From: Algibacter amylolyticus
GTDB taxonomy: Bacteria; Bacteroidota; Bacteroidia; Flavobacteriales; Flavobacteriaceae
Length of the DNA: 64,000 bases
Direction of reading: 5' to 3'
Assembly: GCF_014202225.1 (NCBI RefSeq)
Contig: NZ_JACHGE010000003.1
Span: 335,121-399,120, forward strand
This document shows, one piece after another, positions 1 to 64,000 of this stretch; position 1 is the stretch's first letter, and each line of letters starts with the position of its first letter. Below the pieces are notes generated by a model. That model was not told the origin of the DNA and ran no database searches. It was given only the letters and a program-made list of their open reading frames with translations. The position numbers and the translations under genes were made by a program.

Positions 1-1
1 T

Positions 2-1384
2 CAACCTGCTCAACCCACAACGGCATGTTGGCAAACTGCAATTTTCAATAATACTACCTGTACTTGGGATGTAACAGGAACGCAACCTACTCAACCCTCA
101 ACTGCGTGTGGGGAAACTGCAACCTTTAACAACACAACCTGTACTTGGGATGTAACAGGAACACAACCTGCTCAACCCACAACGGCATGTTGGCAAACTG
201 CAATTTTCAATAATACTACCTGTACTTGGGATGTAACAGGAACGCAACCTACTCAACCCACAAAGGCATGTTGGGAAACTGCAACTTTCAATAACACTAC
301 CTGTAATTGGGACATATCAGGAACGCAGCCTACTGAACCAACAACACAATGTTGGGAAACCGCAACTTTCAATAGCACCACATGTACTTGGGATGTAACA
401 GGAACGCAACCTACTAAACCCTCAACTGCGTGTGGGGAAACGGCAACTTTTAACAATACAACCTGTGCTTGGGACACAGTTGGAACGCAACCTACTGAAC
501 CAACAACACAATGTTGGGAAACCGCAACCTTCAATAACACAACCTGTACTTGGGATGTAACAGGAACACAACCTACTAAACCAACAACTGCGTGTTGGGA
601 AACCGCAACTTTCAATAGCACATCATGTACTTGGGATGTCACAGGAACACAACCTTCTCAACCCACAACAGAATGCTGGGAAACAGTAACTTTCAATAAT
701 ACAACCTGTACTTGGGATGTAACAGGAACGCAACCGACTCAACCCTCAACGGCATGTTGGGAAATAGCAATTTTTAATAACACAACCTGTACTTGGGATA
801 TAACAGGAACACAACCTTCTCAACCCACAACAGAATGCTGGGAAACAGTAACTTTCAATAATACAACCTGTACTTGGGATGTAACAGGAACGCAACCGAC
901 TCAACCCTCAACGGCATGTTGGGAAATAGCAATTTTTAATAACACAACCTGTACTTGGGATATAACAGGAACCCAACCTACTCAACCCACAACGGCATGT
1001 TGGGAAACAGCAACTTTCAATAACTCTACCTGTATTTGGGATATAATAGGAATACAACCTACTCAACCAATAACAGCATGTTGGGAAACCGCAACTTTTA
1101 ACAACACAACCTGTATTTGGGAAGTATTAGGAATACAAGATCCAATGCCAACTGATTTAGAGTGTTGGGAGACAGCAACCTTCAATAATACAACCTGTTC
1201 TTGGGATATAACAGGAACGCAACCTACTCAACCAACAACACAATGTTGGGAAACCGCAACTTTCAACAACACAACTTGTACTTGGGATATAACGGGAACG
1301 CAACCTACTCAGCCATCAACAGCATGCTGGGAAACCGCAACTTTCAATAACACTACCTGTAATTGGAACATAACAGGAATACAA
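2..1384 (+). repeat. 81-bp coding tandem repeat, 17 copies
   Basis: Unit length is 81 bp (CAA codons opening successive units at 2, 83, 164 and so on), except one 84-bp unit ending near 1381. Some neighbouring pairs are identical: 641-810 equals 803-972, i.e. a perfect 162-bp (two-unit) duplication, and 2-97 equals 164-259 or nearly so. These mark recent expansion by slippage or recombination. Confidence 0.93.
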
Positions 1385-2074
1385 CCTGCTCCTGTAGATA
1401 TACTAGAAAGTGCAACAGTTTGCGATGGTTATATACTACCAACACTAACCATTGGTAATTACTTTTCTTCAACTCAAGGAACAGGTAAAAAGCTTAACGC
1501 AGGCGATAGCATTACGACGTCTCAAACTATTTTTATTTACACGGAAAACGGAACCTGTTTTGATGAATCTTCATTTAAAATAACTATTAATGAAACTGTA
1601 GACTTTTCTCTATCGGAAAATAATTTAGAAATTGAAAAACAAGATCTCACGGTTAATATGGTTAATCAATCGATAGTTTACGAATATTCAATTGATGGTT
1701 ATAATTATCAAACCAGTAACCACTTTTCAGATATACCTGAAGGATTTTATAGCCTTTATGTTCATGATGTTAATGGTTGTCTAGAAAAAACTCTTCCGTT
1801 TCAAATCAAATTAATTCAATTTAGTATACCTAAATATTTCACACCTAATAACGATGGTTACCATGATACTTGGAAGGTTACCGATACTTCAAAGCGTATA
1901 AAATATATTCAAATTTTTGATAGATACGGTAAACTAATCAATCAATCTAACACAAATTCTCGGGGTTGGGACGGTTTATTTAAAGGCCACGAAATGCCTG
2001 TTAATGATTATTGGTTTGTAATAGTATTGCAATCTGGAAAGCAAATTCGTGGGCACTTTTCATTAAAGCGTTAA
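2..2074 (+). CDS. Secreted tandem-repeat protein with T9SS type B C-terminal domain (5' end outside window)
   Basis: The reading frame is open from the first codon of the window to the stop at 2074 (about 690 residues), so the gene starts upstream; the internal ATG at 1145 is not a plausible start because the repeats run through it. Residues 1-460 are 17 copies of a 27-residue unit with the pattern CWETATFNNTTCTWDVTGTQ followed by a Pro/Gln/Thr linker; each copy has two Cys and two Trp. After a non-repeat segment, the last ~85 residues (from FSIPKYFTPNNDGYHDTW, via IFDRYGKLI and WDG, to HFSLKR) match the gliding-motility-associated C-terminal domain that directs export by the type IX system. 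Inference: a surface or released adhesin-like protein. One linker (near 1140) is a residue longer than the others. Confidence 0.88.
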   Translation, partial: QPAQPTTACWQTAIFNNTTCTWDVTGTQPTQPSTACGETATFNNTTCTWDVTGTQPAQPTTACWQTAIFNNTTCTWDVTGTQPTQPTKACWETATFNNTTCNWDISGTQPTEPTTQCWETATFNSTTCTWDVTGTQPTKPSTACGETATFNNTTCAWDTVGTQPTEPTTQCWETATFNNTTCTWDVTGTQPTKPTTACWETATFNSTSCTWDVTGTQPSQPTTECWETVTFNNTTCTWDVTGTQPTQPSTACWEIAIFNNTTCTWDITGTQPSQPTTECWETVTFNNTTCTWDVTGTQPTQPSTACWEIAIFNNTTCTWDITGTQPTQPTTACWETATFNNSTCIWDIIGIQPTQPITACWETATFNNTTCIWEVLGIQDPMPTDLECWETATFNNTTCSWDITGTQPTQPTTQCWETATFNNTTCTWDITGTQPTQPSTACWETATFNNTTCNWNITGIQPAPVDILESATVCDGYILPTLTIGNYFSSTQGTGKKLNAGDSITTSQTIFIYTENGTCFDESSFKITINETVDFSLSENNLEIEKQDLTVNMVNQSIVYEYSIDGYNYQTSNHFSDIPEGFYSLYVHDVNGCLEKTLPFQIKLIQFSIPKYFTPNNDGYHDTWKVTDTSKRIKYIQIFDRYGKLINQSNTNSRGWDGLFKGHEMPVNDYWFVIVLQSGKQIRGHFSLKR

Positions 2075-2217
2075 TTAATAGGGTCCACTGCTCTATTCGA
2101 TTCTAGTTGTTTTTAGTAAGGTATGTAAAGTACTAAAATCATTTCTATTTATGGAATGAGATAATTATATCTATCACCAAATTTATGCTTTTTATAAATC
2201 TTTGTTAAAAAAAAGAA

Positions 2218-2227
2218 TGAACGTTCA
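2218..2227. promoter_or_regulatory. Candidate TetR operator (perfect dyad)
   Basis: TGAACGTTCA is a perfect 10-bp palindrome of the kind bound by many TetR-family repressors. It sits 35 bases upstream of the tetR start, just before the -7 box, where a bound repressor would block RNA polymerase. Autoregulation is inferred. Confidence 0.6.
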
Positions 2228-2235
2228 CTTTTTTA

Positions 2236-2243
2236 TATCTTTG
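2236..2243 (+). promoter_or_regulatory. -7 box of the tetR/oxidoreductase operon
   Basis: TATCTTTG fits the Bacteroidota -7 consensus TAnnTTTG and lies 18 bases before the ATG at 2262. No good TTTG -33 element is seen at the usual distance; the operator dyad occupies the spacer. Confidence 0.55.
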
Positions 2244-2261
2244 TATGAGATTTAGAACGAA

Positions 2262-2846
2262 ATGGCAAAACTTCAAAAAAGTATAGATAAACGTAATGCA
2301 TTGGTTAAAGCAACCATAGAGCTAGTAAACAACAATGGTTTCCATGCTACGCCTATGAGTAAAATTGCTAAAATGGCCAATGTATCGCCAGCAACTATAT
2401 ACTTATATTTTGAGAACAAACAAGATTTGGTAAATCAAACTTATATTGATGTAAAAGCAGAATACACCAAATATGCTTTTAACGATTTTGATACCACATT
2501 ATCTGTTGAAGCTGGTTTTGAACACATCTGGAAACGTATTGCAGATTTTAAACTAAAAGAATCTGAGCACGCTATGTTTTTAGCCCAATGTGATAATACA
2601 CCAATGATTGATGAACCTAGTAGACAAGAAGGCATAAAACACTTACAACCTCTACTCGAACTTTGGGAACGTGGAAAAAAAGAGGGTATTATTAAACCTT
2701 TGTCTAATTATCTATTATACGCCTATTCCATAAACCCGTTATCATTTTTAATGATTAATCAAAAACGTGGTGCTTTTCAATTAGACGAAACCCATTTAGA
2801 AGAGGCCTTTCAATCTGCTTGGAGCAGTATAAAAGTTTGTAAATAA
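2262..2846 (+). CDS. TetR/AcrR-family transcriptional regulator
   Basis: 194 residues, the usual length for TetR repressors. The N-terminal DNA-binding domain is clear: helix-turn-helix around residues 25-55 with ATPMSKIAKMANVSPATIYLY followed by FENKQDLV, the family signature. The C-terminal ligand domain contains Cys near residue 110 and another close to the C-terminus, which could in principle sense electrophiles, but this is speculation. It is the first gene of a same-strand run of six genes with gaps of 1-27 bases, so it probably represses the whole cassette and itself through the dyad at 2218-2227. Confidence 0.9.
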   Translation: MAKLQKSIDKRNALVKATIELVNNNGFHATPMSKIAKMANVSPATIYLYFENKQDLVNQTYIDVKAEYTKYAFNDFDTTLSVEAGFEHIWKRIADFKLKESEHAMFLAQCDNTPMIDEPSRQEGIKHLQPLLELWERGKKEGIIKPLSNYLLYAYSINPLSFLMINQKRGAFQLDETHLEEAFQSAWSSIKVCK

Positions 2847-2847
2847 C

Positions 2848-3510
2848 ATGAATAAAACAGCAATTATTTTAGGCGCAACTGGATTAACGGGAGGCATTTT
2901 ATTGGAAAAATTAATAGCGGATAATAAGTACCAAAGTATCAAATTATTTTCTCGATCTAAAATAGAGGGTTTACCAAATAAAGTGACACAGTTTATAGGT
3001 AATCTATTAAATCTAGAGCAATTTAGAGCCGTTTTTACTGCAGATGAAGTATACTGCTGCATTGGAACAACTAAAGCAAAAACACCCGATAAAGACCATT
3101 ATAAAGAAATAGATTATGGCATTCCTGTTACAGCTGCTAAGCTTTCAAAGGAAAATAATATTCAATCGTTTTTAGTGGTTTCTGCCTTAGGAGCAAACCC
3201 AAATAGCTCCGTGTTTTATAATAAAATAAAAGGCGAAATGGAACGAGATGTTCAAAAACAAAATATTAGAAACACGTTTATTTTAAGACCATCATTAATT
3301 GGTGGAGAGCGCAATGAAAGGCGAACACTAGAGAAAATAGGATTAACCATTTTTAAAGTGATTCAGCCTTTATTTAAAGGTAAATTAGAGCAATATAAAA
3401 TCACAGAACCAAACGATATTGCTCAAGCCATGATAAATTTGGCTAACAGTACAAGTCATGCCGAAGTCATTATTACTTCAACCGATATTAAAAGAATTAC
3501 AAAAAACTAA
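2848..3510 (+). CDS. NAD(P)-binding atypical SDR (NmrA/HTATIP2-like)
   Basis: 220 residues beginning one base after the tetR stop. A Rossmann dinucleotide-binding motif GATGLTGG occupies residues 9-16 near the N-terminus, and the later SALGAN and FILRPSLIGG segments are typical of small atypical short-chain dehydrogenase/reductases of the NAD(P)H-binding (YwnB/HTATIP2-like) group. It lacks the classical YxxxK catalytic tetrad arrangement. Its substrate cannot be told from sequence. Co-transcription with a nitroreductase, a quinone/enone reductase and an aldehyde reductase suggests a role in redox or electrophile stress. Confidence 0.75.
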   Translation: MNKTAIILGATGLTGGILLEKLIADNKYQSIKLFSRSKIEGLPNKVTQFIGNLLNLEQFRAVFTADEVYCCIGTTKAKTPDKDHYKEIDYGIPVTAAKLSKENNIQSFLVVSALGANPNSSVFYNKIKGEMERDVQKQNIRNTFILRPSLIGGERNERRTLEKIGLTIFKVIQPLFKGKLEQYKITEPNDIAQAMINLANSTSHAEVIITSTDIKRITKN

Positions 3511-3529
3511 AATAGAAAAATTGAAAACT

Positions 3530-4162
3530 ATGAATTTATTAGATCAGTTAAATTGGAGATACGCTACAAAAGCAATGAATGGTGAAAAAGTAGCCGAAGA
3601 TAAAGTACAACGTATTTTGGAAGCGGCGCGTTTAGCGCCAACTTCAAGTGGTTTACAACCTTTCGAAATTATTGTTATTAAAAATCAAGATATTAAAGAA
3701 AAAATTAAACCGGTAGCTTGGAACCAATCTGTAATTACAGACTGCTCTCACCTACTCGTTTTTGCTGCTTGGGATACTTATACGGCAGATAGAATTAATT
3801 ATATGTTCGATTTAACTAACAAAATTCGTGGATTTGAAAACGAAGGTTGGGAAAACTACAGACAACAACTACTTAATTCGTATCCGCAAAAGGACGCCGA
3901 AGAAAACTTTAACCATGCTGCAAAACAGGCTTACATAGCATTAGGAACAGCAATGGTTGCTGCAGCAGAATTAAAAGTAGATAGTACGCCTATGGAAGGC
4001 TTTAGTGCAGATGCTGTAGACGAAATTTTAGGATTACGCGAAAAAGGATTACGTAGCACCATGTTTCTAACATTAGGTTATAGAAATGAAGATGAAGATT
4101 GGTTATCAAGTCTTGTAAAGGTTAGAAAACCTATGGAAGATTTTATAACTGTAATAGAGTAA
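3530..4162 (+). CDS. NAD(P)H-dependent nitroreductase-family oxidoreductase
   Basis: The ATG at 3530 gives 210 residues starting MNLLDQLNWRYATKAMN, the normal beginning of the family; a longer in-frame start at 3458 would overlap the preceding gene and is rejected. FMN-contacting features are visible: RYATK near the N-terminus, RLAPTSSGLQPFEI around residues 30-45, and a C-terminal LGLREKGLRSTMFLTLGYR. Family members (NfsB/YdgI-like) reduce nitro compounds, quinones or enones with NAD(P)H. A second, different nitroreductase lies on the other strand at 8846-9520. Confidence 0.88.
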   Translation: MNLLDQLNWRYATKAMNGEKVAEDKVQRILEAARLAPTSSGLQPFEIIVIKNQDIKEKIKPVAWNQSVITDCSHLLVFAAWDTYTADRINYMFDLTNKIRGFENEGWENYRQQLLNSYPQKDAEENFNHAAKQAYIALGTAMVAAAELKVDSTPMEGFSADAVDEILGLREKGLRSTMFLTLGYRNEDEDWLSSLVKVRKPMEDFITVIE

Positions 4163-4173
4163 AAATAACAACT

Positions 4174-5172
4174 ATGAGAAAGACCATTTTATTAAATAAT
4201 AGACCACAAGGAAAACCTACAGTATCAAATTTTGAATTTGTTACTGAAGATTCTGAGCTTACAATTTCTGAAGGCGAAATACTTTTAGAGGCCGCTTACG
4301 TTTCTGTCGATCCTTATTTAAGAGGTCGAATGAGCGATGCTAAATCATACATACCTCCTTTCGAGCTTAATAAACCAGTACATTCTGGTGTTGTAGCAAA
4401 AGTAATCGCTTCAAAAAACAAAAATTTTAAGGAAGGCGATTATGTTTCTGGTATGCTAAATTGGAGCACGCAACAAATCTCGAATGGTGAAGGTTTAAAT
4501 AAAGTAGACGGTTCTAAAGCGCCTTTAAGCACATACTTAGGTGTTTTAGGAATGACAGGATTAACCGCTTATTTAGGCTTAAACGAAATAGGAAAGCCAC
4601 AAGCAGGAGAAACTATTGTAGTTTCCGGAGCTGCTGGAGCAGTTGGTAGTGTTGTTGGGCAAATAGCAAAAATATTAGGGCTTAACGTTATTGGAATTGC
4701 TGGAACAGATGAGAAAATTGACATGCTAAAAGACAAATTTGGGTTTGATGCAGGTATCAATTATAACACTAGTAAAGACATTAATGCTGACCTTGAAAAA
4801 TTAGCACCAAATGGCGTTGATATTTATTTCGATAATGTTGGCGGACCTATTTCTGATGCTGTACTATTTAATATTAACCGTTTTGCGCGTATTATAATTT
4901 GCGGTGCTATTTCGGTTTATAATGAAACCGAATTACCTACCAGCTTAAGTGTACAGCCGTTTTTAGTTAAAAACAGCGCCTTAATGCAAGGGTTTATAGT
5001 CTCTAATTATGCTGAAAAATTTCCAGAAGCTATTCAGAAATTAGCGGGTTGGTTATCAGAAGGAAAACTAAAATACACCGAAACTATTGTTGAAGGTTTT
5101 GATAATATTCCAAGTGCTTTTATCGATTTATTTGAAGGTAAAAACAAAGGAAAAATGATAGTTAAAATTTAG
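4174..5172 (+). CDS. NADP-dependent medium-chain reductase (CurA / 2-alkenal reductase type)
   Basis: 332 residues, typical of the zinc-independent medium-chain dehydrogenase branch that includes CurA/YncB and leukotriene B4 12-hydroxydehydrogenase. Signatures: VSVDPYLRGRM near residue 45, the GMTGLTAYLGL segment near 126, the NADP-binding AAGAVGS at 153-159 and DIYFDNVGG near 220. Relatives reduce the activated C=C bond of enals and enones. It follows the nitroreductase by 11 bases and precedes the YqhD-like gene by 27, fitting a reactive-carbonyl detoxification operon. Confidence 0.88.
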   Translation: MRKTILLNNRPQGKPTVSNFEFVTEDSELTISEGEILLEAAYVSVDPYLRGRMSDAKSYIPPFELNKPVHSGVVAKVIASKNKNFKEGDYVSGMLNWSTQQISNGEGLNKVDGSKAPLSTYLGVLGMTGLTAYLGLNEIGKPQAGETIVVSGAAGAVGSVVGQIAKILGLNVIGIAGTDEKIDMLKDKFGFDAGINYNTSKDINADLEKLAPNGVDIYFDNVGGPISDAVLFNINRFARIIICGAISVYNETELPTSLSVQPFLVKNSALMQGFIVSNYAEKFPEAIQKLAGWLSEGKLKYTETIVEGFDNIPSAFIDLFEGKNKGKMIVKI

Positions 5173-5199
5173 ATTTTAATAATTAAAAAGAAAAAGAAG

Positions 5200-6360
5200 A
5201 TGAACAATTTTGAATTAAAAAACCCTACCAAAATTATTTTTGGAAAGGATACTATAGAAAAAGTAAAAGAAGAAATCCCTCAAGATGCTAAAGTATTACT
5301 GCTTTATGGTGGCGGAAGTATTAAGAAAAACGGTATCTACGAGCAAGTTAAAACAGCTTTAGCAAAGGTAGATGTTACCGAGTTTGGAGGTATTCCTGCA
5401 AACCCAGAATATGCGACTTTAATGGAAGCGTTACAGGTTATAAAAGATAAAAACATTACGTATTTATTAGCTGTTGGTGGTGGTTCTGTAATTGATGGAA
5501 CTAAATTTTTATCTGCAGCAGCAGTTTACGACGGCGACACACCATGGGACATTTTAACTAAAAATATTAGAACAGAAAAAGGTATGCCTTTTGGTACGGT
5601 TTTAACTTTACCAGCAACAGGATCTGAAATGAATTCTGGAGCCGTTATTACAAGGGCAGAAACTAAAGAAAAGTTGGCTATGGGTGGACCTGGTTTATTT
5701 CCTGAGTTTTCTATTTTAGATCCTCAAGTAATTACCTCTATACCACAACGCCAATTGGCAAATGGCATAACAGATGCTTTTACACATGTTTTAGAGCAAT
5801 ACATGACGTATCCAATTGGTGCATTGTTACAAGATCGTTTTGCAGAAAGTATTTTACAAACTTTAGTGGAAATAGCGCCAACGGTTATTAAGGATCCAAC
5901 GGACTACAAAGCGGCATCAAACTTTATGTGGAGTTGTACTATGGCTTTAAACGGATTAATCCAAAAAGGAGTTCCTGGAGATTGGGCGGTTCATGCTATG
6001 GGTCACGAATTAACAGCTTTATTTGGTATCGATCATGCACGTACGTTAGCTGTAATTGCTCCTAGCCATTACAAGTTTAATTTTGAAGCTAAAAAAGAAA
6101 AATTAGCACAATATGGTGAACGTGTTTGGAATATTACCGAAGGTAGCACAGACGATAAAGCCTATGCTGCTATTGAAAAAACAGTAGATTTTTTCCATGA
6201 ATTAGGAATCGATACAAAACTATCGGATTACACTAAAGACTATGAAGGAACTGCTGAAGAAATTTCAAAACGATTTACAGATCGCGGGTGGACAGGTTTA
6301 GGAGAACACCAATCTTTATCGCCAGACAAAGTTGAAAAAATAGTAAAAATGGCATACTAG
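5200..6360 (+). CDS. yqhD: Iron-containing alcohol dehydrogenase, YqhD-like aldehyde reductase
   Basis: 386 residues starting MNNFELKNPTKIIFGKD, as in E. coli YqhD. Nucleotide-binding GGGS is at 93-96, LPATGSEMNSGAV at 137-149. The metal ligands expected from YqhD (Asp, His, His, His) are all present at D192, H196, H265 and H279, so the enzyme looks active. YqhD reduces short aldehydes with NADPH and protects against lipid-peroxidation aldehydes. The position in a TetR-led cassette with an enal reductase and a DJ-1 protein supports that role here. Confidence 0.9.
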   Translation: MNNFELKNPTKIIFGKDTIEKVKEEIPQDAKVLLLYGGGSIKKNGIYEQVKTALAKVDVTEFGGIPANPEYATLMEALQVIKDKNITYLLAVGGGSVIDGTKFLSAAAVYDGDTPWDILTKNIRTEKGMPFGTVLTLPATGSEMNSGAVITRAETKEKLAMGGPGLFPEFSILDPQVITSIPQRQLANGITDAFTHVLEQYMTYPIGALLQDRFAESILQTLVEIAPTVIKDPTDYKAASNFMWSCTMALNGLIQKGVPGDWAVHAMGHELTALFGIDHARTLAVIAPSHYKFNFEAKKEKLAQYGERVWNITEGSTDDKAYAAIEKTVDFFHELGIDTKLSDYTKDYEGTAEEISKRFTDRGWTGLGEHQSLSPDKVEKIVKMAY

Positions 6361-6368
6361 TTAAAAAA

Positions 6369-7175
6369 ATGAACATTTTAAAAACAATAGCTTTAACGCT
6401 TACAATCATTACAGCTTCTAGTTGTAAAGACACAAAAAGCACAACACCTTCTGAAAACGTTTCAGAAGAAAAAACAGAATTAAAAAAAGAAAAAGATATG
6501 AAAGTATTATTTGTATTAACATCTCACGATAAACTAGGAGATACAGGAAAAAAAACAGGTTTTTGGGTTGAAGAATTTGCAAACCCGTATTACACATTAT
6601 TAGATAAAGGTGTGGATATTACAATTGCTACACCTAACGGAGGTGCTGCTCCAATAGATCCAAGTAGTGACTCGCCAGATGCTGCAACGGAAGCTACAGA
6701 ACGTTTTGATAAAGACGATGCTGCTAAAGCTAAAATTGCTAACACAAACAAATTATCTGATATGAATGTTGATGATTTTGATGCTGTATTTTATCCTGGA
6801 GGTCATGGACCGCTATGGGATTTAGCTAACGATGTAACTTCAATTGCTTTAATTGAAAAATTTAACGCTCAAGAAAAGCCAGTAGCATTTGTATGTCACG
6901 CACCCGCAGCTTTAAAAGGCGTAAAAAATAGCGATGGAACACCTTTAGTAAAAGGTAAAAAAGTAACAGGATTTACAAACAGCGAAGAGGCTGCCGTAGG
7001 TTTAACAGATGTAGTTCCATTTTTAGTAGAAGATATGCTTCAAGAAAATGGAGGTATTTACTCTAAAAAGGAAGATTGGTCGGCTTACGCTATTCAAGAC
7101 GGTAATTTAATTACTGGACAAAATCCAGCATCATCAGAGTTAGTTGCAGAAAAATTACTTGAAGCTCTAAAATAA
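6369..7175 (+). CDS. DJ-1/PfpI (Hsp31-like) lipoprotein
   Basis: 268 residues. Residues 1-19 form a lipoprotein signal (hydrophobic stretch, then TASSC with Cys19), followed by a Lys/Glu-rich linker to residue 43 and a DJ-1/PfpI domain. The nucleophile elbow is FVCHAPAAL with Cys176; a conserved YPGGHGPLWDL precedes it, as in the Hsp31 class with glyoxalase III or deglycase activity. An internal ATG at 6498 would give the bare cytosolic domain, but the intact lipobox makes the envelope form more likely. It is the last gene of the cassette, nine bases after yqhD and just before a strong terminator. A DJ-1 protein anchored in the envelope is less common than the cytosolic form. Confidence 0.82.
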   Translation: MNILKTIALTLTIITASSCKDTKSTTPSENVSEEKTELKKEKDMKVLFVLTSHDKLGDTGKKTGFWVEEFANPYYTLLDKGVDITIATPNGGAAPIDPSSDSPDAATEATERFDKDDAAKAKIANTNKLSDMNVDDFDAVFYPGGHGPLWDLANDVTSIALIEKFNAQEKPVAFVCHAPAALKGVKNSDGTPLVKGKKVTGFTNSEEAAVGLTDVVPFLVEDMLQENGGIYSKKEDWSAYAIQDGNLITGQNPASSELVAEKLLEALK

Positions 7176-7191
7176 GCTAAGTATATGATGT

Positions 7192-7230
7192 AATTAAAAA
7201 GGTTATCCAATTTGGATAACCTTTTTAATT
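7192..7230. terminator. Bidirectional rho-independent terminator
   Basis: Inverted repeat GGTTATCC (7201-7208) / GGATAACC (7214-7221) flanked by A5 and T5 runs, the arms extending to AATTAAAAA/TTTTTAATT. It serves the cassette ending at 7175 and the convergent kinase gene ending at 7264. Confidence 0.9.
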
Positions 7231-7263
7231 TTCTGCGCCTTAATCTTATTTAAAAAAGTATAA

Positions 7264-8607
7264 TTAATCGTTTTTAAAAATGGTAAAGTAAAACGTAGAA
7301 CCCACACCCTCTTTACTTTCAACCCAAATAGTACCCTTGTAATAACTTACTATCTTTTTAACAATGGATAGTCCAATTCCGGAAGAAGACCCTGTACTTT
7401 CCAATTTCGTAAAGACTTTAAAAATTTTATCAAAATAATCGGTATTAATTCCCATACCATTGTCTTTCACAAAAAACTCGTAGTTTTCATCCTTTTCAAC
7501 GAAACCTAATTCTACCAAGCCACTATCTTTATCGCAATATTTTACAGCATTCTGAATTAAGTTTTGAAATACTTGCTTAAATCTCCAAGTATTTCCAAAT
7601 ACACTTGGTAAATCCTCTTGAATACTAATTTTAATATGTTCTGGTATTAACATGGTTTGTAATACCTCATTTATAATTAAGTTAAAATCTACTAGTTTAT
7701 CCTCCTGTTCTAGTTTATCAATGGTAGAATAGTCTAAAATGCCTTTTATTAAAAAATCCATTTTTTCCACATTAAACAACACTTGTTCCAAAGGTTTAAA
7801 GGCCGTTTTATCTAAAACGTCTTTATTATCACTCATAAACCAACTCACTAATGTGTGAATATTAATTAATGGCGCTTTTAAATCATGCGATACAACATGT
7901 GCATATTCATTAAGTTCTTCGTTTTGAATAGACAAGCTATTTAATAATTCTTCCTTTTTCTTTTCTTGTGCTTTTATACGAGCTTCATATTCCTTCTTCT
8001 GAATAACATTAACAAGCATATTCGCGTAAACAAAAAGGATGTCCTGCTCGTTTTCAGAATAACTATTTAGTTTTTTAACCGAATCGAAACCAATAAAACC
8101 AATTAATTCGTTGTTTTTAATTTTAGGAATGGTAATTAAGCTTTTTATGCCTTGAGGTTCTAAAATAGCTCGTAAACCAAACTCGCCATCTTCCTCTAAA
8201 AGGCTTACATCTTCTACGTAAAAGGCTTCCCCTTTTTTATGAGACTCTAGCCAATGTGTTATATAATCTAGAGGTATATTCTGTAAGTTATCTATTTCAG
8301 GTTCTATATCACTAGCACACCATTCGTAAGTATTAGAACATGTATTGTTTACAAAATCATAAGAAAAGATATAACTTCTATCAGATTGGACAAACTCCCC
8401 TATTTGTTGTAATGATTCGCTAATTAATTTATCAATATCTGATAAATCTGAATTAATATACTTTGTAGAAATACTAATTAATAAGTCTTGAAAACGTAAA
8501 TGCCTTTCTATAATTTTATCTTTCTCTAATTGCTTTGAATCTAAATTAATAGCGTTTTGGGTTGGTTCTGAACTTTTACTGTCTGTGTTTAGATTATCTT
8601 TTTGCAT
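7264..8607 (-). CDS. GAF-domain sensor histidine kinase
   Basis: 447 residues, no signal peptide or membrane segment. A GAF domain covers about residues 40-205 (SDRSYIFSYD, ITIPKI, LIGFIGFDS). A short coiled coil leads to a HisKA-type dimerisation helix with AHVVSHDLKAPL, phosphoacceptor H241, then a HATPase_c domain with N-box FQNLIQNAVKYC, DNGMGI and SSSGIGLSIVKKIV. It is therefore a soluble kinase sensing a small molecule or cytosolic state. No response regulator gene adjoins it; upstream on the same strand is a terminator and a nitroreductase. Confidence 0.9.
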   Translation of the reverse strand: MQKDNLNTDSKSSEPTQNAINLDSKQLEKDKIIERHLRFQDLLISISTKYINSDLSDIDKLISESLQQIGEFVQSDRSYIFSYDFVNNTCSNTYEWCASDIEPEIDNLQNIPLDYITHWLESHKKGEAFYVEDVSLLEEDGEFGLRAILEPQGIKSLITIPKIKNNELIGFIGFDSVKKLNSYSENEQDILFVYANMLVNVIQKKEYEARIKAQEKKKEELLNSLSIQNEELNEYAHVVSHDLKAPLINIHTLVSWFMSDNKDVLDKTAFKPLEQVLFNVEKMDFLIKGILDYSTIDKLEQEDKLVDFNLIINEVLQTMLIPEHIKISIQEDLPSVFGNTWRFKQVFQNLIQNAVKYCDKDSGLVELGFVEKDENYEFFVKDNGMGINTDYFDKIFKVFTKLESTGSSSGIGLSIVKKIVSYYKGTIWVESKEGVGSTFYFTIFKND

Positions 8608-8785
8608 TCGACTATTTACATTTTAATAAAAGGAGCTTATTTGCTGCTAACGAATATAATATTTACATTTTTAATAGGAAAATGAAATGGTTTTATTTCA
8701 TCGTAATATATTAGCCAAATAGCTTATTCTAATATTTTAGTTTTTATTAAAGTTAAAGCTGTGCTGGTTTGATTATATGTTTAAT

Positions 8786-8810
8786 GAAAAAAGCCACTTA
8801 GTAGTGGCTT
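8786..8810 (-). terminator. Terminator of the nitroreductase gene
   Basis: Hairpin AAGCCACT/AGTGGCTT with a 4-base loop (8791-8810); on the minus strand it is followed by T6. It lies 36 bases beyond the stop of the 8846-9520 gene. Confidence 0.85.
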
Positions 8811-8845
8811 CTTAATTTTATAAATGCATGTTAATAGGTTAATCC

Positions 8846-9520
8846 TTATTTCCATGTTACAATATCTTCAAAATTTCTTCTAGATTTTCCGTGTGGTGGA
8901 TCTTCTTTTCGGTAACCAAAAGCCACCATAAAAGATAATCCATATTTATCGGTATCCACACCAAATTTTTCTTTTAATAACGCTTCTGCTTTTTCTTGAT
9001 GAAACCCTTCAATAGGACAACTATCAATACCTACTAATGCGGCCGACGTCATCATATTACCCAAAGCAATATAAGTTTGCTTTGAAGACCAATCGAATAA
9101 TTTTTTATCGGTATCTAAATCGAAATCATTCTCTTGAAATTCTCTATAAAATTTTGAATACATTTCAATAACATCTTCCTGTAATTGTTTTACATCTTTC
9201 ATCATGTGCATAATGTATTCAGAATCATGCTTTACCATAGGTGCCTTCATACTTAAGCCTAATACAAAATGACTTGCCGTATCCAACTTTAAAGGTGCTC
9301 CCCAAGCTACAGGTTTTAATAATTCGCGTAATTCTTGATCTTGAACTACTATAAAATGCCAAGGCTCGAAACCAAAACTACTTGGCGATAAATTAGCTGT
9401 TTTTAATATGAAATTAATGTCTTTGTCTGAAACCTTTTTAGTAGGATCAAATTCTTTTGTTGCATGTCTAAATTCAAATGCATTTAAAATGTCTTCTGTT
9501 TGGATATTTGGTGTACTCAT
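8846..9520 (-). CDS. NAD(P)H-dependent nitroreductase-family oxidoreductase
   Basis: The ATG at 9520 gives 224 residues starting MSTPNIQTEDILNAFEFRHA; an upstream in-frame extension to 9655 is non-homologous in appearance and runs through the promoter, so it is rejected. Family features: RHATKEFDP, LSPSSFGFEPWHFIVV for FMN binding, SKQTYIALGNMMTSAALVGIDSCPIEGF and the final GYRKEDPP. Such enzymes reduce nitroaromatics and quinones. It is monocistronic, with its own promoter (9573-9603), a dyad over the start site and a terminator, suggesting induction by a quinone- or redox-sensing repressor encoded elsewhere. Confidence 0.9.
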   Translation of the reverse strand: MSTPNIQTEDILNAFEFRHATKEFDPTKKVSDKDINFILKTANLSPSSFGFEPWHFIVVQDQELRELLKPVAWGAPLKLDTASHFVLGLSMKAPMVKHDSEYIMHMMKDVKQLQEDVIEMYSKFYREFQENDFDLDTDKKLFDWSSKQTYIALGNMMTSAALVGIDSCPIEGFHQEKAEALLKEKFGVDTDKYGLSFMVAFGYRKEDPPHGKSRRNFEDIVTWK

Positions 9521-9553
9521 TATTCTATTACTTTTTAATTGAGTTTTTTTTAT

Positions 9554-9570
9554 ACTATAACTTTTATAGT
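9554..9570. promoter_or_regulatory. Dyad operator at the nitroreductase transcription start
   Basis: ACTATAACTTTTATAGT: perfect 7-bp arms around 3 bases. It covers the expected start point, about seven bases after the -7 box. A second site with the same half-site spacing (ACTATA, five bases, TATAGC) is at 9678-9694, and single ACTATA half-sites occur between them (9583-9588, 9621-9626 region). Confidence 0.55.
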
Positions 9571-9572
9571 GA

Positions 9573-9603
9573 CAAAAGTATATATAGTATTTAAATCTTG
9601 CAA
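9573..9603 (-). promoter_or_regulatory. Promoter of the nitroreductase gene
   Basis: On the minus strand: TTG (9601-9603), 20 bases, TACTTTTG (9573-9580). This is a full Bacteroidota -33/-7 match, 53 bases before the ATG at 9520. Confidence 0.75.
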
Positions 9604-9787
9604 TAACGGTCAAAAATGATAGTATAAAATGATTTATAAAAACACTGATTCTCAATTAATTAAAAATAAAAAAATAAACTATAAAAAGTATAGCTTTATA
9701 CATTTAGGATACATTACTAATTTAACAAATAGTAGATTGGGGGCTTTTATAAGTGATTATAAAAGGAATTTTAAATAAATGCTTTAA

Positions 9788-9825
9788 AAAATGACATACC
9801 TATTTATAAAATAGATATGCCATTT
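9788..9825 (-). terminator. Terminator after the 431-residue protein gene of the tail-module region
   Basis: The long imperfect inverted repeat AAATGACATACCTATTT / AAATAGATATGCCATTT has a three-base loop and two mismatches. On the minus strand it ends in a T-run. It begins 19 bases after the stop of the 9845-11140 gene. Confidence 0.8.
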
Positions 9826-9844
9826 TGTTATTTAATTGATGATT

Positions 9845-11140
9845 CTAGTCTTCATCATCTAATTCCTCATCAACAGGGCAACAACGGTATTCCTGAGATT
9901 TTTCTAGTAGTTCTACTTGTTTCTCCAACAATTTATTTCGAAGTTTTTTATGTTCAAGATCTAACTTTATTTCTTCCATTAAGCCCTCTTCACAAACATT
10001 ACAACTATCCAAACAGCCTTTTACTACAACACCTGCCGTAGGAATAGAAGTTTTATACTCAAAGGAAAATTCGGCAATGGTTTGTTCTGTAGTTCCACCG
10101 TCTTTGGTTAATATATTTGCTGCTATCAAATTATTTTTAACGTTTTCTAATGCTTTTACACGAACGTTTTCTGATAGCGGTTGAATAACACTATATCTTG
10201 AGTTAGATGCTACATATGCAGCCGAATAGCGTAAGTTATTATCGTTATTAATGGCTTTTATTTCTTTAATTTTTTCAGGTAGTTTACTTGAAGTCGCTAA
10301 AACTGCTGTTGGCACTACAGAGAGTTTTGCATTTGTTAAAATTGGCTTATTTACCACGCTACTAGGTGTTGCCTGATCAATAACACGAGTTTTAATAGTT
10401 TTGATACTTACTTTTGTAGTTTGCTGTTTATCTACTTGATAAAACAAGTAACTTACCGAATGGCATCTATTTTCATTATGGAAGGTTCTACTACTGCTTT
10501 CTACATGACTTTCACTTTCTCCTTCGGCATGGGTTTTAGTAGATACTTCTCCTACCTGAATAGCGCTCGATTCTCGAGTCATTTGTATGGATTTATTATG
10601 GCTCGCCTCGGCATGAATGCTTAATTCGCGCATAAAATCTTTAGTTGAAGAGGCATCAAAACTACCAGAAATTGTTGCAGATGGACCATTTACTATAGTT
10701 CCTAGAAGTCCGCTTGTAGAGGCATCAGTACTAGCGCTTCCACTATTGGATGTACTGGAATTAATATCTTCTCGACTATCCAAATCGGACATAAATTTCT
10801 CGTATGAGTCTAAATAATACTGTTCTTCTGCAGATTGCTCATGTCTGTAGGATAATTGAGTTTCGCTATCAAAAGAAAATCTGGAGCGACGATCTTGTGT
10901 GTATAAGCGCACTTTTTCTCCTGGTAATAAAGTGGTACTGTACACTAAATTACCTAACTGTAAAGGGCCCGAACATCTTTCAACCCTTACATGTAGTGCT
11001 ACTTCAACAGGTACTCTTTGCGATTGGTTGTCCAACTTTACATCGGTGTAATGGGTTAAGCGGTACACAAAATCTAAGTAATCACATGTTTTGCCGTCTG
11101 GTAATTCCGGACAACACCCATTCTTGTTTTCAACTTTCAT
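9845..11140 (-). CDS. Unrecognised 431-residue protein next to tail sheath/tube genes
   Basis: No family is recognised. There is no signal peptide or membrane segment. Cysteine pairs sit at both ends (GCC near residue 9; GCLDSCNVCEEG near 385; a final YRCCPVDEELDDED). Residues about 45-120 look like a compact conserved domain (VEVALHVRVERCSGPLQLG, LLPGEKVRLYTQDRRSRF, QLSYRHEQSAEEQYYLDSY). Residues 120-180 are Ser/Gly/Thr-rich and probably flexible, and residues about 390-425 form a charged coiled coil. It has its own excellent promoter (11248-11278) and a terminator, so it is transcribed apart from the lipase gene upstream. A structural or regulatory partner of the tail-like module is possible but only inferred from position. 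Confidence 0.7.
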   Translation of the reverse strand: MKVENKNGCCPELPDGKTCDYLDFVYRLTHYTDVKLDNQSQRVPVEVALHVRVERCSGPLQLGNLVYSTTLLPGEKVRLYTQDRRSRFSFDSETQLSYRHEQSAEEQYYLDSYEKFMSDLDSREDINSSTSNSGSASTDASTSGLLGTIVNGPSATISGSFDASSTKDFMRELSIHAEASHNKSIQMTRESSAIQVGEVSTKTHAEGESESHVESSSRTFHNENRCHSVSYLFYQVDKQQTTKVSIKTIKTRVIDQATPSSVVNKPILTNAKLSVVPTAVLATSSKLPEKIKEIKAINNDNNLRYSAAYVASNSRYSVIQPLSENVRVKALENVKNNLIAANILTKDGGTTEQTIAEFSFEYKTSIPTAGVVVKGCLDSCNVCEEGLMEEIKLDLEHKKLRNKLLEKQVELLEKSQEYRCCPVDEELDDED

Positions 11141-11247
11141 AATAAATGATTTAAAAATTAGGCTGCATTAACTGGTTGGTTAATGATTCATAGTTCGCGG
11201 CAGCTTTTTAGCGCGATATGTTTTTAGCTAATAATCATGTGAGGAAA

Positions 11248-11278
11248 CAAATGTAGTGGCTAGGACACGCACTATCAA
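11248..11278 (-). promoter_or_regulatory. Promoter of the 431-residue protein gene
   Basis: Minus strand: TTG (11276-11278), exactly 20 bases, TACATTTG (11248-11255). This leaves a leader of about 100 bases before the ATG at 11140. Confidence 0.75.
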
Positions 11279-11388
11279 GAGGAAATTCATCCTTTTAATA
11301 AGGGAAATACCTTTTGATTTTTCAGGGTTTTTCCTGATAATATAAAAGTGTAGATAATAGCCTTTTTTGGAAAACAAGAAATGTGTTA

Positions 11389-13764
11389 TTACTCAAATTT
11401 TAAAAGGTTATCTAGTTTTTTTACAACCTCTGAAGGATCTTTTAGGCGTTCTTCAAGCGATCTTACTGCATCGATGCTTAAATATCTACCTAACGGTATT
11501 AAAGGTTTGAATAATGTATCACTTCCAGGATTTGGTAAGGATGTTCGTTTGGATTCTATACGATAACAGTCTGGATGAGAATTAATAAACTCATCGGCGT
11601 GAGCAAATATAGCATTAACAGCCATTTGAGCTGGTGAAGTAAGCTGGCTGTAATAATCTATCGCTTCGTTTTTGCTTTCTGCTTCGCTATTATTAGTAAT
11701 TATAAGATGTTTAATTTTGTATTTCCCTTGTAAAAGCGAATCCTTAGTTAAACCTTTTATTAGTGCCGCTTCAAGGTAATTGGTAACGGTTCCTCCAATA
11801 TTGTCGTAATAACCGCCATCGCCAAATTGTCCAATGCCAGAAACCCGACCATTTGGGCTTAAATAAGGAAATCTAGCGGTTAACAACATGGCAGCCGATC
11901 GTTTTATCATTTTTGAGCTTTCATTCTTTTTTGCATATTCTGAGAGCAGATCGTTAAATCCCGACTCGCGAGGTTTAGTGGTATTAAACTTAACCGGACT
12001 CATTAGATATAACTGCCCTGTTTGCACATGGGTGGTTGTAGTTACCATTATAGGTGGAGTAAATGTACCCCCTTTTTTAGGCATAATGTCTAAATACGGT
12101 CTTTTTAGTAAACCCACATTAAACAAGGAATCGAAAGTGGCTTCCCATTCGGTTTCTGTTATTTTTCCTCGGTCTAGATAAAAGTTTAAATGAAGAATAC
12201 TTGCCACAATATCTCTACCTAAAAGTCCTGCAACAGACGAAGAAATATAGTCTTTTTGATAAAATACGCTAGCCTTATAATAAAAATCGTTTTCGTTTAA
12301 AATACTATCGCTTTCTTGTGCTAAAAATAGATTGTTCTGGTAGTTGTCTTTATTAGCATACGCCTGAATATAAAACATATTACTACCCACGCTACCTCCC
12401 GAAGCTCCTGTTATAGAAAAAAGGTGTTTCTTAAAATAATTTTCATTTTTGCCATATAAATAACTGTGTACTAAAAAAGTCCAAAGACCTGCTCTTGAAC
12501 CTCCGCCTTCTGCCGAAACTAAAACAATAGGAAATGGCGCTTTATTAGTAGCATTTAAAATGTCTTGTCTTCGCTCTAAAATGTATTGATCTACGTAAGT
12601 TTCAAGGTTTAAACGACTGTCTGGATGAATGTTTTCTGAATCTACAGTACTAACTTCATAATGTGTAAAACAATTACTTTTTGCCACAAAAACGGTCATT
12701 AAAATAGAACCAAAAAATACGATTGTTAAAATGGGCCATTTCTTTCTTTTGCCATATAAATTTAGTCCTAAAAAAATGGTGTACTGCCCAATAATACACA
12801 CCATAATTATAACCATTGGTGTTAAGTATTTTAAATAATGTAATTCCGGATCAATAAGCATTACAATATACATAAGCACCATACTAAATGTAAAAAGATA
12901 GGCCAATGGAATGCCATAGTTTTCCTTAAACCAGAGAATTTTTTCGTTATACGAAATACTAAAAACAAAAAACAATACACTTAAACAGGCCATAGACCAG
13001 AACAAATTTTTAATATCTTGTTCGGTGCCTCCAATGTTTACAAAACCTAGTATTAAAATTATAGCCAAGGAAATGGCCACTATAATTATGGGTAACCACT
13101 TTCTGTTCGATTTCCATTTTAAAACCCCCTTTAGGAACATGCCGAGTCTTGGGTTTGTTATTGCTACTAAAAAAAGGGTTAACAATAAAAAGAAATACTT
13201 AAAGGTTATATACTCGCCAAACAAGTGGTAGTAGGTGTTTTCTACTGAAAAGGTAATACTTAAAATCATAAAAATACCTAGTATTTTGGTATACATCCTT
13301 TCCACATAAATTTTAGGATCTTCGGTCAACTCATCAATGATTTTATTGTGAATTTGACTATTGGGATTTGGTGAAACATTACTTTTTTCAATGCTTATTT
13401 CTTTAGAATCCTTAGGGTTAATGGCTTTAACAACTTTTCTGCGTAGCCTAATGTCTTTAGATGCTATGCTGCCATCAGCTTCAGCTTTAAAACTCTTTTT
13501 AACTGATTCAATTTTAATTAAATTACCGTAACTAATAAGTAAGCCCATTACTAAAATGGACGTATAAAAAATAGGCATTACTATAAAATCGTTATGGTCT
13601 TGTAGCTGTATGATTACAACTGTAAGATCACTTAGGTGAGGCATTCTGAAAATAACAAATAGAACAAAAACAAATACTAAAGGAAATGCATGTTTTATAA
13701 TGGCGTGTATTAAGTATTTAAGCCATTGAGAAAAACTTGTTTTATTTTTATGGTTAGTTTCCAT
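11389..13764 (-). CDS. Polytopic membrane protein with patatin-like phospholipase domain
   Basis: 791 residues in two parts. Residues 1-365 hold about eight or nine hydrophobic segments (roughly 26-40, 62-80, 160-178, 188-203, 224-243, 252-270, 286-304, 315-335, 344-361) with a charged loop at 85-155. Residues 410 onward form a patatin domain: oxyanion-loop EGGGSRAG at 419-426, nucleophile elbow GASGG with Ser455, and catalytic Asp649 in FGDGGYYDNIGG. All elements of the Ser-Asp dyad are present, so lipid acyl hydrolase activity is expected. It starts four bases after the stop of the exported protein gene upstream, implying cotranscription. The side of the membrane on which the lipase sits cannot be fixed by eye. 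Confidence 0.85.
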   Translation of the reverse strand: METNHKNKTSFSQWLKYLIHAIIKHAFPLVFVFVLFVIFRMPHLSDLTVVIIQLQDHNDFIVMPIFYTSILVMGLLISYGNLIKIESVKKSFKAEADGSIASKDIRLRRKVVKAINPKDSKEISIEKSNVSPNPNSQIHNKIIDELTEDPKIYVERMYTKILGIFMILSITFSVENTYYHLFGEYITFKYFFLLLTLFLVAITNPRLGMFLKGVLKWKSNRKWLPIIIVAISLAIILILGFVNIGGTEQDIKNLFWSMACLSVLFFVFSISYNEKILWFKENYGIPLAYLFTFSMVLMYIVMLIDPELHYLKYLTPMVIIMVCIIGQYTIFLGLNLYGKRKKWPILTIVFFGSILMTVFVAKSNCFTHYEVSTVDSENIHPDSRLNLETYVDQYILERRQDILNATNKAPFPIVLVSAEGGGSRAGLWTFLVHSYLYGKNENYFKKHLFSITGASGGSVGSNMFYIQAYANKDNYQNNLFLAQESDSILNENDFYYKASVFYQKDYISSSVAGLLGRDIVASILHLNFYLDRGKITETEWEATFDSLFNVGLLKRPYLDIMPKKGGTFTPPIMVTTTTHVQTGQLYLMSPVKFNTTKPRESGFNDLLSEYAKKNESSKMIKRSAAMLLTARFPYLSPNGRVSGIGQFGDGGYYDNIGGTVTNYLEAALIKGLTKDSLLQGKYKIKHLIITNNSEAESKNEAIDYYSQLTSPAQMAVNAIFAHADEFINSHPDCYRIESKRTSLPNPGSDTLFKPLIPLGRYLSIDAVRSLEERLKDPSEVVKKLDNLLKFE

Positions 13765-13768
13765 ATAT

Positions 13769-15784
13769 CTATTTCTTTTTGGTTTCCTCCTCCTCTGCAG
13801 GTATGGGCTTTTTTGATTGAAACTTATCTACAAATGAAGTTAAATTAGTGGCGTATCCTACCATGAATTGAGGGTATATACTATTTGTATCGGTATGGAA
13901 ATAAGAACCTAATTTTGCATATACACCACCAACAGAAGTTTTTGGATTAGTAAGCCAATAGAAGTTAGCTTCTAGGTTAATTATATTATATGGCATAGAT
14001 AAAAAATGGTCTTTACCTGTATTTGATAGTAAAGTTTTTGAAAAAGAAAGTTCATTAATGGTATCATCTCCAGCATAATTTAAATCTTCTAGACTAAATG
14101 TAATATCTGCACCAAAATTAGATTGTGGTCTTATTTCAAAATTTAAATAAGGGCCGTGAGCAACAGAAAATAGTTGTTTGGTAAAGATTTTATCTTCTTC
14201 ATTATCTACAATATTAGTTAATTTAAAACCAGTTCTATAAAAGCCAGCGCTATAACCAAGTCCTATGTTTGTAAAAAAACCTTTGGCTTCATGCGTTAGT
14301 ACTTCTAAAGATAGTTTACCATATAAATTGTTTTTTCGCAATAAATCGAAATTATTAAATTGCTCTTCATCTTTAATATTTATAAACCGGTTTTCGTCAT
14401 CGAAGCTATTTTGCATTGAAAAATTTGTAACCGCTGTAAACTGCCTTATGGGAGTAAGTTTCGATATATTTCTTAAATTTAATGGCATTAATATTCTCGC
14501 TTGAGCATTAACTAAAGAATTTGGAGATTCGGTATTAAACCCCATAAGATCTGAATAAATTATAGCCGTAAAAAAATCGAAAAAGCGTCTTTCTTCTATT
14601 TTGACTTTATGTGTACTTTTGCCTTCTGTTTTAAATAAAACCTTTTTATCGTTGGCGACTGAGTAACTATATGAATCTTTATAATTTAGAAAATCGAAAA
14701 TATCATTGTAATCTATCTCTATTTTTGTTCTTTGACCAAAAACATCTTTTTCTGGCATAAATGTAGAAACTCTACTTCCGTAAATATTAAAATATCTAAT
14801 AGGTACAGAAAACTCTGAATTAATAAAAATTAAATCTATGCTTTCATTTAGCTCTGCTCTAATTTTTATTGTTGCAGCCTTGTTATTAAAAAATTGGACC
14901 GTTGCAGACGTTACTTTTAAATTTCCCGTTCCGTTCGATGTTTCACTTTTGAAATCCTTACAGCAATACTTGCTGCTTTCGGTACGTTGCGATAGTACTT
15001 GATAATACACCAAAGTGGTATTTTTAAATATTTCCTTTATAGTTTCATCTTCAATAAAAGCTTTTTTTCCTTCTTCAGCTTTAATGATTAAATATTGGTA
15101 CATGGTCGATTCCCTATCTAAAGCCATAAAAGCGGCTTCATCTTTTGTGCTTAAATTTTGAATGTTATTATTTATTAAAGATTCCTCATTTAGCTGTTCT
15201 TTTAACTTCTTTAACTTTAGTTTATAATGCGTTATTTGATAAGGTATATTCTTATCGATATTCAGAATTAATTGGCCCGAGTAATTATCTTCAGCTGTAT
15301 CAATACTTCTTAAAATATTTTTAGCTTCTGAAAGTTCTTTACGAATTTCCTTTTCATCATGAGTCTTTACTTTTTCAAGAATTTTTTGAATAGAATCATT
15401 GTATTGTGTTCCTACAGGTGAAGATTCTGATATTAAATCTATTCCAAATTCGTTTTTTAAATTCAATTTTACCGCAAAAACAAAAGTTTCGGGATCCATA
15501 TCTTTTAGATATTCAACAGACTTTTTACAATCATCCGATTTACAAATTTGCATGTCGAATGTAGCGTCTTTAGAGTCTATTCTAAATTCAAATATGGAAT
15601 CTTCAATTTTAAGTGTCTTTATTAACGTTAACTTGGTTTGAGCCTTAGGCTTTTCTGCTTCGGCAATTGGTTCCTTTTGTGACTCTGATTTTTGCTCTTC
15701 TGCAACTGTTGTATCATTGCTGCCTTGACTAAAAAGAATATTACATAAAGAAAAAAGGATAAAAGTGAATAGCTTGGTTTTCAT
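13769..15784 (-). CDS. Exported 671-residue protein of unknown function
   Basis: Residues 1-20 are a signal peptide (MKTKLFTFILFSLCNILFSQ, cleavage after SQ likely). A Lys/Glu/Thr-rich segment follows, then a long helical part (about 130-260) and, from about 270 to the end, many alternating aromatic/polar strands (for example GKLSLEVLTHEAKGFF, FLSMPYNIINLEANFYWL, FMVGYATNLTSF) that look like an outer-membrane beta structure. The C-terminus is a short Glu/Lys tail. No family is recognised. It lies 213 bases after the sheath stop and is joined to the patatin gene (four-base gap). Envelope location is inferred. Confidence 0.72.
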   Translation of the reverse strand: MKTKLFTFILFSLCNILFSQGSNDTTVAEEQKSESQKEPIAEAEKPKAQTKLTLIKTLKIEDSIFEFRIDSKDATFDMQICKSDDCKKSVEYLKDMDPETFVFAVKLNLKNEFGIDLISESSPVGTQYNDSIQKILEKVKTHDEKEIRKELSEAKNILRSIDTAEDNYSGQLILNIDKNIPYQITHYKLKLKKLKEQLNEESLINNNIQNLSTKDEAAFMALDRESTMYQYLIIKAEEGKKAFIEDETIKEIFKNTTLVYYQVLSQRTESSKYCCKDFKSETSNGTGNLKVTSATVQFFNNKAATIKIRAELNESIDLIFINSEFSVPIRYFNIYGSRVSTFMPEKDVFGQRTKIEIDYNDIFDFLNYKDSYSYSVANDKKVLFKTEGKSTHKVKIEERRFFDFFTAIIYSDLMGFNTESPNSLVNAQARILMPLNLRNISKLTPIRQFTAVTNFSMQNSFDDENRFINIKDEEQFNNFDLLRKNNLYGKLSLEVLTHEAKGFFTNIGLGYSAGFYRTGFKLTNIVDNEEDKIFTKQLFSVAHGPYLNFEIRPQSNFGADITFSLEDLNYAGDDTINELSFSKTLLSNTGKDHFLSMPYNIINLEANFYWLTNPKTSVGGVYAKLGSYFHTDTNSIYPQFMVGYATNLTSFVDKFQSKKPIPAEEEETKKK

Positions 15785-15997
15785 AATAAGTTGGTTTGGT
15801 TATACAATAGTTTATATATTGACATTGTTTTAAATCAAAATACCCCATACAGGGAAAAACATAAACTGTGCTATTGTAATTGCTATTAGGAAAACTAACC
15901 ACTAAAATGGTTGTAATAAATATAGGGAAAATAATTTAATGGCGTGTTTTAAAACTCGTTTCTAGGCTATTGCTTGTCAAAATATAAAGATTTCATA

Positions 15998-17524
15998 TTA
16001 AGATTCTTCCATATCTTGTTCTATCCTAAAAATTATAAACTCTGCTGGCCTGATAATTGAAACGCCTACCAAAATTATCATTTTACCTTCTAAAATATCT
16101 CGAGCAGTCATTGTTTGTCCTAAACCTACTTGAACAAAATATGCTTTCTCTGGCTGAGAACCAACAAAAGCACCATCACGCCATAGCGCTTTTAAATAAT
16201 TCGAAATCATGTTTTTAACAGCACCCCATGTAGTAGTATCATTCGGTTCAAAAACAAACGGCTTTAAACCTGTTTTAATAGATTTTTTTACATGAAGAAT
16301 GGTACGATGGACGCTTACATAACGATATTCATTACTATTACCAGCTAAAGTTCGCGCACCCCAAACAAGAGTGCCTCTACCTGTATAATAATTTATCGCA
16401 TTTATAGATTTTCCTGAAACAGCATCGACATTTAAAAGCTCTTGTTCTACCCTAGATAATTGTACCGTTGGTTTTATAACAGAATTTACAGATACGCCGG
16501 CAGGAGCTTTCCAAATACCTTTGTTATTATCTGTGGCAACATAAATTCCTGCTATGGCGCCACATGGAGGAATACGGTTTTTTAAAACCTTAACAGCTTT
16601 AATAATGGATTTATATGTTAAGCAAACGGATAACAACGCTATATGCAGGTTATGCTTAATATCTGCTGTAATATCATTTATTTTAAGATGTTCATCAATT
16701 ATATCGTTGGCTCTATTTTCTGGTAATAATTGTTTTAACTCATCTAATTGAAGATTAATATCTAGGAAAGTGGGGTCACTCCTATCAATATTCGCTTCTA
16801 ACCATGGATAATATACAGCGCCGAATTTTAAATTTTGAGTCCCAATTTGCCCTCTAAAATGTGTAATAACATCAGTAGTTGCTTGTCCTACTATTTGTTT
16901 TTGAAAACCATTATGAATATCCAAAACAGCAAAACGGTTACCCATTTCGAAACAGTGGCTTAGCATCTCTTGATAAACTTGATAGCATTGCACCGAAGGC
17001 AGATTTACAGCATCTGGAATAACTATAATGGTAGGCTCAATATAGTTTTTGAGTGCATTTAAGCCACCTTCTAAAATATTGCCATTTACGATTTTGGTAC
17101 CTAATAAATCATCAGCATCAGCAGTAACAGATGAGGTATCACCATAAGTTCCTACCGAAACAATATAGCAGTCCTTACCTCCATTATCGTAAAAAAGCTT
17201 TATACTTGGAAACATATACGCTTTGTGATTAGGCACATAATCCACTACTTTTTTACCACTTTTAACTTTAATAGGTATACCAGAACCATTTGGTAGCGGA
17301 TCTAAAATATCAAATTTAGAATTAAAACCTACTCCAAATACGCTAACATACTCAGCAAAAGATCTGATTTTTGTAGGTATATTTAATACGGATTCCTCGT
17401 TTATTGAAGCCTTTTCAGTGTAGCCAATAAAAGCCGGAACAGCAGTTGGTAAATCTGAAATTGAGTGAAGCAAAGAGTTTTGCTCCTGAATGTATACTCC
17501 TGGGTATCGTAAAATTGCAGCCAT
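15998..17524 (-). CDS. Contractile tail sheath protein
   Basis: 508 residues. The N-terminus ILRYPGVYIQEQNSLLHSI and the C-terminal segment with ILVGVSIIRPAEFIIFRIEQ are the hallmarks of phage-type sheath proteins (Phage_sheath_1, subtilisin-like fold), which also form the sheath of extracellular contractile injection systems, R-type pyocins and related devices. The TGRGTLVWGARTL segment near residue 375 is another family landmark. It follows two tube genes (39-base gap). Only one sheath gene is present, whereas Photorhabdus-type clusters carry up to three. Confidence 0.92.
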   Translation of the reverse strand: MAAILRYPGVYIQEQNSLLHSISDLPTAVPAFIGYTEKASINEESVLNIPTKIRSFAEYVSVFGVGFNSKFDILDPLPNGSGIPIKVKSGKKVVDYVPNHKAYMFPSIKLFYDNGGKDCYIVSVGTYGDTSSVTADADDLLGTKIVNGNILEGGLNALKNYIEPTIIVIPDAVNLPSVQCYQVYQEMLSHCFEMGNRFAVLDIHNGFQKQIVGQATTDVITHFRGQIGTQNLKFGAVYYPWLEANIDRSDPTFLDINLQLDELKQLLPENRANDIIDEHLKINDITADIKHNLHIALLSVCLTYKSIIKAVKVLKNRIPPCGAIAGIYVATDNNKGIWKAPAGVSVNSVIKPTVQLSRVEQELLNVDAVSGKSINAINYYTGRGTLVWGARTLAGNSNEYRYVSVHRTILHVKKSIKTGLKPFVFEPNDTTTWGAVKNMISNYLKALWRDGAFVGSQPEKAYFVQVGLGQTMTARDILEGKMIILVGVSIIRPAEFIIFRIEQDMEES

Positions 17525-17562
17525 TATTTACATATTTACTTTAATTTAAATAGTATTTTGTG

Positions 17563-18051
17563 CTATAATTTAGGCTTCTTTAAAATAGGGATAAATGGTA
17601 ATTTTATTGGCGATAATTTAAAAGGTGCAATAACTTCTCCTTTATTATTTAGAACCTTAAAACGTTGATATTCTAGCTCTACGGTTTCTATTAATATTTT
17701 AGTGTCTTGGGCATGAAGTTCTTCAACACCCCAAGCTACAGGTAAGGCTTTTTCTATTTGCCAGCCACTTATAATCTCATGGTCGGCATTAAGCAAATTA
17801 ACGGTTAAGTTTGTGGCTTGTTTGATATTGTTATTAATAGCATCCATACACCAAGCCACTAAATTAGAATCCGGTTGATAAGCACGTTTTAAAACAAGAT
17901 TATCATATTTAACCTGCTTTTTGCCTTCGTTTTCAATAATTCGAGCTTGAAGTCCTTGAACCGATTGAAAACTAACATCGTTACTAAGTGTCTTACTGTG
18001 AAAATGAACAGCAAAGTGCATATTTAATGGAGGATAGTTAATTTTTGCCAT
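17563..18051 (-). CDS. Tail tube protein (gp19-like), second copy
   Basis: 162 residues with the layout of T4 gp19-like tube proteins: an initial strand region, VKYDNLVLKRAYQPDSN, an LTVNLLNADHEIISGWQIEKALPVAWG block and ILIETVELEYQRF. It is more divergent than its neighbour and has a basic/proline tail of about 25 residues after the core. Pvc1- and Pvc5-type paralogues in injection systems differ in a similar way, one building the shaft and one the junction to the baseplate; which is which here is unknown. Gap of two bases to the upstream tube gene. Confidence 0.85.
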   Translation of the reverse strand: MAKINYPPLNMHFAVHFHSKTLSNDVSFQSVQGLQARIIENEGKKQVKYDNLVLKRAYQPDSNLVAWCMDAINNNIKQATNLTVNLLNADHEIISGWQIEKALPVAWGVEELHAQDTKILIETVELEYQRFKVLNNKGEVIAPFKLSPIKLPFIPILKKPKL

Positions 18052-18053
18052 AA

Positions 18054-18488
18054 CTAATTACCTAAACGTTCCATTATAAAACCTTCATGCGCCAACTCCA
18101 AAGTTTCAATAAGAATCTCGCTTTTTAGCGCATTGAGTTCGGAGAAATTAATTTCTATAGGCCATGCATTTTTAACTTTCCAAACAATACTTGGTTCGTG
18201 TTGATGATTTAATAGCTTTATTGTTATATCGCGTTTCTCAACAATTAATCCAATATTATTAAACCAACTAAAACTTGTGTTATCGTCTTTTAATGCACCT
18301 CGTTTTAATACAATGTTCGAATACTTTTTTAGTCCTGGTATTTTAATTGGACTATAAGTCGGATCTGCACCACTTCTATATTCTAAAATTTCATGTTTGG
18401 CTTTAAGACCACTTATTTCAGAAAAACCACCAATCATATCACTAAAATCAACACTAAAATGAAAATTTACTACGGGTTCATTACTCAT
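18054..18488 (-). CDS. Tail tube protein (gp19-like), first copy
   Basis: 144 residues. GGFSEISGLKAKHEILEYRSG, then IKIPGLKKYSNIVLKRG, ITIKLLNHQHEPSIVWKVKNAWPIE and EILIETLELAHEGF reproduce the conserved order of the Pvc1/gp19 tube family. It is the first gene of the tube-tube-sheath set. An inverted repeat AGTATT-AG-AATACT lies 59 bases upstream (18547-18560) and might be an operator; no full promoter was recognised. Confidence 0.9.
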   Translation of the reverse strand: MSNEPVVNFHFSVDFSDMIGGFSEISGLKAKHEILEYRSGADPTYSPIKIPGLKKYSNIVLKRGALKDDNTSFSWFNNIGLIVEKRDITIKLLNHQHEPSIVWKVKNAWPIEINFSELNALKSEILIETLELAHEGFIMERLGN

Positions 18489-18657
18489 AACAATCGAATT
18501 TAAAATTTATAACCTCCTGTTTATAAAGGTAATAAAAATTAACACGAGTATTAGAATACTATCTAACAAATAATTAAATCGGTAATAAATTAAGTGAAGT
18601 ACAAAAAGATCATTCCAATTAAAGATGTGGCATTTTTTTTAAAAAATCTGCTTGATA

Positions 18658-19278
18658 CTAAGCCATTAAATTAAATGAAATTTTAATACCTTGAATAATC
18701 ATACCTGTTCCGATAATGGCAATAATAAGTCCCATAATTTTTCCTATTACAGAAATGACATTGTTACCAACCATTTTAACAATCCAGTCGCTTAAACGAA
18801 AGGTGAAATAGGTTAACAAGCTCATAGAACCAAAAATAGCAATCACTAAAAAAATATGAATAGTTTCAACATTAGCCACGAAGTTCATAGCTGTTACAAT
18901 AGTGCCAGGACCTGCTAAAATTGGAATTGCTAATGGCGACACAGCAATATTCTCGTCTATATTTACATTATCAATGGTTTTAACATTGGATGTTTTAGAC
19001 TGTAACATATCAAACCCAATAAAAAATATTAAGATACCACCTGTAATTTTAAAGGCAGGAATACTAATATTAAATAACTCGAAAATATATTTACCTAAAA
19101 GCACAAAAACTGCAACAATAATAAAGGCTATTAAATTTGACCTCTTATTTATATCATGCTTTGTTTTCGCATCGGCACCTTGAGTTAACGAAACAAAAAC
19201 CGTCATATTAGAAATCGGGTTCGTAATAGCAAAAAAAGCTGTAAATACGGTTATTGAGAATGTAACTAAGTTATCCAT
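18658..19278 (-). CDS. MarC-family integral membrane protein
   Basis: ATG at 19278 gives 206 residues (MDNLVTFSITVFTAFFAITN); a TTG nine bases earlier is possible but not needed. Six hydrophobic segments and the MarC landmarks are visible: NPISNMTVFVSLTQG, FKITGGILIFFIGFDML, PLAIPILAGPGTIVTAM and a Gly-rich C-terminal helix. The family (NAAT) is associated with amino acid or neutral solute export, but the substrate is unknown. A TACTTTTG -7 box lies at 19398-19405 on the minus strand. Confidence 0.9.
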   Translation of the reverse strand: MDNLVTFSITVFTAFFAITNPISNMTVFVSLTQGADAKTKHDINKRSNLIAFIIVAVFVLLGKYIFELFNISIPAFKITGGILIFFIGFDMLQSKTSNVKTIDNVNIDENIAVSPLAIPILAGPGTIVTAMNFVANVETIHIFLVIAIFGSMSLLTYFTFRLSDWIVKMVGNNVISVIGKIMGLIIAIIGTGMIIQGIKISFNLMA

Positions 19279-19287
19279 GTTATGCAA

Positions 19288-19598
19288 AAATTTATTGTAA
19301 AGTAATAATACGTTTTAAAGTTTCTTTCATATACGTTATAATAAAATGTTTTTTAAGTCTTTAAAACTAATTTATTTCAAATTAAAAAATAAGAGCGCAA
19401 AAGTAGATGTATTTTATGTATTGATAGTATTAAAGTTTTGATAAAATTTTAATACTATCTCTGTTTACTTATAATTATCGTTTATCTGTAATATTTTGCT
19501 AAACAACTTCAATTTTAAATATAAAAAGAACTTAACTAGTAACTATAACAAGTAAATTAATTATATTTGAATAAGTAGGAATTTTAAACTAAATTAGA
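19288..19598. other. Divergent intergenic region with a long hairpin
   Basis: 311 bases between MarC (minus) and a membrane protein (plus). It contains a probable MarC -7 box (19398-19405), a near-perfect inverted repeat of 17-bp arms (19423-19459), and a TATATTTG -7 box for the plus-strand gene (19562-19569). Nothing coding is seen. Confidence 0.7.
19423..19459. repeat. Long inverted repeat in the MarC divergent region
   Basis: Outer arms GATAGTATTAAA and TTTAATACTATC are perfectly complementary; pairing continues inward through GTTTT/AAAAT with one G-T wobble, leaving a 3-base loop GAT. There is no T-run on either strand, so an operator or mRNA-leader structure is as likely as a terminator. 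Confidence 0.85.
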
Positions 19599-20294
19599 TT
19601 GAAAATAAAACCTAATATTTATGATTTGTTGTTTTACATAGCTTTTGCAGTATGCCTTATAATTAGCATAACCTTGGATCGTAAAGCTTTGTTATATGCA
19701 TCTCCATTAGTTGTGGTTACCATACTTTTAAAATACATTAATGCCACCAAAAAAAACGCAGACCCTCTATTTATACTTGCGCTTATAGCCATAATTGGTG
19801 TTAATTTCTTTTCATTTTATGGTTTTAATAATTACTTTAAAATACTAACATTACTCACGTCTTCTTATTTAATATTTTACTGCTTAATCCTTAAAAAGTA
19901 CATTATAAAAGCCAAATATTCAATTTCAATATCTGTATCCATTGGCGCTTTATTGGTTGTTTATACCATCTATTCGGTGGTTGCTTTACTTATTGATTAT
20001 ATGCCAAAAAGCAACCTGTTTTATATGATTTTATGCGCCTGCTGTTTACTTATTTATGCTGCAGTAGTTGCCAAAATTTATTTGAAAAATAACTACCAAC
20101 ATGGTACTGTGTTATTAGGCTCCGGAATTTCATCCATTTTTCATATTGGCTTATCACCTATAAATGAATATTTTTATTACAACAAAACCTTTACAGTTAT
20201 AATTATTATTTCACACTTCATTTCCATTTATCTTTTCATGATTTTCATTACTAAAACTAAACCTAAAAAGCCACAAGATTATTATAACCAATAA
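19599..20294 (+). CDS. Small polytopic membrane protein (YhhN-like?)
   Basis: 231 residues with about eight hydrophobic helices covering nearly the whole length and a short basic C-terminal tail (KTKPKKPQDYYNQ). The start is TTG at 19599: no in-frame ATG follows before the first helix, and a TATATTTG promoter element ends 29 bases upstream. The layout and length recall the YhhN/TMEM86 lysoplasmalogenase-like family (for example a GSGISSIFHIGLSPI segment late in the protein), but the match is weak and the function should be regarded as unknown. Confidence 0.65.
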   Translation: MKIKPNIYDLLFYIAFAVCLIISITLDRKALLYASPLVVVTILLKYINATKKNADPLFILALIAIIGVNFFSFYGFNNYFKILTLLTSSYLIFYCLILKKYIIKAKYSISISVSIGALLVVYTIYSVVALLIDYMPKSNLFYMILCACCLLIYAAVVAKIYLKNNYQHGTVLLGSGISSIFHIGLSPINEYFYYNKTFTVIIIISHFISIYLFMIFITKTKPKKPQDYYNQ

Positions 20295-20328
20295 TAATTA
20301 ATAGTCGAATAAGTCTAAAAAAAGGCAA

Positions 20329-20359
20329 TAAAAAAGAGGATAACCCTTAAGTCATCCTC
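20329..20359. terminator. Terminator between convergent genes
   Basis: GAGGAT (20336-20341) / ATCCTC (20354-20359) with a 12-base loop; A-rich on the left (T-run for the minus-strand gene ending at 20385) and TTTT on the right. Confidence 0.65.
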
Positions 20360-20384
20360 CTTTTAACTAAAAAACCAAATCAAA

Positions 20385-21008
20385 CTAATTTATTTCAATG
20401 ATGCCTACTACTTCGTAAGCTCTAGCACCATTAACTTGTACTTTTTCATATAGTACATTTGCGTATTCATAATATGTTAATCCATCAATTACAACCTTTT
20501 CATAATCGTTTGGCAACTCATAAACTACCGTTCCTACCTCTGGTTCCACCACTTCATATTGATTGTTTGTTTGTATATAAAATATACCTCCAGCATTAAA
20601 GTAATTGCGGTTATTAAAGTATACCCTTTTATGGTTTGAAGGCAGTACATTTATCCTAAAACCTACTTTTGGAGGAATTACTACATAGTGCCCTCTAGAT
20701 TGTGTATAGTATTTATTATTCGAGTAATAATAATTTTGCCCTTTATGATTTATAACTGTTCTGTTGGGAACACTTCTTACCGAAACAACTTTCTTTTTCG
20801 GGGTTTTGTAAGTAACCTTAGTACTTGAAACCCTTCTACCTGTTGATCTAGGCGCTGTTGTTGTTTTAGTTGTTGTAACTCTTGTGGTAGTAGTCACTTT
20901 TTTGTTAGCATTAGTAGTAGAACTTCTGCGGGTTTGCCCTGAAACTTGAGTAGAAATAGCTACTATAAATAATGAAGGTAATACGAATGTTTTTATAAAT
21001 GTTTTCAT
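20385..21008 (-). CDS. DUF6515-like exported protein
   Basis: 207 residues. Signal peptide 1-24 (hydrophobic stretch, then SGQ). Residues 25-80 are a low-complexity Thr/Arg/Lys region (runs of TTTT and RV). The C-terminal 110 residues contain three versions of a short YY-x-N-x-YY / YVV-PP-x-G / LP-x-x-Y-x-x-V motif, as in Bacteroidota DUF6515-type proteins: NYYYSNNKYY, HYVVIPPKVGF, NVLPSNHKRVYFNN, ELPNDYEKVVIDGLTYYEY. Function unknown; location outside the cytoplasm is likely. Confidence 0.75.
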   Translation of the reverse strand: MKTFIKTFVLPSLFIVAISTQVSGQTRRSSTTNANKKVTTTTRVTTTKTTTAPRSTGRRVSSTKVTYKTPKKKVVSVRSVPNRTVINHKGQNYYYSNNKYYTQSRGHYVVIPPKVGFRINVLPSNHKRVYFNNRNYFNAGGIFYIQTNNQYEVVEPEVGTVVYELPNDYEKVVIDGLTYYEYANVLYEKVQVNGARAYEVVGIIEIN

Positions 21009-21209
21009 AATGTTTGTTTTTAAATAATTAACTTACTTTTCATGTATTATCTAAGACGTTTCTTAGTATTAATAGTTTAAAGATATTCGGATTATTTTTG
21101 CTTAGAAACCAAACTAGACCAGAACTGGAATTGTATCTACCAATTGGAAGGTTTTATAGAAGAGGTACTTTAAAAACAATTGATCCAGAGCATATAGAGT
21201 AGCGAAACA

Positions 21210-21953
21210 CTATTTTAATTCTTGATTTAAATGACTTATTAAGGTTTTCGTTTTACTACGAATTGTTCTAGCGAGAGCTAAGCGGTTTTGGGTACGTAAT
21301 AAACGATCGATAACACTATTTTGATATTCCTTATTAGATAGTAATGCTGTATAATTAGACCCAACAGCATGTACTTTTACGTGATTGTATTTTATGTTAT
21401 CTGGTAGTAAATCAACCAACGAAATATGTTTTTCTAAAATAGGTTTTATCTTATTGGAAACAATAGTTTTAACTTGAGCGTCCTCACTTTTAAATAGTTC
21501 TATTTTAGCTAAGTAAGAAGCTATTAAGTCTTTTAACTTAGTACTTTCAATGGTTTCTAATTTACTTGTACTAACTATGGAATTGATTGAACTATCTTGT
21601 AAGTCAAACGTTGGATCTGCTATATTAATTATACTGTCTTTAGCTGATTTGGATAGTTCTGTACCACGCTTACCAATATAGTTTAAGGTGTTTTCTAAAT
21701 AGATTATTTTTTGGCTGTCTTCTTCAATAATACGTTTAACTAATCGTAAATTAGTTTCCAACTCTTCATTTAAATTAATGTAGATTTTATCCTCCTCTAA
21801 GTTGTTTATTCTAATATCATTTAAATCGTTTATTTTCCAAGCTATAGAAACAGCAAAAACTATAAGTACAATTTCTCCTAGTGCATAAAGTGCATAGGAT
21901 TTAAACTTACGAGCATCCATAAGTTTCCTGCGTAATTTCCGTAATAATTTCAT
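21210..21953 (-). CDS. DUF6090-like single-pass membrane protein
   Basis: 247 residues. A basic N-terminus (KLLRKLRRKLMDARKFKSY) precedes one membrane helix at about 22-42 (ALGEIVLIVFAVSIAWKI) and then a mostly alpha-helical domain of about 200 residues, rich in Lys/Glu/Ile. This arrangement is that of the Bacteroidota DUF6090 proteins, whose function is unknown. It follows the LytTR regulator by 54 bases on the same strand, so it may be read through from the efflux operon. Confidence 0.7.
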   Translation of the reverse strand: MKLLRKLRRKLMDARKFKSYALYALGEIVLIVFAVSIAWKINDLNDIRINNLEEDKIYINLNEELETNLRLVKRIIEEDSQKIIYLENTLNYIGKRGTELSKSAKDSIINIADPTFDLQDSSINSIVSTSKLETIESTKLKDLIASYLAKIELFKSEDAQVKTIVSNKIKPILEKHISLVDLLPDNIKYNHVKVHAVGSNYTALLSNKEYQNSVIDRLLRTQNRLALARTIRSKTKTLISHLNQELK

Positions 21954-22007
21954 GTAAAGACTAAAAAAAAGAATGATTCTTGTAAACTATACTACAAAAT
22001 TTAGACT

Positions 22008-22745
22008 TTATGAGTTAAGCGAATTGCTATTAATAAACTCTAAAAACTTAGGTTTATATTGTTCCGAAACCGTAATGCGTTGCTTGTTAATTATAATTTG
22101 GCTACGCTCAATAACATCTATGTTTTTTAAGGCTACTATAAACGATCTATGTACACGCATAAATTGCGTTTCTGGTAATTCAGCTTCTAACGATTTTAAA
22201 CTCATAAGCGTTAAGATAGGCTTCGGGTTGTCTTTTAACCAGATTTTAATGTAATCCTTTAAACCTTCAAAATACAGGACATCTGCGAGTTTAATGCGCA
22301 GTTGTTTATATTCCGATTTTACAAAAAGAAATTCTTTTGCTTCAGAAACTACATTTTGTTGTTTTCCTTTTTTAAGTTCAAACCAAGTGTTTGCTTTATT
22401 GGCTGCTGCTAAAAACTCAGCATAGTCAAAGGGCTTCAATAAATAGTCTAAAGCTTCAACTTTAAAGCCTTCCAAAGCATATTGGTCAAACGCAGTTGTA
22501 AAAACAACACGGGTTTCTTTTGGTAACATTTTAGAAAACTCCAGCCCTGTTAAATCTGGCATTTGTATGTCTAAAAACAATAAATCTACAGGGGCGTTTT
22601 TTAAAAACTCCATAGCTTCAATAGCGCTACTACACTTTTGTTTTAGTTCTAGAAAAGGTGTTTTTTGCACATAATTTTCAACTAAATTTAGTGCCATTGG
22701 CTCATCATCTACAATTACACATGTTATTTTTGTATTGCTCATCAT
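22008..22745 (-). CDS. LytTR-family response regulator
   Basis: 245 residues. Receiver domain at residues 6-120 with acidic pair D13-D14, phosphoacceptor D59 (LLFLDIQMPDL), T84-T85 and K103 (YLLKPF). LytTR DNA-binding domain from about 145: EFLFVKSEYKQLRIKL, LYFEGLKDYIKIWL and FMRVHRSFIVALKNI. The gene starts one base after its kinase's stop, so the pair is translationally coupled. It probably controls the efflux operon in which it lies, since no other target is adjacent. Confidence 0.92.
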   Translation of the reverse strand: MMSNTKITCVIVDDEPMALNLVENYVQKTPFLELKQKCSSAIEAMEFLKNAPVDLLFLDIQMPDLTGLEFSKMLPKETRVVFTTAFDQYALEGFKVEALDYLLKPFDYAEFLAAANKANTWFELKKGKQQNVVSEAKEFLFVKSEYKQLRIKLADVLYFEGLKDYIKIWLKDNPKPILTLMSLKSLEAELPETQFMRVHRSFIVALKNIDVIERSQIIINKQRITVSEQYKPKFLEFINSNSLNS

Positions 22746-23783
22746 TTAATTGGTTTCAATTTTTAGAGTGACCAAAAAGCGATCATCTTTTAAAATACTT
22801 TTAAAGTTGAATTTATCTGAATACAATAACTCTAAACGCTTCTCTAAATTCTGAAGACCTATGCCAGAGCCACTTTTATCGTCTGTTTTCTTCGGGAAAT
22901 TATGGTTTTCAATTGAAAACAAAACGGTATTATCATCACAAGTCATATTAATATCAATAGTACTTGATTTAGTTGCCGAAACACCATGTTTAAAAGCATT
23001 TTCAATTAACGAAATAAACAATAAAGGTGCAATTTGAATACCAGATTCATCTGAAGGAAAACTGTAATTAACCACAGTTTTATCAGAAACTCGTAACTTC
23101 ATTAAATCGATATACTTTTTAAGAAAATCGATTTCTTTACTAAGTGGTACAACTTCTAAATTCGTTTCGTACAACATATAACGCATCAACTTACTTAAAC
23201 TATGAATAGAAGATTTTGCTTGATCTGGTGAAATATCGACTAACGAATAAATATTGTTTAACGAATTAAAAAAGAAATGGGGTTGCAGTTGGTAATGCAA
23301 ATGCTGTAACTCAGATTTTAATTTAAAATTAATAGCCTCCTTACGTTCGGCTTCCGTTTTAACCCAACGTTTTGTAGATTTTAAAGCCACCGAAAAGAAC
23401 AAAGGTGCTAAATACGATAACAATTGTATGTAAATCGCCATTTTAAATGGCGGTCCAGTTCTTTCCGTACTTTCAAGTCGTTTTTTTGAAATATCTTGAA
23501 AAAAATTATCTTCAATGTATTCTTTTAAAAACAAGAAGAATACAATAAACACTGCATTAATTAGTATAAACTGAACCGTTTTTTTGGGAAACAAAAAACG
23601 ATCTACTAATACAAAAAAGTTGAAATAAAAGATGATTGCCGAAAAGAATAAAGGAATCCAAAAATGCGCAATTACTCTATTAATTTCTTGTTCTTGTCCA
23701 TAAGACAACAAGTAAGGCAAACAAAATAATGTTAACCAAACCAAAACATGTGATACTACCGTTATTGTTTTATTCTTGTACAT
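22746..23783 (-). CDS. LytS/YehU-type sensor histidine kinase
   Basis: 345 residues: four membrane helices (about 9-28, 40-60, 70-88, 115-134), a coiled linker, then a His_kinase domain with QLQPHFFFNSLNNIYSL (phosphoacceptor H169) and a HATPase domain (PLLFISLIENAFKHG, SGSGIGLQNLEKRL). Kinases of this type pair with LytTR regulators. With no large extracytoplasmic domain, the signal is probably sensed in or near the membrane, perhaps from the pump itself, as in Bce-type systems (analogy only). Confidence 0.92.
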   Translation of the reverse strand: MYKNKTITVVSHVLVWLTLFCLPYLLSYGQEQEINRVIAHFWIPLFFSAIIFYFNFFVLVDRFLFPKKTVQFILINAVFIVFFLFLKEYIEDNFFQDISKKRLESTERTGPPFKMAIYIQLLSYLAPLFFSVALKSTKRWVKTEAERKEAINFKLKSELQHLHYQLQPHFFFNSLNNIYSLVDISPDQAKSSIHSLSKLMRYMLYETNLEVVPLSKEIDFLKKYIDLMKLRVSDKTVVNYSFPSDESGIQIAPLLFISLIENAFKHGVSATKSSTIDINMTCDDNTVLFSIENHNFPKKTDDKSGSGIGLQNLEKRLELLYSDKFNFKSILKDDRFLVTLKIETN

Positions 23784-23789
23784 AATTTA

Positions 23790-25010
23790 TTATTCGTAAC
23801 GTAAAGCAGTTATTGGGTCTAAAGCCGATGCTTTTCTCGCAGGATACCATCCAAAAAAGATACCGGTTACAGCACAAACCGCAAAAGAAATCACAATGGA
23901 ATACATAGCCACACTTGTAGGCCAATTTAAGAATTTTTCGATAAATACAGTAGCTCCAAGTCCTAAGATTACACCTAAAATTCCTCCCGTGATACTTATT
24001 AAAATAGCCTCAATTAGAAACTGCATTAAAATATCTGAACCCTTTCCTCCTACAGCCATACGTAACCCAATTTCTTTGGTACGTTCTTTAACAGAAACAT
24101 ACATGATGTTCATAATTCCAATACCACCAATTAATAGCGAAATACTTGCCACAGCAACTAGTAATATGGTTAGCATTTCGCTCGTAGAACTAAAGGTAGA
24201 AATTAGCTCTTCCATAGAACGTACGTGAAAATCATCATCTTCACTATCTGTTAATTTATGTTGCTCTCGTAAAATACTAGAGAGTTCTATTACCGCATTT
24301 GGTGCTTCTTCTTCACTAACTGCAGAGGCCATAATTTGATTTAAATGATCGATTGCCAAAATACGTTTTTGTACAGTGGTGTAAGGCGCAAAAACCACAT
24401 CGTCTTGATCTTGACCAAAGGTGTTTTCGCCTTTTTCTTCCAAAACACCAATCACTTTAAACGGAATATTATTAAAACGAATCATTTGTCCCACCGGTTC
24501 TTGTCCGTTAGGAAATATGTTATCTACCACAGTTTGTCCAATTATAGCCACTTTAGCAGCAGTTTGTACTTCGGCTTCGGTAAACATACTTCCGCTTTGT
24601 AAATCGACTACTTTAATGCTTAAGTATTCCGGATTTACACCATAAATTGAGGATGGCCAGTTGTTAGAACCATTAATTACCTGCCCTTTGCCTTCTACTA
24701 CAGGTGTACTGTAACTAAGTAAATTAGATTGCGCTTTAATCGCTTTATAATCACTTAAAGTAAGCGATTCCATAACACTAGCTTCTTGTCTCACGCCTCC
24801 TCTTGTGTCTGCTCCTGCTTTTATAGTAATCATGTTGGAACCCATGGCAGAAATAGTAGTACGAATACTTTCTTTTGAACCTTCTCCAATGGCTAGCATA
24901 GCAATTACAGATGCTACACCAATAATAATTCCAAGCATGGTTAGCAAGGTTCTTGTTTTATTAAGAACGATGGCTTTTGTTGCGATTTTAAATAAATTTA
25001 ATAGTCTCAT
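23790..25010 (-). CDS. MacB-like ABC transporter permease
   Basis: 406 residues without a fused ATPase. N-terminal membrane helix around 22-42 (TLLTMLGIIIGVASVIAML), a periplasmic MacB core domain of about 230 residues, and three C-terminal helices with NIMYVSVKERTKEIGLRMAVG, the FtsX/MacB signature, ending WYPARKASALDPITALRYE. Type VII ABC mechanotransmitter; exports peptides, macrolide-like drugs or lipoproteins depending on member. Three bases separate it from the ATPase gene. Confidence 0.93.
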   Translation of the reverse strand: MRLLNLFKIATKAIVLNKTRTLLTMLGIIIGVASVIAMLAIGEGSKESIRTTISAMGSNMITIKAGADTRGGVRQEASVMESLTLSDYKAIKAQSNLLSYSTPVVEGKGQVINGSNNWPSSIYGVNPEYLSIKVVDLQSGSMFTEAEVQTAAKVAIIGQTVVDNIFPNGQEPVGQMIRFNNIPFKVIGVLEEKGENTFGQDQDDVVFAPYTTVQKRILAIDHLNQIMASAVSEEEAPNAVIELSSILREQHKLTDSEDDDFHVRSMEELISTFSSTSEMLTILLVAVASISLLIGGIGIMNIMYVSVKERTKEIGLRMAVGGKGSDILMQFLIEAILISITGGILGVILGLGATVFIEKFLNWPTSVAMYSIVISFAVCAVTGIFFGWYPARKASALDPITALRYE

Positions 25011-25012
25011 AA

Positions 25013-25756
25013 TTAATGGTCTTGTTTAGGTAATTTGGCTAATTCATTTGCCGCAGATTGCACATTATTATTCAAATAATCTTGCATAATTTCTCCATCT
25101 TTTAATACAATGGTTCTACTGCTAAACGTGGCTATATCTGGTTCGTGCGTTACAAATGTAATGGTAATACCTTGTTTGTTTAATTCTTGAAATAAGGACA
25201 TAATCTCATAAGACGTACGTGTATCTAAGTTCCCGGTAGCTTCATCAGCCAATATCATAACCGGATTATTAACCAACGATCTTGCAATAGCCACACGTTG
25301 TTGTTGCCCTCCGGAAAGTTGTGATTGTGTATGATGTAAACGTTCACCAAGCCCTACTTTTTCTAGAGCTTCAATAGCCCGTTTTCTGCGTTCTTCGGAA
25401 GAAACCTTGCTATTATACAATAATGGTAATTCTACATTCTCAATAGCCGATGTTCTTGCTAATAGATTATACGATTGAAAAATGAAACCAATCTTTTCGT
25501 TTCTAATGGTTGCTAATTCATTTCGAGATAAATCTTTTACACGTACACCATCAATTTGATAAGTTCCAGATGTTGGTTGATCTAAACATCCTAAAATGTT
25601 TAACATCGTACTTTTTCCAGAACCACTAGATCCCATTATAGTGACAAATTCCCCTTCTTTAATATCAAACGAAATACCTCTCAATGCATGAACCGTTTCG
25701 GTTCCCATGGTAAACTCTCGTTTTAAATCTTCTATTTTAATGATTGCTTTACTCAT
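25013..25756 (-). CDS. MacB/LolD-type ABC ATPase
   Basis: 247 residues. Walker A GSSGSGKST at 42-50, signature LSGGQQQRVAIARSL, Walker B VMILADEATGNLD and H-loop FVTHEPDIA are all intact. FTMGTETVHALRGISFDI at the N-terminus is typical of MacB-type ATPases. It powers the neighbouring permease; the six-base gap to the adaptor gene shows one transcript. Confidence 0.95.
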   Translation of the reverse strand: MSKAIIKIEDLKREFTMGTETVHALRGISFDIKEGEFVTIMGSSGSGKSTMLNILGCLDQPTSGTYQIDGVRVKDLSRNELATIRNEKIGFIFQSYNLLARTSAIENVELPLLYNSKVSSEERRKRAIEALEKVGLGERLHHTQSQLSGGQQQRVAIARSLVNNPVMILADEATGNLDTRTSYEIMSLFQELNKQGITITFVTHEPDIATFSSRTIVLKDGEIMQDYLNNNVQSAANELAKLPKQDH

Positions 25757-25762
25757 GGTTTT

Positions 25763-26968
25763 CTATTTTTTCTTGTTACCTCCTGGACGTTGGGGCATAA
25801 ATGGACTTTCGCTTTTTGCGGAAGCATTAGCTTCCGATTTTGAAACCCCTTTTAAGCTATACACTAGTTTGTCGCCCTCAGAAACTCCATTTAACACTTG
25901 TACATTTACACCATCGCTTGCTCCTAGCGTTACGGTTTTAGGCGTAATTTCTCCGTTGTTTCCTAATACCCAAAGAGTTGTTTCTTCTTTAGTTCTTTCA
26001 GTGTTATTAGCTTCCAATTGATGTTGTAAATTATAACTTGCTAAGACTTCTCTTTCCGGTTTAAAGTTGATGGCTTTTGCTTCCGCAGTTAACACATCAT
26101 TCAATTCTAAAGTATAAATTGAAATGGTTGCTGTTAATCCTGGTTTTAGTTTTAAATCTGGGTTATCTGCTTTAATTACAACTGTATACGTTACTACATT
26201 TGAAGTAACAGTTGGGTCTAAACGAACTTGTGTTACCACACCTTCAAAGGTTTCTCCTAAATAAGCATCTACAGTAAATGTTACACGTTGTCCATATTTT
26301 ACTTGTCCAATATCTGCTTCATCCACATCGGCTTCTACTTGCATTTCTTTTAAATCTTGTGCAATGGTAAATAGCGTTGGTGTACTTAAACTTGCCGCAA
26401 CGGTTTGCCCTTCGTCAATCGCTCTGGACAGAACCACACCATCGATTGGCGAATAAATATTAGCATAACCTAAATTGGTTCTGGCTTGTTGTAAGTCAGA
26501 ATAACGTTGCGTTACTATTCCTTTTGCCGTTTCGTAATTATAAGCAGCATCATCAAAATCAGATTTACTTATCACTTGATTATCGAACAATGTTTTTTGT
26601 CTGTCGTAAATCGATTTTGTGTAATTTCTTTGGCTTACAGCATTATCGTAAGCAGCTTGCGCTTGTGTTTTTGAAGCATTTAGATTGGTTTTATCCAACT
26701 CAGCAATTAACTGACCCTCACTAACCACGCTGTTATAATCCACATATATTTTTTCTACAACTCCAGACACTTGTGTACCAACTTCCACTTGTGTAATGGG
26801 TTCCATGGTTCCTGTTGCAGTAACCATTGTAATTACATTTGCCTTTTTAACTGCCACCGTTTTTGCTTCTATAACAATAGCATCCTCACTATTTATAAAA
26901 GAGTAGCCTACAAAAGCGAGTACTAAAATTACTATACTGCTTACGATGATGTTTTTTTTAGTTTTCAT
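25763..26968 (-). CDS. MacA-like periplasmic adaptor protein
   Basis: 401 residues. One N-terminal membrane anchor (about 7-24), then a biotinyl-lipoyl half-motif (VEKIYVDYNSVVSEGQLIAELD), a coiled-coil hairpin (about 70-150, rich in Ala/Gln/Lys), the second lipoyl half (ANIYSPIDGVVLSRAIDEGQTV), beta-barrel and membrane-proximal domains. This is the HlyD/MacA layout. It ends in a Pro/Lys tail (RPGGNKKK). It would bridge the inner-membrane ABC complex and the TolC-like channel encoded next to it. Confidence 0.93.
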   Translation of the reverse strand: MKTKKNIIVSSIVILVLAFVGYSFINSEDAIVIEAKTVAVKKANVITMVTATGTMEPITQVEVGTQVSGVVEKIYVDYNSVVSEGQLIAELDKTNLNASKTQAQAAYDNAVSQRNYTKSIYDRQKTLFDNQVISKSDFDDAAYNYETAKGIVTQRYSDLQQARTNLGYANIYSPIDGVVLSRAIDEGQTVAASLSTPTLFTIAQDLKEMQVEADVDEADIGQVKYGQRVTFTVDAYLGETFEGVVTQVRLDPTVTSNVVTYTVVIKADNPDLKLKPGLTATISIYTLELNDVLTAEAKAINFKPEREVLASYNLQHQLEANNTERTKEETTLWVLGNNGEITPKTVTLGASDGVNVQVLNGVSEGDKLVYSLKGVSKSEANASAKSESPFMPQRPGGNKKK

Positions 26969-26979
26969 ATGAATTAATA

Positions 26980-28299
26980 TTAAAGTTTGATATCGTTTCC
27001 TTGATAAAATTGTAATAACTGATTGTATAAAATATTTAAGTATTTAGCTTGCAAATAATTTTGTTGTGCATTAGTATATGTGTTTTGACTTATCACTAAA
27101 TCGGTTGTGCTTAAGTCGCCTAATTCATATTTCTTTTGAGCTAGCTTATACGATTGCTCTGCTGCTGTTTTTGATGCTTCTGATGCAATGACTTGCTCCT
27201 GCGCAGATACCGCATTTTGATACGCCGTTTCTACTTTTCTATACACTTCCTTTTCAGTGGATTGTTTTTGTATTTCTGCTTTTTCAATATTTATAGTTGC
27301 TGTTTTTACAGCAGCTTTGGTTTGGTTTCTATTAAAAATTGGGATAGTTAACGACAACCCTAACTTCTGATTAAAGTTGACATCAAATTGATCGGAAAAC
27401 GTATTGTCGCTAATACTCGTGTATCCAGAACCAATACTGCCTATTAAGGATAAGGTTGGTAAATAACCACCTTTAGCAATATCTAACGCCTTTTCGTTGG
27501 CAGCAATGTTTAGCATACTACTTTGAATTTCTGGTAAAAAGTCTAGTGCGTTATTATAAACTTCAGCTTTATCTAATTGAAGGTTTACTAGGTCTAGATT
27601 ATCATCAAAAGTTTCTATTTCTATATCGTCCATTGGAGATAATTCCAATAACTGTTTTAATGCTATTATGTATTGTTGATAGTCGTTTTTAGCAGCAATA
27701 ACATTGTATTTGTTTGTGGCAGCTTGACTTTGTGCTTCGCTGTAATCGCTTAACGCTATGGTTCCTGCATCTAAACGTGCTTTTGCTCTAAGCACTTCTT
27801 TTTCAGATGCTTCTAAGTTGTTTTCCGCAATAGCAATATTTTCTTTACTATAAAGGGTTTGTAAATACGTTTCTAGTATATTTAGAACAATATTGTTTTT
27901 TTCGACTTCCTCTTGAAAAATACTCTGATCTAAAAGAATTTTATTTTGCTTAATTTGATTGCTAATTTGGTTCCCTTGAAATAAAGTAACCGAACTATTT
28001 ATCCCAACATTAGTACTGTGTATTTGATCGGTTACATAATCGCTTGTAATAGGATCGATGGTGCTACCACTAGAAAAACTTTGGGATGCATTACCAAATA
28101 AATCTGGTAATCTTGAAGACTTTGCTTTACTGTAATCTACTTCGGCACTATTTTTATTTAATATGGCATCTTTAACCGAAATATTATGTTCTAAAGCATA
28201 ATCTATACAGTCTTGAAGCGACCATACTTTAGGCTGAGTTTCCTGTGCAAAAGCAATTTGCATAAAAAAGAAACTTAATATGAATGTGAATATTTTCAT
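26980..28299 (-). CDS. TolC-family outer-membrane channel
   Basis: 439 residues with an 18-residue signal peptide ending AFAQ. The start of the mature protein, SLQDCIDYALEHNISVKDA, is the standard TolC-family beginning, and two tandem OEP repeats follow with AKKEYELGDLSTTDLVISQNTYTNAQQNYLQAKY in the second (shortened here to the family landmark). It is the first gene of the six-gene efflux/two-component operon. No clear TAnnTTTG promoter was found in the 240 bases upstream. Confidence 0.93.
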   Translation of the reverse strand: MKIFTFILSFFFMQIAFAQETQPKVWSLQDCIDYALEHNISVKDAILNKNSAEVDYSKAKSSRLPDLFGNASQSFSSGSTIDPITSDYVTDQIHSTNVGINSSVTLFQGNQISNQIKQNKILLDQSIFQEEVEKNNIVLNILETYLQTLYSKENIAIAENNLEASEKEVLRAKARLDAGTIALSDYSEAQSQAATNKYNVIAAKNDYQQYIIALKQLLELSPMDDIEIETFDDNLDLVNLQLDKAEVYNNALDFLPEIQSSMLNIAANEKALDIAKGGYLPTLSLIGSIGSGYTSISDNTFSDQFDVNFNQKLGLSLTIPIFNRNQTKAAVKTATINIEKAEIQKQSTEKEVYRKVETAYQNAVSAQEQVIASEASKTAAEQSYKLAQKKYELGDLSTTDLVISQNTYTNAQQNYLQAKYLNILYNQLLQFYQGNDIKL

Positions 28300-28540
28300 T
28301 ATAATGAGTGTTTTGGTTTAACACTTCAAAAATGAAACTTAATAGGCTCTATATAAAGTCTAATCTACGTTTGGCGTTATTGACTATACCAAATCTGTTA
28401 TTTTATCGATGGGATTTTTACACAAATAGCTTTAAATGAGAAGTAAAACTACAAGCACAGAAATTATGCATAAAAAAATGGCTCTACAATTAGCCTTAGA
28501 AGCACTAATTATAAAGCCTAAAATGTAACTATTTAATGTA

Positions 28541-29095
28541 CTAAAACATATAGCCTACAGTAACTTGAAATACTCCATTTCTAAAGGAATCTGAAGCGCC
28601 TTCTACATCATTAATATTAGATAAGCCCAAGTTGTAACGAGCTCCAAAATTAAGACCACTATCTAACTTATAACCAATACCTAAATTAGCACCAAAATCT
28701 ACCGTTTTAAAGTTGTCTTTTACATCTATGTCTTCATCTTTAGCCGAAAGTAAAAAACCAATTTGTGGACCAGCCTCAACGCTAAACCCCTTTGAAATAT
28801 AATATTTCCCCATTAATGGCAAGTTTAAATAGTTTAAGGCTACAACATCGTCGCCAACACTGAAGCCTTGAATAGAATACATAAGTTCTGGTAGAAAGGC
28901 AAATTTCTCATTAATTGGCATTTCCGCTACAACACCAAAATTAACAAGACTTGTAATGGGGTCTAAAGTACCGGTGTTATCGCCATTAATGGTGGCAAAG
29001 TTAATTCCTAATTTACCTCCAAATTGAATGTCTTGAGCATTAACATGTGAAATACCAAAGACTGTAACAAGTGCAATAAGTAATAATTTTTTCAT
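28541..29095 (-). CDS. Porin-family outer-membrane beta-barrel protein
   Basis: 184 residues, signal peptide 1-20 (ending VNA). The rest alternates in a small eight-strand barrel pattern: FGGKLGINFATING, PLMGKYYISKGFSVEAGPQIGFLLS, VDFGANLGIGYKLDSGLNFGARYNLGLSNI and a final strand ending VTVGYMF with aromatic C-terminus. This is the OMP_b-brl_2 / PorT-like group common in Bacteroidota. Function is not known beyond membrane location. Confidence 0.9.
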   Translation of the reverse strand: MKKLLLIALVTVFGISHVNAQDIQFGGKLGINFATINGDNTGTLDPITSLVNFGVVAEMPINEKFAFLPELMYSIQGFSVGDDVVALNYLNLPLMGKYYISKGFSVEAGPQIGFLLSAKDEDIDVKDNFKTVDFGANLGIGYKLDSGLNFGARYNLGLSNINDVEGASDSFRNGVFQVTVGYMF

Positions 29096-29426
29096 GATTT
29101 TAATTTATTATTGTTTGGATCAAAGCAAAGGATTAAAAGAGATACAATTCCTACCTTTAATTAAAGTTTAACTTTTTTAACCTAATTTAACAAGTTGCTG
29201 AATTATTGGGTTTTATAAGCACATGAACATCTCGATTATACACAAAATATCAAAAAAAAGAGAAAGTAATTTAGCATTCTAACTAACCTATAAATAATTT
29301 GTTTTTCTAATTCCAAACTCTAATAAAACCACTCCCTGTTTATCCACTTTTAAAAGTGAATAAATACTTTAATTTTTTGTGCCATTTTTTAGTTGAAAAA
29401 AAAATGATAAAACCTATTTTCGCGCC
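29096..29426. other. Divergent intergenic region between porin and EamA genes
   Basis: 331 bases, very AT-rich. It contains a perfect 14-bp palindrome CACTTTTAAAAGTG (29345-29358) and a probable promoter for the plus-strand EamA gene (29393-29422). No coding potential or RNA gene is recognised. Confidence 0.65.
29393..29422 (+). promoter_or_regulatory. Promoter giving a (nearly) leaderless EamA transcript
   Basis: TTG (29393-29395), 19 bases, TATTTTCG (29415-29422; one mismatch to TAnnTTTG). Transcription would start at about the ATG at 29427. Confidence 0.4.
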
Positions 29427-30326
29427 ATGTGGATGTATTTAGGTTTATTAGCAGCTCTTTTTTTAGGTTTACACAATCTGTGTAAAAAACATGCAGTACA
29501 AGGTAACGAAGTGTTTCCGGTACTATTAGGCACCATTACTGCTGGGTTTTTATTGATTCTGCCTTTCTACATAGGTTCTAAATTATACCCAGAACAAATG
29601 CTAAAAATGGAACTCTATATCACAGATATTCCATGGAAAACGCATGGTTTCATTATTATTAAATCGGCTATAATGGCTGCATCTTGGGTATTAGCTTACC
29701 AAGCACTAAAGTATTTACCTATAACCATTGTAACTCCTATACGATCGGCAGGTCCATTCTTTACGTTTATTGGAGCTATAACAATTTATCAAGAAAAGCC
29801 TAACTTCTGGCAGTGGATTGGTTTTTTCTTGATTATTTTTTCTGTGTTCCTCTACTCAAGAATTGGAAAAAAGGAAGGCATTATTTTTAAGAAAAATAAA
29901 TGGATTTTCGCTATTATAGGCGCTACCTTTTTAGGCGCTTCTAGTGGTTTGTACGATAAATTCCTTATTCAGACTTTAGCTTTAAACCCGCAAACATTAC
30001 AGTTTTGGTTTTGCTTTTACACCATTCTTATATTACTTATTATTCTATCTATAACATGGTTTCCGCATGCCGAAAAAAGAAAAGCTTTTAAGTGGCGTTG
30101 GACTATACCCATGGTTGGTGTATTATTACAAATAGCAGATTACTTCTATTTTAAAGCATTGCAAGACCCAGAAGCCTTAATTATGCTACTATCTGCCATA
30201 AAAAGAAGTCAAATTATTATTGCCGTAGTAGTAGGCGGACTTATTTTTAAAGAACAAAATAAACGGAAAAAATTAATTCCGTTAGTGGGCATTATGGCCG
30301 GTGTGTTTTTAATTCTTTACACCTAA
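29427..30326 (+). CDS. EamA/DMT-superfamily permease
   Basis: 299 residues with ten predicted membrane helices arranged as two EamA repeats (first ending near residue 145, PNFWQWIGFFLIIFSVFLYS; second ending with the final helix). Lys/Arg-rich loops alternate. Drug/metabolite-type transporters of this family export or import small metabolites; the substrate cannot be deduced. It is monocistronic, on the plus strand between two minus-strand groups. Confidence 0.88.
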   Translation: MWMYLGLLAALFLGLHNLCKKHAVQGNEVFPVLLGTITAGFLLILPFYIGSKLYPEQMLKMELYITDIPWKTHGFIIIKSAIMAASWVLAYQALKYLPITIVTPIRSAGPFFTFIGAITIYQEKPNFWQWIGFFLIIFSVFLYSRIGKKEGIIFKKNKWIFAIIGATFLGASSGLYDKFLIQTLALNPQTLQFWFCFYTILILLIILSITWFPHAEKRKAFKWRWTIPMVGVLLQIADYFYFKALQDPEALIMLLSAIKRSQIIIAVVVGGLIFKEQNKRKKLIPLVGIMAGVFLILYT

Positions 30327-30469
30327 TACATTCCAAAATATCACACACTCTAGCTCTTAGATCTAAAAGTGTAGCTTAATTCCGTTTGGCTATTATTTTT
30401 AAGGTAAACCGTTCTACCTGTTATTACATCTAGAAATAAAGCGGTCTGTAGACTTTGAAAAAGAAAGAC

Positions 30470-32005
30470 CTACCAATCAATAGGTAAGTAATCTTTTAAG
30501 AATTTGCCACACCAGTGCTTTCCTGTATTGATACCATCTATTAAAGGATCCATAACACGAGCTGCACCATCTACAATATCTAAAGGCGGCTGAAAATCGT
30601 GAACTTCAACTTTCTTTTTTGATAGTTCTATTGGGTCTTCATCAGTAACCCAACCCGTATCTACAGCATTCATGTAAATTCCAGACTTCGCAAACGTTGA
30701 GGCCGATGTATGAGTTAACATATTTAAAGCGGCTTTTGCCATATTGGTATGCGGATGACGATCTTGCTTTTTAAAACGATGAAATTTCCCTTCCATAGCA
30801 GTTACATTAATAATGTGCTTCTTACCTGTGTCTTCTTTCATCATTAAATTTGATAAACGATTGCATAATACAAAAGGTGCAACAACGTTTACCAACTGAA
30901 CCTCTACCATTTTGGTAGTTTCGATTTCGCCTAGTTTTAAACGCCAACTGTTTGTTTTACGTAAATCCACTTGTTGTAAATCGACATCTAATTGCCCTTC
31001 CGGAAATGCTTCCGAAGCTTTTATAGCGTTATCAAAACTATATGGAATTTGAGATAATTCAGCAGATGAACGTAAACCTATTCCTGGTTCCGGACCATGC
31101 CATGTTACAGGCAGGACGTTATTTTTAGATGTTTTTGATGTTGACACACTTAAATCTGAAAGTTCTTTCAAACATTCGAAATGATTTTTTAAAAGAGGTT
31201 GTGCGTTTTTTGGTAATTCTATAACAGACTTTTTTTCATTTTCCATTAAATGGAAATAAAACCCTGAAGGACGTCTTACAGTTTGTGCGGCATTATTAAT
31301 TAAAATATCTAAACGCGAATATTGCTGTTCTATATAATTACAAAATATTTCAACACTCGGAATATGACGTAGATCCAAACCATGAATATGCAAACGATCG
31401 CTCCATAATTTATAATCATCTTCTTTAGAAAAACGAATGGCAGAATCTGCAGGAAAGCGTGTAGTAGCTATAACTGTAGCTCCAGAGCGCAATAACATTA
31501 ATGTAATATGATAACCAATTTTTAATCGAGAACCCGTAATTACAGCTACCTGGTTTGTTAAATCTGCGGTTTGAAAACGCTTTGCATAATTTAAATCGCC
31601 ACAATCGGTACACATGGTATCATAAAAATGGTGCAATTTGGTAAATACAGTTTTACAGACGTAACAATTTCTTGGCGATTCTAATTCAGGTGTGTCTTTT
31701 TGAGTTTCGGCGGCCGCTAATAATTTTGGTGCTGTAAAAACACTCGCTTCTCTTGCAGATCGTATTCCTGTTTCTTTGCGCGCGTGTTTATCGCGTTCAA
31801 TCATTTTACGTTTTATTGCTTTTTTAGCGTCTTTACCTCGACGCTTAAATTCATCGCGATTTGGTCTAGTCAACTTCCCAGCAACTGTTAAAAGTGCAAT
31901 GCGTTGCGATTCTGGTAATTCAGATAGGCCATTAGAATTATCAAGCAATTTCTGAAGTGTTTCAATACAAGAGGCAATCTCTTTGTTTTGATTGATTTCT
32001 CTCAT
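30470..32005 (-). CDS. SDR-like protein with N-terminal helical region and zinc ribbon
   Basis: 511 residues. Residues 1-100 are a charged helical region ([18 protein letters not shown]). Residues 114-135 form a zinc ribbon, C114xxC117 and C132xxC135. From about 150 a Rossmann SDR domain follows: cofactor motif TGSRLKIG (157-164) and NNAA (237-240). At the place of the usual YxxxK motif the sequence is T420-NMA-K424 ([12 protein letters not shown]), and the expected catalytic Ser in NVTAMEG is also absent, so classical SDR chemistry is doubtful. It starts three bases after the DbpA-like helicase gene and is likely cotranscribed with it; a role in RNA binding or regulation rather than catalysis is possible. 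Confidence 0.82.
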
Positions 32006-32008
32006 ATA

Positions 32009-33322
32009 TTAAAGGATGGTAACCCGAACCTTCTTCTTTTTTAAACGTGAATTGTTAAGTTTGTTTACTAAATCGTCCGCTTTAGCTAATGGAATTGCTA
32101 CAAAAGCACAATCTTGCTTGAGTTCAATAGTCCCTAATTCGTCCTTATTGATACCGCCTTGTTTAAAAAACAAGCCAGCAATATCACCTTTAGATATTTT
32201 ATCTTTTCGGCCGCCAGAAATAAATAAGGTTTCCCAGTATTGAGGTTTTACTGGGGCTTTCTTATTAATATTAATACCTTTAACATCTTGAATAAATTCA
32301 GGAAGACGTTGGTCTTGCCATTTTAAAATATAAGCTGTTCCCTTAGAAGTCATTCTTGCAGTTCTTCCATTTCTATGAATAAACTCTTCTTCATGACGTG
32401 GCAATTCATAATGAATAATATAGCTCAATTCCGGAATATCAATCCCTCGTGCTGCTAAATCTGTGGCTAACAACACTTGCGATGTTCCGTTTCTAAATGT
32501 AATTAGCGAACGTTCTCTTTCCTTTTGCTCCATGCCTCCAGAAAAACTACTATATCTAATTTTATTACGCTTTAAAAAGTTTGCAACAACATCAATACTA
32601 TCTCTTAAATTACAGAAAATAATACCCTGTTCGTTACCAATATGCTGTAGCAAACCTAATAGCGTTTTAAGCTTGTTTTGGTCTGGTGAAATCACTGTTT
32701 TAATAGTTAGTTTTGAAGCTACCTTTTCTTTTAAATAGTTTATAGTGATAGGTTTATCCATTCTTACAAAACCAGGAATCTTAACACCTTGAGTAGCAGA
32801 AGTTAAAATACGCTTATTTAAACTAGGAATTTGACCAATTAAGGCTTTCATTTCATCTTCAAAACCATCCTCTAACGACTTATCGAACTCATCTAAAACA
32901 AGTGTTTTTATACTTGATTTATCAAAACGATTAGCATCAAAATGATCTAACAAACGGCCTGGTGTTCCTATTAAAATTGCAGGGTTATGTTTTATTTCTA
33001 TTTTGTCTTTAGACATGGGTCTGCCACCATAAACAGCATTAACTTTGTATCCAGATCCCATTGAACGAATAACCTGTTCTATTTGAATGGCTAACTCTCT
33101 AGAAGGTACAATTATTAAAGCTTGAATTTCTTCAGATTCTGGATTTAAACTCTGTAATAATGGCAATGAAAAGGCTAAAGTTTTTCCTGTTCCGGTTGGC
33201 GACAATAAAATAGTGTTGGTGGCTTCTAAAATTATTGGAACCGCCTCTTCCTGCATAGGATTAAGCGCTTCTATATTTAATTTCTGCAAGATATCCTCTT
33301 GATTTTTAATACTATTTGCCAT
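32009..33322 (-). CDS. dbpA: DEAD-box RNA helicase with DbpA-type RNA-binding domain
   Basis: 437 residues. RecA1: Q-motif region LNPMQEEAVP, Walker A GTGKT (44-48), motif Ib TPGRL, motif II DEFD (144-147) instead of DEAD, SAT in LTSATQ. RecA2: ARGIDIPEL and HRNGRTARM. The last ~75 residues (KGDIAGLFFKQGGINKDELG to KKKVRVTIL) match the DbpA C-terminal domain that binds 23S rRNA hairpin 92. A role in large-subunit assembly is likely by family. The name dbpA rests on that domain. Confidence 0.88.
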   Translation of the reverse strand: MANSIKNQEDILQKLNIEALNPMQEEAVPIILEATNTILLSPTGTGKTLAFSLPLLQSLNPESEEIQALIIVPSRELAIQIEQVIRSMGSGYKVNAVYGGRPMSKDKIEIKHNPAILIGTPGRLLDHFDANRFDKSSIKTLVLDEFDKSLEDGFEDEMKALIGQIPSLNKRILTSATQGVKIPGFVRMDKPITINYLKEKVASKLTIKTVISPDQNKLKTLLGLLQHIGNEQGIIFCNLRDSIDVVANFLKRNKIRYSSFSGGMEQKERERSLITFRNGTSQVLLATDLAARGIDIPELSYIIHYELPRHEEEFIHRNGRTARMTSKGTAYILKWQDQRLPEFIQDVKGININKKAPVKPQYWETLFISGGRKDKISKGDIAGLFFKQGGINKDELGTIELKQDCAFVAIPLAKADDLVNKLNNSRLKKKKVRVTIL

Positions 33323-33516
33323 AATAATTTACGTGTGTTAATGCATTCTAATTTTTATAATACCTACCAATTCTAGTGAGTTTTACTCATTTTTATGAGA
33401 GAAATTTGTAACTAAAATTAGTTTTCAATTTTAATCTGTCTTGATATAATTTCGATAAAAATCGGAATCACTAGAACTGACGGACAAAACTATATTATTA
33501 ATTAAAATACATAATT

Positions 33517-34857
33517 CTATTTCTTTTTACCCTTTTTAGGATCATCTGATTTTGGTAGCACAGAACCAGTTTCCGCTAAATAATTTGCTAATATCTTATC
33601 CACCAATTCCTCTTTTGTTAAATGATGAAAAATGGTTTTTATTTTAGATTTAAAATCTTCCGAAACTTCACGATTTGGCTTGGTTTTAAATATTTTTTTA
33701 GCCCAAATTAAGCCGTTATTCTCTTCGATGCTTTGTGCATCTGCTTTAACAAACTCATTAAATGTAATACCTAATTCGTTTTCAAATTCCGGTATATCTT
33801 CAATTTCATCTTGCTGAATAATACTTAAAGAAAGTCCTTTAGCACCTGCCCTAGCCGTTCGCCCGCTTCTATGCACATAGGCTTCATAGGTATCTGGTAA
33901 ATGATAATTTACAACGTATTCCACATCTTTAACATCAATACCACGAGCAGCCAAATCTGTAGCTACTAAAATATCAATATAGCCTTCCCTAAATTGCCCC
34001 ATTATACGATCGCGAATACCCTGGGTTAAACTACCGTGTATAGCACCAGATGAGAACTTGTTTATAGCTAGTTTTTTAGCCAACTTATTTACAGCAGCCT
34101 TAGTTTTACAAAATATAATACCACGCTGTCCTTCTTTTGAGTTTAAAAAATGAAGTAAAACCTCTAATTTCTCAATAGGTTCTACAACCACAAATTGATG
34201 ATCGATTCCTTGATGCCCAAGCGTTGCCATATCTGCTTCTATTTGCACCACGTGTTTGGACATGTAATTTTGCACCAATTGCTTAATAGCTCCTGGCATA
34301 GTTGCAGTAAATAATAATGTTCTGCGTGTTTTAGGGATGTCTTTTATAATAACATCTACTTCCTTTTTTAAGGCACTTATCATTTCGTCGGCCTCATCTA
34401 ATACTAAATAGTTTATACTTTTAATATTTATGGCGCCACGCTGCATTAAATCCACCAAACGCCCTGGCGTTGCCACGACAATATGAGTAGGTGTTTTTAA
34501 TCGTTCTATTTGCGGTTTAATAGGAATACCACCGCAAACCGATGCTATTTCTAGTTCCGGACTATGCGCCGAAAACGCTAATAAGTTATTATATATTTGC
34601 TGCCCCAGCTCTCTTGTAGGCGCTAATATTAGCCCTTGTACGCTATTGTTTGTTGTATCGATAAGTTGTAATAATGGCAAACCAAAAGCTGCGGTTTTAC
34701 CCGTTCCTGTTTTGGCTAAAACTACAACATCTTCTTTTTGATTTAGAACCGTAGGAATGGTTTTTACTTGGATGTCTGTTGGAACAGATATTTGTAAATC
34801 TGCTAGCCCTTCTTGTAACTGTGCGTTAATACCTAAATCGGAAAAGTTTTTTGACAT
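33517..34857 (-). CDS. DEAD-box RNA helicase
   Basis: 446 residues. Walker A GTGKT (51-55), TRELGQQI, TPGRLVDLM, DEAD (154-157), motif III TAT in LLFTATMPG, ARGIDVKDVEYVVNY and HRSGRTARAG are all present. The C-terminal extension (about 375-446) is lysine-rich, ending DDPKKGKKK, and could bind RNA; it is not a DbpA domain. A TACCTTTG -7 box lies at 34872-34879 on the minus strand, giving a very short leader. Related enzymes unwind structured RNA in ribosome assembly or mRNA decay, often in the cold. Confidence 0.93.
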   Translation of the reverse strand: MSKNFSDLGINAQLQEGLADLQISVPTDIQVKTIPTVLNQKEDVVVLAKTGTGKTAAFGLPLLQLIDTTNNSVQGLILAPTRELGQQIYNNLLAFSAHSPELEIASVCGGIPIKPQIERLKTPTHIVVATPGRLVDLMQRGAINIKSINYLVLDEADEMISALKKEVDVIIKDIPKTRRTLLFTATMPGAIKQLVQNYMSKHVVQIEADMATLGHQGIDHQFVVVEPIEKLEVLLHFLNSKEGQRGIIFCKTKAAVNKLAKKLAINKFSSGAIHGSLTQGIRDRIMGQFREGYIDILVATDLAARGIDVKDVEYVVNYHLPDTYEAYVHRSGRTARAGAKGLSLSIIQQDEIEDIPEFENELGITFNEFVKADAQSIEENNGLIWAKKIFKTKPNREVSEDFKSKIKTIFHHLTKEELVDKILANYLAETGSVLPKSDDPKKGKKK

Positions 34858-35228
34858 AAAAATAATTTTGACAAAGGTAAGTATTAACCTTTAGTTGAAG
34901 TATTTATTAATGATCTATGATTTTAAATATTTATAGGCTAATTATAGATATCACAATAAATATCAAATACTGAGGACAAACTTCTATTAGCGAACGTAAT
35001 AGACATGTTAATTGTATAAATTAAACAAAGAAAATATACTTGTAAATTATAAAAAAAGAATCAACAAATCGCGACGCTAGATAACCAAAAAAAAAATAGT
35101 CCGACGTAATAACTACGCGGACCTCAATGATTAGCTAATTTCTATTTTGTTTTTCTATTATTTTTTAAATTCTATTTACTAATTAGATGAGTATATATTA
35201 AAACAACATAAAAACTATTATAGCATAA
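34858..35228. other. Intergenic region between helicase and small conserved gene
   Basis: 371 bases, about 75% A+T by eye. It holds the helicase -7 box at 34872-34879 (minus) and a strong terminator for the upstream minus-strand gene at 35087-35122. Otherwise nothing is recognised. Confidence 0.7.
35087..35122 (-). terminator. Terminator downstream of the YodC-like gene
   Basis: Hairpin GTCCG-A-CGTA / TACG-CGGAC (35099-35122) with one bulged A and a 5-base loop; on the minus strand it is followed by a run of nine or ten T. It lies 107 bases after the stop at 35229. Confidence 0.85.
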
Positions 35229-35489
35229 CTAGTTAAAACTTAATTTAGGCTGTGATAAAAAATTTTTGAACAAACCACCGGTTTCTATGGTTTTAATGAG
35301 TTTATTTTGATGGAACACTTCTGTGTTTCGTTCGCCATTTTTATACCAAACACATTCCAAATAACAATTATAATCTACCACACCTAATACAGCATCTCTT
35401 TTGGGTACATATTTTATGACTTGCATTTTTGGAGCTGTAAGCCTTCCTCTAATTTTTACCCAATCGCCAGATTTAAATTTTCTTTGCAT
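35229..35489 (-). CDS. Small YodC/DUF2158-like protein
   Basis: 86 residues, MQRKFKSGDWVKIRGRLTAP at the start, then PKMQVIKYV and CYLECVWYKNGERNTEVFHQ. The small beta-rich fold with F-x-x-GD-x-V at the start, x-P-x-M-x-V and a late W-F/W-K pattern recalls YodC-family (DUF2158) proteins, which have no known function. The C-terminal LKFNF-like tail is not conserved in that family. It lies 103 bases downstream of hsp20 across a strong hairpin. Confidence 0.7.
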   Translation of the reverse strand: MQRKFKSGDWVKIRGRLTAPKMQVIKYVPKRDAVLGVVDYNCYLECVWYKNGERNTEVFHQNKLIKTIETGGLFKNFLSQPKLSFN

Positions 35490-35528
35490 ACCATTAAATT
35501 TTAAAAATTAAACAATTAGTAATAGAGA

Positions 35529-35548
35529 GGAGACCGATTGCGGTCTCC
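35529..35548. terminator. Strong hairpin between hsp20 and the YodC-like gene
   Basis: GGAGACCG / CGGTCTCC, perfect 8-bp stem with loop ATTG. T-runs are poor on both sides, so it may terminate weakly or stabilise the hsp20 mRNA end. Confidence 0.6.
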
Positions 35549-35591
35549 TTCCATACACTTGTTACTTGAATCTAAAATTTTAGTGACTACA

Positions 35592-36068
35592 TTACGAAAT
35601 CTTAATGCTTCGGGCAGGTTTCTGTTTAGCTTCTTCTTTTTTAGGCAGAAGAATACTTAAAATACCTTCCTTGTAGGTTGCATTAATTTTTTCGTCGTTT
35701 ACACTTTCTGGGAGTGTAAATGTTCTTTTAAAAGAAGAATAACCAAATTCTCTACGCGTATAATTTTCTCCTTTCTGTTCACTTTCCTTTTGGGTTTCTG
35801 TAGAAATTGATAATACCTTGTCATCTATATCAATTTGGAAATCTGATTTTTTAAGTCCCGGAACTGCCATTTCTACAGTGAAATCGTCGGCACTTTCTTT
35901 AATATTTACTTTTGGTAACGTGATACCAGTATTAAAGTTTGATGCAAATACCGATGGTAGATCTCGGTTAAAAATATCGTCTAACCAATTTGACAACGTA
36001 GGGAAGTTTTGATTTGAATTGCTGTTCGCTAAACTTCCGTTTTTAGGAACACTAACTAAATTGCTCAT
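35592..36068 (-). CDS. Hsp20 / alpha-crystallin small heat-shock protein
   Basis: 158 residues. Variable N-terminus (LSNWLDDIFNRDLPS), alpha-crystallin domain at about 48-140 (VNIKESADDFTVEMAVPGLKKS, VLSISTETQ, SSFKRTFTLPESVND, INATYKEGILSILLPK), and the C-terminal extension ending RSIKIS, an IxI-type anchor for oligomer assembly. ATP-independent holdase. A perfect 16-bp palindrome ATTTCAAATTTGAAAT (36095-36110) lies 26 bases upstream of the ATG. Confidence 0.95.
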   Translation of the reverse strand: MSNLVSVPKNGSLANSNSNQNFPTLSNWLDDIFNRDLPSVFASNFNTGITLPKVNIKESADDFTVEMAVPGLKKSDFQIDIDDKVLSISTETQKESEQKGENYTRREFGYSSFKRTFTLPESVNDEKINATYKEGILSILLPKKEEAKQKPARSIKIS

Positions 36069-36094
36069 AATTACAAAATTTTAAATTAAACATT

Positions 36095-36110
36095 ATTTCA
36101 AATTTGAAAT
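36095..36110. promoter_or_regulatory. Perfect 16-bp palindrome in the hsp20 upstream region
   Basis: ATTTCAAATTTGAAAT is its own reverse complement. Its place 26 bases before the hsp20 start suits an operator or a leader hairpin. No named regulator is implied. Confidence 0.5.
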
Positions 36111-36295
36111 CTTAATTGATTTCGATTTAAATAGAACAAAAAAAATACCAAAATGAAAAAACTGTAACTTAAGCTAAATAAGCTATTAAAATAGTGTGTT
36201 TTCCTGTCAATTTTTCAGAATATCAATCTCTAGGTTTTTAATTAAAAGTCAAATTGACATTTTGAAATTAGTAGAAACTAAAACGTAATAAAAAA

Positions 36296-36472
36296 AAGCC
36301 TAGGCAAATGCCAGCGCTAGGGATAGCAGTGGAAAGGCCACAGCCCGACGTTGGAGGTGCGAGAACTTGCAACCTTTCGGCTTTACTCAAGACAGCCTTC
36401 ACGCCTAACCTCCTGTCCTGAGCAGACCCGAATGGTTTGGCAGACTGCCTACCGCCAGGTACGAGCACCAAT
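36296..36472 (+). repeat. GC-rich dispersed intergenic repeat, copy A
   Basis: The core 36313-36373 (GCGCTAGGGATAGCAG onward, with CCACAGCCCGACGTTGGAGG) aligns without gaps to the minus strand of 38383-38444 (copy B) at about four of five positions. Copy A also has an extra GC-rich tail, 36374-36472. It is markedly richer in G+C than the surrounding DNA and lies antisense to both flanking genes. Confidence 0.75.
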
Positions 36473-36491
36473 AATTTAAAATTTTAGGCAT

Positions 36492-36520
36492 AAAAAAAAC
36501 CACCTATCACAGATGGTTTT
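36492..36520 (-). terminator. Terminator of the 81-residue cold-shock gene
   Basis: On the minus strand AAAACCATC / GGTGGTTTT (nine pairs, one G-T), seven-base loop, then T8. Starts 23 bases after the stop at 36543. Confidence 0.85.
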
Positions 36521-36542
36521 GAAAGTTTTGGTAAGCTATATT

Positions 36543-36788
36543 TTATTTTATAACGCGCACATTGGTGGCTATTGGACCTTTAGGACTTTTCTCGATAGTG
36601 AAAGTTACTTTATTTTTTTCTCTAATCTTGTCTATAAGGTTTTTGGTATGCACAAAGATTTCGTCGCCAGAATCTTTTACGGTTATAAAGCCGTATCCTT
36701 TTTTATAATTGAAAAACTTAACCGTGCCTTCTTTTAAACTCGCTTCCTTTTTACTGCTAAATAACCTGCTTATTAAATCTTTAATCAA
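36543..36788 (-). CDS. Cold-shock-domain protein (81 residues)
   Basis: The cold-shock domain covers residues 18-81: LKEGTVKFFNYKKGYGFITV with RNP1-like KGYGFI (30-35), RNP2-like IFVHTKN (44-50), then VTFTIEKSPKGPIATNVRVI. It lacks the classical longer loop but keeps the nucleic acid-binding aromatics. A 17-residue basic N-terminal extension (SRLFSSKKEAS) precedes it. The start is a TTG at 36788, since no ATG is available. A TATTTTTG -7 box is at 36846-36853 (minus). RNA chaperone role by family. Confidence 0.88.
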   Translation of the reverse strand: MIKDLISRLFSSKKEASLKEGTVKFFNYKKGYGFITVKDSGDEIFVHTKNLIDKIREKNKVTFTIEKSPKGPIATNVRVIK

Positions 36789-36936
36789 CTTTTCTAATTT
36801 TTATTCGACTTACAATAGTCTACTTATTTTTAATTTACTAAGTCGCAAAAATAGGATAAAAAAAAGGGTTTAGAAAAAATACAGTGAATAATAGCTGTTA
36901 GTTTTTTAAATTAGAGGTAAAAGGTGTCTATATTCT

Positions 36937-36944
36937 TATATTTG
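36937..36944 (+). promoter_or_regulatory. -7 box of the Crp-like regulator gene
   Basis: TATATTTG, 25 bases before the TTG start at 36970; -33 element not recognised. It supports the TTG start. Confidence 0.5.
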
Positions 36945-36969
36945 TATACCAAATAAAGTAGATTTAAAC

Positions 36970-37539
36970 TTGGAACAGATAAAAAAATATTTAGATCAAA
37001 TTGCCACGATATCTCAAGCAGACTGGGATTTTTTTATGTCTAAATTAAAGCGTCGTGTTATCCTTAAAAAAAGCGTGTTTTTAAAACTTAACGAGGTTGA
37101 AAATCATATATCCTTTATAGAATCTGGTGTGGTACGTTTATTTATACCAAAGGAAAACCCCGAAAAAGAAATTACGTTTGGTTTTAGTTTTAAAGACCAG
37201 TTTGTAAGCGCTTACGATTCTTTTTTAACGCAAACTCCATCTGCATACCAACTACAAGCCCTTACCGAAACCACAATTGTAAGTATAACGTATAGCGATT
37301 TACAGGATGTTTATAAAACCACACAAATTGGTAATTTAATTGGCCGATTAACTGCCGAACGCCTGTTTTTACTAAAATCTAAACGCGAGCAGAACCTGTT
37401 AAACCTTACTGCCGAGGAGCGTTACATGAAGCTTTTTAAGGAGCGTCCAGAACTTTTAAAAGTAATACCTTTAAAATATATAAGCTCTTATATTGGGGTT
37501 ACCGCACAGGCTTTAAGCCGAATTAGAAAACGATTATAA
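36970..37539 (+). CDS. Crp/Fnr-family transcriptional regulator
   Basis: 189 residues starting at TTG 36970 (EQIKKYLDQIATISQADWDF); no in-frame ATG precedes residue 23. An N-terminal cyclic nucleotide-binding-type beta-roll (LKKSVFLKLNEVENHISFIESGVVR, ITFGFSFKDQFVSAYDSFLT) and a C-terminal winged helix with YISSYIGVTAQALSRIRKRL. Ligand unknown; the cysteines that would make an Fe-S Fnr are absent. Bacteroidota carry many such short regulators. The desaturase gene follows 67 bases later with its own promoter. Confidence 0.9.
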   Translation: MEQIKKYLDQIATISQADWDFFMSKLKRRVILKKSVFLKLNEVENHISFIESGVVRLFIPKENPEKEITFGFSFKDQFVSAYDSFLTQTPSAYQLQALTETTIVSITYSDLQDVYKTTQIGNLIGRLTAERLFLLKSKREQNLLNLTAEERYMKLFKERPELLKVIPLKYISSYIGVTAQALSRIRKRL

Positions 37540-37563
37540 CATGCATTTATTGATTTAGGTTCA

Positions 37564-37594
37564 TTGTTTAAAAGACCACACGCTAGTATCTTTG
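37564..37594 (+). promoter_or_regulatory. Promoter of the desaturase gene
   Basis: TTG (37564-37566), 20 bases, TATCTTTG (37587-37594): a full match to the Bacteroidota consensus, 12 bases before the ATG. Confidence 0.7.
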
Positions 37595-37606
37595 TAAAAA
37601 AAAGTT

Positions 37607-38347
37607 ATGTTAGTAGTCCTTTTTGTAATAGTACTTTGGTATGGCGGCCTATTTTTTCAGTCGTTCTTTTTGCATCGTTATGCAGCACACCAAGTATTTA
37701 CCATGAGTAAAACCATGGAGCGTATCACTTTTGTATTAACCTGGATTTTTCAAGGTTCTAGCTACCTAAGCGCCTATGGATACGGTATTATGCACCGTAT
37801 GCACCATGCCTATACAGATACCGATCAGGATCCACATTCGCCATCCCACGATCCTAATTTATTTGCTATGATGTGGCGTACAAAAACCATTTATCAAGAC
37901 ATAAATAAGGAGCGTATTGCTATAGACCAACGTTTTACCAAAAACGTACCACAATGGAAATCTTTCGATGCCTTTGCAAGTTCACGTTTTTCAAGATTAC
38001 TGTGGATTGGGCTTTACATACTCTTTTTCGCCCTATTTGTAACCGCTTGGTGGCAATGGCTTTTACTACCTATTGCTTTTTTAATGGCACCAATACATGG
38101 CGTTATTATAAATTGGTTTGGGCATATTTACGGGTATGTAAATTTTAAAATGAAAAACACGAGTAAAAATCTATTCCGTTTCGATTTTTTAATGATGGGC
38201 GAAGGTTACCATAACAACCACCATAAACACGCCAACAGAGCAAATTTTGGAGTAAAATGGTACGAAATAGACATAACCTATCTTATTATTAGATTGCTAG
38301 ATGCCGTTGGTTTAATACACCTTAAACCCATTCCTGTAAAAAATTAA
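37607..38347 (+). CDS. Acyl-CoA/acyl-lipid fatty acid desaturase
   Basis: 246 residues, four membrane helices. The three histidine boxes that bind the di-iron centre are present: HRYAAH (H23, H28), HRMHH (H63, H66, H67) and HNNHH (H202, H205, H206), plus the H164 and H173 that complete the set. This is the delta-9-type class of membrane desaturases. It would introduce a double bond into membrane acyl chains, which fits with adjacent cold-shock genes. A Crp-like regulator precedes it on the same strand. Confidence 0.92.
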   Translation: MLVVLFVIVLWYGGLFFQSFFLHRYAAHQVFTMSKTMERITFVLTWIFQGSSYLSAYGYGIMHRMHHAYTDTDQDPHSPSHDPNLFAMMWRTKTIYQDINKERIAIDQRFTKNVPQWKSFDAFASSRFSRLLWIGLYILFFALFVTAWWQWLLLPIAFLMAPIHGVIINWFGHIYGYVNFKMKNTSKNLFRFDFLMMGEGYHNNHHKHANRANFGVKWYEIDITYLIIRLLDAVGLIHLKPIPVKN

Positions 38348-38360
38348 ACATTTGGGCGTT

Positions 38361-38444
38361 ACCCTAAAAAGGGTCAGGCTTTACAGTACAAGTCCTCGCT
38401 CCTCCTACGTCGGGCTGTGGGCTTTTCCTTGCAATCCTTAACGC
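38361..38444 (-). repeat. GC-rich dispersed intergenic repeat, copy B
   Basis: On the minus strand, GCGTTAAGGATTGCAAGG onward with CCACAGCCCGACGTAGGAGG matches copy A (36313-36373). It begins three bases after the DUF4251 stop codon and ends in a small hairpin ACCCT-AAAA-AGGGT (38361-38374). Confidence 0.75.
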
Positions 38445-38446
38445 AC

Positions 38447-39001
38447 TTACTTGCTATCTTTGGGGTCTGCAATAGCTTCTAGCGTGCCCGAATAAGAAAT
38501 TGAATTTCTAGAGTTGCCCGATATTAGTATTTCTGCTTTTAAACTAGGGAATACAACTATTTGCGTTTTAAAATTTTCACCTTTACTTTTTGCATCAAAC
38601 GTTATGCTATACGTGTTGTTTTTACCTTCAGTAACATTATAGTCTTTCATTAAGCCTACTAACTCGATCGAGCTATCGCCACCACCATAGTCTACACCCA
38701 TTTGGCGCTCACCAAAATAAGGTAAATGCGACGAAATACTATCGCCTTTAATAGTCAAGAAATTATAATTACCAATTAAACTAATTACACCACCTGCATT
38801 ATCTGGTCGCATAATACCTGAATTTAAAACCTGTTGCATGGCGTTGGTAATTAAAGGGTATGCCCTATCCGATTCTATTGTAAAGTTTTTACTAGCTATT
38901 AAATTATCAAAATTTTGAATATCAGCTTCCGAAAATTTAGCTGTTTTACAAGACAAAACTATTGCAAATAGTAATATTAGATATAGAAAATTTGTTTTCA
39001 T
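38447..39001 (-). CDS. DUF4251 lipoprotein
   Basis: The ATG at 39001 gives 184 residues; an in-frame start at 39025 adds eight residues ahead of a perfect lipoprotein signal and is rejected. MKTNFLYLILLFAIVLSC with lipobox Cys18. The mature part shows the DUF4251 layout: SKNFTIESDRAYP, NYNFLTIKGDSISSHLPYFGE, GGGDSSIELVGLMKDYNV and a C-terminal beta region ending YSGTLEAI. Function unknown, periplasmic or outer-membrane location. Confidence 0.85.
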   Translation of the reverse strand: MKTNFLYLILLFAIVLSCKTAKFSEADIQNFDNLIASKNFTIESDRAYPLITNAMQQVLNSGIMRPDNAGGVISLIGNYNFLTIKGDSISSHLPYFGERQMGVDYGGGDSSIELVGLMKDYNVTEGKNNTYSITFDAKSKGENFKTQIVVFPSLKAEILISGNSRNSISYSGTLEAIADPKDSK

Positions 39002-39061
39002 TTGGAGTGTAATAAAGATACACACTAAAATTACAACAAATAAAATGAAACCAATTTTTAA

Positions 39062-40108
39062 TTAATTTAGAATGGCATTTATGGCCGCTATCCAATCTTC
39101 CATACCCGTTTCATTAGTATGCAAAGCAACACTACCATTCCCGTAAGGTGCATAAATATTAGGGTTTGTAACCGAAAAGAAACCTACGCAAGGTGTTAGC
39201 GACGCGCTGGCCAAATGCATAACGCCATTATCGGCTGCTATAAAAATACTTGTATTATGGATAATAGCACCCATTTCTCTCAAATCTTTACTATAAAAGT
39301 GAGGTGCTTTAAAATTAATTTTAGAAATATTTTCGATAGGAAGCATTTCGATAATATTGTAATCTGGATACTCTTGTTTTAATCGTCTATAAAAGGTTTC
39401 CCACCAATCTTCCGAATAGCACTTGTCTCCCGTAGCATTAGTGTAAATACAAATGGTTTTTTTATCGTTTTTAATAATATCTTTTAAAATAGCATTACCG
39501 TTTTCTATTTCGGCATCATCAAGTTTAATGTTTAAAACAGGCATATCGGTATTTGCTTTATCCAAGCCTATTTTTGCTAAGTAATGCCTTAAATTGTAAA
39601 TAGGATATTTCGAAATATGCTCGTGATCTGGATAGGTGGTTTTTATACTATCGTCAATATCGCCAAACACCTTAACTCTTGCCTTAGCCATTTGCGTTAG
39701 TAACCTTCCTGAAGATGAGTTTTTATCGGCGTTAATAACCAAATCGTATGTTTTCTTTTTAATAGAAATCCAACTTTTAGCGTATTGAAATAAGTTATTA
39801 AAAGGCTTCTTAGGTAGTTTTATAATCTTATTTATTTGGCTGTATTTTTCAAAAACAGGGTGCGCTACACCGCCTTTTACAAATAAATCTATTTCGCAGC
39901 CATCAAACGTATTTATAACCTCTTGCACAAGTGGTGTTAATAGTAATTGATTTCCTAAACGATGGTTAGGCCTTATTATTAAAACGGTTTTAATTTCAGA
40001 ACTATTAATTTCACCCTTTTTAGGTTCGGTGTATGCGCTACCAATATTTTTGGTAATGCTGCGCATAATTTTTCTTCTGTAATTGTTAACTCGGGTTTTA
40101 AAACTCAT
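39062..40108 (-). CDS. Glycosyltransferase family 9 (heptosyltransferase-like)
   Basis: 348 residues. GT-B fold signatures: TVLIIRPNHRLGNQLLLTPLV near residue 40, ICIYTNATGDKCYSEDWWE (start of the second Rossmann domain), and IFIAADNGVMHLASASLTPCVGFFS with the donor-binding Asp. GT9 enzymes add ADP-heptose or related sugars to lipopolysaccharide core. An N-terminal basic stretch (RVNNYRRKIMRSI) could attach it to the membrane. It follows two EamA permeases on the same strand (59-base gap). Confidence 0.88.
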   Translation of the reverse strand: MSFKTRVNNYRRKIMRSITKNIGSAYTEPKKGEINSSEIKTVLIIRPNHRLGNQLLLTPLVQEVINTFDGCEIDLFVKGGVAHPVFEKYSQINKIIKLPKKPFNNLFQYAKSWISIKKKTYDLVINADKNSSSGRLLTQMAKARVKVFGDIDDSIKTTYPDHEHISKYPIYNLRHYLAKIGLDKANTDMPVLNIKLDDAEIENGNAILKDIIKNDKKTICIYTNATGDKCYSEDWWETFYRRLKQEYPDYNIIEMLPIENISKINFKAPHFYSKDLREMGAIIHNTSIFIAADNGVMHLASASLTPCVGFFSVTNPNIYAPYGNGSVALHTNETGMEDWIAAINAILN

Positions 40109-40167
40109 GAAATAAAATGTTCAAAATAAATTGCAGTAAAATTACGAATTATAATTTCCTTGATAAT

Positions 40168-41019
40168 TTAATGCTTCGCTATTTTTTTGCCTTTATAAAT
40201 AATATTTAATACTAAACCAGCTATAATTAATGCGATACCTAATAAACTCCAAAACGTGTAAATTTCGCTAAAAAAGAATACGCCAAAAAGCAAAGTAAAA
40301 ATAACCTCTAAATATTTTAGTGGTGCTACTTGAGTGGTAGTTGCTGCTTGTAGTGCTTTGGTCATATTTACTTGCCCAAAATACCCAAAAACACCTAAAG
40401 CTAATAATAAAGCCCACTCCTTTCCTACCGGCTGCACCCAATTGTTAATGGATAACAAACCACCCACAATCGTGGAAATAACTAAAAAGTAATTAACCAC
40501 AACAACAGGATGATCGCCTTTACCTATTTTACTAATTATAATATAAACCAGACCAATAAAAATTGCCGAAATAAAAATTAGGGTTAAACCAAACCAATTC
40601 AATTCGGTATCGAATCCTTTTAAAATTATAACACCGGCAAATGCCATGGCAAAAAATAGCCATTGTAAGGCTTTTACTTTTTCTTTTAAAAGAAATACAG
40701 CAAAAATGGCGGCAAAAATTGGTCCCATATAGCGTAACGACACTGCGGTTCCTATAGGTAAGTATTTGGTAGACATAAAAAACAAGGTCATGGATACAAC
40801 ACCTACAAGGCCTCGTAAAACCAATAGTTTTCTATTGTTTCCTAAAATAGGAATTTTATTTTTTAAGAGAAAGCCAAATGTAAAAAACAAAGAGCCAATA
40901 GATCTGAAAAATACAATTTGGTAAGCACTAATGTGTGTTAAATATTTTACTGTTGCATTCATACAAGCAAAGGCCATAGTGCTTATAATCATGAATTTAA
41001 TAGCTTGCTTAACGTCCAA
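40168..41019 (-). CDS. EamA/DMT-superfamily permease
   Basis: 283 residues with ten membrane helices and two EamA repeats (PIFAAIFAVFLLKEKVKALQ marks the end of the first, APLKYLEVIFTLLFGVFFF the second). It begins with TTG at 41019, overlapping the stop of the upstream permease gene by 11 bases, which implies translational coupling; an ATG at 40995 is the alternative. Substrate unknown; the pair may form a heteromeric or simply duplicated transporter. Confidence 0.87.
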   Translation of the reverse strand: MDVKQAIKFMIISTMAFACMNATVKYLTHISAYQIVFFRSIGSLFFTFGFLLKNKIPILGNNRKLLVLRGLVGVVSMTLFFMSTKYLPIGTAVSLRYMGPIFAAIFAVFLLKEKVKALQWLFFAMAFAGVIILKGFDTELNWFGLTLIFISAIFIGLVYIIISKIGKGDHPVVVVNYFLVISTIVGGLLSINNWVQPVGKEWALLLALGVFGYFGQVNMTKALQAATTTQVAPLKYLEVIFTLLFGVFFFSEIYTFWSLLGIALIIAGLVLNIIYKGKKIAKH

Positions 41020-41923
41020 TACTTCTTAATTTAAAAAGGCGTTTCGTATTTATAAAATAAACACCAGTTAATAAAACTCCGGCTGCAATAATGGATTGTA
41101 AAGTTATTTGCTCGTCTAAAATCCACCAGCCTAAAACTAAGGCAATAATAGGATTCACATAAGTTGACGTTGCTACTTTTTCGGGAGATACTTCTTTTAA
41201 AAGATAATTGAAAGCTGTAAATGCAACAATACTTCCAAATAGAATAAGACCACCCATAGCCCATTGCACATCATTCTGCCAAACATTTGGCAACGACCAA
41301 GGTTCGTTTAAACATAAACTTACAATGCACAGCATAATACCACCAGTAAGCATTTGATATCCTGTATTTACAAAATGATTTTTTGGTAAATCAGCATTTC
41401 CAACAAAAATACTTGCATAGGCCCAACAGAGCATACATAAGAATATTAGAATCATGCCAAATATTTGCCCTTCCTTATTTATTATTTGATTTTGGCTAAC
41501 TAATAAAAAGATACCTATAAAACCTAAAACAACACCAATGTAAGACATGGTTTTAATCTTTTTCCCGAGAAAAATCCGCATCATAATAAGGACAACCAAA
41601 GGCTGTGAAGAAATCTCTAAAGCAGCAAAACCACTATCTATATATTTTAAAGCCACAACCGCTAACCCGTTTCCTAGGGTTAAAAACAATAAACCTGCAA
41701 TACAAGTGTTTATGAATTGCTTTTTGGTAATAGTTAAACTAATACCTAAGCTTTTTGCAATAATAAAAATGATAATACTTGCAACAAGAAACCTAACGGC
41801 TGCAAGAAAAAATGGAGGTAATTGTGAGACTGCTATTTTATTAAGCATATAGGTAGATCCCCAAATAACATATATAGCAAAAAAGGCTAAAATTATAAGA
41901 ACCGTTTTACGCGATGCACTCAT
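41009..41923 (-). CDS. EamA/DMT-superfamily permease (RhaT-like group)
   Basis: 304 residues, ten membrane helices. The N-terminus IYVIWGSTYMLNKIAVSQLPPFFLAAVRFLVAS is the usual EamA opening (first 20 residues are decisive), and SYIGVVLGFIGIFLLVS, LLKEVSPEKVATSTYVNPIIALVLGWWILDE close the two repeats. Probably exports a metabolite. It follows the 150-residue cold-shock protein gene by 54 bases and overlaps the next permease gene. Confidence 0.88.
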   Translation of the reverse strand: MSASRKTVLIILAFFAIYVIWGSTYMLNKIAVSQLPPFFLAAVRFLVASIIIFIIAKSLGISLTITKKQFINTCIAGLLFLTLGNGLAVVALKYIDSGFAALEISSQPLVVLIMMRIFLGKKIKTMSYIGVVLGFIGIFLLVSQNQIINKEGQIFGMILIFLCMLCWAYASIFVGNADLPKNHFVNTGYQMLTGGIMLCIVSLCLNEPWSLPNVWQNDVQWAMGGLILFGSIVAFTAFNYLLKEVSPEKVATSTYVNPIIALVLGWWILDEQITLQSIIAAGVLLTGVYFINTKRLFKLRSIGR

Positions 41924-41977
41924 ATTTTAGCCTTTTGTATAATGTATATTCCTAGCATTACACTAGAAAAAAAATTC

Positions 41978-42430
41978 TTAAATCTTTTTAACTCTAACGG
42001 CGTTCATTCCTTTTTGCCCACGTTCTAACTCGTAAGTTACCTTGTCGTTTTCCTCGATATCCTCGAGTAAACCACTAACATGCACAAAATATTTTTCTTG
42101 GTTTATACTATCTAAAATAAAACCAAAACCTTTAGAATGATCAAAGAAAGATACTTTCCCTTCTTTGTTTGCTGGCTCTTCTTCTTCTCTATCTTCTTTC
42201 TTAGGGATACCTAATTCAATACTTTCTGCTTCAACCTTTTCGCGCATTGCTGGGTCTGGCGGCGTATCTGTTAAATTTCCATTAAAATCTACATAAGCAA
42301 ATTGAATTCCTTGTGGGTTTTCTTTAGCTTCAGCTTTTCTAGCGTCTTTCTTTTTTTGCTTTTCTTCTCTCTTCTTTAAGCGCTTTTTTTCTTTTTCAAT
42401 TTTGTTAAATGTTACTTGCGATTTTGCCAT
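41978..42430 (-). CDS. Cold-shock-domain protein with charged N-terminal region (150 residues)
   Basis: Residues 1-55 are an extremely Lys/Glu-rich helix (FNKIEKEKKRLKKREEKQKK), residues 55-85 an acidic linker, and residues about 88-150 a cold-shock domain: GKVSFFDHSKGFGFIL with RNP1-like KGFGFI, then YFVHVSGLLEDIEENDKV and YELERGQKGMNAVRVKKI. Such extended cold-shock proteins are common in Bacteroidota. A TATCTTTG -7 box lies at 42471-42478 (minus). RNA binding expected. Confidence 0.9.
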   Translation of the reverse strand: MAKSQVTFNKIEKEKKRLKKREEKQKKKDARKAEAKENPQGIQFAYVDFNGNLTDTPPDPAMREKVEAESIELGIPKKEDREEEEPANKEGKVSFFDHSKGFGFILDSINQEKYFVHVSGLLEDIEENDKVTYELERGQKGMNAVRVKKI

Positions 42431-42725
42431 AGTTTAAATACTCCTACTGGGTTTTAATATTAATATAGAACAAAGATACGCCTTATTTTCATGATGTTAT
42501 AATATTCAGCCCATTATTAAGCTTTCACAATCGCAAATAACTTTATGACGTTAAAATAAGTCGTTAGGCGTTATAGTAAGCACTATTCCTTGGTTGAGAA
42601 ATTAAAGAAAAGCATTAAAATGTAAGGTATTACATAAGGCAACTATCTATGTAAATTAGGCTGTTATCAAATGTTTTCCTTTTTAATTATTAATTATGTT
42701 CTGCCAAATTGAAAATTAATTGTCA

Positions 42726-45700
42726 TTATCGTTTTAAAGTAAAATGTCCGTTAAATGCTCTATGTTTATCGCTAAATGTTTCTTTAAATTCTATGGTGAA
42801 CCAATAATCTGAAGTTGGCATGACTTGGCCTTTAGCCTTTCCATCCCACCCTATTCCGTAAGGATTTAATTGATTTAAAAGCTTTCCGTAACGATCATAG
42901 ATATAAATGTAGACATCGGTTTGAAATTCTCTTGAAATACCTTTAGGAAGCCATGTATCATTATAAGAGTCATCATTGGGTGTAAAGAATTTTGGAATAC
43001 TAATTACCGAAATTCTCTCGTGTACAACACCACAGCCGTTTTTATCTCTAACATAAACAGTATGCAGTCCACCTTCTAATCTAGTAAACGCATTACTTTC
43101 TTGATATGGGCCATTTTCGCTATCTAAAGCATACTCATAGTCGCCTTCCCCTGAAACATAAACCGTTAGACTATTAATGTCTAAAGCATCTTGAATATCG
43201 ATACTTTCTATTGTCGCAATATTGGAAGGTAAAACGGTTATAGCGCGGCTTTTTGAGCATCCATCTGTACTCGTAATATCGACATTATACACGCCTATTT
43301 CATTAATTTCTATAGTAGGCGTTTGCGCTCCCGTACTCCAATTGTAGATATAATTGCTAGGTGAATCGCCAATTATTCCGCTCTCTAAAGTCATAGTATC
43401 TGGATATGTATTTAAACAATAAATAACCGATTCATCGGCTTCAATATTTGGAAGATCGTTAACAATTAATAGAACCTCATCTATTCCAAAACAGCCATCT
43501 GAATTTTCTACCCGAGTATAAATAGTTTGCGAATATGGTTCTATGTTGGCATAAGTAGTGTTTAGCGGATTTTGTTGATTAAAAGCATCATTATAAGATT
43601 CGTAATACACCACTTGAGTATTTGAAGGCAATCCAAAAGTTACCTCGGTATCTGCTAGACTTAAATTAAAAGTATTAAAACCATCCTTGGAGTCTAATTC
43701 ATCACAAAGCTCTAGAATAGCTGGATTAGGATCAATAAAACTGCCATTTAGGGTAAACGTAGCAGAATCAAAACATCCTGTATCTTTATCTACAACTTTT
43801 ACATAAACCACTTGCGGATTTGTAGTGTTTGTAAATGGCGATGTTTGTTCTCTTACATCGTTGTCCAAATCATCTTGCGATAAGTAAAAATGCGTGGTTA
43901 CGTTGTTGTTGCTATTGGTTAAATCGTCATCGTAATCGTGTAAATTAAACTGCATAATTCCATCGGCAGCGTTGTAATAATCGCATTCTGTAATTATTGT
44001 TGGTACAACTTCTGGTAAAGGCAATTCTTTAACCTCAACATTAAACGTGTCGGTACAACCCTTACTATCTATAAGCGTTACACTGTAAGTTCCCGCCGTA
44101 TCTACTTCTATACTTTGAGTGGTTTCTGAAGTGCTCCATAGGTAATCATCGTAATCTGATCCAATATCTAAAACGACAGAAGTTCCGGCACAAAAAGTTG
44201 CTTCTGTAAGTGTTGGTGGTGTAATATTAATGGTTTTTATTCCGAAGGATGTAATATTATCACATTTATCTGGTGCTGAAACTCGAACATAAACTGTTTG
44301 AGCATCTGGAGTTGTGTTTTGATGCGCCGTTGGATTTGAAATCTCGTTCTGTTCTAGATTAGCATCACTTCTGGAGTTGTAATAGCGATACACTGCATTA
44401 GCTTCGGTAGATACTAAAGCTTCAAAACTTGTTAAGTCGAAAATGGTGTAGGTGTCTAAATCATCATCACAAACTTCAAGAACATCGGTAACCACATTTA
44501 CTTGAGCATCTTCTCTATGGCTGACTTCAACTGAAGCTATGTAGGCACATTCTAAGCTATTTTCTACTCTAACAAACACATTATGGTTGTTATTTGGAAT
44601 GGTATAGTTTCCAGAAATAGCGTCTGTTTGGGTTTCTGCATTGGTTAAAGAGGTATAATATTCGAAAGATAAACCTATAACGTTAGTAACTACCAAAGAA
44701 TTTAATTCTGTTAAGTTGAAGCTATAATCACCATCAAAATCTGTGTCGCAAATTTCGTAGGTATTATTGGTAACAACTTCAAAACTACTATTAAGGGTTA
44801 ATGTTGTAGAGTCAAAACATCCCGTATCGTTATCTACAACTTTTACATAAACCACTTGCGGATTTGTAGTGTTTGTAAATGGCGATGTTTGTTCTCTTAC
44901 ATCGTCATCCAAATCGTCCTGCGACAAGTAAAAATGCGTGGTTACGTTGTTGTTGCTATTGGTTAAATCGGCATCGTAATCGTGTAAATTAAACTGCATA
45001 ATGCCATCGGCAGCGTTGTAATAATCGCATTCTGCAATAGTTGTTGGTACAACTTCTGGCAAAGGCAATTCTTTAACCTCAACATTAAAGGTGTCGGTAC
45101 AACCGTTACTATCTACCAGAGTTATACTGTAGGTTCCAGCCGTATCTACCTCTATACTTTGAGTGGTTTCTGAAGTGCTCCATAGGTAATCGTCATAATC
45201 TGCACCAATATCTAAAACAACAGATGTTCCGGCACAAAAAGTAGCTTCTTTAAGTGTTGGTGGTGCAATGTGAATGGTTTTTATTCCGAAGGATGTAATA
45301 TTATCGCATTTATCTGGTGCTGAAACTCGAACATAAACTGTTTGAGCATTTGGATTAATATTTTCGTGAACCGTAGGATTTAATATTTCGTTTTGCTCTA
45401 AATTAGCATCGGTTTGATTGTTATAATATCTAAACGTCGTTCCAGTTTCCGTAGTAAACAAGGTCGTAAAATCTGTTAAATCGAAAAACGCATAATTATT
45501 TAAATCATTATCACATACTTCCATGATTTCGGTAACAACTTCAACAGAAACAGACGTTTTAATACTTATAGTTACCGTGGTTATAGATTTACAACCAAAC
45601 TGATTTTTTACGTGAATGTAAATGATATGATTATTACTAGGAATAGCATAATTAGAAATATTAGTAATCCCATCATCTTCCGCTTCGGCAACCGCCATAC

Positions 45701-48700
45701 TAGTGTAGTATGTAAACTCTAAATTGGTTTGATCTTGAATAATTAAAGGATTTAAAACTGTTAAATCTAGTGTGTAAAACCCATCAAAATCGGTGTCGCA
45801 AATTTCATAAGAACTTTCAACTAGTTTAGGCGTAGCTAAAGCTTTTAGTACCACTTTACCAATGGAAAAACAGCCTGTAGCTAAATCATCAAATCTAACA
45901 AATATGTTATCAGACTCCGATGCTGTGTTGTGATTTTCGGGTGTTAAAATCAGGAAACTAGCATTTTCTGTTTCTGCACCAACTTCATCAGAATAATAAC
46001 TTATGGTTAGTCCTGTGGTATCTGCCAACATATCTGGAATTGCGGTGGTTAAATCGAATTCTTCAGATAGGTTATAATCATCATCACAAGCTGTTAACTC
46101 GGTATCTTGAACCGCTACAGGAAATGTAAAATCCAATGCCATTTCAGCTATTGAGAAACAACTAGTAAACCTATTAGTAACGCGAACAAAAACACTTTGT
46201 GGTACCGATGTAATTAAGTAGTTAGATGATATGGCTCCCGAATTATTTATCGCATTACTTTCAGACCTAAAATATCTGAACGTATGATTTTCAGGGTCTG
46301 CTACAATATCACTATTACTTAAGGTTAAGTTATAGCGTTCTTCCCCATTGGTAAAATTATCGCACACGGTAACGCTAATATCTGAAACCACGGGAGCCGA
46401 TTGCAAAGTAAAGTTAATGGCTCCTACGGTATTACAATCATCTGGTGCTGCTAGATTTACAAAAAGCTCTGTTGTATCTGTTATTGTAGATTCTGTAATA
46501 GGATCACTTAAAGCATTGGCATTACTTAAAGAATTATAATACGTAATAGTAACTCCGGGTTGAGACCCTAAAATTTGAGAATTAAATTGCGATAAACTCA
46601 CGTTGGTTTCGATACCGTTATTTTCAAAATCGCAATACGTTATTTCATCATTTCTTATTTCGGGAACAGGCACAATAGATAAACGAATTCGAGATGTTGT
46701 ATAACAGGTAGTTGCAGTGTCGTACAACCGAACATAAACTGTTGTGTTGGTAGATACCGGATGTGATGTTGGATTTGCAATTTCGTTGGCAGTGTCGCCT
46801 TGTTGTGCTTCAGCTAATGTTGGATAATAGGTAGCCGTATAGTTTAAATAATCGGGTGTAATATCGGGTAAAGCATCGTTTAAATCGAATAGCTCTTTAC
46901 TATTATTATCCGTATCGCAGGCTTGAAGAGTAGCATTACTGGTGGCTACTCTTGGATGAAATGATAGAGTAATTGTCGTTTCTGTGGTACAACCATCTGG
47001 CGTTGTTACAAAAACATTAATTATGCGTGTTGGTCCTACAACGGTAAACGTAGTTGGATTATTTATGGCTGAACCATAGGTATACTCATAAGCAAATGTT
47101 GCACCAGGCTCTGTAGTAATATCGGTCTCGTATTGGGTTAAATCATGGACTTCTCTATTGTTGTAAAATTCATCGCAAATAGTATCTGTAACCGCGTTTA
47201 AAAGTATGGTAGATTGAAAATCTAATGTCACTTCTACTACGGTATAATCTTCTTCATCACCTTCAAAAACCAAAGCAATTCTTGCATAAATTACGGTTGC
47301 TGTTGTAATATTAATTTGCGTTATAGGATTAATAACAGTAGCACTATTAGCATCAGATTCTAAAACATGATAAGTAACTTCCATGTATTGTGCATCATCA
47401 TAACCGGCTATTAAATCATCATCAAAATCACTTAAGGTAACCAGTTCTTCCGAATCGTTAGCGCTATCACAAACTTGAAAATCACCATTTCCGGAACCAA
47501 CAAAACCAACAAACTCTAAAAGGATATCGCCTATTGTAATACAACCCGAAGCCGTATTAGTAAATACTACAAAAACTTCAGTTTCTGGATTTGTTACCGC
47601 AAAATTAGCTGGGTCTGAAACTAAACTACTTGGATCTTGAGTTTGGGCACCTGCAAGTGTATCGTAAAATTGATAAGTTATCCCTGTTAAATCGGCAACC
47701 ATATCATTTACAGAATTGGTTAAATCGAAAATAGTACCCGAACTTACCTGTGTATCATTCTGCACGGTAACCCCTTCTATATAGGTGAAGTTTATTGGAT
47801 AAACCTCCACACAGCCTGCACTTGTGTATGTTCGCACCCAAATACTGCTTACACTATTTAAAACATAGGTTGCAGGATCTATTGGGTTTGATGGATGCGC
47901 GGGATCGAAAGGATACAGGTTTCTATCGGCCCACGATTCATATAAATGATAACTGAAGTTAATGACTTCGGTGTTGTTAGCTTGCACATCGCTTTCATGT
48001 TGGGTTAAATCATAGATAGCTATGTTAGAACATAATGTAACTGGAATAGGTTCTACAACAGGAACTGGAAAAAGAACAATAGGAATTTCTTCTAGGTTAG
48101 GACAGGTAGCATCTGGTTGCAAAGTGAATCTAACAAAAACAGAATCGCCATTGGCCGCTGTTAAGCTTGTAATTGGAAATGCATTACTATCCGCATTATC
48201 GCGAGTAGCATGATAGGAGATATTAACTCCCGTTTGCCCTCCTATTATCTGGCTCGTGTAATTTGCAAGGTTTATAAACTCAGAATTATCATTAGCTACA
48301 TCGCAAAGGGCTATTCTAGATAATTGGCTAGTTCCTAATTCTTCTAAACTTATACTTAAAGTCCCAACATCAAAACAGCCCACACCACGTTGAAGTCTTA
48401 CATATATAGTTTCATCCGGATTTGTAAGTGCATAGGCATTAGGATTTAATATCGGATTATTTTCTAATCGAGCATCGGCTAAATTATTATAATAACTTAA
48501 TACTAATCCGGTTTGCGTGCCTACCATTAAAGCATCGTAACTTGTTAAATCAATAATTTCGGTACCTATAACATCTACATCGCAAACTACAGTATTATTA
48601 TCAATAGCAATAGGAAACAAAAGGTCAATTTCAACATCAATCGTGTCTTGTAAAACAATATCTGGACCAATACACATATCGTATGTAACGGTAGCTGTAT

Positions 48701-49637
48701 ACGTTGTTGTTTCTTCTGGACAAATAGTAATTTGATCGCCTGTTCCAATAAGCACATTACTTGCGTTTCGCCACTGTACATTTGTTACTGGCGTACCATT
48801 GGGCGAGAACCTCCAAGCTTCGTTAGTGGTGCTCCAAACACTGGTGTTCCTATCTACAGGAGTTGTAGCTACAGTTCCATCTATATTCTGAATACCAATA
48901 AGTGCGTTTTTTCGATAATCAGCCGAGGCACTAGTTTCGCAGTTTAATGGCTTTTCTGTTATGTAAACTTCTATAATATTTGAACCCTCGTATAAAACAA
49001 TTTGTGAAGTCGATCGACTAACTTCGCAATTAAAATGATTTAAATTTTCGTAACTAATAACAAATGCTCTTGAAGGCGCCGTACCTATTGTGTACGTTTT
49101 TATCTCTCCACATTCATTTTCTGGTGTTCCCGGATCATCTGTACAACCAAATACATTATTATCGTTAGTTAAATCGTGGTAAGCACCAAAAATAGCGTTT
49201 GTTGGCATAGAAGCATTTGGTATACTACCAGCAAAAAATGGACTATCGGCAAGTGCTAAAGCAGTATTAAAGCTAATTATTCCATTGTCTCCTATTAACA
49301 GTTGGTTATAGCCCTCGGTGTAAAAACAAAAATCGAAAGGCATGGATAAAACGGCACTCCATTTATCATCGCCAGAAATACTAACTAAAGTTTCGTTTGT
49401 TAAGCCTGTTAAATTAGTAAAAGGAATAGCGTTTACCTCATAAGATGTAGTTTCGCTAATTACGGTGTAATTGGCTTCTAACTCGAAACACCTATCGGCA
49501 TTTACAGGATAATCGCAATCTACAAAAACAGCATCTCCACCTTGGCTATCGGTAACCTCGATATAAGGCGAGTTATCTTGAGAAAATGAAAAAAAGGGAA
49601 TAAAGAGCAGTACTAAAAGGGGAAATCTTAACAGCAT
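42726..49637 (-). CDS. Giant secreted repeat protein with T9SS type B C-terminal domain
   Basis: The ATG at 49637 gives 2303 residues and a clean signal peptide (MLLRFPLLVLLFIPFFSFSQ); the 40-residue longer frame start is rejected because it hides that signal. The first ~330 residues form a globular domain (ends near FSPNGTPVTNVQWRN). Then about 20 divergent modules of 80-100 residues follow, each with a C-D-x-D-x-N/D start, F-D-L-T, a YY segment, a NP-x-x-Y/H run and VYVRV before a Cys, in the style of Bacteroidota adhesins. Two WSTSETTQSIEVDTAGTYS blocks lie in a 348-residue tandem duplication. The last ~95 residues (SIPKFFTPNDDSYNDTW to GHFTLKR) match the type IX type B sorting domain and resemble the end of the protein at 1-2074. 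Surface adhesin or matrix role inferred. Confidence 0.9.
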   Translation of the reverse strand: MLLRFPLLVLLFIPFFSFSQDNSPYIEVTDSQGGDAVFVDCDYPVNADRCFELEANYTVISETTSYEVNAIPFTNLTGLTNETLVSISGDDKWSAVLSMPFDFCFYTEGYNQLLIGDNGIISFNTALALADSPFFAGSIPNASMPTNAIFGAYHDLTNDNNVFGCTDDPGTPENECGEIKTYTIGTAPSRAFVISYENLNHFNCEVSRSTSQIVLYEGSNIIEVYITEKPLNCETSASADYRKNALIGIQNIDGTVATTPVDRNTSVWSTTNEAWRFSPNGTPVTNVQWRNASNVLIGTGDQITICPEETTTYTATVTYDMCIGPDIVLQDTIDVEIDLLFPIAIDNNTVVCDVDVIGTEIIDLTSYDALMVGTQTGLVLSYYNNLADARLENNPILNPNAYALTNPDETIYVRLQRGVGCFDVGTLSISLEELGTSQLSRIALCDVANDNSEFINLANYTSQIIGGQTGVNISYHATRDNADSNAFPITSLTAANGDSVFVRFTLQPDATCPNLEEIPIVLFPVPVVEPIPVTLCSNIAIYDLTQHESDVQANNTEVINFSYHLYESWADRNLYPFDPAHPSNPIDPATYVLNSVSSIWVRTYTSAGCVEVYPINFTYIEGVTVQNDTQVSSGTIFDLTNSVNDMVADLTGITYQFYDTLAGAQTQDPSSLVSDPANFAVTNPETEVFVVFTNTASGCITIGDILLEFVGFVGSGNGDFQVCDSANDSEELVTLSDFDDDLIAGYDDAQYMEVTYHVLESDANSATVINPITQINITTATVIYARIALVFEGDEEDYTVVEVTLDFQSTILLNAVTDTICDEFYNNREVHDLTQYETDITTEPGATFAYEYTYGSAINNPTTFTVVGPTRIINVFVTTPDGCTTETTITLSFHPRVATSNATLQACDTDNNSKELFDLNDALPDITPDYLNYTATYYPTLAEAQQGDTANEIANPTSHPVSTNTTVYVRLYDTATTCYTTSRIRLSIVPVPEIRNDEITYCDFENNGIETNVSLSQFNSQILGSQPGVTITYYNSLSNANALSDPITESTITDTTELFVNLAAPDDCNTVGAINFTLQSAPVVSDISVTVCDNFTNGEERYNLTLSNSDIVADPENHTFRYFRSESNAINNSGAISSNYLITSVPQSVFVRVTNRFTSCFSIAEMALDFTFPVAVQDTELTACDDDYNLSEEFDLTTAIPDMLADTTGLTISYYSDEVGAETENASFLILTPENHNTASESDNIFVRFDDLATGCFSIGKVVLKALATPKLVESSYEICDTDFDGFYTLDLTVLNPLIIQDQTNLEFTYYTSMAVAEAEDDGITNISNYAIPSNNHIIYIHVKNQFGCKSITTVTISIKTSVSVEVVTEIMEVCDNDLNNYAFFDLTDFTTLFTTETGTTFRYYNNQTDANLEQNEILNPTVHENINPNAQTVYVRVSAPDKCDNITSFGIKTIHIAPPTLKEATFCAGTSVVLDIGADYDDYLWSTSETTQSIEVDTAGTYSITLVDSNGCTDTFNVEVKELPLPEVVPTTIAECDYYNAADGIMQFNLHDYDADLTNSNNNVTTHFYLSQDDLDDDVREQTSPFTNTTNPQVVYVKVVDNDTGCFDSTTLTLNSSFEVVTNNTYEICDTDFDGDYSFNLTELNSLVVTNVIGLSFEYYTSLTNAETQTDAISGNYTIPNNNHNVFVRVENSLECAYIASVEVSHREDAQVNVVTDVLEVCDDDLDTYTIFDLTSFEALVSTEANAVYRYYNSRSDANLEQNEISNPTAHQNTTPDAQTVYVRVSAPDKCDNITSFGIKTINITPPTLTEATFCAGTSVVLDIGSDYDDYLWSTSETTQSIEVDTAGTYSVTLIDSKGCTDTFNVEVKELPLPEVVPTIITECDYYNAADGIMQFNLHDYDDDLTNSNNNVTTHFYLSQDDLDNDVREQTSPFTNTTNPQVVYVKVVDKDTGCFDSATFTLNGSFIDPNPAILELCDELDSKDGFNTFNLSLADTEVTFGLPSNTQVVYYESYNDAFNQQNPLNTTYANIEPYSQTIYTRVENSDGCFGIDEVLLIVNDLPNIEADESVIYCLNTYPDTMTLESGIIGDSPSNYIYNWSTGAQTPTIEINEIGVYNVDITSTDGCSKSRAITVLPSNIATIESIDIQDALDINSLTVYVSGEGDYEYALDSENGPYQESNAFTRLEGGLHTVYVRDKNGCGVVHERISVISIPKFFTPNDDSYNDTWLPKGISREFQTDVYIYIYDRYGKLLNQLNPYGIGWDGKAKGQVMPTSDYWFTIEFKETFSDKHRAFNGHFTLKR
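43740..45830 (-). repeat. 1044-bp tandem duplication inside the giant secreted protein gene
   Basis: Two in-frame copies, 43740 to about 44780 and 44784 to about 45830, offset by 1044 bp (348 codons). The stretch 43750-44340 against 44794-45384 is nearly identical, whereas the remainder of each copy has diverged. Confidence 0.85.
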
Positions 49638-49902
49638 TAAAAATTCTTTATGAGGGATAAACAATTTAATATGATAAACTACCGAAAAAACACCCATAAG
49701 TTTTACCCCTGTAAATCCTTTTCCGTTAATTGATTTTAAAATTATATAAAAAAGCACCCATGTGCAATATTACCCGTTGTAACGCATAAAAAACAAGTCA
49801 CTACGTTTAGCCTTAAACCTGCCGATTCTGGATATTTTCTAAAATAAAATGAGCTAGAAAATATATAAGTACTAAAACTAGCAGATCAGTAAATGCTTTA
49901 AA

Positions 49903-51183
49903 CTATTTACCTATTACTTTTAAAGGCCATGTAAACCAAAAACAACTACCCGACCCGTAAGTACTTTCTATACCTATTTCGCCATGGTTTAAGCTCACTA
50001 TTTTTTTTACAATCGATAAACCTAAACCAGAACTATCTAATCTGCTCTCTTCATTAGCAGTCCCAAACATTTCGAAAATAACATCATGAAATTCAGGTTT
50101 TATTCCCGGACCATCATCTATAACTCCAAACTTTAAAAAATCAGCATTTAAAGAAGCTACCGTAATTTTTATTGTACCTTGATCCTTATCATGATACTTA
50201 ACAGCGTTATTAACCAAGTTAATTAAAACTTGCTCCAACTGACTGTAAGAACCTGTTATAGTATGTGTAACGCTAGGATACTTAAACTGGATGTTTTCCG
50301 GAATATTGATTAATAACGGAATGTCTTTAAAAATATCTGCAGTGTTAAAAGTGGTAACACGAATGTTTCCTTCTCCAGCTCTAGAGTATTCTAAAATAGA
50401 AGTAACAAGTGCGTTCATCCTAATAGAACTTTCTTTAATCATAGAGAATATATGGCGTCCATCTTCATTAAAATCTTTAAAATAATCATCTTCAATAATT
50501 GAAATTAAGGAATCTATATTAGTTAATGGCGCTTTTAAATCATGAGAAACGATATAAGAAAACTGTTCTAACTTAGCATTAGATTCTGTTAGTTTTAAGG
50601 TTTTATCTTCCAACTCTTTTAAATGTGTATTACTCTCTTTTGTAAACACATAAAACATACAAAAGACAACAACAAACATTAAAAAATCATTTATTACTCT
50701 AATTAAATAATTGTAATGTTCCGGTAAATAAAAAACAGGTTCGAACTTAGTAAAATGAAACTCTAAATAAATCCATAACACAATGGGTAGCAAGGATAAA
50801 ATAGTTCTTAAGTTTTTATTATCTCCTTTTATAAAAATAAGAGGTAAGCCAATTAATGATACTAAAAAATATTGATAATGTAATTTTGAACCCAGCAGTA
50901 TTGCAGTAGTAAAAACCATTATAAAGTTAGAAGCTATATAGTTTATTATAGCAATTTTAAATAGTCTTTTAAAATTTAAAATTAAAGTTGTGCTCGATGT
51001 TATAAATGGTATAACTACAACTAAAATTATTAAATTTGGCCAGCTGAAAAGAACTCCATATATTATAAAAGATATAGAGATTGAAAACGTTATTAAGGAC
51101 ATCATATTTACTATCCTAACCCTTTTAATCCAATCTGGATTTAAGGTAGAATTGATGCCTATATTTAATATATTACTTAACAA
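49903..51183 (-). CDS. Membrane sensor histidine kinase
   Basis: 426 residues. Six membrane helices lie in residues 25-180 with very short loops, so the sensor is the membrane domain itself. HisKA: FSYIVSHDLKAPL with phosphoacceptor H214; HATPase: LINLVNNAVKYHD, DDGPGI and SSGLGLSIVKKIV. The reading frame begins with a TTG at 51183; an ATG at residue 27 is possible but would remove a charged stretch conserved in style. The cytosolic half closely resembles the kinase at 7264-8607. No partner regulator is adjacent. Confidence 0.88.
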   Translation of the reverse strand: MLSNILNIGINSTLNPDWIKRVRIVNMMSLITFSISISFIIYGVLFSWPNLIILVVVIPFITSSTTLILNFKRLFKIAIINYIASNFIMVFTTAILLGSKLHYQYFLVSLIGLPLIFIKGDNKNLRTILSLLPIVLWIYLEFHFTKFEPVFYLPEHYNYLIRVINDFLMFVVVFCMFYVFTKESNTHLKELEDKTLKLTESNAKLEQFSYIVSHDLKAPLTNIDSLISIIEDDYFKDFNEDGRHIFSMIKESSIRMNALVTSILEYSRAGEGNIRVTTFNTADIFKDIPLLINIPENIQFKYPSVTHTITGSYSQLEQVLINLVNNAVKYHDKDQGTIKITVASLNADFLKFGVIDDGPGIKPEFHDVIFEMFGTANEESRLDSSGLGLSIVKKIVSLNHGEIGIESTYGSGSCFWFTWPLKVIGK

Positions 51184-51297
51184 TTTTTAAGTTTTAAGCC
51201 AACATTTTATCCTGAATAAATGCATATTTAAACGGACTACGAAGATAGAAGAAATTTCAGGTATGTTAATAGAAATATTCCTATAAAAACTAAAGTT

Positions 51298-52857
51298 TTA
51301 ATCTTCAGGTGGAAACCCGTGAATTTGCTCGAAAACTTCATCGAAATTTGAACGCAAATAGGAATTTAATTTCTTACGATAATCTCCTTTTAACCAATCT
51401 ACAAAGTTATATGTACTTTTACTAATACACTTTGTATAGCGTTGAATTCTAAAATCGATATCATCACCAAGTTGTTTCGCAAGCGCCAAAGCATCGTAAA
51501 CATCTTCGCTGTTTTCAATACAAATTTTAGCATGTTGTTCTATGGATCGCTCTAAAACAACTTTTGATGACTCTCCGTTTCTAATAGAATCTACATACGT
51601 TTTCTGGATATCGAAATGTACGTCTTCAGATTTAGCAAACTCTGCACGTAAAGCATCTGGCATTTCATATCTAAAATTGCTTTCTAACTCGTCATCCGTT
51701 AAAATAGAATCTAAATAATAGGTTGGCGATTTAAAAATACGTTGCCAATCTAAACCATCGCCCCAAGGACCAAAACGGTGGAAGTTGTTACCTAAATCGA
51801 TAACAGAAAAGGTCTTCTTATCCTTTAAAATACGAGATCCACGACCAATCATTTGGTAGTAAAGTGTTAAAGATTTTGTTGCTCTATTTAAAATAATACT
51901 TTCTACTGTTGGCTCATCAAAACCGGTAGTTAAAATACTAACTGAAGTTAAAACGGCACCTGGAGTATTTTTAAACCATTTTAATATCATGGAACGCTCC
52001 TTTTTAGTATTCGTATTATCCAAATGCGCTACTGGGTATCCCGCCCTTCTAAACGTGTCGTAAACATGTAAAGATGTTGTAATACCATTATTAAAGATAA
52101 GCGTTTTCTTTCCTTTAGCACGCTCCTCATAAGCTTGTAATAACTTGGATAACATGTCGTTATCCGTATATAAATCCTCAGAAGATTTAACTGTATAATC
52201 ACCATTCGCTCCTACCACTAAAGATGTTAATCCAACATTATAGGTAAACATTTCAGCTCGTGCTAAAAAGCCATTCTCGATAAGCGATTCAATACTTTCT
52301 CCAACAATAAGTTCATCGTAATTATCGGTCATTGGTAATTCAATACTAGAACTTAAAGGTGTTGCAGTAACGCCTAAAATAAACGATTTACTAAAAAACT
52401 TAAATAGTTTTGTAAATGAGTTATAATGTGCCTCATCAATAATTACTAGACCTATATCGGAAATATCTAGTTTGTCGTCATTTAATCTATTATTTAAGGT
52501 TTCAACCATAGCAACAAAACAGCTAAAATCTGCTTGATCACTTAAATCGGCCTTACTATCTACCACTTTATTATGCACACCAAACTCGGTAAGCATATTA
52601 GAAGTCTGCTTACACAACTCAATTCGGTGTGTAAGTACTAACACTTTCTTTTTGTGGTGCTTTAAATATTGTCTAACTATTTCAGAAAATATAACCGTTT
52701 TACCTCCACCTGTTGGCAATTGGTAAAGCAAGTGATAATCCTCTGGAGATTCCTCAAAAGCAGTAAAAATCTTATCTATCGCACCTTTCTGATAACTGTA
52801 TAAACTTTTACCTTCTGCTCTTTCTTCTAATTCTAATTCTGCTTTTGTAACCGACAT
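51298..52857 (-). CDS. SSL2-like DEAD/DEAH helicase
   Basis: 519 residues: Walker A GGGKT (50-54), DEAH box (141-144), GVTATP, and the second RecA domain with FDEPTVESIILNRATKS and MIGRGSRIL. The arrangement matches the SF2 helicases of the ComF/UvrB-like/SSL2 group, found in restriction-like or repair proteins. After residue ~390 the C-terminus (about 130 residues) has no recognised nuclease motif. Promoter: TTG-19-TATTTTTG at 52878-52907 (minus). Role not settled; single gene, with no restriction or methylase gene adjacent. Confidence 0.85.
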   Translation of the reverse strand: MSVTKAELELEERAEGKSLYSYQKGAIDKIFTAFEESPEDYHLLYQLPTGGGKTVIFSEIVRQYLKHHKKKVLVLTHRIELCKQTSNMLTEFGVHNKVVDSKADLSDQADFSCFVAMVETLNNRLNDDKLDISDIGLVIIDEAHYNSFTKLFKFFSKSFILGVTATPLSSSIELPMTDNYDELIVGESIESLIENGFLARAEMFTYNVGLTSLVVGANGDYTVKSSEDLYTDNDMLSKLLQAYEERAKGKKTLIFNNGITTSLHVYDTFRRAGYPVAHLDNTNTKKERSMILKWFKNTPGAVLTSVSILTTGFDEPTVESIILNRATKSLTLYYQMIGRGSRILKDKKTFSVIDLGNNFHRFGPWGDGLDWQRIFKSPTYYLDSILTDDELESNFRYEMPDALRAEFAKSEDVHFDIQKTYVDSIRNGESSKVVLERSIEQHAKICIENSEDVYDALALAKQLGDDIDFRIQRYTKCISKSTYNFVDWLKGDYRKKLNSYLRSNFDEVFEQIHGFPPED

Positions 52858-52877
52858 ATTTTAAATTTTGAAACGTG

Positions 52878-52907
52878 CAAAAATAACATCTTTAAAGGGG
52901 TTATCAA
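52878..52907 (-). promoter_or_regulatory. Promoter of the SSL2-like helicase gene
   Basis: Minus strand: TTG (52905-52907), 19 bases, TATTTTTG (52878-52885), 21 bases before the ATG. Confidence 0.65.
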
Positions 52908-53088
52908 GCATTTTTGCTGTGAAATTATTAAACTAATATCAACAGCTTTAAAATCAGACCAAATTATAAGATTATAAATAACCTCTAACCCTCTGAAATA
53001 CAATATTTTTAACTAAAAAATCCTCACATTTAATAATCTTGTAAAATGTTAAATTTAATATTTATCTTATATTTTTAAAAGGTTTTGA

Positions 53089-53096
53089 TACTTTTG
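53089..53096 (+). promoter_or_regulatory. -7 box of the aldo/keto reductase gene
   Basis: TACTTTTG, 19 bases before the ATG at 53116. -33 element not recognised. Confidence 0.5.
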
Positions 53097-53115
53097 ATTT
53101 TCTTAATAGACCATT

Positions 53116-54129
53116 ATGAAAGCAAACGATAAATCTGGAGTAAAAGAATATTTAGCTACCGAAAACAGGTATGAAAACATGACCTACAAACGATCGGGAA
53201 AAAGCGGCGTTTTGCTGCCCGCTATTTCTATTGGCTTATGGCATAATTTTGGGTTTATTGATCCTATACAAAATGGCCGAGAAATTTTAAGAACGGCGTT
53301 CGATTTAGGAATTACCCATTTCGATTTAGCCAATAATTATGGACCACCTTACGGATCTGCCGAAGAGAATTTTGGCACCATTTTTAAAAAGGATTTTAAA
53401 TCGTACCGCGACGAATTATTTATTGCGACCAAGGCAGGTTACGATATGTGGCCAGGGCCTTATGGCGATTTTGGGTCTCGAAAATATTTAATATCAAGCT
53501 TAGATCAAAGTTTAAAACGTATGGGCTTAGATTATGTCGATATTTTTTATCATCATAGACCAGATCCAGACACGCCTTTAGAAGAAACCATGGGGGCATT
53601 GGCAGATATTGTGCGCCAAGGCAAAGCCTTATATGTTGGTATTTCTAATTATAATCCAGAAGATACTCAAAAGGCCGCAGAACTTTTAAAGGATTCAAAA
53701 GTGCCCTTTATTCTGCACCAAGCTAGATACTCAATGTTCGATCGCTGGGTTGAAGATAGTCTTCTTGATACTTTAGAAAACAACGGTGTGGGCTGTATTG
53801 CCTTTTCTCCTTTAGCGCAAGGTATGCTTACCGATAAATATTTAAACGGTGTCCCGGAAGGGTCTCGTGCTGCCAAAGAATTAACGTATTTAAATAAAGA
53901 ATCGGTTACAGATAATTTAGATAAGATTAGAAAGTTGGATGCTATTGCAAAAGAACGCGGACAAAAACTATCTCAAATGGCTATTGCTTGGATATTAAGA
54001 CAACCGCAGGTAGCATCGGTATTAGTGGGTGCTAGTTCTTCAAATCAATTGAAAGAAAATGTAAAAGGTTTAGATTTATTGAAATTTTCAGATGAAGAAT
54101 TGAAGTTGATTGAAAGCATAATAGCATAA
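53116..54129 (+). CDS. Aldo/keto reductase, YghZ-like
   Basis: 337 residues. The beginning, ENRYENMTYKRSGKSGVLLPAISIGLWHNFG (the family landmark is GLWHNFG), and DLANNYGPPYGSAEENFG with catalytic Asp and Tyr, IATKAGYDMWPGP, YVDIFYHHRPD and YVGISNYNPE agree with the YghZ/Gpr group, which reduce L-glyceraldehyde 3-phosphate and methylglyoxal using NADPH. The Tyr, Lys and His of the catalytic tetrad are present. Monocistronic; its stop is only eight bases from that of the converging gene at 54138. Confidence 0.93.
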   Translation: MKANDKSGVKEYLATENRYENMTYKRSGKSGVLLPAISIGLWHNFGFIDPIQNGREILRTAFDLGITHFDLANNYGPPYGSAEENFGTIFKKDFKSYRDELFIATKAGYDMWPGPYGDFGSRKYLISSLDQSLKRMGLDYVDIFYHHRPDPDTPLEETMGALADIVRQGKALYVGISNYNPEDTQKAAELLKDSKVPFILHQARYSMFDRWVEDSLLDTLENNGVGCIAFSPLAQGMLTDKYLNGVPEGSRAAKELTYLNKESVTDNLDKIRKLDAIAKERGQKLSQMAIAWILRQPQVASVLVGASSSNQLKENVKGLDLLKFSDEELKLIESIIA

Positions 54130-54137
54130 AAAAACAA

Positions 54138-54809
54138 CTACTCTTTAATAATAATAATAGTCACTTTTACCCCTTTGGAAAGCGCCCATACCTTTCCAGA
54201 GATTACCTTATTCCATTCATCTAAAATTCTATATTCTGCGGTATTAGGTCCCGACGAACCTTCGTTAACAGCATAAAAATCAATTTTATTAAGGCCGTCT
54301 TTTAGCTTTAACTTAAAGCCGCCAAACCCTTCGGTTAAATATGCACCCGATTTTATCACGTCATCATCCACTAAAACTCTTAGTACATCGCCATCAATAG
54401 CGCTATAATCCCTGTATTTGATATATATAAATTTAGATTTTGTTCTATAATCGCCCCAATACGCATCTTCTTTTAATCCGGCGTTTTCACCATGACCTTC
54501 AGGCAACAACTCTTTTTCTACCTGCCCTAACCTTTTACTATATAATTCTCCCGGATTCCCAAACTCTTCTTCCGGAAACATAGAAAAATCTTTTTTAGGC
54601 ATTTCTAGATTTGGTGCTACTTTAGGTCTGTTTAAACCAATTGAGTTAGCGCTTTCAATAGGTTTTGAAGGTGTTAATGGTGCTATATCTGCTGTATCTT
54701 TTTTACTTTCTACGGCAGGTATAGAAAAAGATTTATTTTTACTATCTATTTGCGCTTCAATAGACAGCGAAAAGCATATTAAAATAAGTAAAAAAGCATA
54801 AGGTTTCAT
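54138..54809 (-). CDS. Exported protein of unknown function
   Basis: The ATG at 54809 gives 223 residues with signal peptide 1-20 (ending IEA). Residues 25-100 are polar and Pro/Lys-rich, with no clear fold. The C-terminal half (about 110-223: DAYWGDYRTKSKFIYIKYRD, GDVLRVLVDDDVIKSG, LKLKDGLNKIDFYAVNEGSSG) is a beta-rich domain ending in a strand KVTIIIIKE. The Asp-Tyr-rich pattern is recalled from other Flavobacteriaceae but no family name can be given. Converges with the aldo/keto reductase gene with an 8-base gap. Confidence 0.7.
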   Translation of the reverse strand: MKPYAFLLILICFSLSIEAQIDSKNKSFSIPAVESKKDTADIAPLTPSKPIESANSIGLNRPKVAPNLEMPKKDFSMFPEEEFGNPGELYSKRLGQVEKELLPEGHGENAGLKEDAYWGDYRTKSKFIYIKYRDYSAIDGDVLRVLVDDDVIKSGAYLTEGFGGFKLKLKDGLNKIDFYAVNEGSSGPNTAEYRILDEWNKVISGKVWALSKGVKVTIIIIKE

Positions 54810-55062
54810 CAATCTATTATCAATTTATAGTTTATGGATTGAGGGCTATTAATTTATCAAAGATATTTCTTTCTTAGAAAATCACCCCGTTTAATCCCAA
54901 TATTTAGTAATGGTTTAACAAATACCATACCTAAACCAATCAAAATTTAACAAAAACCCATATCTATTTTCAATGTTTTACTTCATTTTAATATAAATAC
55001 CGTATTATTTCGATACTGTTTTTGTGACTTCTAGGAAATATTAACATTTTAAAATCTATTTT

Positions 55063-55617
55063 ATGAGACACTCAAAATTAGTACCAGAAGTAAATGCGGG
55101 ATCTATGGCAGATATTGCATTTTTATTACTCATCTTTTTTCTAGTAACCGCTACGATATCTTCCGATGAAGGTATAAACCGAGTCCTTCCAAAAGACTGT
55201 CCTACCAACGATTGTGGTGGTATTATTGCCGAACGAAATATTTTAAGAATTGCCATTAATAGTACTGATGATATTCTAATTGAAGATGAACTCGTAACCT
55301 TATCTGAAATTAAAGAGATTGTTAAAAACTTTGCGGATAATAATGGTGATGCGAGTTGTAATTATTGCCATGGTAATAAAGCATCGACTGCTTCAGATAA
55401 CCCTAACAAAGCCGTTATATCCTTACAAAACAGCAAGCAAACAACTTACAAAACCTTTGTTGCTGTGCAAAATGAATTAACAAAAGCCTATTATGAACTA
55501 AGACAAGGATACAGCTTAAATGTGTTAGGAAAACCTGCTGTAAATTTAACAACAGCTGAAGAAAACCAAGTGAAAAAGGCTTATCCTTTTATTATTTCGG
55601 AAGCTGAAACGAAATAA
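55063..55617 (+). CDS. exbD: ExbD/TolR-family protein, no ExbB adjacent
   Basis: 184 residues. N-terminal cytosolic stretch, one membrane helix (15-32, SMADIAFLLLIFFLVTATI) with the conserved Asp17 that works in proton-driven motion, and a periplasmic domain ending near residue 180. The periplasmic part has four Cys, as C46-x4-C51 (DCPTNDC) and C99-x2-C102 (CNYC), not usual in ExbD. ExbD acts with ExbB to power TonB; neither ExbB nor TonB is near. The gene is followed by a terminator and is monocistronic. Confidence 0.85.
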   Translation: MRHSKLVPEVNAGSMADIAFLLLIFFLVTATISSDEGINRVLPKDCPTNDCGGIIAERNILRIAINSTDDILIEDELVTLSEIKEIVKNFADNNGDASCNYCHGNKASTASDNPNKAVISLQNSKQTTYKTFVAVQNELTKAYYELRQGYSLNVLGKPAVNLTTAEENQVKKAYPFIISEAETK

Positions 55618-55632
55618 ATTACAATTTTTAAG

Positions 55633-55675
55633 ATTGAGTTATTTTGGCGGCAAACTTAATAACTCAATTTTTTAT
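55633..55675. terminator. Bidirectional terminator between exbD and the 3D-domain gene
   Basis: ATTGAGTTATT (55633-55643) / AATAACTCAAT (55658-55668) with a 14-base loop, then T7 for the plus-strand gene; on the other side AAAAATTGT gives an AT tail for the minus-strand gene ending at 55679. Confidence 0.8.
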
Positions 55676-55678
55676 GCT

Positions 55679-56098
55679 TTAAAGCTTAAGAATACCATAT
55701 TCAATTTTCACTTTTTTTCTTCCCCAGGTTTTAGCGGCTTTAACATCTTCGCCCATATAAACATCAATTCTATTTCTCCATTTAGAGTGCATTTTATCCT
55801 TAACCCAATATACACCTTTAAGTCCTTCAATTTTTACTGGAGTATCCTGCTTTAATCCTAGTTTTAGTAAATCTCTAGAAACCGCAATATACTTTAGCCC
55901 TGGTTTTAAGCTATCTCCAAACGCCGTTATATGCGGATTCGAATTGGTTTGGTAAGCCAAAGAGTTATAAGCGGTAGCTGTAACTTGTAAAGGCTTCCAA
56001 ACATAGTTGTCTTCAATGGTTGGTTTAGACTTGCCACAGCTTAAAACTATAAAAACACAAATACAAATAAAGGTTTTTAAAATTATAGTTTTATTCAT
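55679..56098 (-). CDS. 3D-domain lipoprotein (RlpA/MltA-like beta-barrel)
   Basis: 139 residues. Lipoprotein signal with lipobox VLSC (Cys21). The mature part is a 3D-type double-psi barrel: QVTATAYNSLAYQTN, IAVSRDLLKLGLKQDTPVKI, VKDKMHSKWRNRIDVYMGED with the trio of acidic residues. Such domains cleave or bind peptidoglycan glycan strands. It begins 14 bases after the E1 stop and is likely cotranscribed with it, an unusual pairing. Confidence 0.88.
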   Translation of the reverse strand: MNKTIILKTFICICVFIVLSCGKSKPTIEDNYVWKPLQVTATAYNSLAYQTNSNPHITAFGDSLKPGLKYIAVSRDLLKLGLKQDTPVKIEGLKGVYWVKDKMHSKWRNRIDVYMGEDVKAAKTWGRKKVKIEYGILKL

Positions 56099-56112
56099 CC
56101 TAAAGGTAATAC

Positions 56113-58116
56113 TTAATACGCTAATAACGTTTTTAAAGCCGTTTCAAACCTGTTTTTAGGCAAATATTGCTGCTCTAACTGAGCGGCAAAAGGAATTGGA
56201 GTTTCTAAGCTAGCAACCCGCATTACGGGCGCATCTAAATATTTAAAACATTGCTCCATAATATTGGCCGAAATATCACTCGCAATACCACCAAAAAGTG
56301 AGTCTTCTTGCAAAATAATAGCTTTTCCAGTTTTTTTAACCGATGCATAAATACACTCTAAATCTAAGGGGTGAAGGGTTCTTAAATCTATAACATCTGC
56401 CGAAATATCGGGGTTGTTATCTAAAGTTTCTAATACCCAATGCACTGCAGCTCCGTAGGACACTATAGTAACATCGTTTCCAGCTTTTATAACCGAAGCC
56501 TTACCAAAAGGCAAAGTATAATAATCCGTAGGTACCTCTTGACGAATACTACGATATAACGCTTTATGCTCAAAAAACAATACAGGATTTGGGTCGTTAA
56601 TAGCTTGATTTAATAAGCCTTTAGCATCATAAGGAAATGCTGGATAAACCACTTTTAAACCTGGCGTTTTGGTAAACCAAGCCTCATTGGTTTGCGAGTG
56701 AAACGGTCCTGCAGCCACACCTCCACCACAAGGCATTCTAATTACTACATCGGCATTTTGTTTCCATCTGTAATACGAATTCGCCAAATAATTAACAACA
56801 GGGTTAAAGCCAGAGCTTGCAAAATCGGCAAACTGCATTTCTACCACACTCTTAATTCCGGCAATAGATAAGCCCATAGCAGTTTCAATTATAGCCGATT
56901 CGCAAATAGGTGTATTGCGCACGCGCTCCTTTCCAAATTGATCTATAAATCCTTCGGTAATTTTAAAAGCCCCTCCATATTCTGCAATATCCTGCCCCAT
57001 AATCACTAGGTCTTCATGCTGTATCATGCTTTCCTTTAAACTACTTGAAATGGCATCAATAAACCGAATCTCTTCAGGTTTCGATTTACTATTAACACCT
57101 TCATTTTTAAATAATTGAAAAACACCACTTAACTCTTCACTTTCATTAGGTTTTATATCTTCTTCTTCATTAGCGACCTTTAAATGCTCATTAATTTCTT
57201 TGTTAATTTCAGCTTTAAAATCTGCTTCAAGTTCTTCTGTTAAAATAGTTTCTGCTTTTAAAAACGCTTCAAAATTTAAAAGCGGATCTTTAGTTGTCCA
57301 CGACGTAATAAGTTCCTCCGGTACGTATTTAGTGCCACTGGCTTCTTCATGTCCGCGTATTCTAAAAGTTTTAAATTCTACCAAAATAGGTCTAGGGTTT
57401 CTTCTTATATCTTCGGCAAGAGCATTTACCTTGGTATAAACTTCAATAATATTATTACCATCTATAATATGCGATTCTATACCATAGCCTAAGCCTCTAT
57501 CTGCCAGATCCCTACAATTATATTGCTCATGTGTTGGCGTAGATAAACCATAACCATTGTTTTCTATACAGAATAAAACAGGTAATTGCCAAACAGATGC
57601 CACGTTTAAAGCTTCATGAAAATCACCTTCACTTGTACCACCTTCACCGGTAAAAACAGCTGTAACCTGATTTTTGTTTTTTAATTTTGAAGCTAAAGCA
57701 ATACCATCGGCAACTCCCAATTGAGGACCTAAATGTGAAATCATTCCAACAATTTTATATTGCTGCGTACCAAAATGAAATGATCTATCTCTGCCCTTAG
57801 TAAAGCCCGAAGCTTTCCCTTGCCATTGTGCAAATAATCTGTATAACGGGATTTTTCTGGTGGTAAAAACACCTAAATTTCTATGCATAGGTAAAATATA
57901 TTCATCACTATGCATAGCCATAGTAACGCCAACCGAAATAGCTTCTTGTCCAATACCCGAAAACCATTTACTAATTTTTCCTTGACGCAACAAAACAAGC
58001 ATCTTCTCTTCTATTAGTCTTGGTTTCAGCATATTCCTGTATAAGGACAATAATAGCGTTTCGTCTAAATTATTTATAGAATAGTTAAAGTTTACTGAAG
58101 AATTTGTTGGTTTCAT
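56113..58116 (-). CDS. Fused E1 alpha/beta subunit of a 2-oxoacid dehydrogenase
   Basis: 667 residues. Residues 1-320 form the alpha part: RPRLIEEKMLVLLRQGKIS, MHRNLGVFTTR, thiamine diphosphate motif GEGG (157-160) with NN (186-187). Residues about 345-667 form the beta part: EIRFIDAISSSLKESM, GAFKITEGFIDQFG, VRNTPICESAIIETAMGL and LRTLHPLDLE. Branched-chain 2-oxoacid or acetoin-type E1 is most likely; the fused form is common in Bacteroidota. No E2 or E3 gene adjoins. It has a promoter at 58139-58172 and continues into the 3D lipoprotein gene. Confidence 0.9.
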   Translation of the reverse strand: MKPTNSSVNFNYSINNLDETLLLSLYRNMLKPRLIEEKMLVLLRQGKISKWFSGIGQEAISVGVTMAMHSDEYILPMHRNLGVFTTRKIPLYRLFAQWQGKASGFTKGRDRSFHFGTQQYKIVGMISHLGPQLGVADGIALASKLKNKNQVTAVFTGEGGTSEGDFHEALNVASVWQLPVLFCIENNGYGLSTPTHEQYNCRDLADRGLGYGIESHIIDGNNIIEVYTKVNALAEDIRRNPRPILVEFKTFRIRGHEEASGTKYVPEELITSWTTKDPLLNFEAFLKAETILTEELEADFKAEINKEINEHLKVANEEEDIKPNESEELSGVFQLFKNEGVNSKSKPEEIRFIDAISSSLKESMIQHEDLVIMGQDIAEYGGAFKITEGFIDQFGKERVRNTPICESAIIETAMGLSIAGIKSVVEMQFADFASSGFNPVVNYLANSYYRWKQNADVVIRMPCGGGVAAGPFHSQTNEAWFTKTPGLKVVYPAFPYDAKGLLNQAINDPNPVLFFEHKALYRSIRQEVPTDYYTLPFGKASVIKAGNDVTIVSYGAAVHWVLETLDNNPDISADVIDLRTLHPLDLECIYASVKKTGKAIILQEDSLFGGIASDISANIMEQCFKYLDAPVMRVASLETPIPFAAQLEQQYLPKNRFETALKTLLAY

Positions 58117-58138
58117 AATAAAATCCTTATTTCACTAT

Positions 58139-58172
58139 CAAATATAACATAAATAGAATGCATTATTAACAA
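58139..58172 (-). promoter_or_regulatory. Promoter of the E1 / 3D-lipoprotein operon
   Basis: Minus strand: TTTTTTG (-33, ending 58170), 23 bases, TATATTTG (58139-58146). It lies 23 bases before the ATG. Confidence 0.6.
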
Positions 58173-58214
58173 AAAATGCCTATTACACAGTACAATTAAC
58201 TTTGAATGTTTTTG

Positions 58215-58222
58215 TACATTTG
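58215..58222 (+). promoter_or_regulatory. -7 box of the oxygenase gene
   Basis: TACATTTG, 27 bases before the ATG at 58250; divergent to the E1 promoter. It argues for the 58250 start, since the in-frame start at 58202 lies upstream of it. Confidence 0.55.
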
Positions 58223-58249
58223 TTGTATTCACACCATAAAATAACAGCA

Positions 58250-59197
58250 ATGAATATCATACCAAGTGTTAATTTAAAGGACTTTCTATCTGATGATCCT
58301 GCTAGAAAACAAAAGTTTGTTGAAGCCATAGGTAAGGCTTATGAAGATATTGGTTTTGTAGCACTTAAAGGTCATTTTTTAGATGAAGCTTTAGTTGATA
58401 ATCTATATAAAGAAATTAAAAGCTTTTTTAGTTTACCAACCGAAACTAAACAGAAATACGAAATACCAGGTATTGGTGGCCAGCGTGGTTATGTTTCCTT
58501 TGGTAAAGAAAGTGCAAAAGGTAAAAAAGAAGGTGATTTAAAGGAATTTTGGCATTTTGGACAATACGTTGATGACAATGATGCATTAAAAGCAGAATAC
58601 CCAGAAAATGTTACGGTTAATGAACTTGCTGACTTTAACAAAATTGGCAAAGAAGCGTACCAAATGCTAGAAAAAACAGCAAAGTATGTATTACGTGCTT
58701 TAGCATTGCATTTGGATTTAGAAGAAACCTATTTTGATAATTATATCCATAATGGCAACTCTATTTTAAGACCCATACACTACCCACCTATAACAGAAGA
58801 ACCTAAAGAAGCTGTTAGAGCTGCCGCCCATGGCGATATTAATTTAATAACCCTTTTAATGGGCGCTCAAGGTCGTGGCTTACAAGTACAAAACCACAAT
58901 GGCGAATGGGTAGATGCTATTGCCGAACCAGACGAGTTAATGATTAATGTTGGCGACATGCTATCTAGACACACCAATAATAAGTTAAAATCGACTATAC
59001 ATCGTGTAATTAACCCGCCTAAAGAACTTTGGGGTACTTCACGCTATTCTATTCCATTTTTTATGCACCCGATTAGCGAAATGAAATTAGATGTTTTAGA
59101 AGGCTGTATTGATGAAAACAACCCAAAACAATTTGATGATATTACCGCTGGCGAATTTTTAAACGAACGCTTAATAGAATTAGGACTAAAGAAATAA
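58250..59197 (+). CDS. 2-oxoglutarate/Fe(II) oxygenase, isopenicillin N synthase family
   Basis: ATG 58250 gives 315 residues (MNIIPSVNLKDFLSDDPARK). The N-terminal DIOX_N part (SVNLKDF, YEDIGFVAL) is followed by the 2OG-FeII domain: iron ligands H194 and D196 in AAHGDINLITLL, distal H251 in KSTIHRVINP, and 2-oxoglutarate-binding RYS (R265, S267) in TSRYSIPFF. All catalytic residues are present, but the substrate is unknown; distant relatives include plant oxygenases. Independent gene with its own promoter. Confidence 0.92.
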   Translation: MNIIPSVNLKDFLSDDPARKQKFVEAIGKAYEDIGFVALKGHFLDEALVDNLYKEIKSFFSLPTETKQKYEIPGIGGQRGYVSFGKESAKGKKEGDLKEFWHFGQYVDDNDALKAEYPENVTVNELADFNKIGKEAYQMLEKTAKYVLRALALHLDLEETYFDNYIHNGNSILRPIHYPPITEEPKEAVRAAAHGDINLITLLMGAQGRGLQVQNHNGEWVDAIAEPDELMINVGDMLSRHTNNKLKSTIHRVINPPKELWGTSRYSIPFFMHPISEMKLDVLEGCIDENNPKQFDDITAGEFLNERLIELGLKK

Positions 59198-59212
59198 AAT
59201 GAAAGCTCTACC

Positions 59213-59333
59213 TAGCCTTCCCAAAGGGGATGGAATAACTAGTGAAGAAAATAAAAATTAATAATTAGTTAACAATTAAAACATCAAATACCCCATTTGA
59301 GTTTCTCCCTTTTGGGGAGATTAAGAGGGGCTA
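59213..59333. repeat. Two quasi-palindromic GC-rich spacers before the SUI1 gene
   Basis: CTTCCCAAAGGGGATGG (about 59217-59233) and CTCCCTTTTGGGGAG (59306-59320, followed by ATTAAGAGGGG) resemble the short dispersed hairpin repeats scattered in flavobacterial intergenic DNA. Between them is AT-rich DNA. Confidence 0.55.
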
Positions 59334-59335
59334 AC

Positions 59336-59665
59336 ATGGATTTACAAGATCAACTTAAAAATTTATTTCCAGAGCATGTTGAAGAGGAAACACCTTCTGA
59401 AACCAATGATTCTGAAAACATTTGGATGCAAGACGACCCGATACTTTGCAAGTACGAAAAGCGCAAAGGCAAACCAATAACCATACTTGAAGGTTATACA
59501 GGAGCAACCGAAGATTTTAAAATATTGGCAAAAGAAATTAAAACAAAACTTAGTGTAGGTGGCAGTTTTAAAGATGATAAAATTATTATTCAAGGGGATT
59601 ATCGCGATAAAATAATGCAAATGCTAAAGGATAAAGGTTTTAATGTAAAACGTGTAGGCGGCTAA
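59336..59665 (+). CDS. SUI1/YciH-like translation initiation factor
   Basis: 109 residues from ATG 59336; the in-frame start at 59297 falls within the dispersed repeat and is rejected. An acidic N-terminus precedes the SUI1 domain (about 35-109): KRKGKPITILEGYTG, DFKILAKEIKTKLSVGGS and IIIQGDYRDKIMQMLKDKGF, ending VKRVGG. Bacterial YciH/SUI1 proteins affect start-codon choice or bind ribosomes. First gene of a four-gene run with gaps of 3, -11 and 3 bases. Confidence 0.9.
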   Translation: MDLQDQLKNLFPEHVEEETPSETNDSENIWMQDDPILCKYEKRKGKPITILEGYTGATEDFKILAKEIKTKLSVGGSFKDDKIIIQGDYRDKIMQMLKDKGFNVKRVGG

Positions 59666-59668
59666 AAC

Positions 59669-60613
59669 ATGAACAAATATCCACTGCATATTACAAACGG
59701 AGATCATCTTAATAAATATTTAAATGAACTCGAAATTGTAGGCGAAAAATTGGTTTGGCAAGAAATGCTATGTGAAGGTCCAACTAAGGAAGCCATCCAC
59801 AGTCAAGAGCATATTGAACTAAGACGCCAGTTTTTTAACGATTTTTATAATGTTGAATTGGACCTAGAACAGGTTGATTTCGTTCTAAACGAGCAACTTG
59901 CTAATACAGAACGCTATTCTGAAATTGTACTGTGGTTTGAATATGACTTATTTTGCCATATAAACATGATTGCTGTAATTAGTTTACTGCAGTATAAAAA
60001 AATAGATCTTCCTATTTATTTGGTTTGTAGCGGGCGTGTTCCAGGAAGTAAAACTTTAAAAGCGTTAACCGAACTTAATACCGAACAACTTCTAGATCAT
60101 TATAAAAATAAAATAGCTTTAAACAAAAGTGACATTGATATAGCAACCACAGTTTGGGGTATTTACTGCGGAAAAGATCATAATTTATTAAAGCCTTTTA
60201 TTGTTAAAAATTCATCGTTTAAATATTTAACAAATTGCTTAAAAGCACATTTAAAACGTTTTCCAGATTCTGTTGATGGTTTAAACACCCTAGAACGAAA
60301 CATTCTAGAAATTGTGAGAGATAACACCATAAAATCAAAACACCATCTTTTAGGTTATGCTTTAAACTACCAAGGGTACTACGGCTTTGGCGATATGCAA
60401 CTTAAACGTTTAATAGATAAATTAAGTGTTTTTTACACCGAAGAAAACGATGCTTTAGTTTTAAATAGAACAGGTCATGAAACGCTTATTGGCCAATATA
60501 ATTCTTCATATAAAATTGATAGTAATATGTGTTTTGGCGGCGTAAATAAATACGAATATCAATTCAGTAAAAAACTAAATAAACTAGTTAAAACAATTAC
60601 TAATGTCGATTAA
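59669..60613 (+). CDS. DUF1835-domain protein
   Basis: 314 residues. The N-terminal domain, LHITNGDHLNKYLNELEIVGEKLVW then ILCEGP-like MLCEGPTKE and LWFEYDLFCHINMIAVISLL, is DUF1835; a C-terminal winged-helix-like domain follows (LERNILEIVRDNTIKSKHHLLG, FGDMQLKRLIDKLSVFY). Function unknown. It starts three bases after the SUI1 gene and overlaps the phosphorylase gene by 11, implying coupled expression. Confidence 0.85.
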   Translation: MNKYPLHITNGDHLNKYLNELEIVGEKLVWQEMLCEGPTKEAIHSQEHIELRRQFFNDFYNVELDLEQVDFVLNEQLANTERYSEIVLWFEYDLFCHINMIAVISLLQYKKIDLPIYLVCSGRVPGSKTLKALTELNTEQLLDHYKNKIALNKSDIDIATTVWGIYCGKDHNLLKPFIVKNSSFKYLTNCLKAHLKRFPDSVDGLNTLERNILEIVRDNTIKSKHHLLGYALNYQGYYGFGDMQLKRLIDKLSVFYTEENDALVLNRTGHETLIGQYNSSYKIDSNMCFGGVNKYEYQFSKKLNKLVKTITNVD

Positions 60614-61481
60614 AGAATCAGAACTTATTTTAAATCCAGATGGTAGTATTTATCATTTAAATTTAAAACCAGAACACATTGCAGAGACCATAATTTTTGT
60701 AGGAGACCAAGATCGAGTTAGTAAAGTAACATCGCATTTTGATTCTATAGAATTTGAAACTCAAAAACGCGAATTTAAAACACAAACTGGTTACTATAAA
60801 GGCAAACGTATTACCGTAATGTCTACGGGAATAGGTCCCGATAATATAGATATTGTTTTAAATGAATTAGACGCCCTTGTCAACATAGATTTTAAAACAA
60901 GAAAAATAAAAGACACCCTTACAAGCTTAAATATCATAAGAATAGGTACTTCTGGATCTTTACAAAAAGACATTGATGTCGATTCGTTTTTAATAAGCAC
61001 ACATGCCCTAGATTTAAATGGCATGTTACAAGCTTATAAAACAGATACAATTAGAACTCCAGATCTTGAAGCCGCCTTTACCAAACAGACCAATTGGCAC
61101 CAAGACAAAGCAAGCCCTATTATAATTAAAGGGAGCGCAGATTTAGAAAAGCTGTTTCAAGCCAACCATATACATAAAGGATTAACAGCAACCGCTGGTG
61201 GGTTTTACGGACCACAAGGACGCGTATTACGTTTGGCCATTCAGGATGATAATCTAAACGGCAAAATGGACGCTTTTAATCATAATGGCATTAGAATTAC
61301 CAATCTAGAAATGGAAACCTCTGCAATTTATGGACTTTCAAGTCTCTTAGGTCATAAAGCCATTTCACTAAATGCCATTATAGCAAACAGAGCAATAGGT
61401 ACATTTAGCAAAGATTCTAATACCGTAATTACAAACTTAATTACTTACGCACTAAACAAAATTACAGATAAAACCGATTGA
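60603..61481 (+). CDS. Nucleoside phosphorylase (PNP/UDP family)
   Basis: 292 residues. Landmarks of the PNP_UDP_1 fold: ETIIFVGDQDRVSKVTSHF (phosphate site), VMSTGIGPDNIDIVLNELDAL, LNIIRIGTSGSLQ and ITNLEMETSAIYGLSSLLGHKAI with the Glu-Met-Glu that holds ribose. Closest in style to uridine phosphorylase, though longer; the substrate needs experiment. Coupled to the DUF1835 gene and followed after three bases by the solute-binding-like gene. Confidence 0.88.
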   Translation: MSIKESELILNPDGSIYHLNLKPEHIAETIIFVGDQDRVSKVTSHFDSIEFETQKREFKTQTGYYKGKRITVMSTGIGPDNIDIVLNELDALVNIDFKTRKIKDTLTSLNIIRIGTSGSLQKDIDVDSFLISTHALDLNGMLQAYKTDTIRTPDLEAAFTKQTNWHQDKASPIIIKGSADLEKLFQANHIHKGLTATAGGFYGPQGRVLRLAIQDDNLNGKMDAFNHNGIRITNLEMETSAIYGLSSLLGHKAISLNAIIANRAIGTFSKDSNTVITNLITYALNKITDKTD

Positions 61482-61484
61482 TTA

Positions 61485-62339
61485 ATGAAGAAAGTTAATA
61501 TTGGCGGTGTGCCAGAGCATTTTAATTTAGCTTGGTACTTAACGCTTAAAAATGGCGAATACAAAGACAAAAACATAAACCTACGTTGGCACGATTATTA
61601 CGGCGGAACAGGTGCCATGTGTAAAGCCCTTAGAGATGGCGATATTGATATTGCTGTTATTTTAACCGAAGGTATTATAAAAGATATTATAGATGGCAAC
61701 CCTAGTAAAATTGTGCAGACTTACGTGGAGACTCCACTAATTTGGGGTGTGCATGTGGCTCACAATTCAGACTACACAAACGTAGAAGATTTAAAAGGTA
61801 CTAAGGCTGCTATTAGCAGATATGGTTCTGGATCTCATTTAATGGCTTACATAAATGCCGAAAATCATAATTGGGATTTGGACCAAGATTTAGATTTTGA
61901 AGTTATAAAAAACCTTGATGGCGCAGTTGAAGGATTAACCGATGGACAAGCTGATTATTTTTTATGGGAAAAATTCACAACAAAGCCCATAGTAGATAAT
62001 GGTGTGTTTAGACGTATAGACAACTGCCCATCTCCTTGGCCATGTTTTGTTATAGCTGTTAGAAATGAATTTATTGAGAATAATAGTGAAGAGTTAAAAA
62101 CCATTTTAGACATTATTAATCAAACTACTTCAGATTTTAAAGACATTCCTAATATTGATAAAACCATTGCAAATCGTTACGAACAAAAATTAGAAGATGT
62201 GCAAGAATGGTTAGGACTTACGGAATGGTCGCAAACACTAATAGAAAAAGAAACCGTTATGAATGTTCAAAAAGAACTGTTTGCCTTAAATATTATTCCA
62301 GAAATTGTAGACTATGAAAAGCTAACGCATAAACTATAA
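61485..62339 (+). CDS. Cytosolic solute-binding-like protein (type II PBP fold)
   Basis: 284 residues and no signal peptide: the sequence starts MKKVNIGGVPEHFNLAWYL. It has the two-lobe PBP arrangement (WHDYYGGTGAMCKALRDGDI, LKGTKAAISRYGSGSHLMAY, LTDGQADYFLWEKF), most like NMT1/SsuA-type substrate-binding proteins. No ABC permease or ATPase gene is near, so it probably works as an enzyme or sensor in the cytosol. It shares the operon with a nucleoside phosphorylase. Menaquinone-pathway MqnA/MqnD proteins also have this fold, but their motifs were not found. Confidence 0.8.
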   Translation: MKKVNIGGVPEHFNLAWYLTLKNGEYKDKNINLRWHDYYGGTGAMCKALRDGDIDIAVILTEGIIKDIIDGNPSKIVQTYVETPLIWGVHVAHNSDYTNVEDLKGTKAAISRYGSGSHLMAYINAENHNWDLDQDLDFEVIKNLDGAVEGLTDGQADYFLWEKFTTKPIVDNGVFRRIDNCPSPWPCFVIAVRNEFIENNSEELKTILDIINQTTSDFKDIPNIDKTIANRYEQKLEDVQEWLGLTEWSQTLIEKETVMNVQKELFALNIIPEIVDYEKLTHKL

Positions 62340-62401
62340 CCCTACATTTATAATAAATGTTAATTAAAAATCAATTTAACATACAAAACTCAGGTATTTT
62401 C

Positions 62402-62409
62402 TATTTTTG
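62402..62409 (+). promoter_or_regulatory. -7 box of the TlpA-type lipoprotein gene
   Basis: TATTTTTG, 20 bases before the ATG at 62430; -33 element not recognised. Confidence 0.45.
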
Positions 62410-62429
62410 AATCCTGAAAACCTATAACA

Positions 62430-63812
62430 ATGAAAAAACTACTTTTAATAGCGCTTGCAATTAGCGTATTTAATTGCAAAAAAGAAATAAAAACTGCAAC
62501 CGAAAATCATGCGATTATTTCTGGAAAAATAACAAACAAGCAACCCGGAGAACTTACCATTAACAGCGAAGATCGTACTTTTTCAGCGCCTATAAAAGTT
62601 GCTGCAGATGGTACTTTTACTGATACTTTAAGCACAGACATAAAATCTTATGTATTGTATGACGGTAAAAATCCAGTGTTTTTAAATTTAGCTCCAGGCT
62701 TTAATTTAAATATAACTTACGATGCTACAAATTTTGATAATACTATTGCAATTTCGGGTAATGGCTCTAAAATAAACAACTATTTTGTAGCCAAAAGAAA
62801 AGCAGAAATGGAGCTTGCCAAAAAAAGTGCAGAAATTTTTGTACTTGACGAAGCTAGTTATAAAGCTAAAATGTTAGAGTTTAAAAACACCCAGAAGAAT
62901 ATTTTAAGTAATGCTAAAGATTTACCTTCAGATTTTATTTCAAAAGAAAAAAGAAGCATTAATTATGGCTATTTAAGCAGCCTTAGTAATTTTGAAAGAG
63001 CGCATCAATACTTTACAAAAAATAATGACTTTAAAGTTTCAGAAGACTTCTTAAATGATTTAGATGGTATGGATTTTTCAAATGCCGAAGATTTTGAGTT
63101 TTCTAGTCATTACAAAGGTATTGTTAACGATCATTATGCTAGTAAAGCTCGCGAATTACAAACTAAAGATTCTATTGCTTACGATTTAGCATTTCTTAAA
63201 ACCGTAAGTGCCGTAGAAAGTGAACCGATAAAAAACACTTTATTATTTGAGTTCGTAAACTTCAACCTAACGTATTCAAATGATGTAGATGCTTTATATA
63301 ACACTTTTTTAAAGAATTCTACTAACGAAAAAAACAACACTACTGTAACTGAAAAATACAACAAGCTTACTGCATTAAAAAAGGGGAAACCATCGCCTAA
63401 ATTTACTAATTACGAAAATCATTCTGGTGGTAAAACATCTTTAGAAGATTTAAAAGGAAAGTATGTTTATATCGATGTTTGGGCTACTTGGTGCGGACCT
63501 TGCATCCAACAAATACCACATTTACAAAAAATTGAAAAACAATATTTTGGTAAAAACATTGAGTTTGTAAGTATTTCTATTGATAAGGATAGAGATTACG
63601 AAAAATGGAAAACGATGGTGGTTGAAAAAGATTTAGGTGGCATTCAATTATTCGCAGATAGCGATTGGACTTCTGCTTTTATACAAGACTACCAAATTCA
63701 AGGTATTCCAAAATTTATTTTAGTGGACCCACAAGGCAATATTGTAGATGCTAATGCACCGAGACCTTCAAGCCCTCAGTTAATCGAATTGTTTAACGAG
63801 CTGAATATTTAA
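62430..63812 (+). CDS. TlpA-like thioredoxin-fold lipoprotein
   Basis: 460 residues. Lipoprotein signal with Cys16 (SVFNC), an N-terminal DUF4369-type beta domain (ISGKITNKQPGELTINSEDR), a helical central region with many Lys/Glu, and a C-terminal thioredoxin domain: WATWCGPC with redox Cys355 and Cys358, then VSISIDKDRDYEKW and the cis-Pro in YQIQGIPKFILVD. Bacteroidota use such proteins for disulfide reduction or oxidative protection in the envelope. Separate promoter; the stop lies just before a bidirectional terminator. Confidence 0.92.
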   Translation: MKKLLLIALAISVFNCKKEIKTATENHAIISGKITNKQPGELTINSEDRTFSAPIKVAADGTFTDTLSTDIKSYVLYDGKNPVFLNLAPGFNLNITYDATNFDNTIAISGNGSKINNYFVAKRKAEMELAKKSAEIFVLDEASYKAKMLEFKNTQKNILSNAKDLPSDFISKEKRSINYGYLSSLSNFERAHQYFTKNNDFKVSEDFLNDLDGMDFSNAEDFEFSSHYKGIVNDHYASKARELQTKDSIAYDLAFLKTVSAVESEPIKNTLLFEFVNFNLTYSNDVDALYNTFLKNSTNEKNNTTVTEKYNKLTALKKGKPSPKFTNYENHSGGKTSLEDLKGKYVYIDVWATWCGPCIQQIPHLQKIEKQYFGKNIEFVSISIDKDRDYEKWKTMVVEKDLGGIQLFADSDWTSAFIQDYQIQGIPKFILVDPQGNIVDANAPRPSSPQLIELFNELNI

Positions 63813-63828
63813 ACGCTAATTTCGTTAT

Positions 63829-63875
63829 AAAAAAAGCCCTCACTAAAGTTTAAAACTTTAGTGAGGGCTTTTTCT
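63829..63875. terminator. Bidirectional rho-independent terminator
   Basis: AAAAAGCCCTCACTAAAGTTT / AAACTTTAGTGAGGGCTTTTT form a perfect long stem over a very small loop (positions 63831-63873), with A- and T-runs on both sides. It serves the TlpA-like gene and the convergent gene entering from the right. Confidence 0.95.
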
Positions 63876-63883
63876 TTTTATAG

Positions 63884-64000
63884 CTATTGGGCTTGCTGTT
63901 TTGCTCCCTCTTCTTGTTGAGGTGGTTGTTCAGGTTGTTTAAATAAATCTAAATAGGCTTCACCTAAATAATCTATAACATGGCTAGCTATTAAACTTTG
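63884..64000 (-). CDS. C-terminal end of a minus-strand gene (partial)
   Basis: The frame reads SLIASHVIDYLGEAYLDLFK then a Gln/Pro/Glu-rich tail QPEQPPQQEEGAKQQAQ and a stop at 63884. It is open to the window edge, so at least 38 residues of a longer protein are present. No family is recognised. Its end shares the terminator at 63829-63875. Confidence 0.7.
   Translation of the reverse strand, partial: QSLIASHVIDYLGEAYLDLFKQPEQPPQQEEGAKQQAQ

Follow-up and report, generated by a model that had tools for sequence, protein, structure and literature searches.

A three-gene tube and sheath cassette in Algibacter amylolyticus, possibly the domesticated core of a contractile injection system without a baseplate

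Genes of the cassette

The window, the whole 64,000-nucleotide stretch of the Algibacter amylolyticus genome that we analysed, contains three unbroken and intact open reading frames (ORFs) on the minus strand, encoding two tube proteins and a sheath of contractile injection system (CIS) type. These genes, the gap in the second of them and the adjoining genes are as follows:

18054..18488, minus strand: tube1, main inner-tube protein (Cis1/Alg1/Pvc1 type), 144 aa, first in the cassette; PF06841, 3.1e-36
17563..18051, minus strand: tube2, tube-initiator type (Cis5/Alg5/Afp5), 162 aa, with a C-terminal tail; PF06841, 4.9e-23
17914..17934, minus strand: loop gap in tube2, around residues 40-46, where other initiators have 13 residues with a GGENRF-type motif in the alignments
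15998..17524, minus strand: sheath (Cis2 type), 508 aa, last in the cassette; PF17482, 6.6e-12
13769..15784, minus strand: 671-aa protein, context and probably not part of the cassette; N-terminal signal-like stretch, read by eye
11389..13764, minus strand: 791-aa protein, context; several membrane-type segments and patatin-like GGGSRAG, GASGG and DGG motifs, read by eye
9845..11140, minus strand: 431-aa protein, context and probably not part of the cassette; no match in Pfam or PHROG, and in NCBIfam only one at E 0.056, far below cut-off

The ORF calls, the labels from home-made HMMs and the split between tube1 and tube2 are mechanical assignments, and Cis1, Cis2, Cis5 and the like serve here as gene-position labels in what we take, in part, to be their usual sense. 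Both tube proteins match Phage_T4_gp19 (PF06841) and NCBIfam TIGR02241 above cut-off, while the sheath matches Phage_sheath_1C (PF17482) above cut-off and Phage_sheath_1 weakly, below that family's own cut-off; these matches place the cassette far above chance. ORFs, Pfam and NCBIfam thus agree with the initial annotation, which had described two gp19-type tube genes and a sheath gene, all intact on the minus strand. Among solved structures, the best match of tube1 is 7adz_1a from AlgoCIS (9e-47) and that of tube2 is 7aeb_Y (6.7e-26); the sheath matches 9r9h_T best (1.9e-111) and also 7adz_2A (3.8e-96). Judged by its sequence, tube2 is of tube-initiator type and no copy of tube1, so that three features by which CIS membership is recognized, an inner tube, a tube initiator and a CIS-homologous sheath, are all present in the window. 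The order of transcription is tube, initiator, sheath, whereas complete loci such as that of G036 have sheath, tube, initiator. G+C content is 0.31-0.35 in the cassette genes and 0.25-0.37 around them, without a clear foreign signature, and a scan gave 28 promoter-like sites (20.9 +/- 5.4 expected) and three terminator-like sites (1.7 expected).

The loop deletion and C-terminal tail of tube2 are shared, in the alignments, by the initiators of L222 and L284. We compared 69 initiators shorter than 180 residues, drawn from 77 classed as initiators among 170 tube-like proteins: the GG-N loop is present in 54 of 58 at loci with VgrG vs 4 of 11 at loci without it (Fisher p = 8e-5, kinship ignored), and five of the seven loop-less initiators at loci without VgrG form one set in the tube2 tree. 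For tube2, which lacks the loop, AlphaFold2 still predicts an ordered tube fold (mean pLDDT 87). In AlgoCIS, Alg5 is described as linking, together with Alg7, the tube to the spike Alg8 (PMC8894135).

Baseplate and spike genes

The genome that holds the window (G000) is 99.99% complete, and in all of it there is one sheath match and two tube matches, which are the three cassette genes themselves. A second complete tail locus, which the initial annotation had named as the finding that would overturn its reading, was looked for and is rejected on these counts. Searched at E <= 0.1 with profiles made from 10-11 relatives, G000 gave no match to gp25 (Cis9), gpJ (Cis11) or the VgrG-type spike (Cis8), and the same profiles found all three in the controls (G036, G020 and the L056 genome); PF04965 (gp25) had just two matches in G000, both below cut-off (E 0.53 and 0.65). 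Closer to the cassette, ORFs and home-made HMMs labelled no LysM, VgrG, gp25, gpJ, PAAR or gene-after-gpJ type in 84 kb (the window and the 20 kb on its left side); the initial annotation, too, had reported no baseplate (gp25/gpJ) or spike gene in the 64 kb around the cassette.

The gpJ and VgrG profile searches covered 12 genomes, with G000 among them and G210 outside, and gp25 was screened in 397 genomes of the family Flavobacteriaceae, two draws being taken as one set by their equal size and handles; G476 and G453 lie outside every baseplate-gene screen. A gp25 match is absent from 18 of the 71 sheath-bearing genomes of the family, three of the 18 having only weak or partial sheath matches, so the lack of a gp25 match is not peculiar to one odd genome.

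These results bear on whether the cassette could belong to a working injection machine, with baseplate and spike genes that lie elsewhere and are too divergent, or of too different an ancestry, for the searches to reveal. The initial annotation had offered a device spread over several loci, and relatives do carry tube and sheath genes at separate loci; moreover, a VgrG is retained at L223, L233 and L250, where neither gp25 nor gpJ is labelled nearby. In G000, however, the idea finds no support for the parts searched: the profiles are blank where the controls are positive, a gp25 match is absent from many sheath-bearing genomes, and the initiator has lost a loop that nearly all initiators beside VgrG keep. 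We therefore consider a scattered machine unlikely.

The same cassette in another genus

In G210, a genome of another genus assembled as one 4.51 Mb contig, the three genes occur in the same non-canonical order, with identities to the window of 71.5% for tube1 (L222), 63.6% for tube2 and 49.6% for the sheath. The flanking genes look like those of an acyl-CoA dehydrogenase and an oxidoreductase, housekeeping-type names that were assigned by eye on the basis of sequence and gene order. The family screen found no gp25 match in G210, and no further CIS parts are labelled in 60 kb around its cassette. G476, a second species of that genus, has the cassette at the same place, and dN/dS (NG86) between the two cassettes is 0.15, 0.07 and 0.18. 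The same-order cassette is thus subject to purifying selection in both of these species, and its selective maintenance in such pared-down form among relatives suggests that a tail core has taken on a new use. Together with the searches of the nearly complete window genome, this conservation upholds the reduced contractile assembly that the initial annotation had proposed as its other option.

Loss within the genus and constraint on the sheath

Closer relatives, compared with one genome per species, lack an intact sheath gene. Eight of nine other genomes of the genus have no sheath match, and in the ninth, the sister species G002, a fragment is all that is left; the cassette can thus be dispensed with. 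One internal deletion, which joined tube1 to the C-terminus of the sheath, has removed about 2 kb of the cassette from G002; over the surviving sheath piece, dN/dS for the G000/G002 pair is 0.28, a value that includes time after the deletion.

We also aligned 109 sheaths, 70 from complete loci and 26 stand-alone, the remaining 13 belonging to neither group and being dropped. The window sheath deviates at 15 of the 106 near-invariant positions, a higher number than in 68 of the 70 complete-locus sheaths, and is altered at R406 and E413, both invariant in 70/70. Near-invariant positions tend to be broken more in stand-alone than in complete-locus sheaths. The 15 departures could alternatively mean relaxed constraint.

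Decay, in which these would be the only genes still intact from a once-complete CIS, would fit the deletion in G002, the departures of stand-alone sheaths from near-invariant positions, and the sheaths of G226 and G453, which lack adjoining tubes (G453 has no tube match genome-wide). Against it, all three frames are intact, G210 and G476 show the same gene order and loop deletion at a different site in the genome, the cassettes of those two species have low dN/dS (0.07-0.18), and random decay would not leave the identity of both tube proteins across genera. We regard decay as quite unlikely; the cassette is probably not merely a dying leftover.

Stand-alone tubes and sheaths in the family

In other relatives the sister genes are dispersed, singly or in pairs. 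The tube1 tree places the tubes of eight genomes in one set with stand-alone members only (SH-aLRT 86); seven of the eight were in the gp25 screen, none with a match (0/7), and in five of the eight the tubes lie apart from the sheath. The tube2 tree groups four stand-alone initiators at 98 and five at 90. Because most genomes with stand-alone tubes were chosen for lack of a gp25 match, the trees speak of kinship and not of frequency. The tube loci of G226 and G391 look alike by eye, in sequence and gene order. The stand-alone sheath of G425 begins with a signal-peptide-like stretch.

Stand-alone parts are found in genomes with a baseplate as well, which counts against the reading that we favour: G036 combines a complete cluster with a tube pair at another site (L285) whose initiator lacks the loop motif, and the L057 genome holds a stand-alone set and a complete cluster together.

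Neighbouring genes

The 671-aa protein has no match in Pfam, PHROG or NCBIfam, and the 791-aa protein none in Pfam, PADLOC or solved structures, with one in NCBIfam only at E 0.078, far below cut-off. Their genes and that of the 431-aa protein persist in G002 after loss of the cassette, with dN/dS of 0.19 (671 aa), 0.095 (791 aa) and 0.084 (431 aa); as the cassette was deleted while its neighbours stayed constrained, a tie between them is not supported. A shared neighbour as the missing partner is likewise rejected, since none of the three proteins is labelled beside the G210 and G476 cassettes, which sit between housekeeping-type genes, and none of the proteins of ~420-430 aa near other stand-alone sheaths groups with the 431-aa protein of the window. 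The link to adjoining envelope proteins suggested in the initial annotation is thus not borne out, the one contrary fact being the lone sheath of G226 (L224): a homologue of the 791-aa protein is encoded two genes away, and the region has other genes in common with the window. Near the G326 sheath, three genes away, is a protein with patatin-like motifs similar to the 791-aa protein, which direct phmmer with the latter did not recover.

That the cassette forms one system with the membrane-type, patatin-like 791-aa and the 671-aa proteins, for example for self-killing or defence, is very improbable: the genes adjoin on the same strand and G226 and G326 offer partial parallels, but the neighbours outlive the cassette in G002 under constraint, the cassette does without them in G210 and G476, no PADLOC match was found, and the similarity in G326 escaped phmmer.

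Interpretation

On balance we favour, by a modest degree of confidence, the view that the cassette is a domesticated, baseplate-free CIS core related to AlgoCIS, whose products build a tube-sheath polymer. The three proteins would co-assemble in the cytoplasm, the tube inside the sheath, into a rhapidosome-like rod; nucleation might proceed from the altered initiator or spontaneously, the baseplate not being involved; and the role would be intracellular, for instance that of a filament with a structural task or of a contractile rod set off by stress, not delivery of a spike into another cell. In PVC, deletion of a single baseplate, tube or sheath-initiator gene is reported to abolish particle production (PMC12210884), so baseplate-free assembly is unexpected for a CIS. 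Our literature search, which covered few subscription journals, brought up nothing published on CIS tube and sheath genes that stand alone or lack a baseplate.

A wider and more tentative possibility is that such autonomous tube-sheath polymers occur across the family: baseplate and spike would have been shed and the genes scattered among housekeeping genes, to form an intracellular filament or contractile rod. Some lineages would have the sheath only, that of G425 as if exported, and the polymers may be a source of rhapidosomes in gliding Bacteroidota. Filters would overlook tails that are stand-alone and dispersed. If tubes do form without a baseplate, the cassette would provide a naturally occurring, minimal model of how sheaths assemble and contract, and might open a genetic route into the long-standing puzzle of the nature of rhapidosomes.

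Comparison with known systems

Origin from a phage or prophage is rejected, as the cassette has no close match to phage tail proteins. Among phage records, 257 match the sheath and none spans 80% of it, and six Streptomyces phage records reach no more than 27-28% identity to tube1; among viral contigs, the nearest sheaths are 37% identical to that of the window, and none of the contigs searched encodes a close relative of tube2. Plasmid records with sheath matches number 123, all below 60% identity, and in 17 the match spans 80% or more of the protein; those with tube2 matches number 29, again all below 60%. The feature looked to for T6SS i-iii is a two-part TssB/TssC sheath; the window sheath is one 508-aa protein of CIS/phage type.

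AlgoCIS, the eCIS (subtype Ib) of Algoriphagus machipongonensis, has a homologous tube (7adz_1a), initiator (7aeb_Y) and sheath (7adz_2A). The window differs from it in gene order, in having no gp25, gpJ or VgrG found genome-wide, and in lacking the initiator loop. L056, a complete cluster of Algoriphagus sp. PAP.12, had the top-scoring sheath among the best 80 loci of the contig scan. The thylakoid-anchored CIS of Anabaena (All3323-All3325), which we take to be PDB 7b5h, also has a tube, initiator and sheath homologous to those of the window. It possesses a baseplate and a membrane anchor, however, and neither was found for the window cassette.

Assembly from few parts has a parallel in phages. 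Phage sheath protein by itself is reported to form long tubes (PMC6357053), and polysheaths and polytubes are described as assembling from sheath or tube protein alone (PMC6357053, PMC6466441); those are phage proteins expressed in the laboratory, whereas the window genes are conserved and chromosomal. Rhapidosomes, reported in 1967 from Chondrococcus columnaris (cited in PMC4094633), are cytoplasmic tubular structures of various bacteria for which a link to eCIS has been suggested (PMC8910223); the cited passages give no gene for them, and we infer their tie to the window cassette. In Streptomyces, free cytoplasmic CIS particles are described as mediating cell death under stress (PMC10066040). 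Those particles are fully assembled, from a gene cluster (PMC10066040), and the window cassette may share their mode of action.

Results

The cassette of Algibacter amylolyticus occupies 15998-18488 of the window and comprises three genes, in reading order:

18054-18488, minus strand: tube1, main inner-tube protein, 144 aa, intact, read first
17563-18051, minus strand: tube2, tube-initiator type, 162 aa, intact, read second
15998-17524, minus strand: sheath, contractile sheath protein, 508 aa, intact, read third

Pfam and PHROGs agreed on the family of all three proteins, as did NCBIfam for tube1 and tube2. The initial annotation of two gp19-type tube genes and a sheath gene, intact and on the minus strand, is therefore upheld, except that the two small genes are not both plain tubes. 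The closest solved structure to tube1 was chain 7adz_1a of AlgoCIS, the contractile injection system (CIS) of Algoriphagus machipongonensis, and that to tube2 was the AlgoCIS initiator chain 7aeb_Y, also matched by the initiator of the complete cluster in control genome G036 (1.6e-74); the sheath was closest to 9r9h_T, then to the AlgoCIS sheath 7adz_2A. In AlgoCIS the spike Alg8 is described as connected to the tube via the initiator complex Alg5/Alg7 (PMC8894135). Given these structural matches and the role of Alg5/Alg7, the cassette consists of tube, tube initiator and sheath rather than a pair of equal tubes and a sheath.

A search of the whole A. amylolyticus genome (25 contigs, 4.35 Mb in total, completeness 99.99%) gave a single sheath-family match and two tube-family matches, each of them inside the cassette. 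Profiles of gp25 and gpJ (baseplate) and VgrG (spike), made from complete relatives, had no match in this genome at E <= 0.1, and the Pfam gp25 model gave just two matches, both far under the cut-off. The same profiles found gp25 in 5, gpJ in 5 and VgrG in 7 of 12 genomes, and all three matched the positive controls (G036, G020 and the genome of Algoriphagus sp. PAP.12, locus L056). Elsewhere in the window, 42726-49757 (minus strand) encodes a protein of 2343 aa in which NCBIfam recognises a type B T9SS sorting domain (TIGR04131).

In a family draw of 397 genomes, 71 had a sheath match and 58 a gp25 match; sheath without gp25 was found in 18 (3 with a weak or partial sheath only: G056, G196, G238). 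One of the 18, the single-contig genome G210 from another genus, carries tube1, tube2 and sheath in the same order as the window (locus L222; 71.5%, 63.6% and 49.6% identity, respectively), flanked by genes reading as acyl-CoA dehydrogenase and oxidoreductase. In the alignment, tube2 of both cassettes lacks a 13-residue loop and bears a C-terminal tail with a similar beginning. In G476, a congener of G210, the cassette sits at the corresponding place (flanks 94-95% identical; tube1 90%, tube2 94%, sheath 87%). NG86 dN/dS between the two was 0.15 for tube1, 0.07 for tube2 and 0.18 for the sheath; for comparison, three genes in the flanks gave 0.05, 0.06 and 0.16. The cassette there is therefore under purifying selection. 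Sheath matches occurred in 7/68 genomes of this genus: CIS loci look full in G506 and G486, G491 has a CIS-type locus with VgrG and neither gp25 nor gpJ labelled, the match in G487 is weak and partial, and G453 has a sheath and no tube match in its genome, with 8 kb of contig left on the other side of the sheath.

In the sister species G002, where surrounding genes are 85-99% identical to those of A. amylolyticus, a single deletion of ~2 kb fuses tube1 residues 45-61 to the final 102 residues of the sheath. Because this remnant joins a piece of tube1 to the sheath C-terminus, the common ancestor of the two species had the cassette, in the same order and place. The remaining sheath piece has a dN/dS of 0.28 against the window; the minus-strand neighbours beyond the sheath, all still in G002, have values of 0.19 (671 aa, 13769..15784), 0.095 (791 aa, 11389..13764) and 0.084 (431 aa, 9845..11140). 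These neighbours do not need the cassette. The sheath had no match in the remaining eight genomes of the genus, and the 671-aa neighbour occurs in 3/10 genus genomes, in one of them partially.

Tubes were searched in 24 genomes, mostly picked for a sheath without adjacent tubes and including G000 (A. amylolyticus), G002, G210, G476 and the control G036; 13 had a match and 11 none. G226 and G391 each have one tube away from the sheath, in what appears to be a common housekeeping locus, with 60% identity between the two (dN/dS 0.27, dS about 1.1); G243 and G326 each have a tube1-tube2 pair away from the sheath, with an additional initiator adjoining the sheath in G326; G387 has one tube apart from its sheath, and G053, G307 and G397 have further such tubes. 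In the tube1 tree, G000, G210, G476, G326, G243, G226, G391 and G387 form one set (SH-aLRT 86) that includes no tube from any complete locus; gp25 had no match in the 7/7 of these genomes screened (G476 was outside that draw). The tube2 tree unites G000, G326, G210 and G476 (SH-aLRT 98; 90 with G243 added), and in the sheath tree the window pairs with G226 (SH-aLRT 92), with G210 close by at a placement not settled. The picture is not a simple one. Other stand-alone tubes fall elsewhere in both trees, on which the stand-alone label has to change 8 times (tube1) and 6 times (tube2), and G036 has a stand-alone tube pair in addition to its complete cluster. Since most genomes with stand-alone tubes were selected for absence of gp25, the trees tell of kinship and not of how common the stand-alone state is.

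Several further loci are recorded here as observations. Behind the stand-alone sheaths of G243 (L225:8338-10502) and G391 (L231:8732-11034) lies the same pair of small genes (148/152 aa, lipoprotein-like by eye, and 107 aa). The stand-alone sheath of G425 (L234:9268-10836), a genome with no tube or gp25 match, starts with a signal-peptide-like stretch (by eye, from a mechanical start codon); export of this sheath, if true, would be very odd. At three Algoriphagus loci (L062, L064, L071), which share a gene neighbourhood, the sheath gene stands alone, nothing within 10 kb being labelled as tube or baseplate; the L062 and L071 genomes gave no tube match. Aquiflexum sp. TKW24L has a sheath-tube-tube set with no adjacent baseplate genes labelled (L057; G100 C88) and, on a different contig, a complete CIS cluster that includes tube and sheath genes of its own. 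A second sheath clade of the same family (SH-aLRT 100; L223, L226, L227, L232, L237, L238 and G053 L034/L035) comprises small loci, several of which include a gene of the Pvc16-like or 276-aa type and have neither gp25 nor gpJ labelled; in G053 a penicillin-binding-type protein adjoins. In G397, whose sheath is on a different contig, a 413-aa protein combining an AAA ATPase (PF00004) with a CIS_tube domain (PF19266) adjoins the tube1-tube2 pair (L281:8177-9415).

The loop missing from the window tube2 is the GG-N motif, present in 54/58 initiators at VgrG loci and 4/11 at loci without VgrG (Fisher p = 8e-5, kinship not corrected). The four that keep it without VgrG are L057 (VgrG elsewhere in the genome), L058 (contig only 3.5 kb), L238 (G389; gp25 elsewhere) and L281; it is absent despite VgrG in G065, L086, L099 and L125, and a further loop-less initiator, L285, belongs to G036 with its complete cluster. 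An AlphaFold2 model of the window tube2 has an ordered fold (mean pLDDT 87), in which a short turn links strands 36-41 and 44-49 at the lost-loop site. Two sheath residues, R406 and E413, occur in 70/70 complete-locus sheaths and in 17/26 and 20/26 stand-alone ones, and the window sheath has H and K in their place. Near-invariant positions are broken at 15/106 in the window sheath and 13 in that of G210, compared with <=9 in 68/70 complete-locus sheaths. Either a new role or relaxed constraint would account for these changes, and the dN/dS values favour the former.

Discussion

Our results show that the tube/initiator/sheath set is conserved and stand-alone in genomes without a gp25 match and, in A. 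amylolyticus, also without gpJ and VgrG matches. Such a set may polymerise without a baseplate. One phage sheath protein is reported to polymerise by itself in the laboratory (PMC6357053), yet in PVC the deletion of baseplate, tube or sheath-initiator genes is described as leaving no particles (PMC12210884), which counts against baseplate-free polymerisation. For a role in the cytoplasm, directed at the producing cell itself, Streptomyces offers a described precedent (PMC10066040), and it is tempting to regard rhapidosomes, tubular structures reported from the cytoplasm of several bacteria (PMC8910223), as a possible counterpart of the cassette products.

Our literature search found no description of stand-alone tube/initiator/sheath sets. 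The cassette is like a CIS in being made of homologous CIS parts, but unlike one in lacking baseplate and spike, the two defining features tested, and for this reason we regard it as a CIS-derived core without a baseplate rather than as a CIS. As such, it would escape surveys that, as described, require many core genes together (PMC8213781; PMC12210884).
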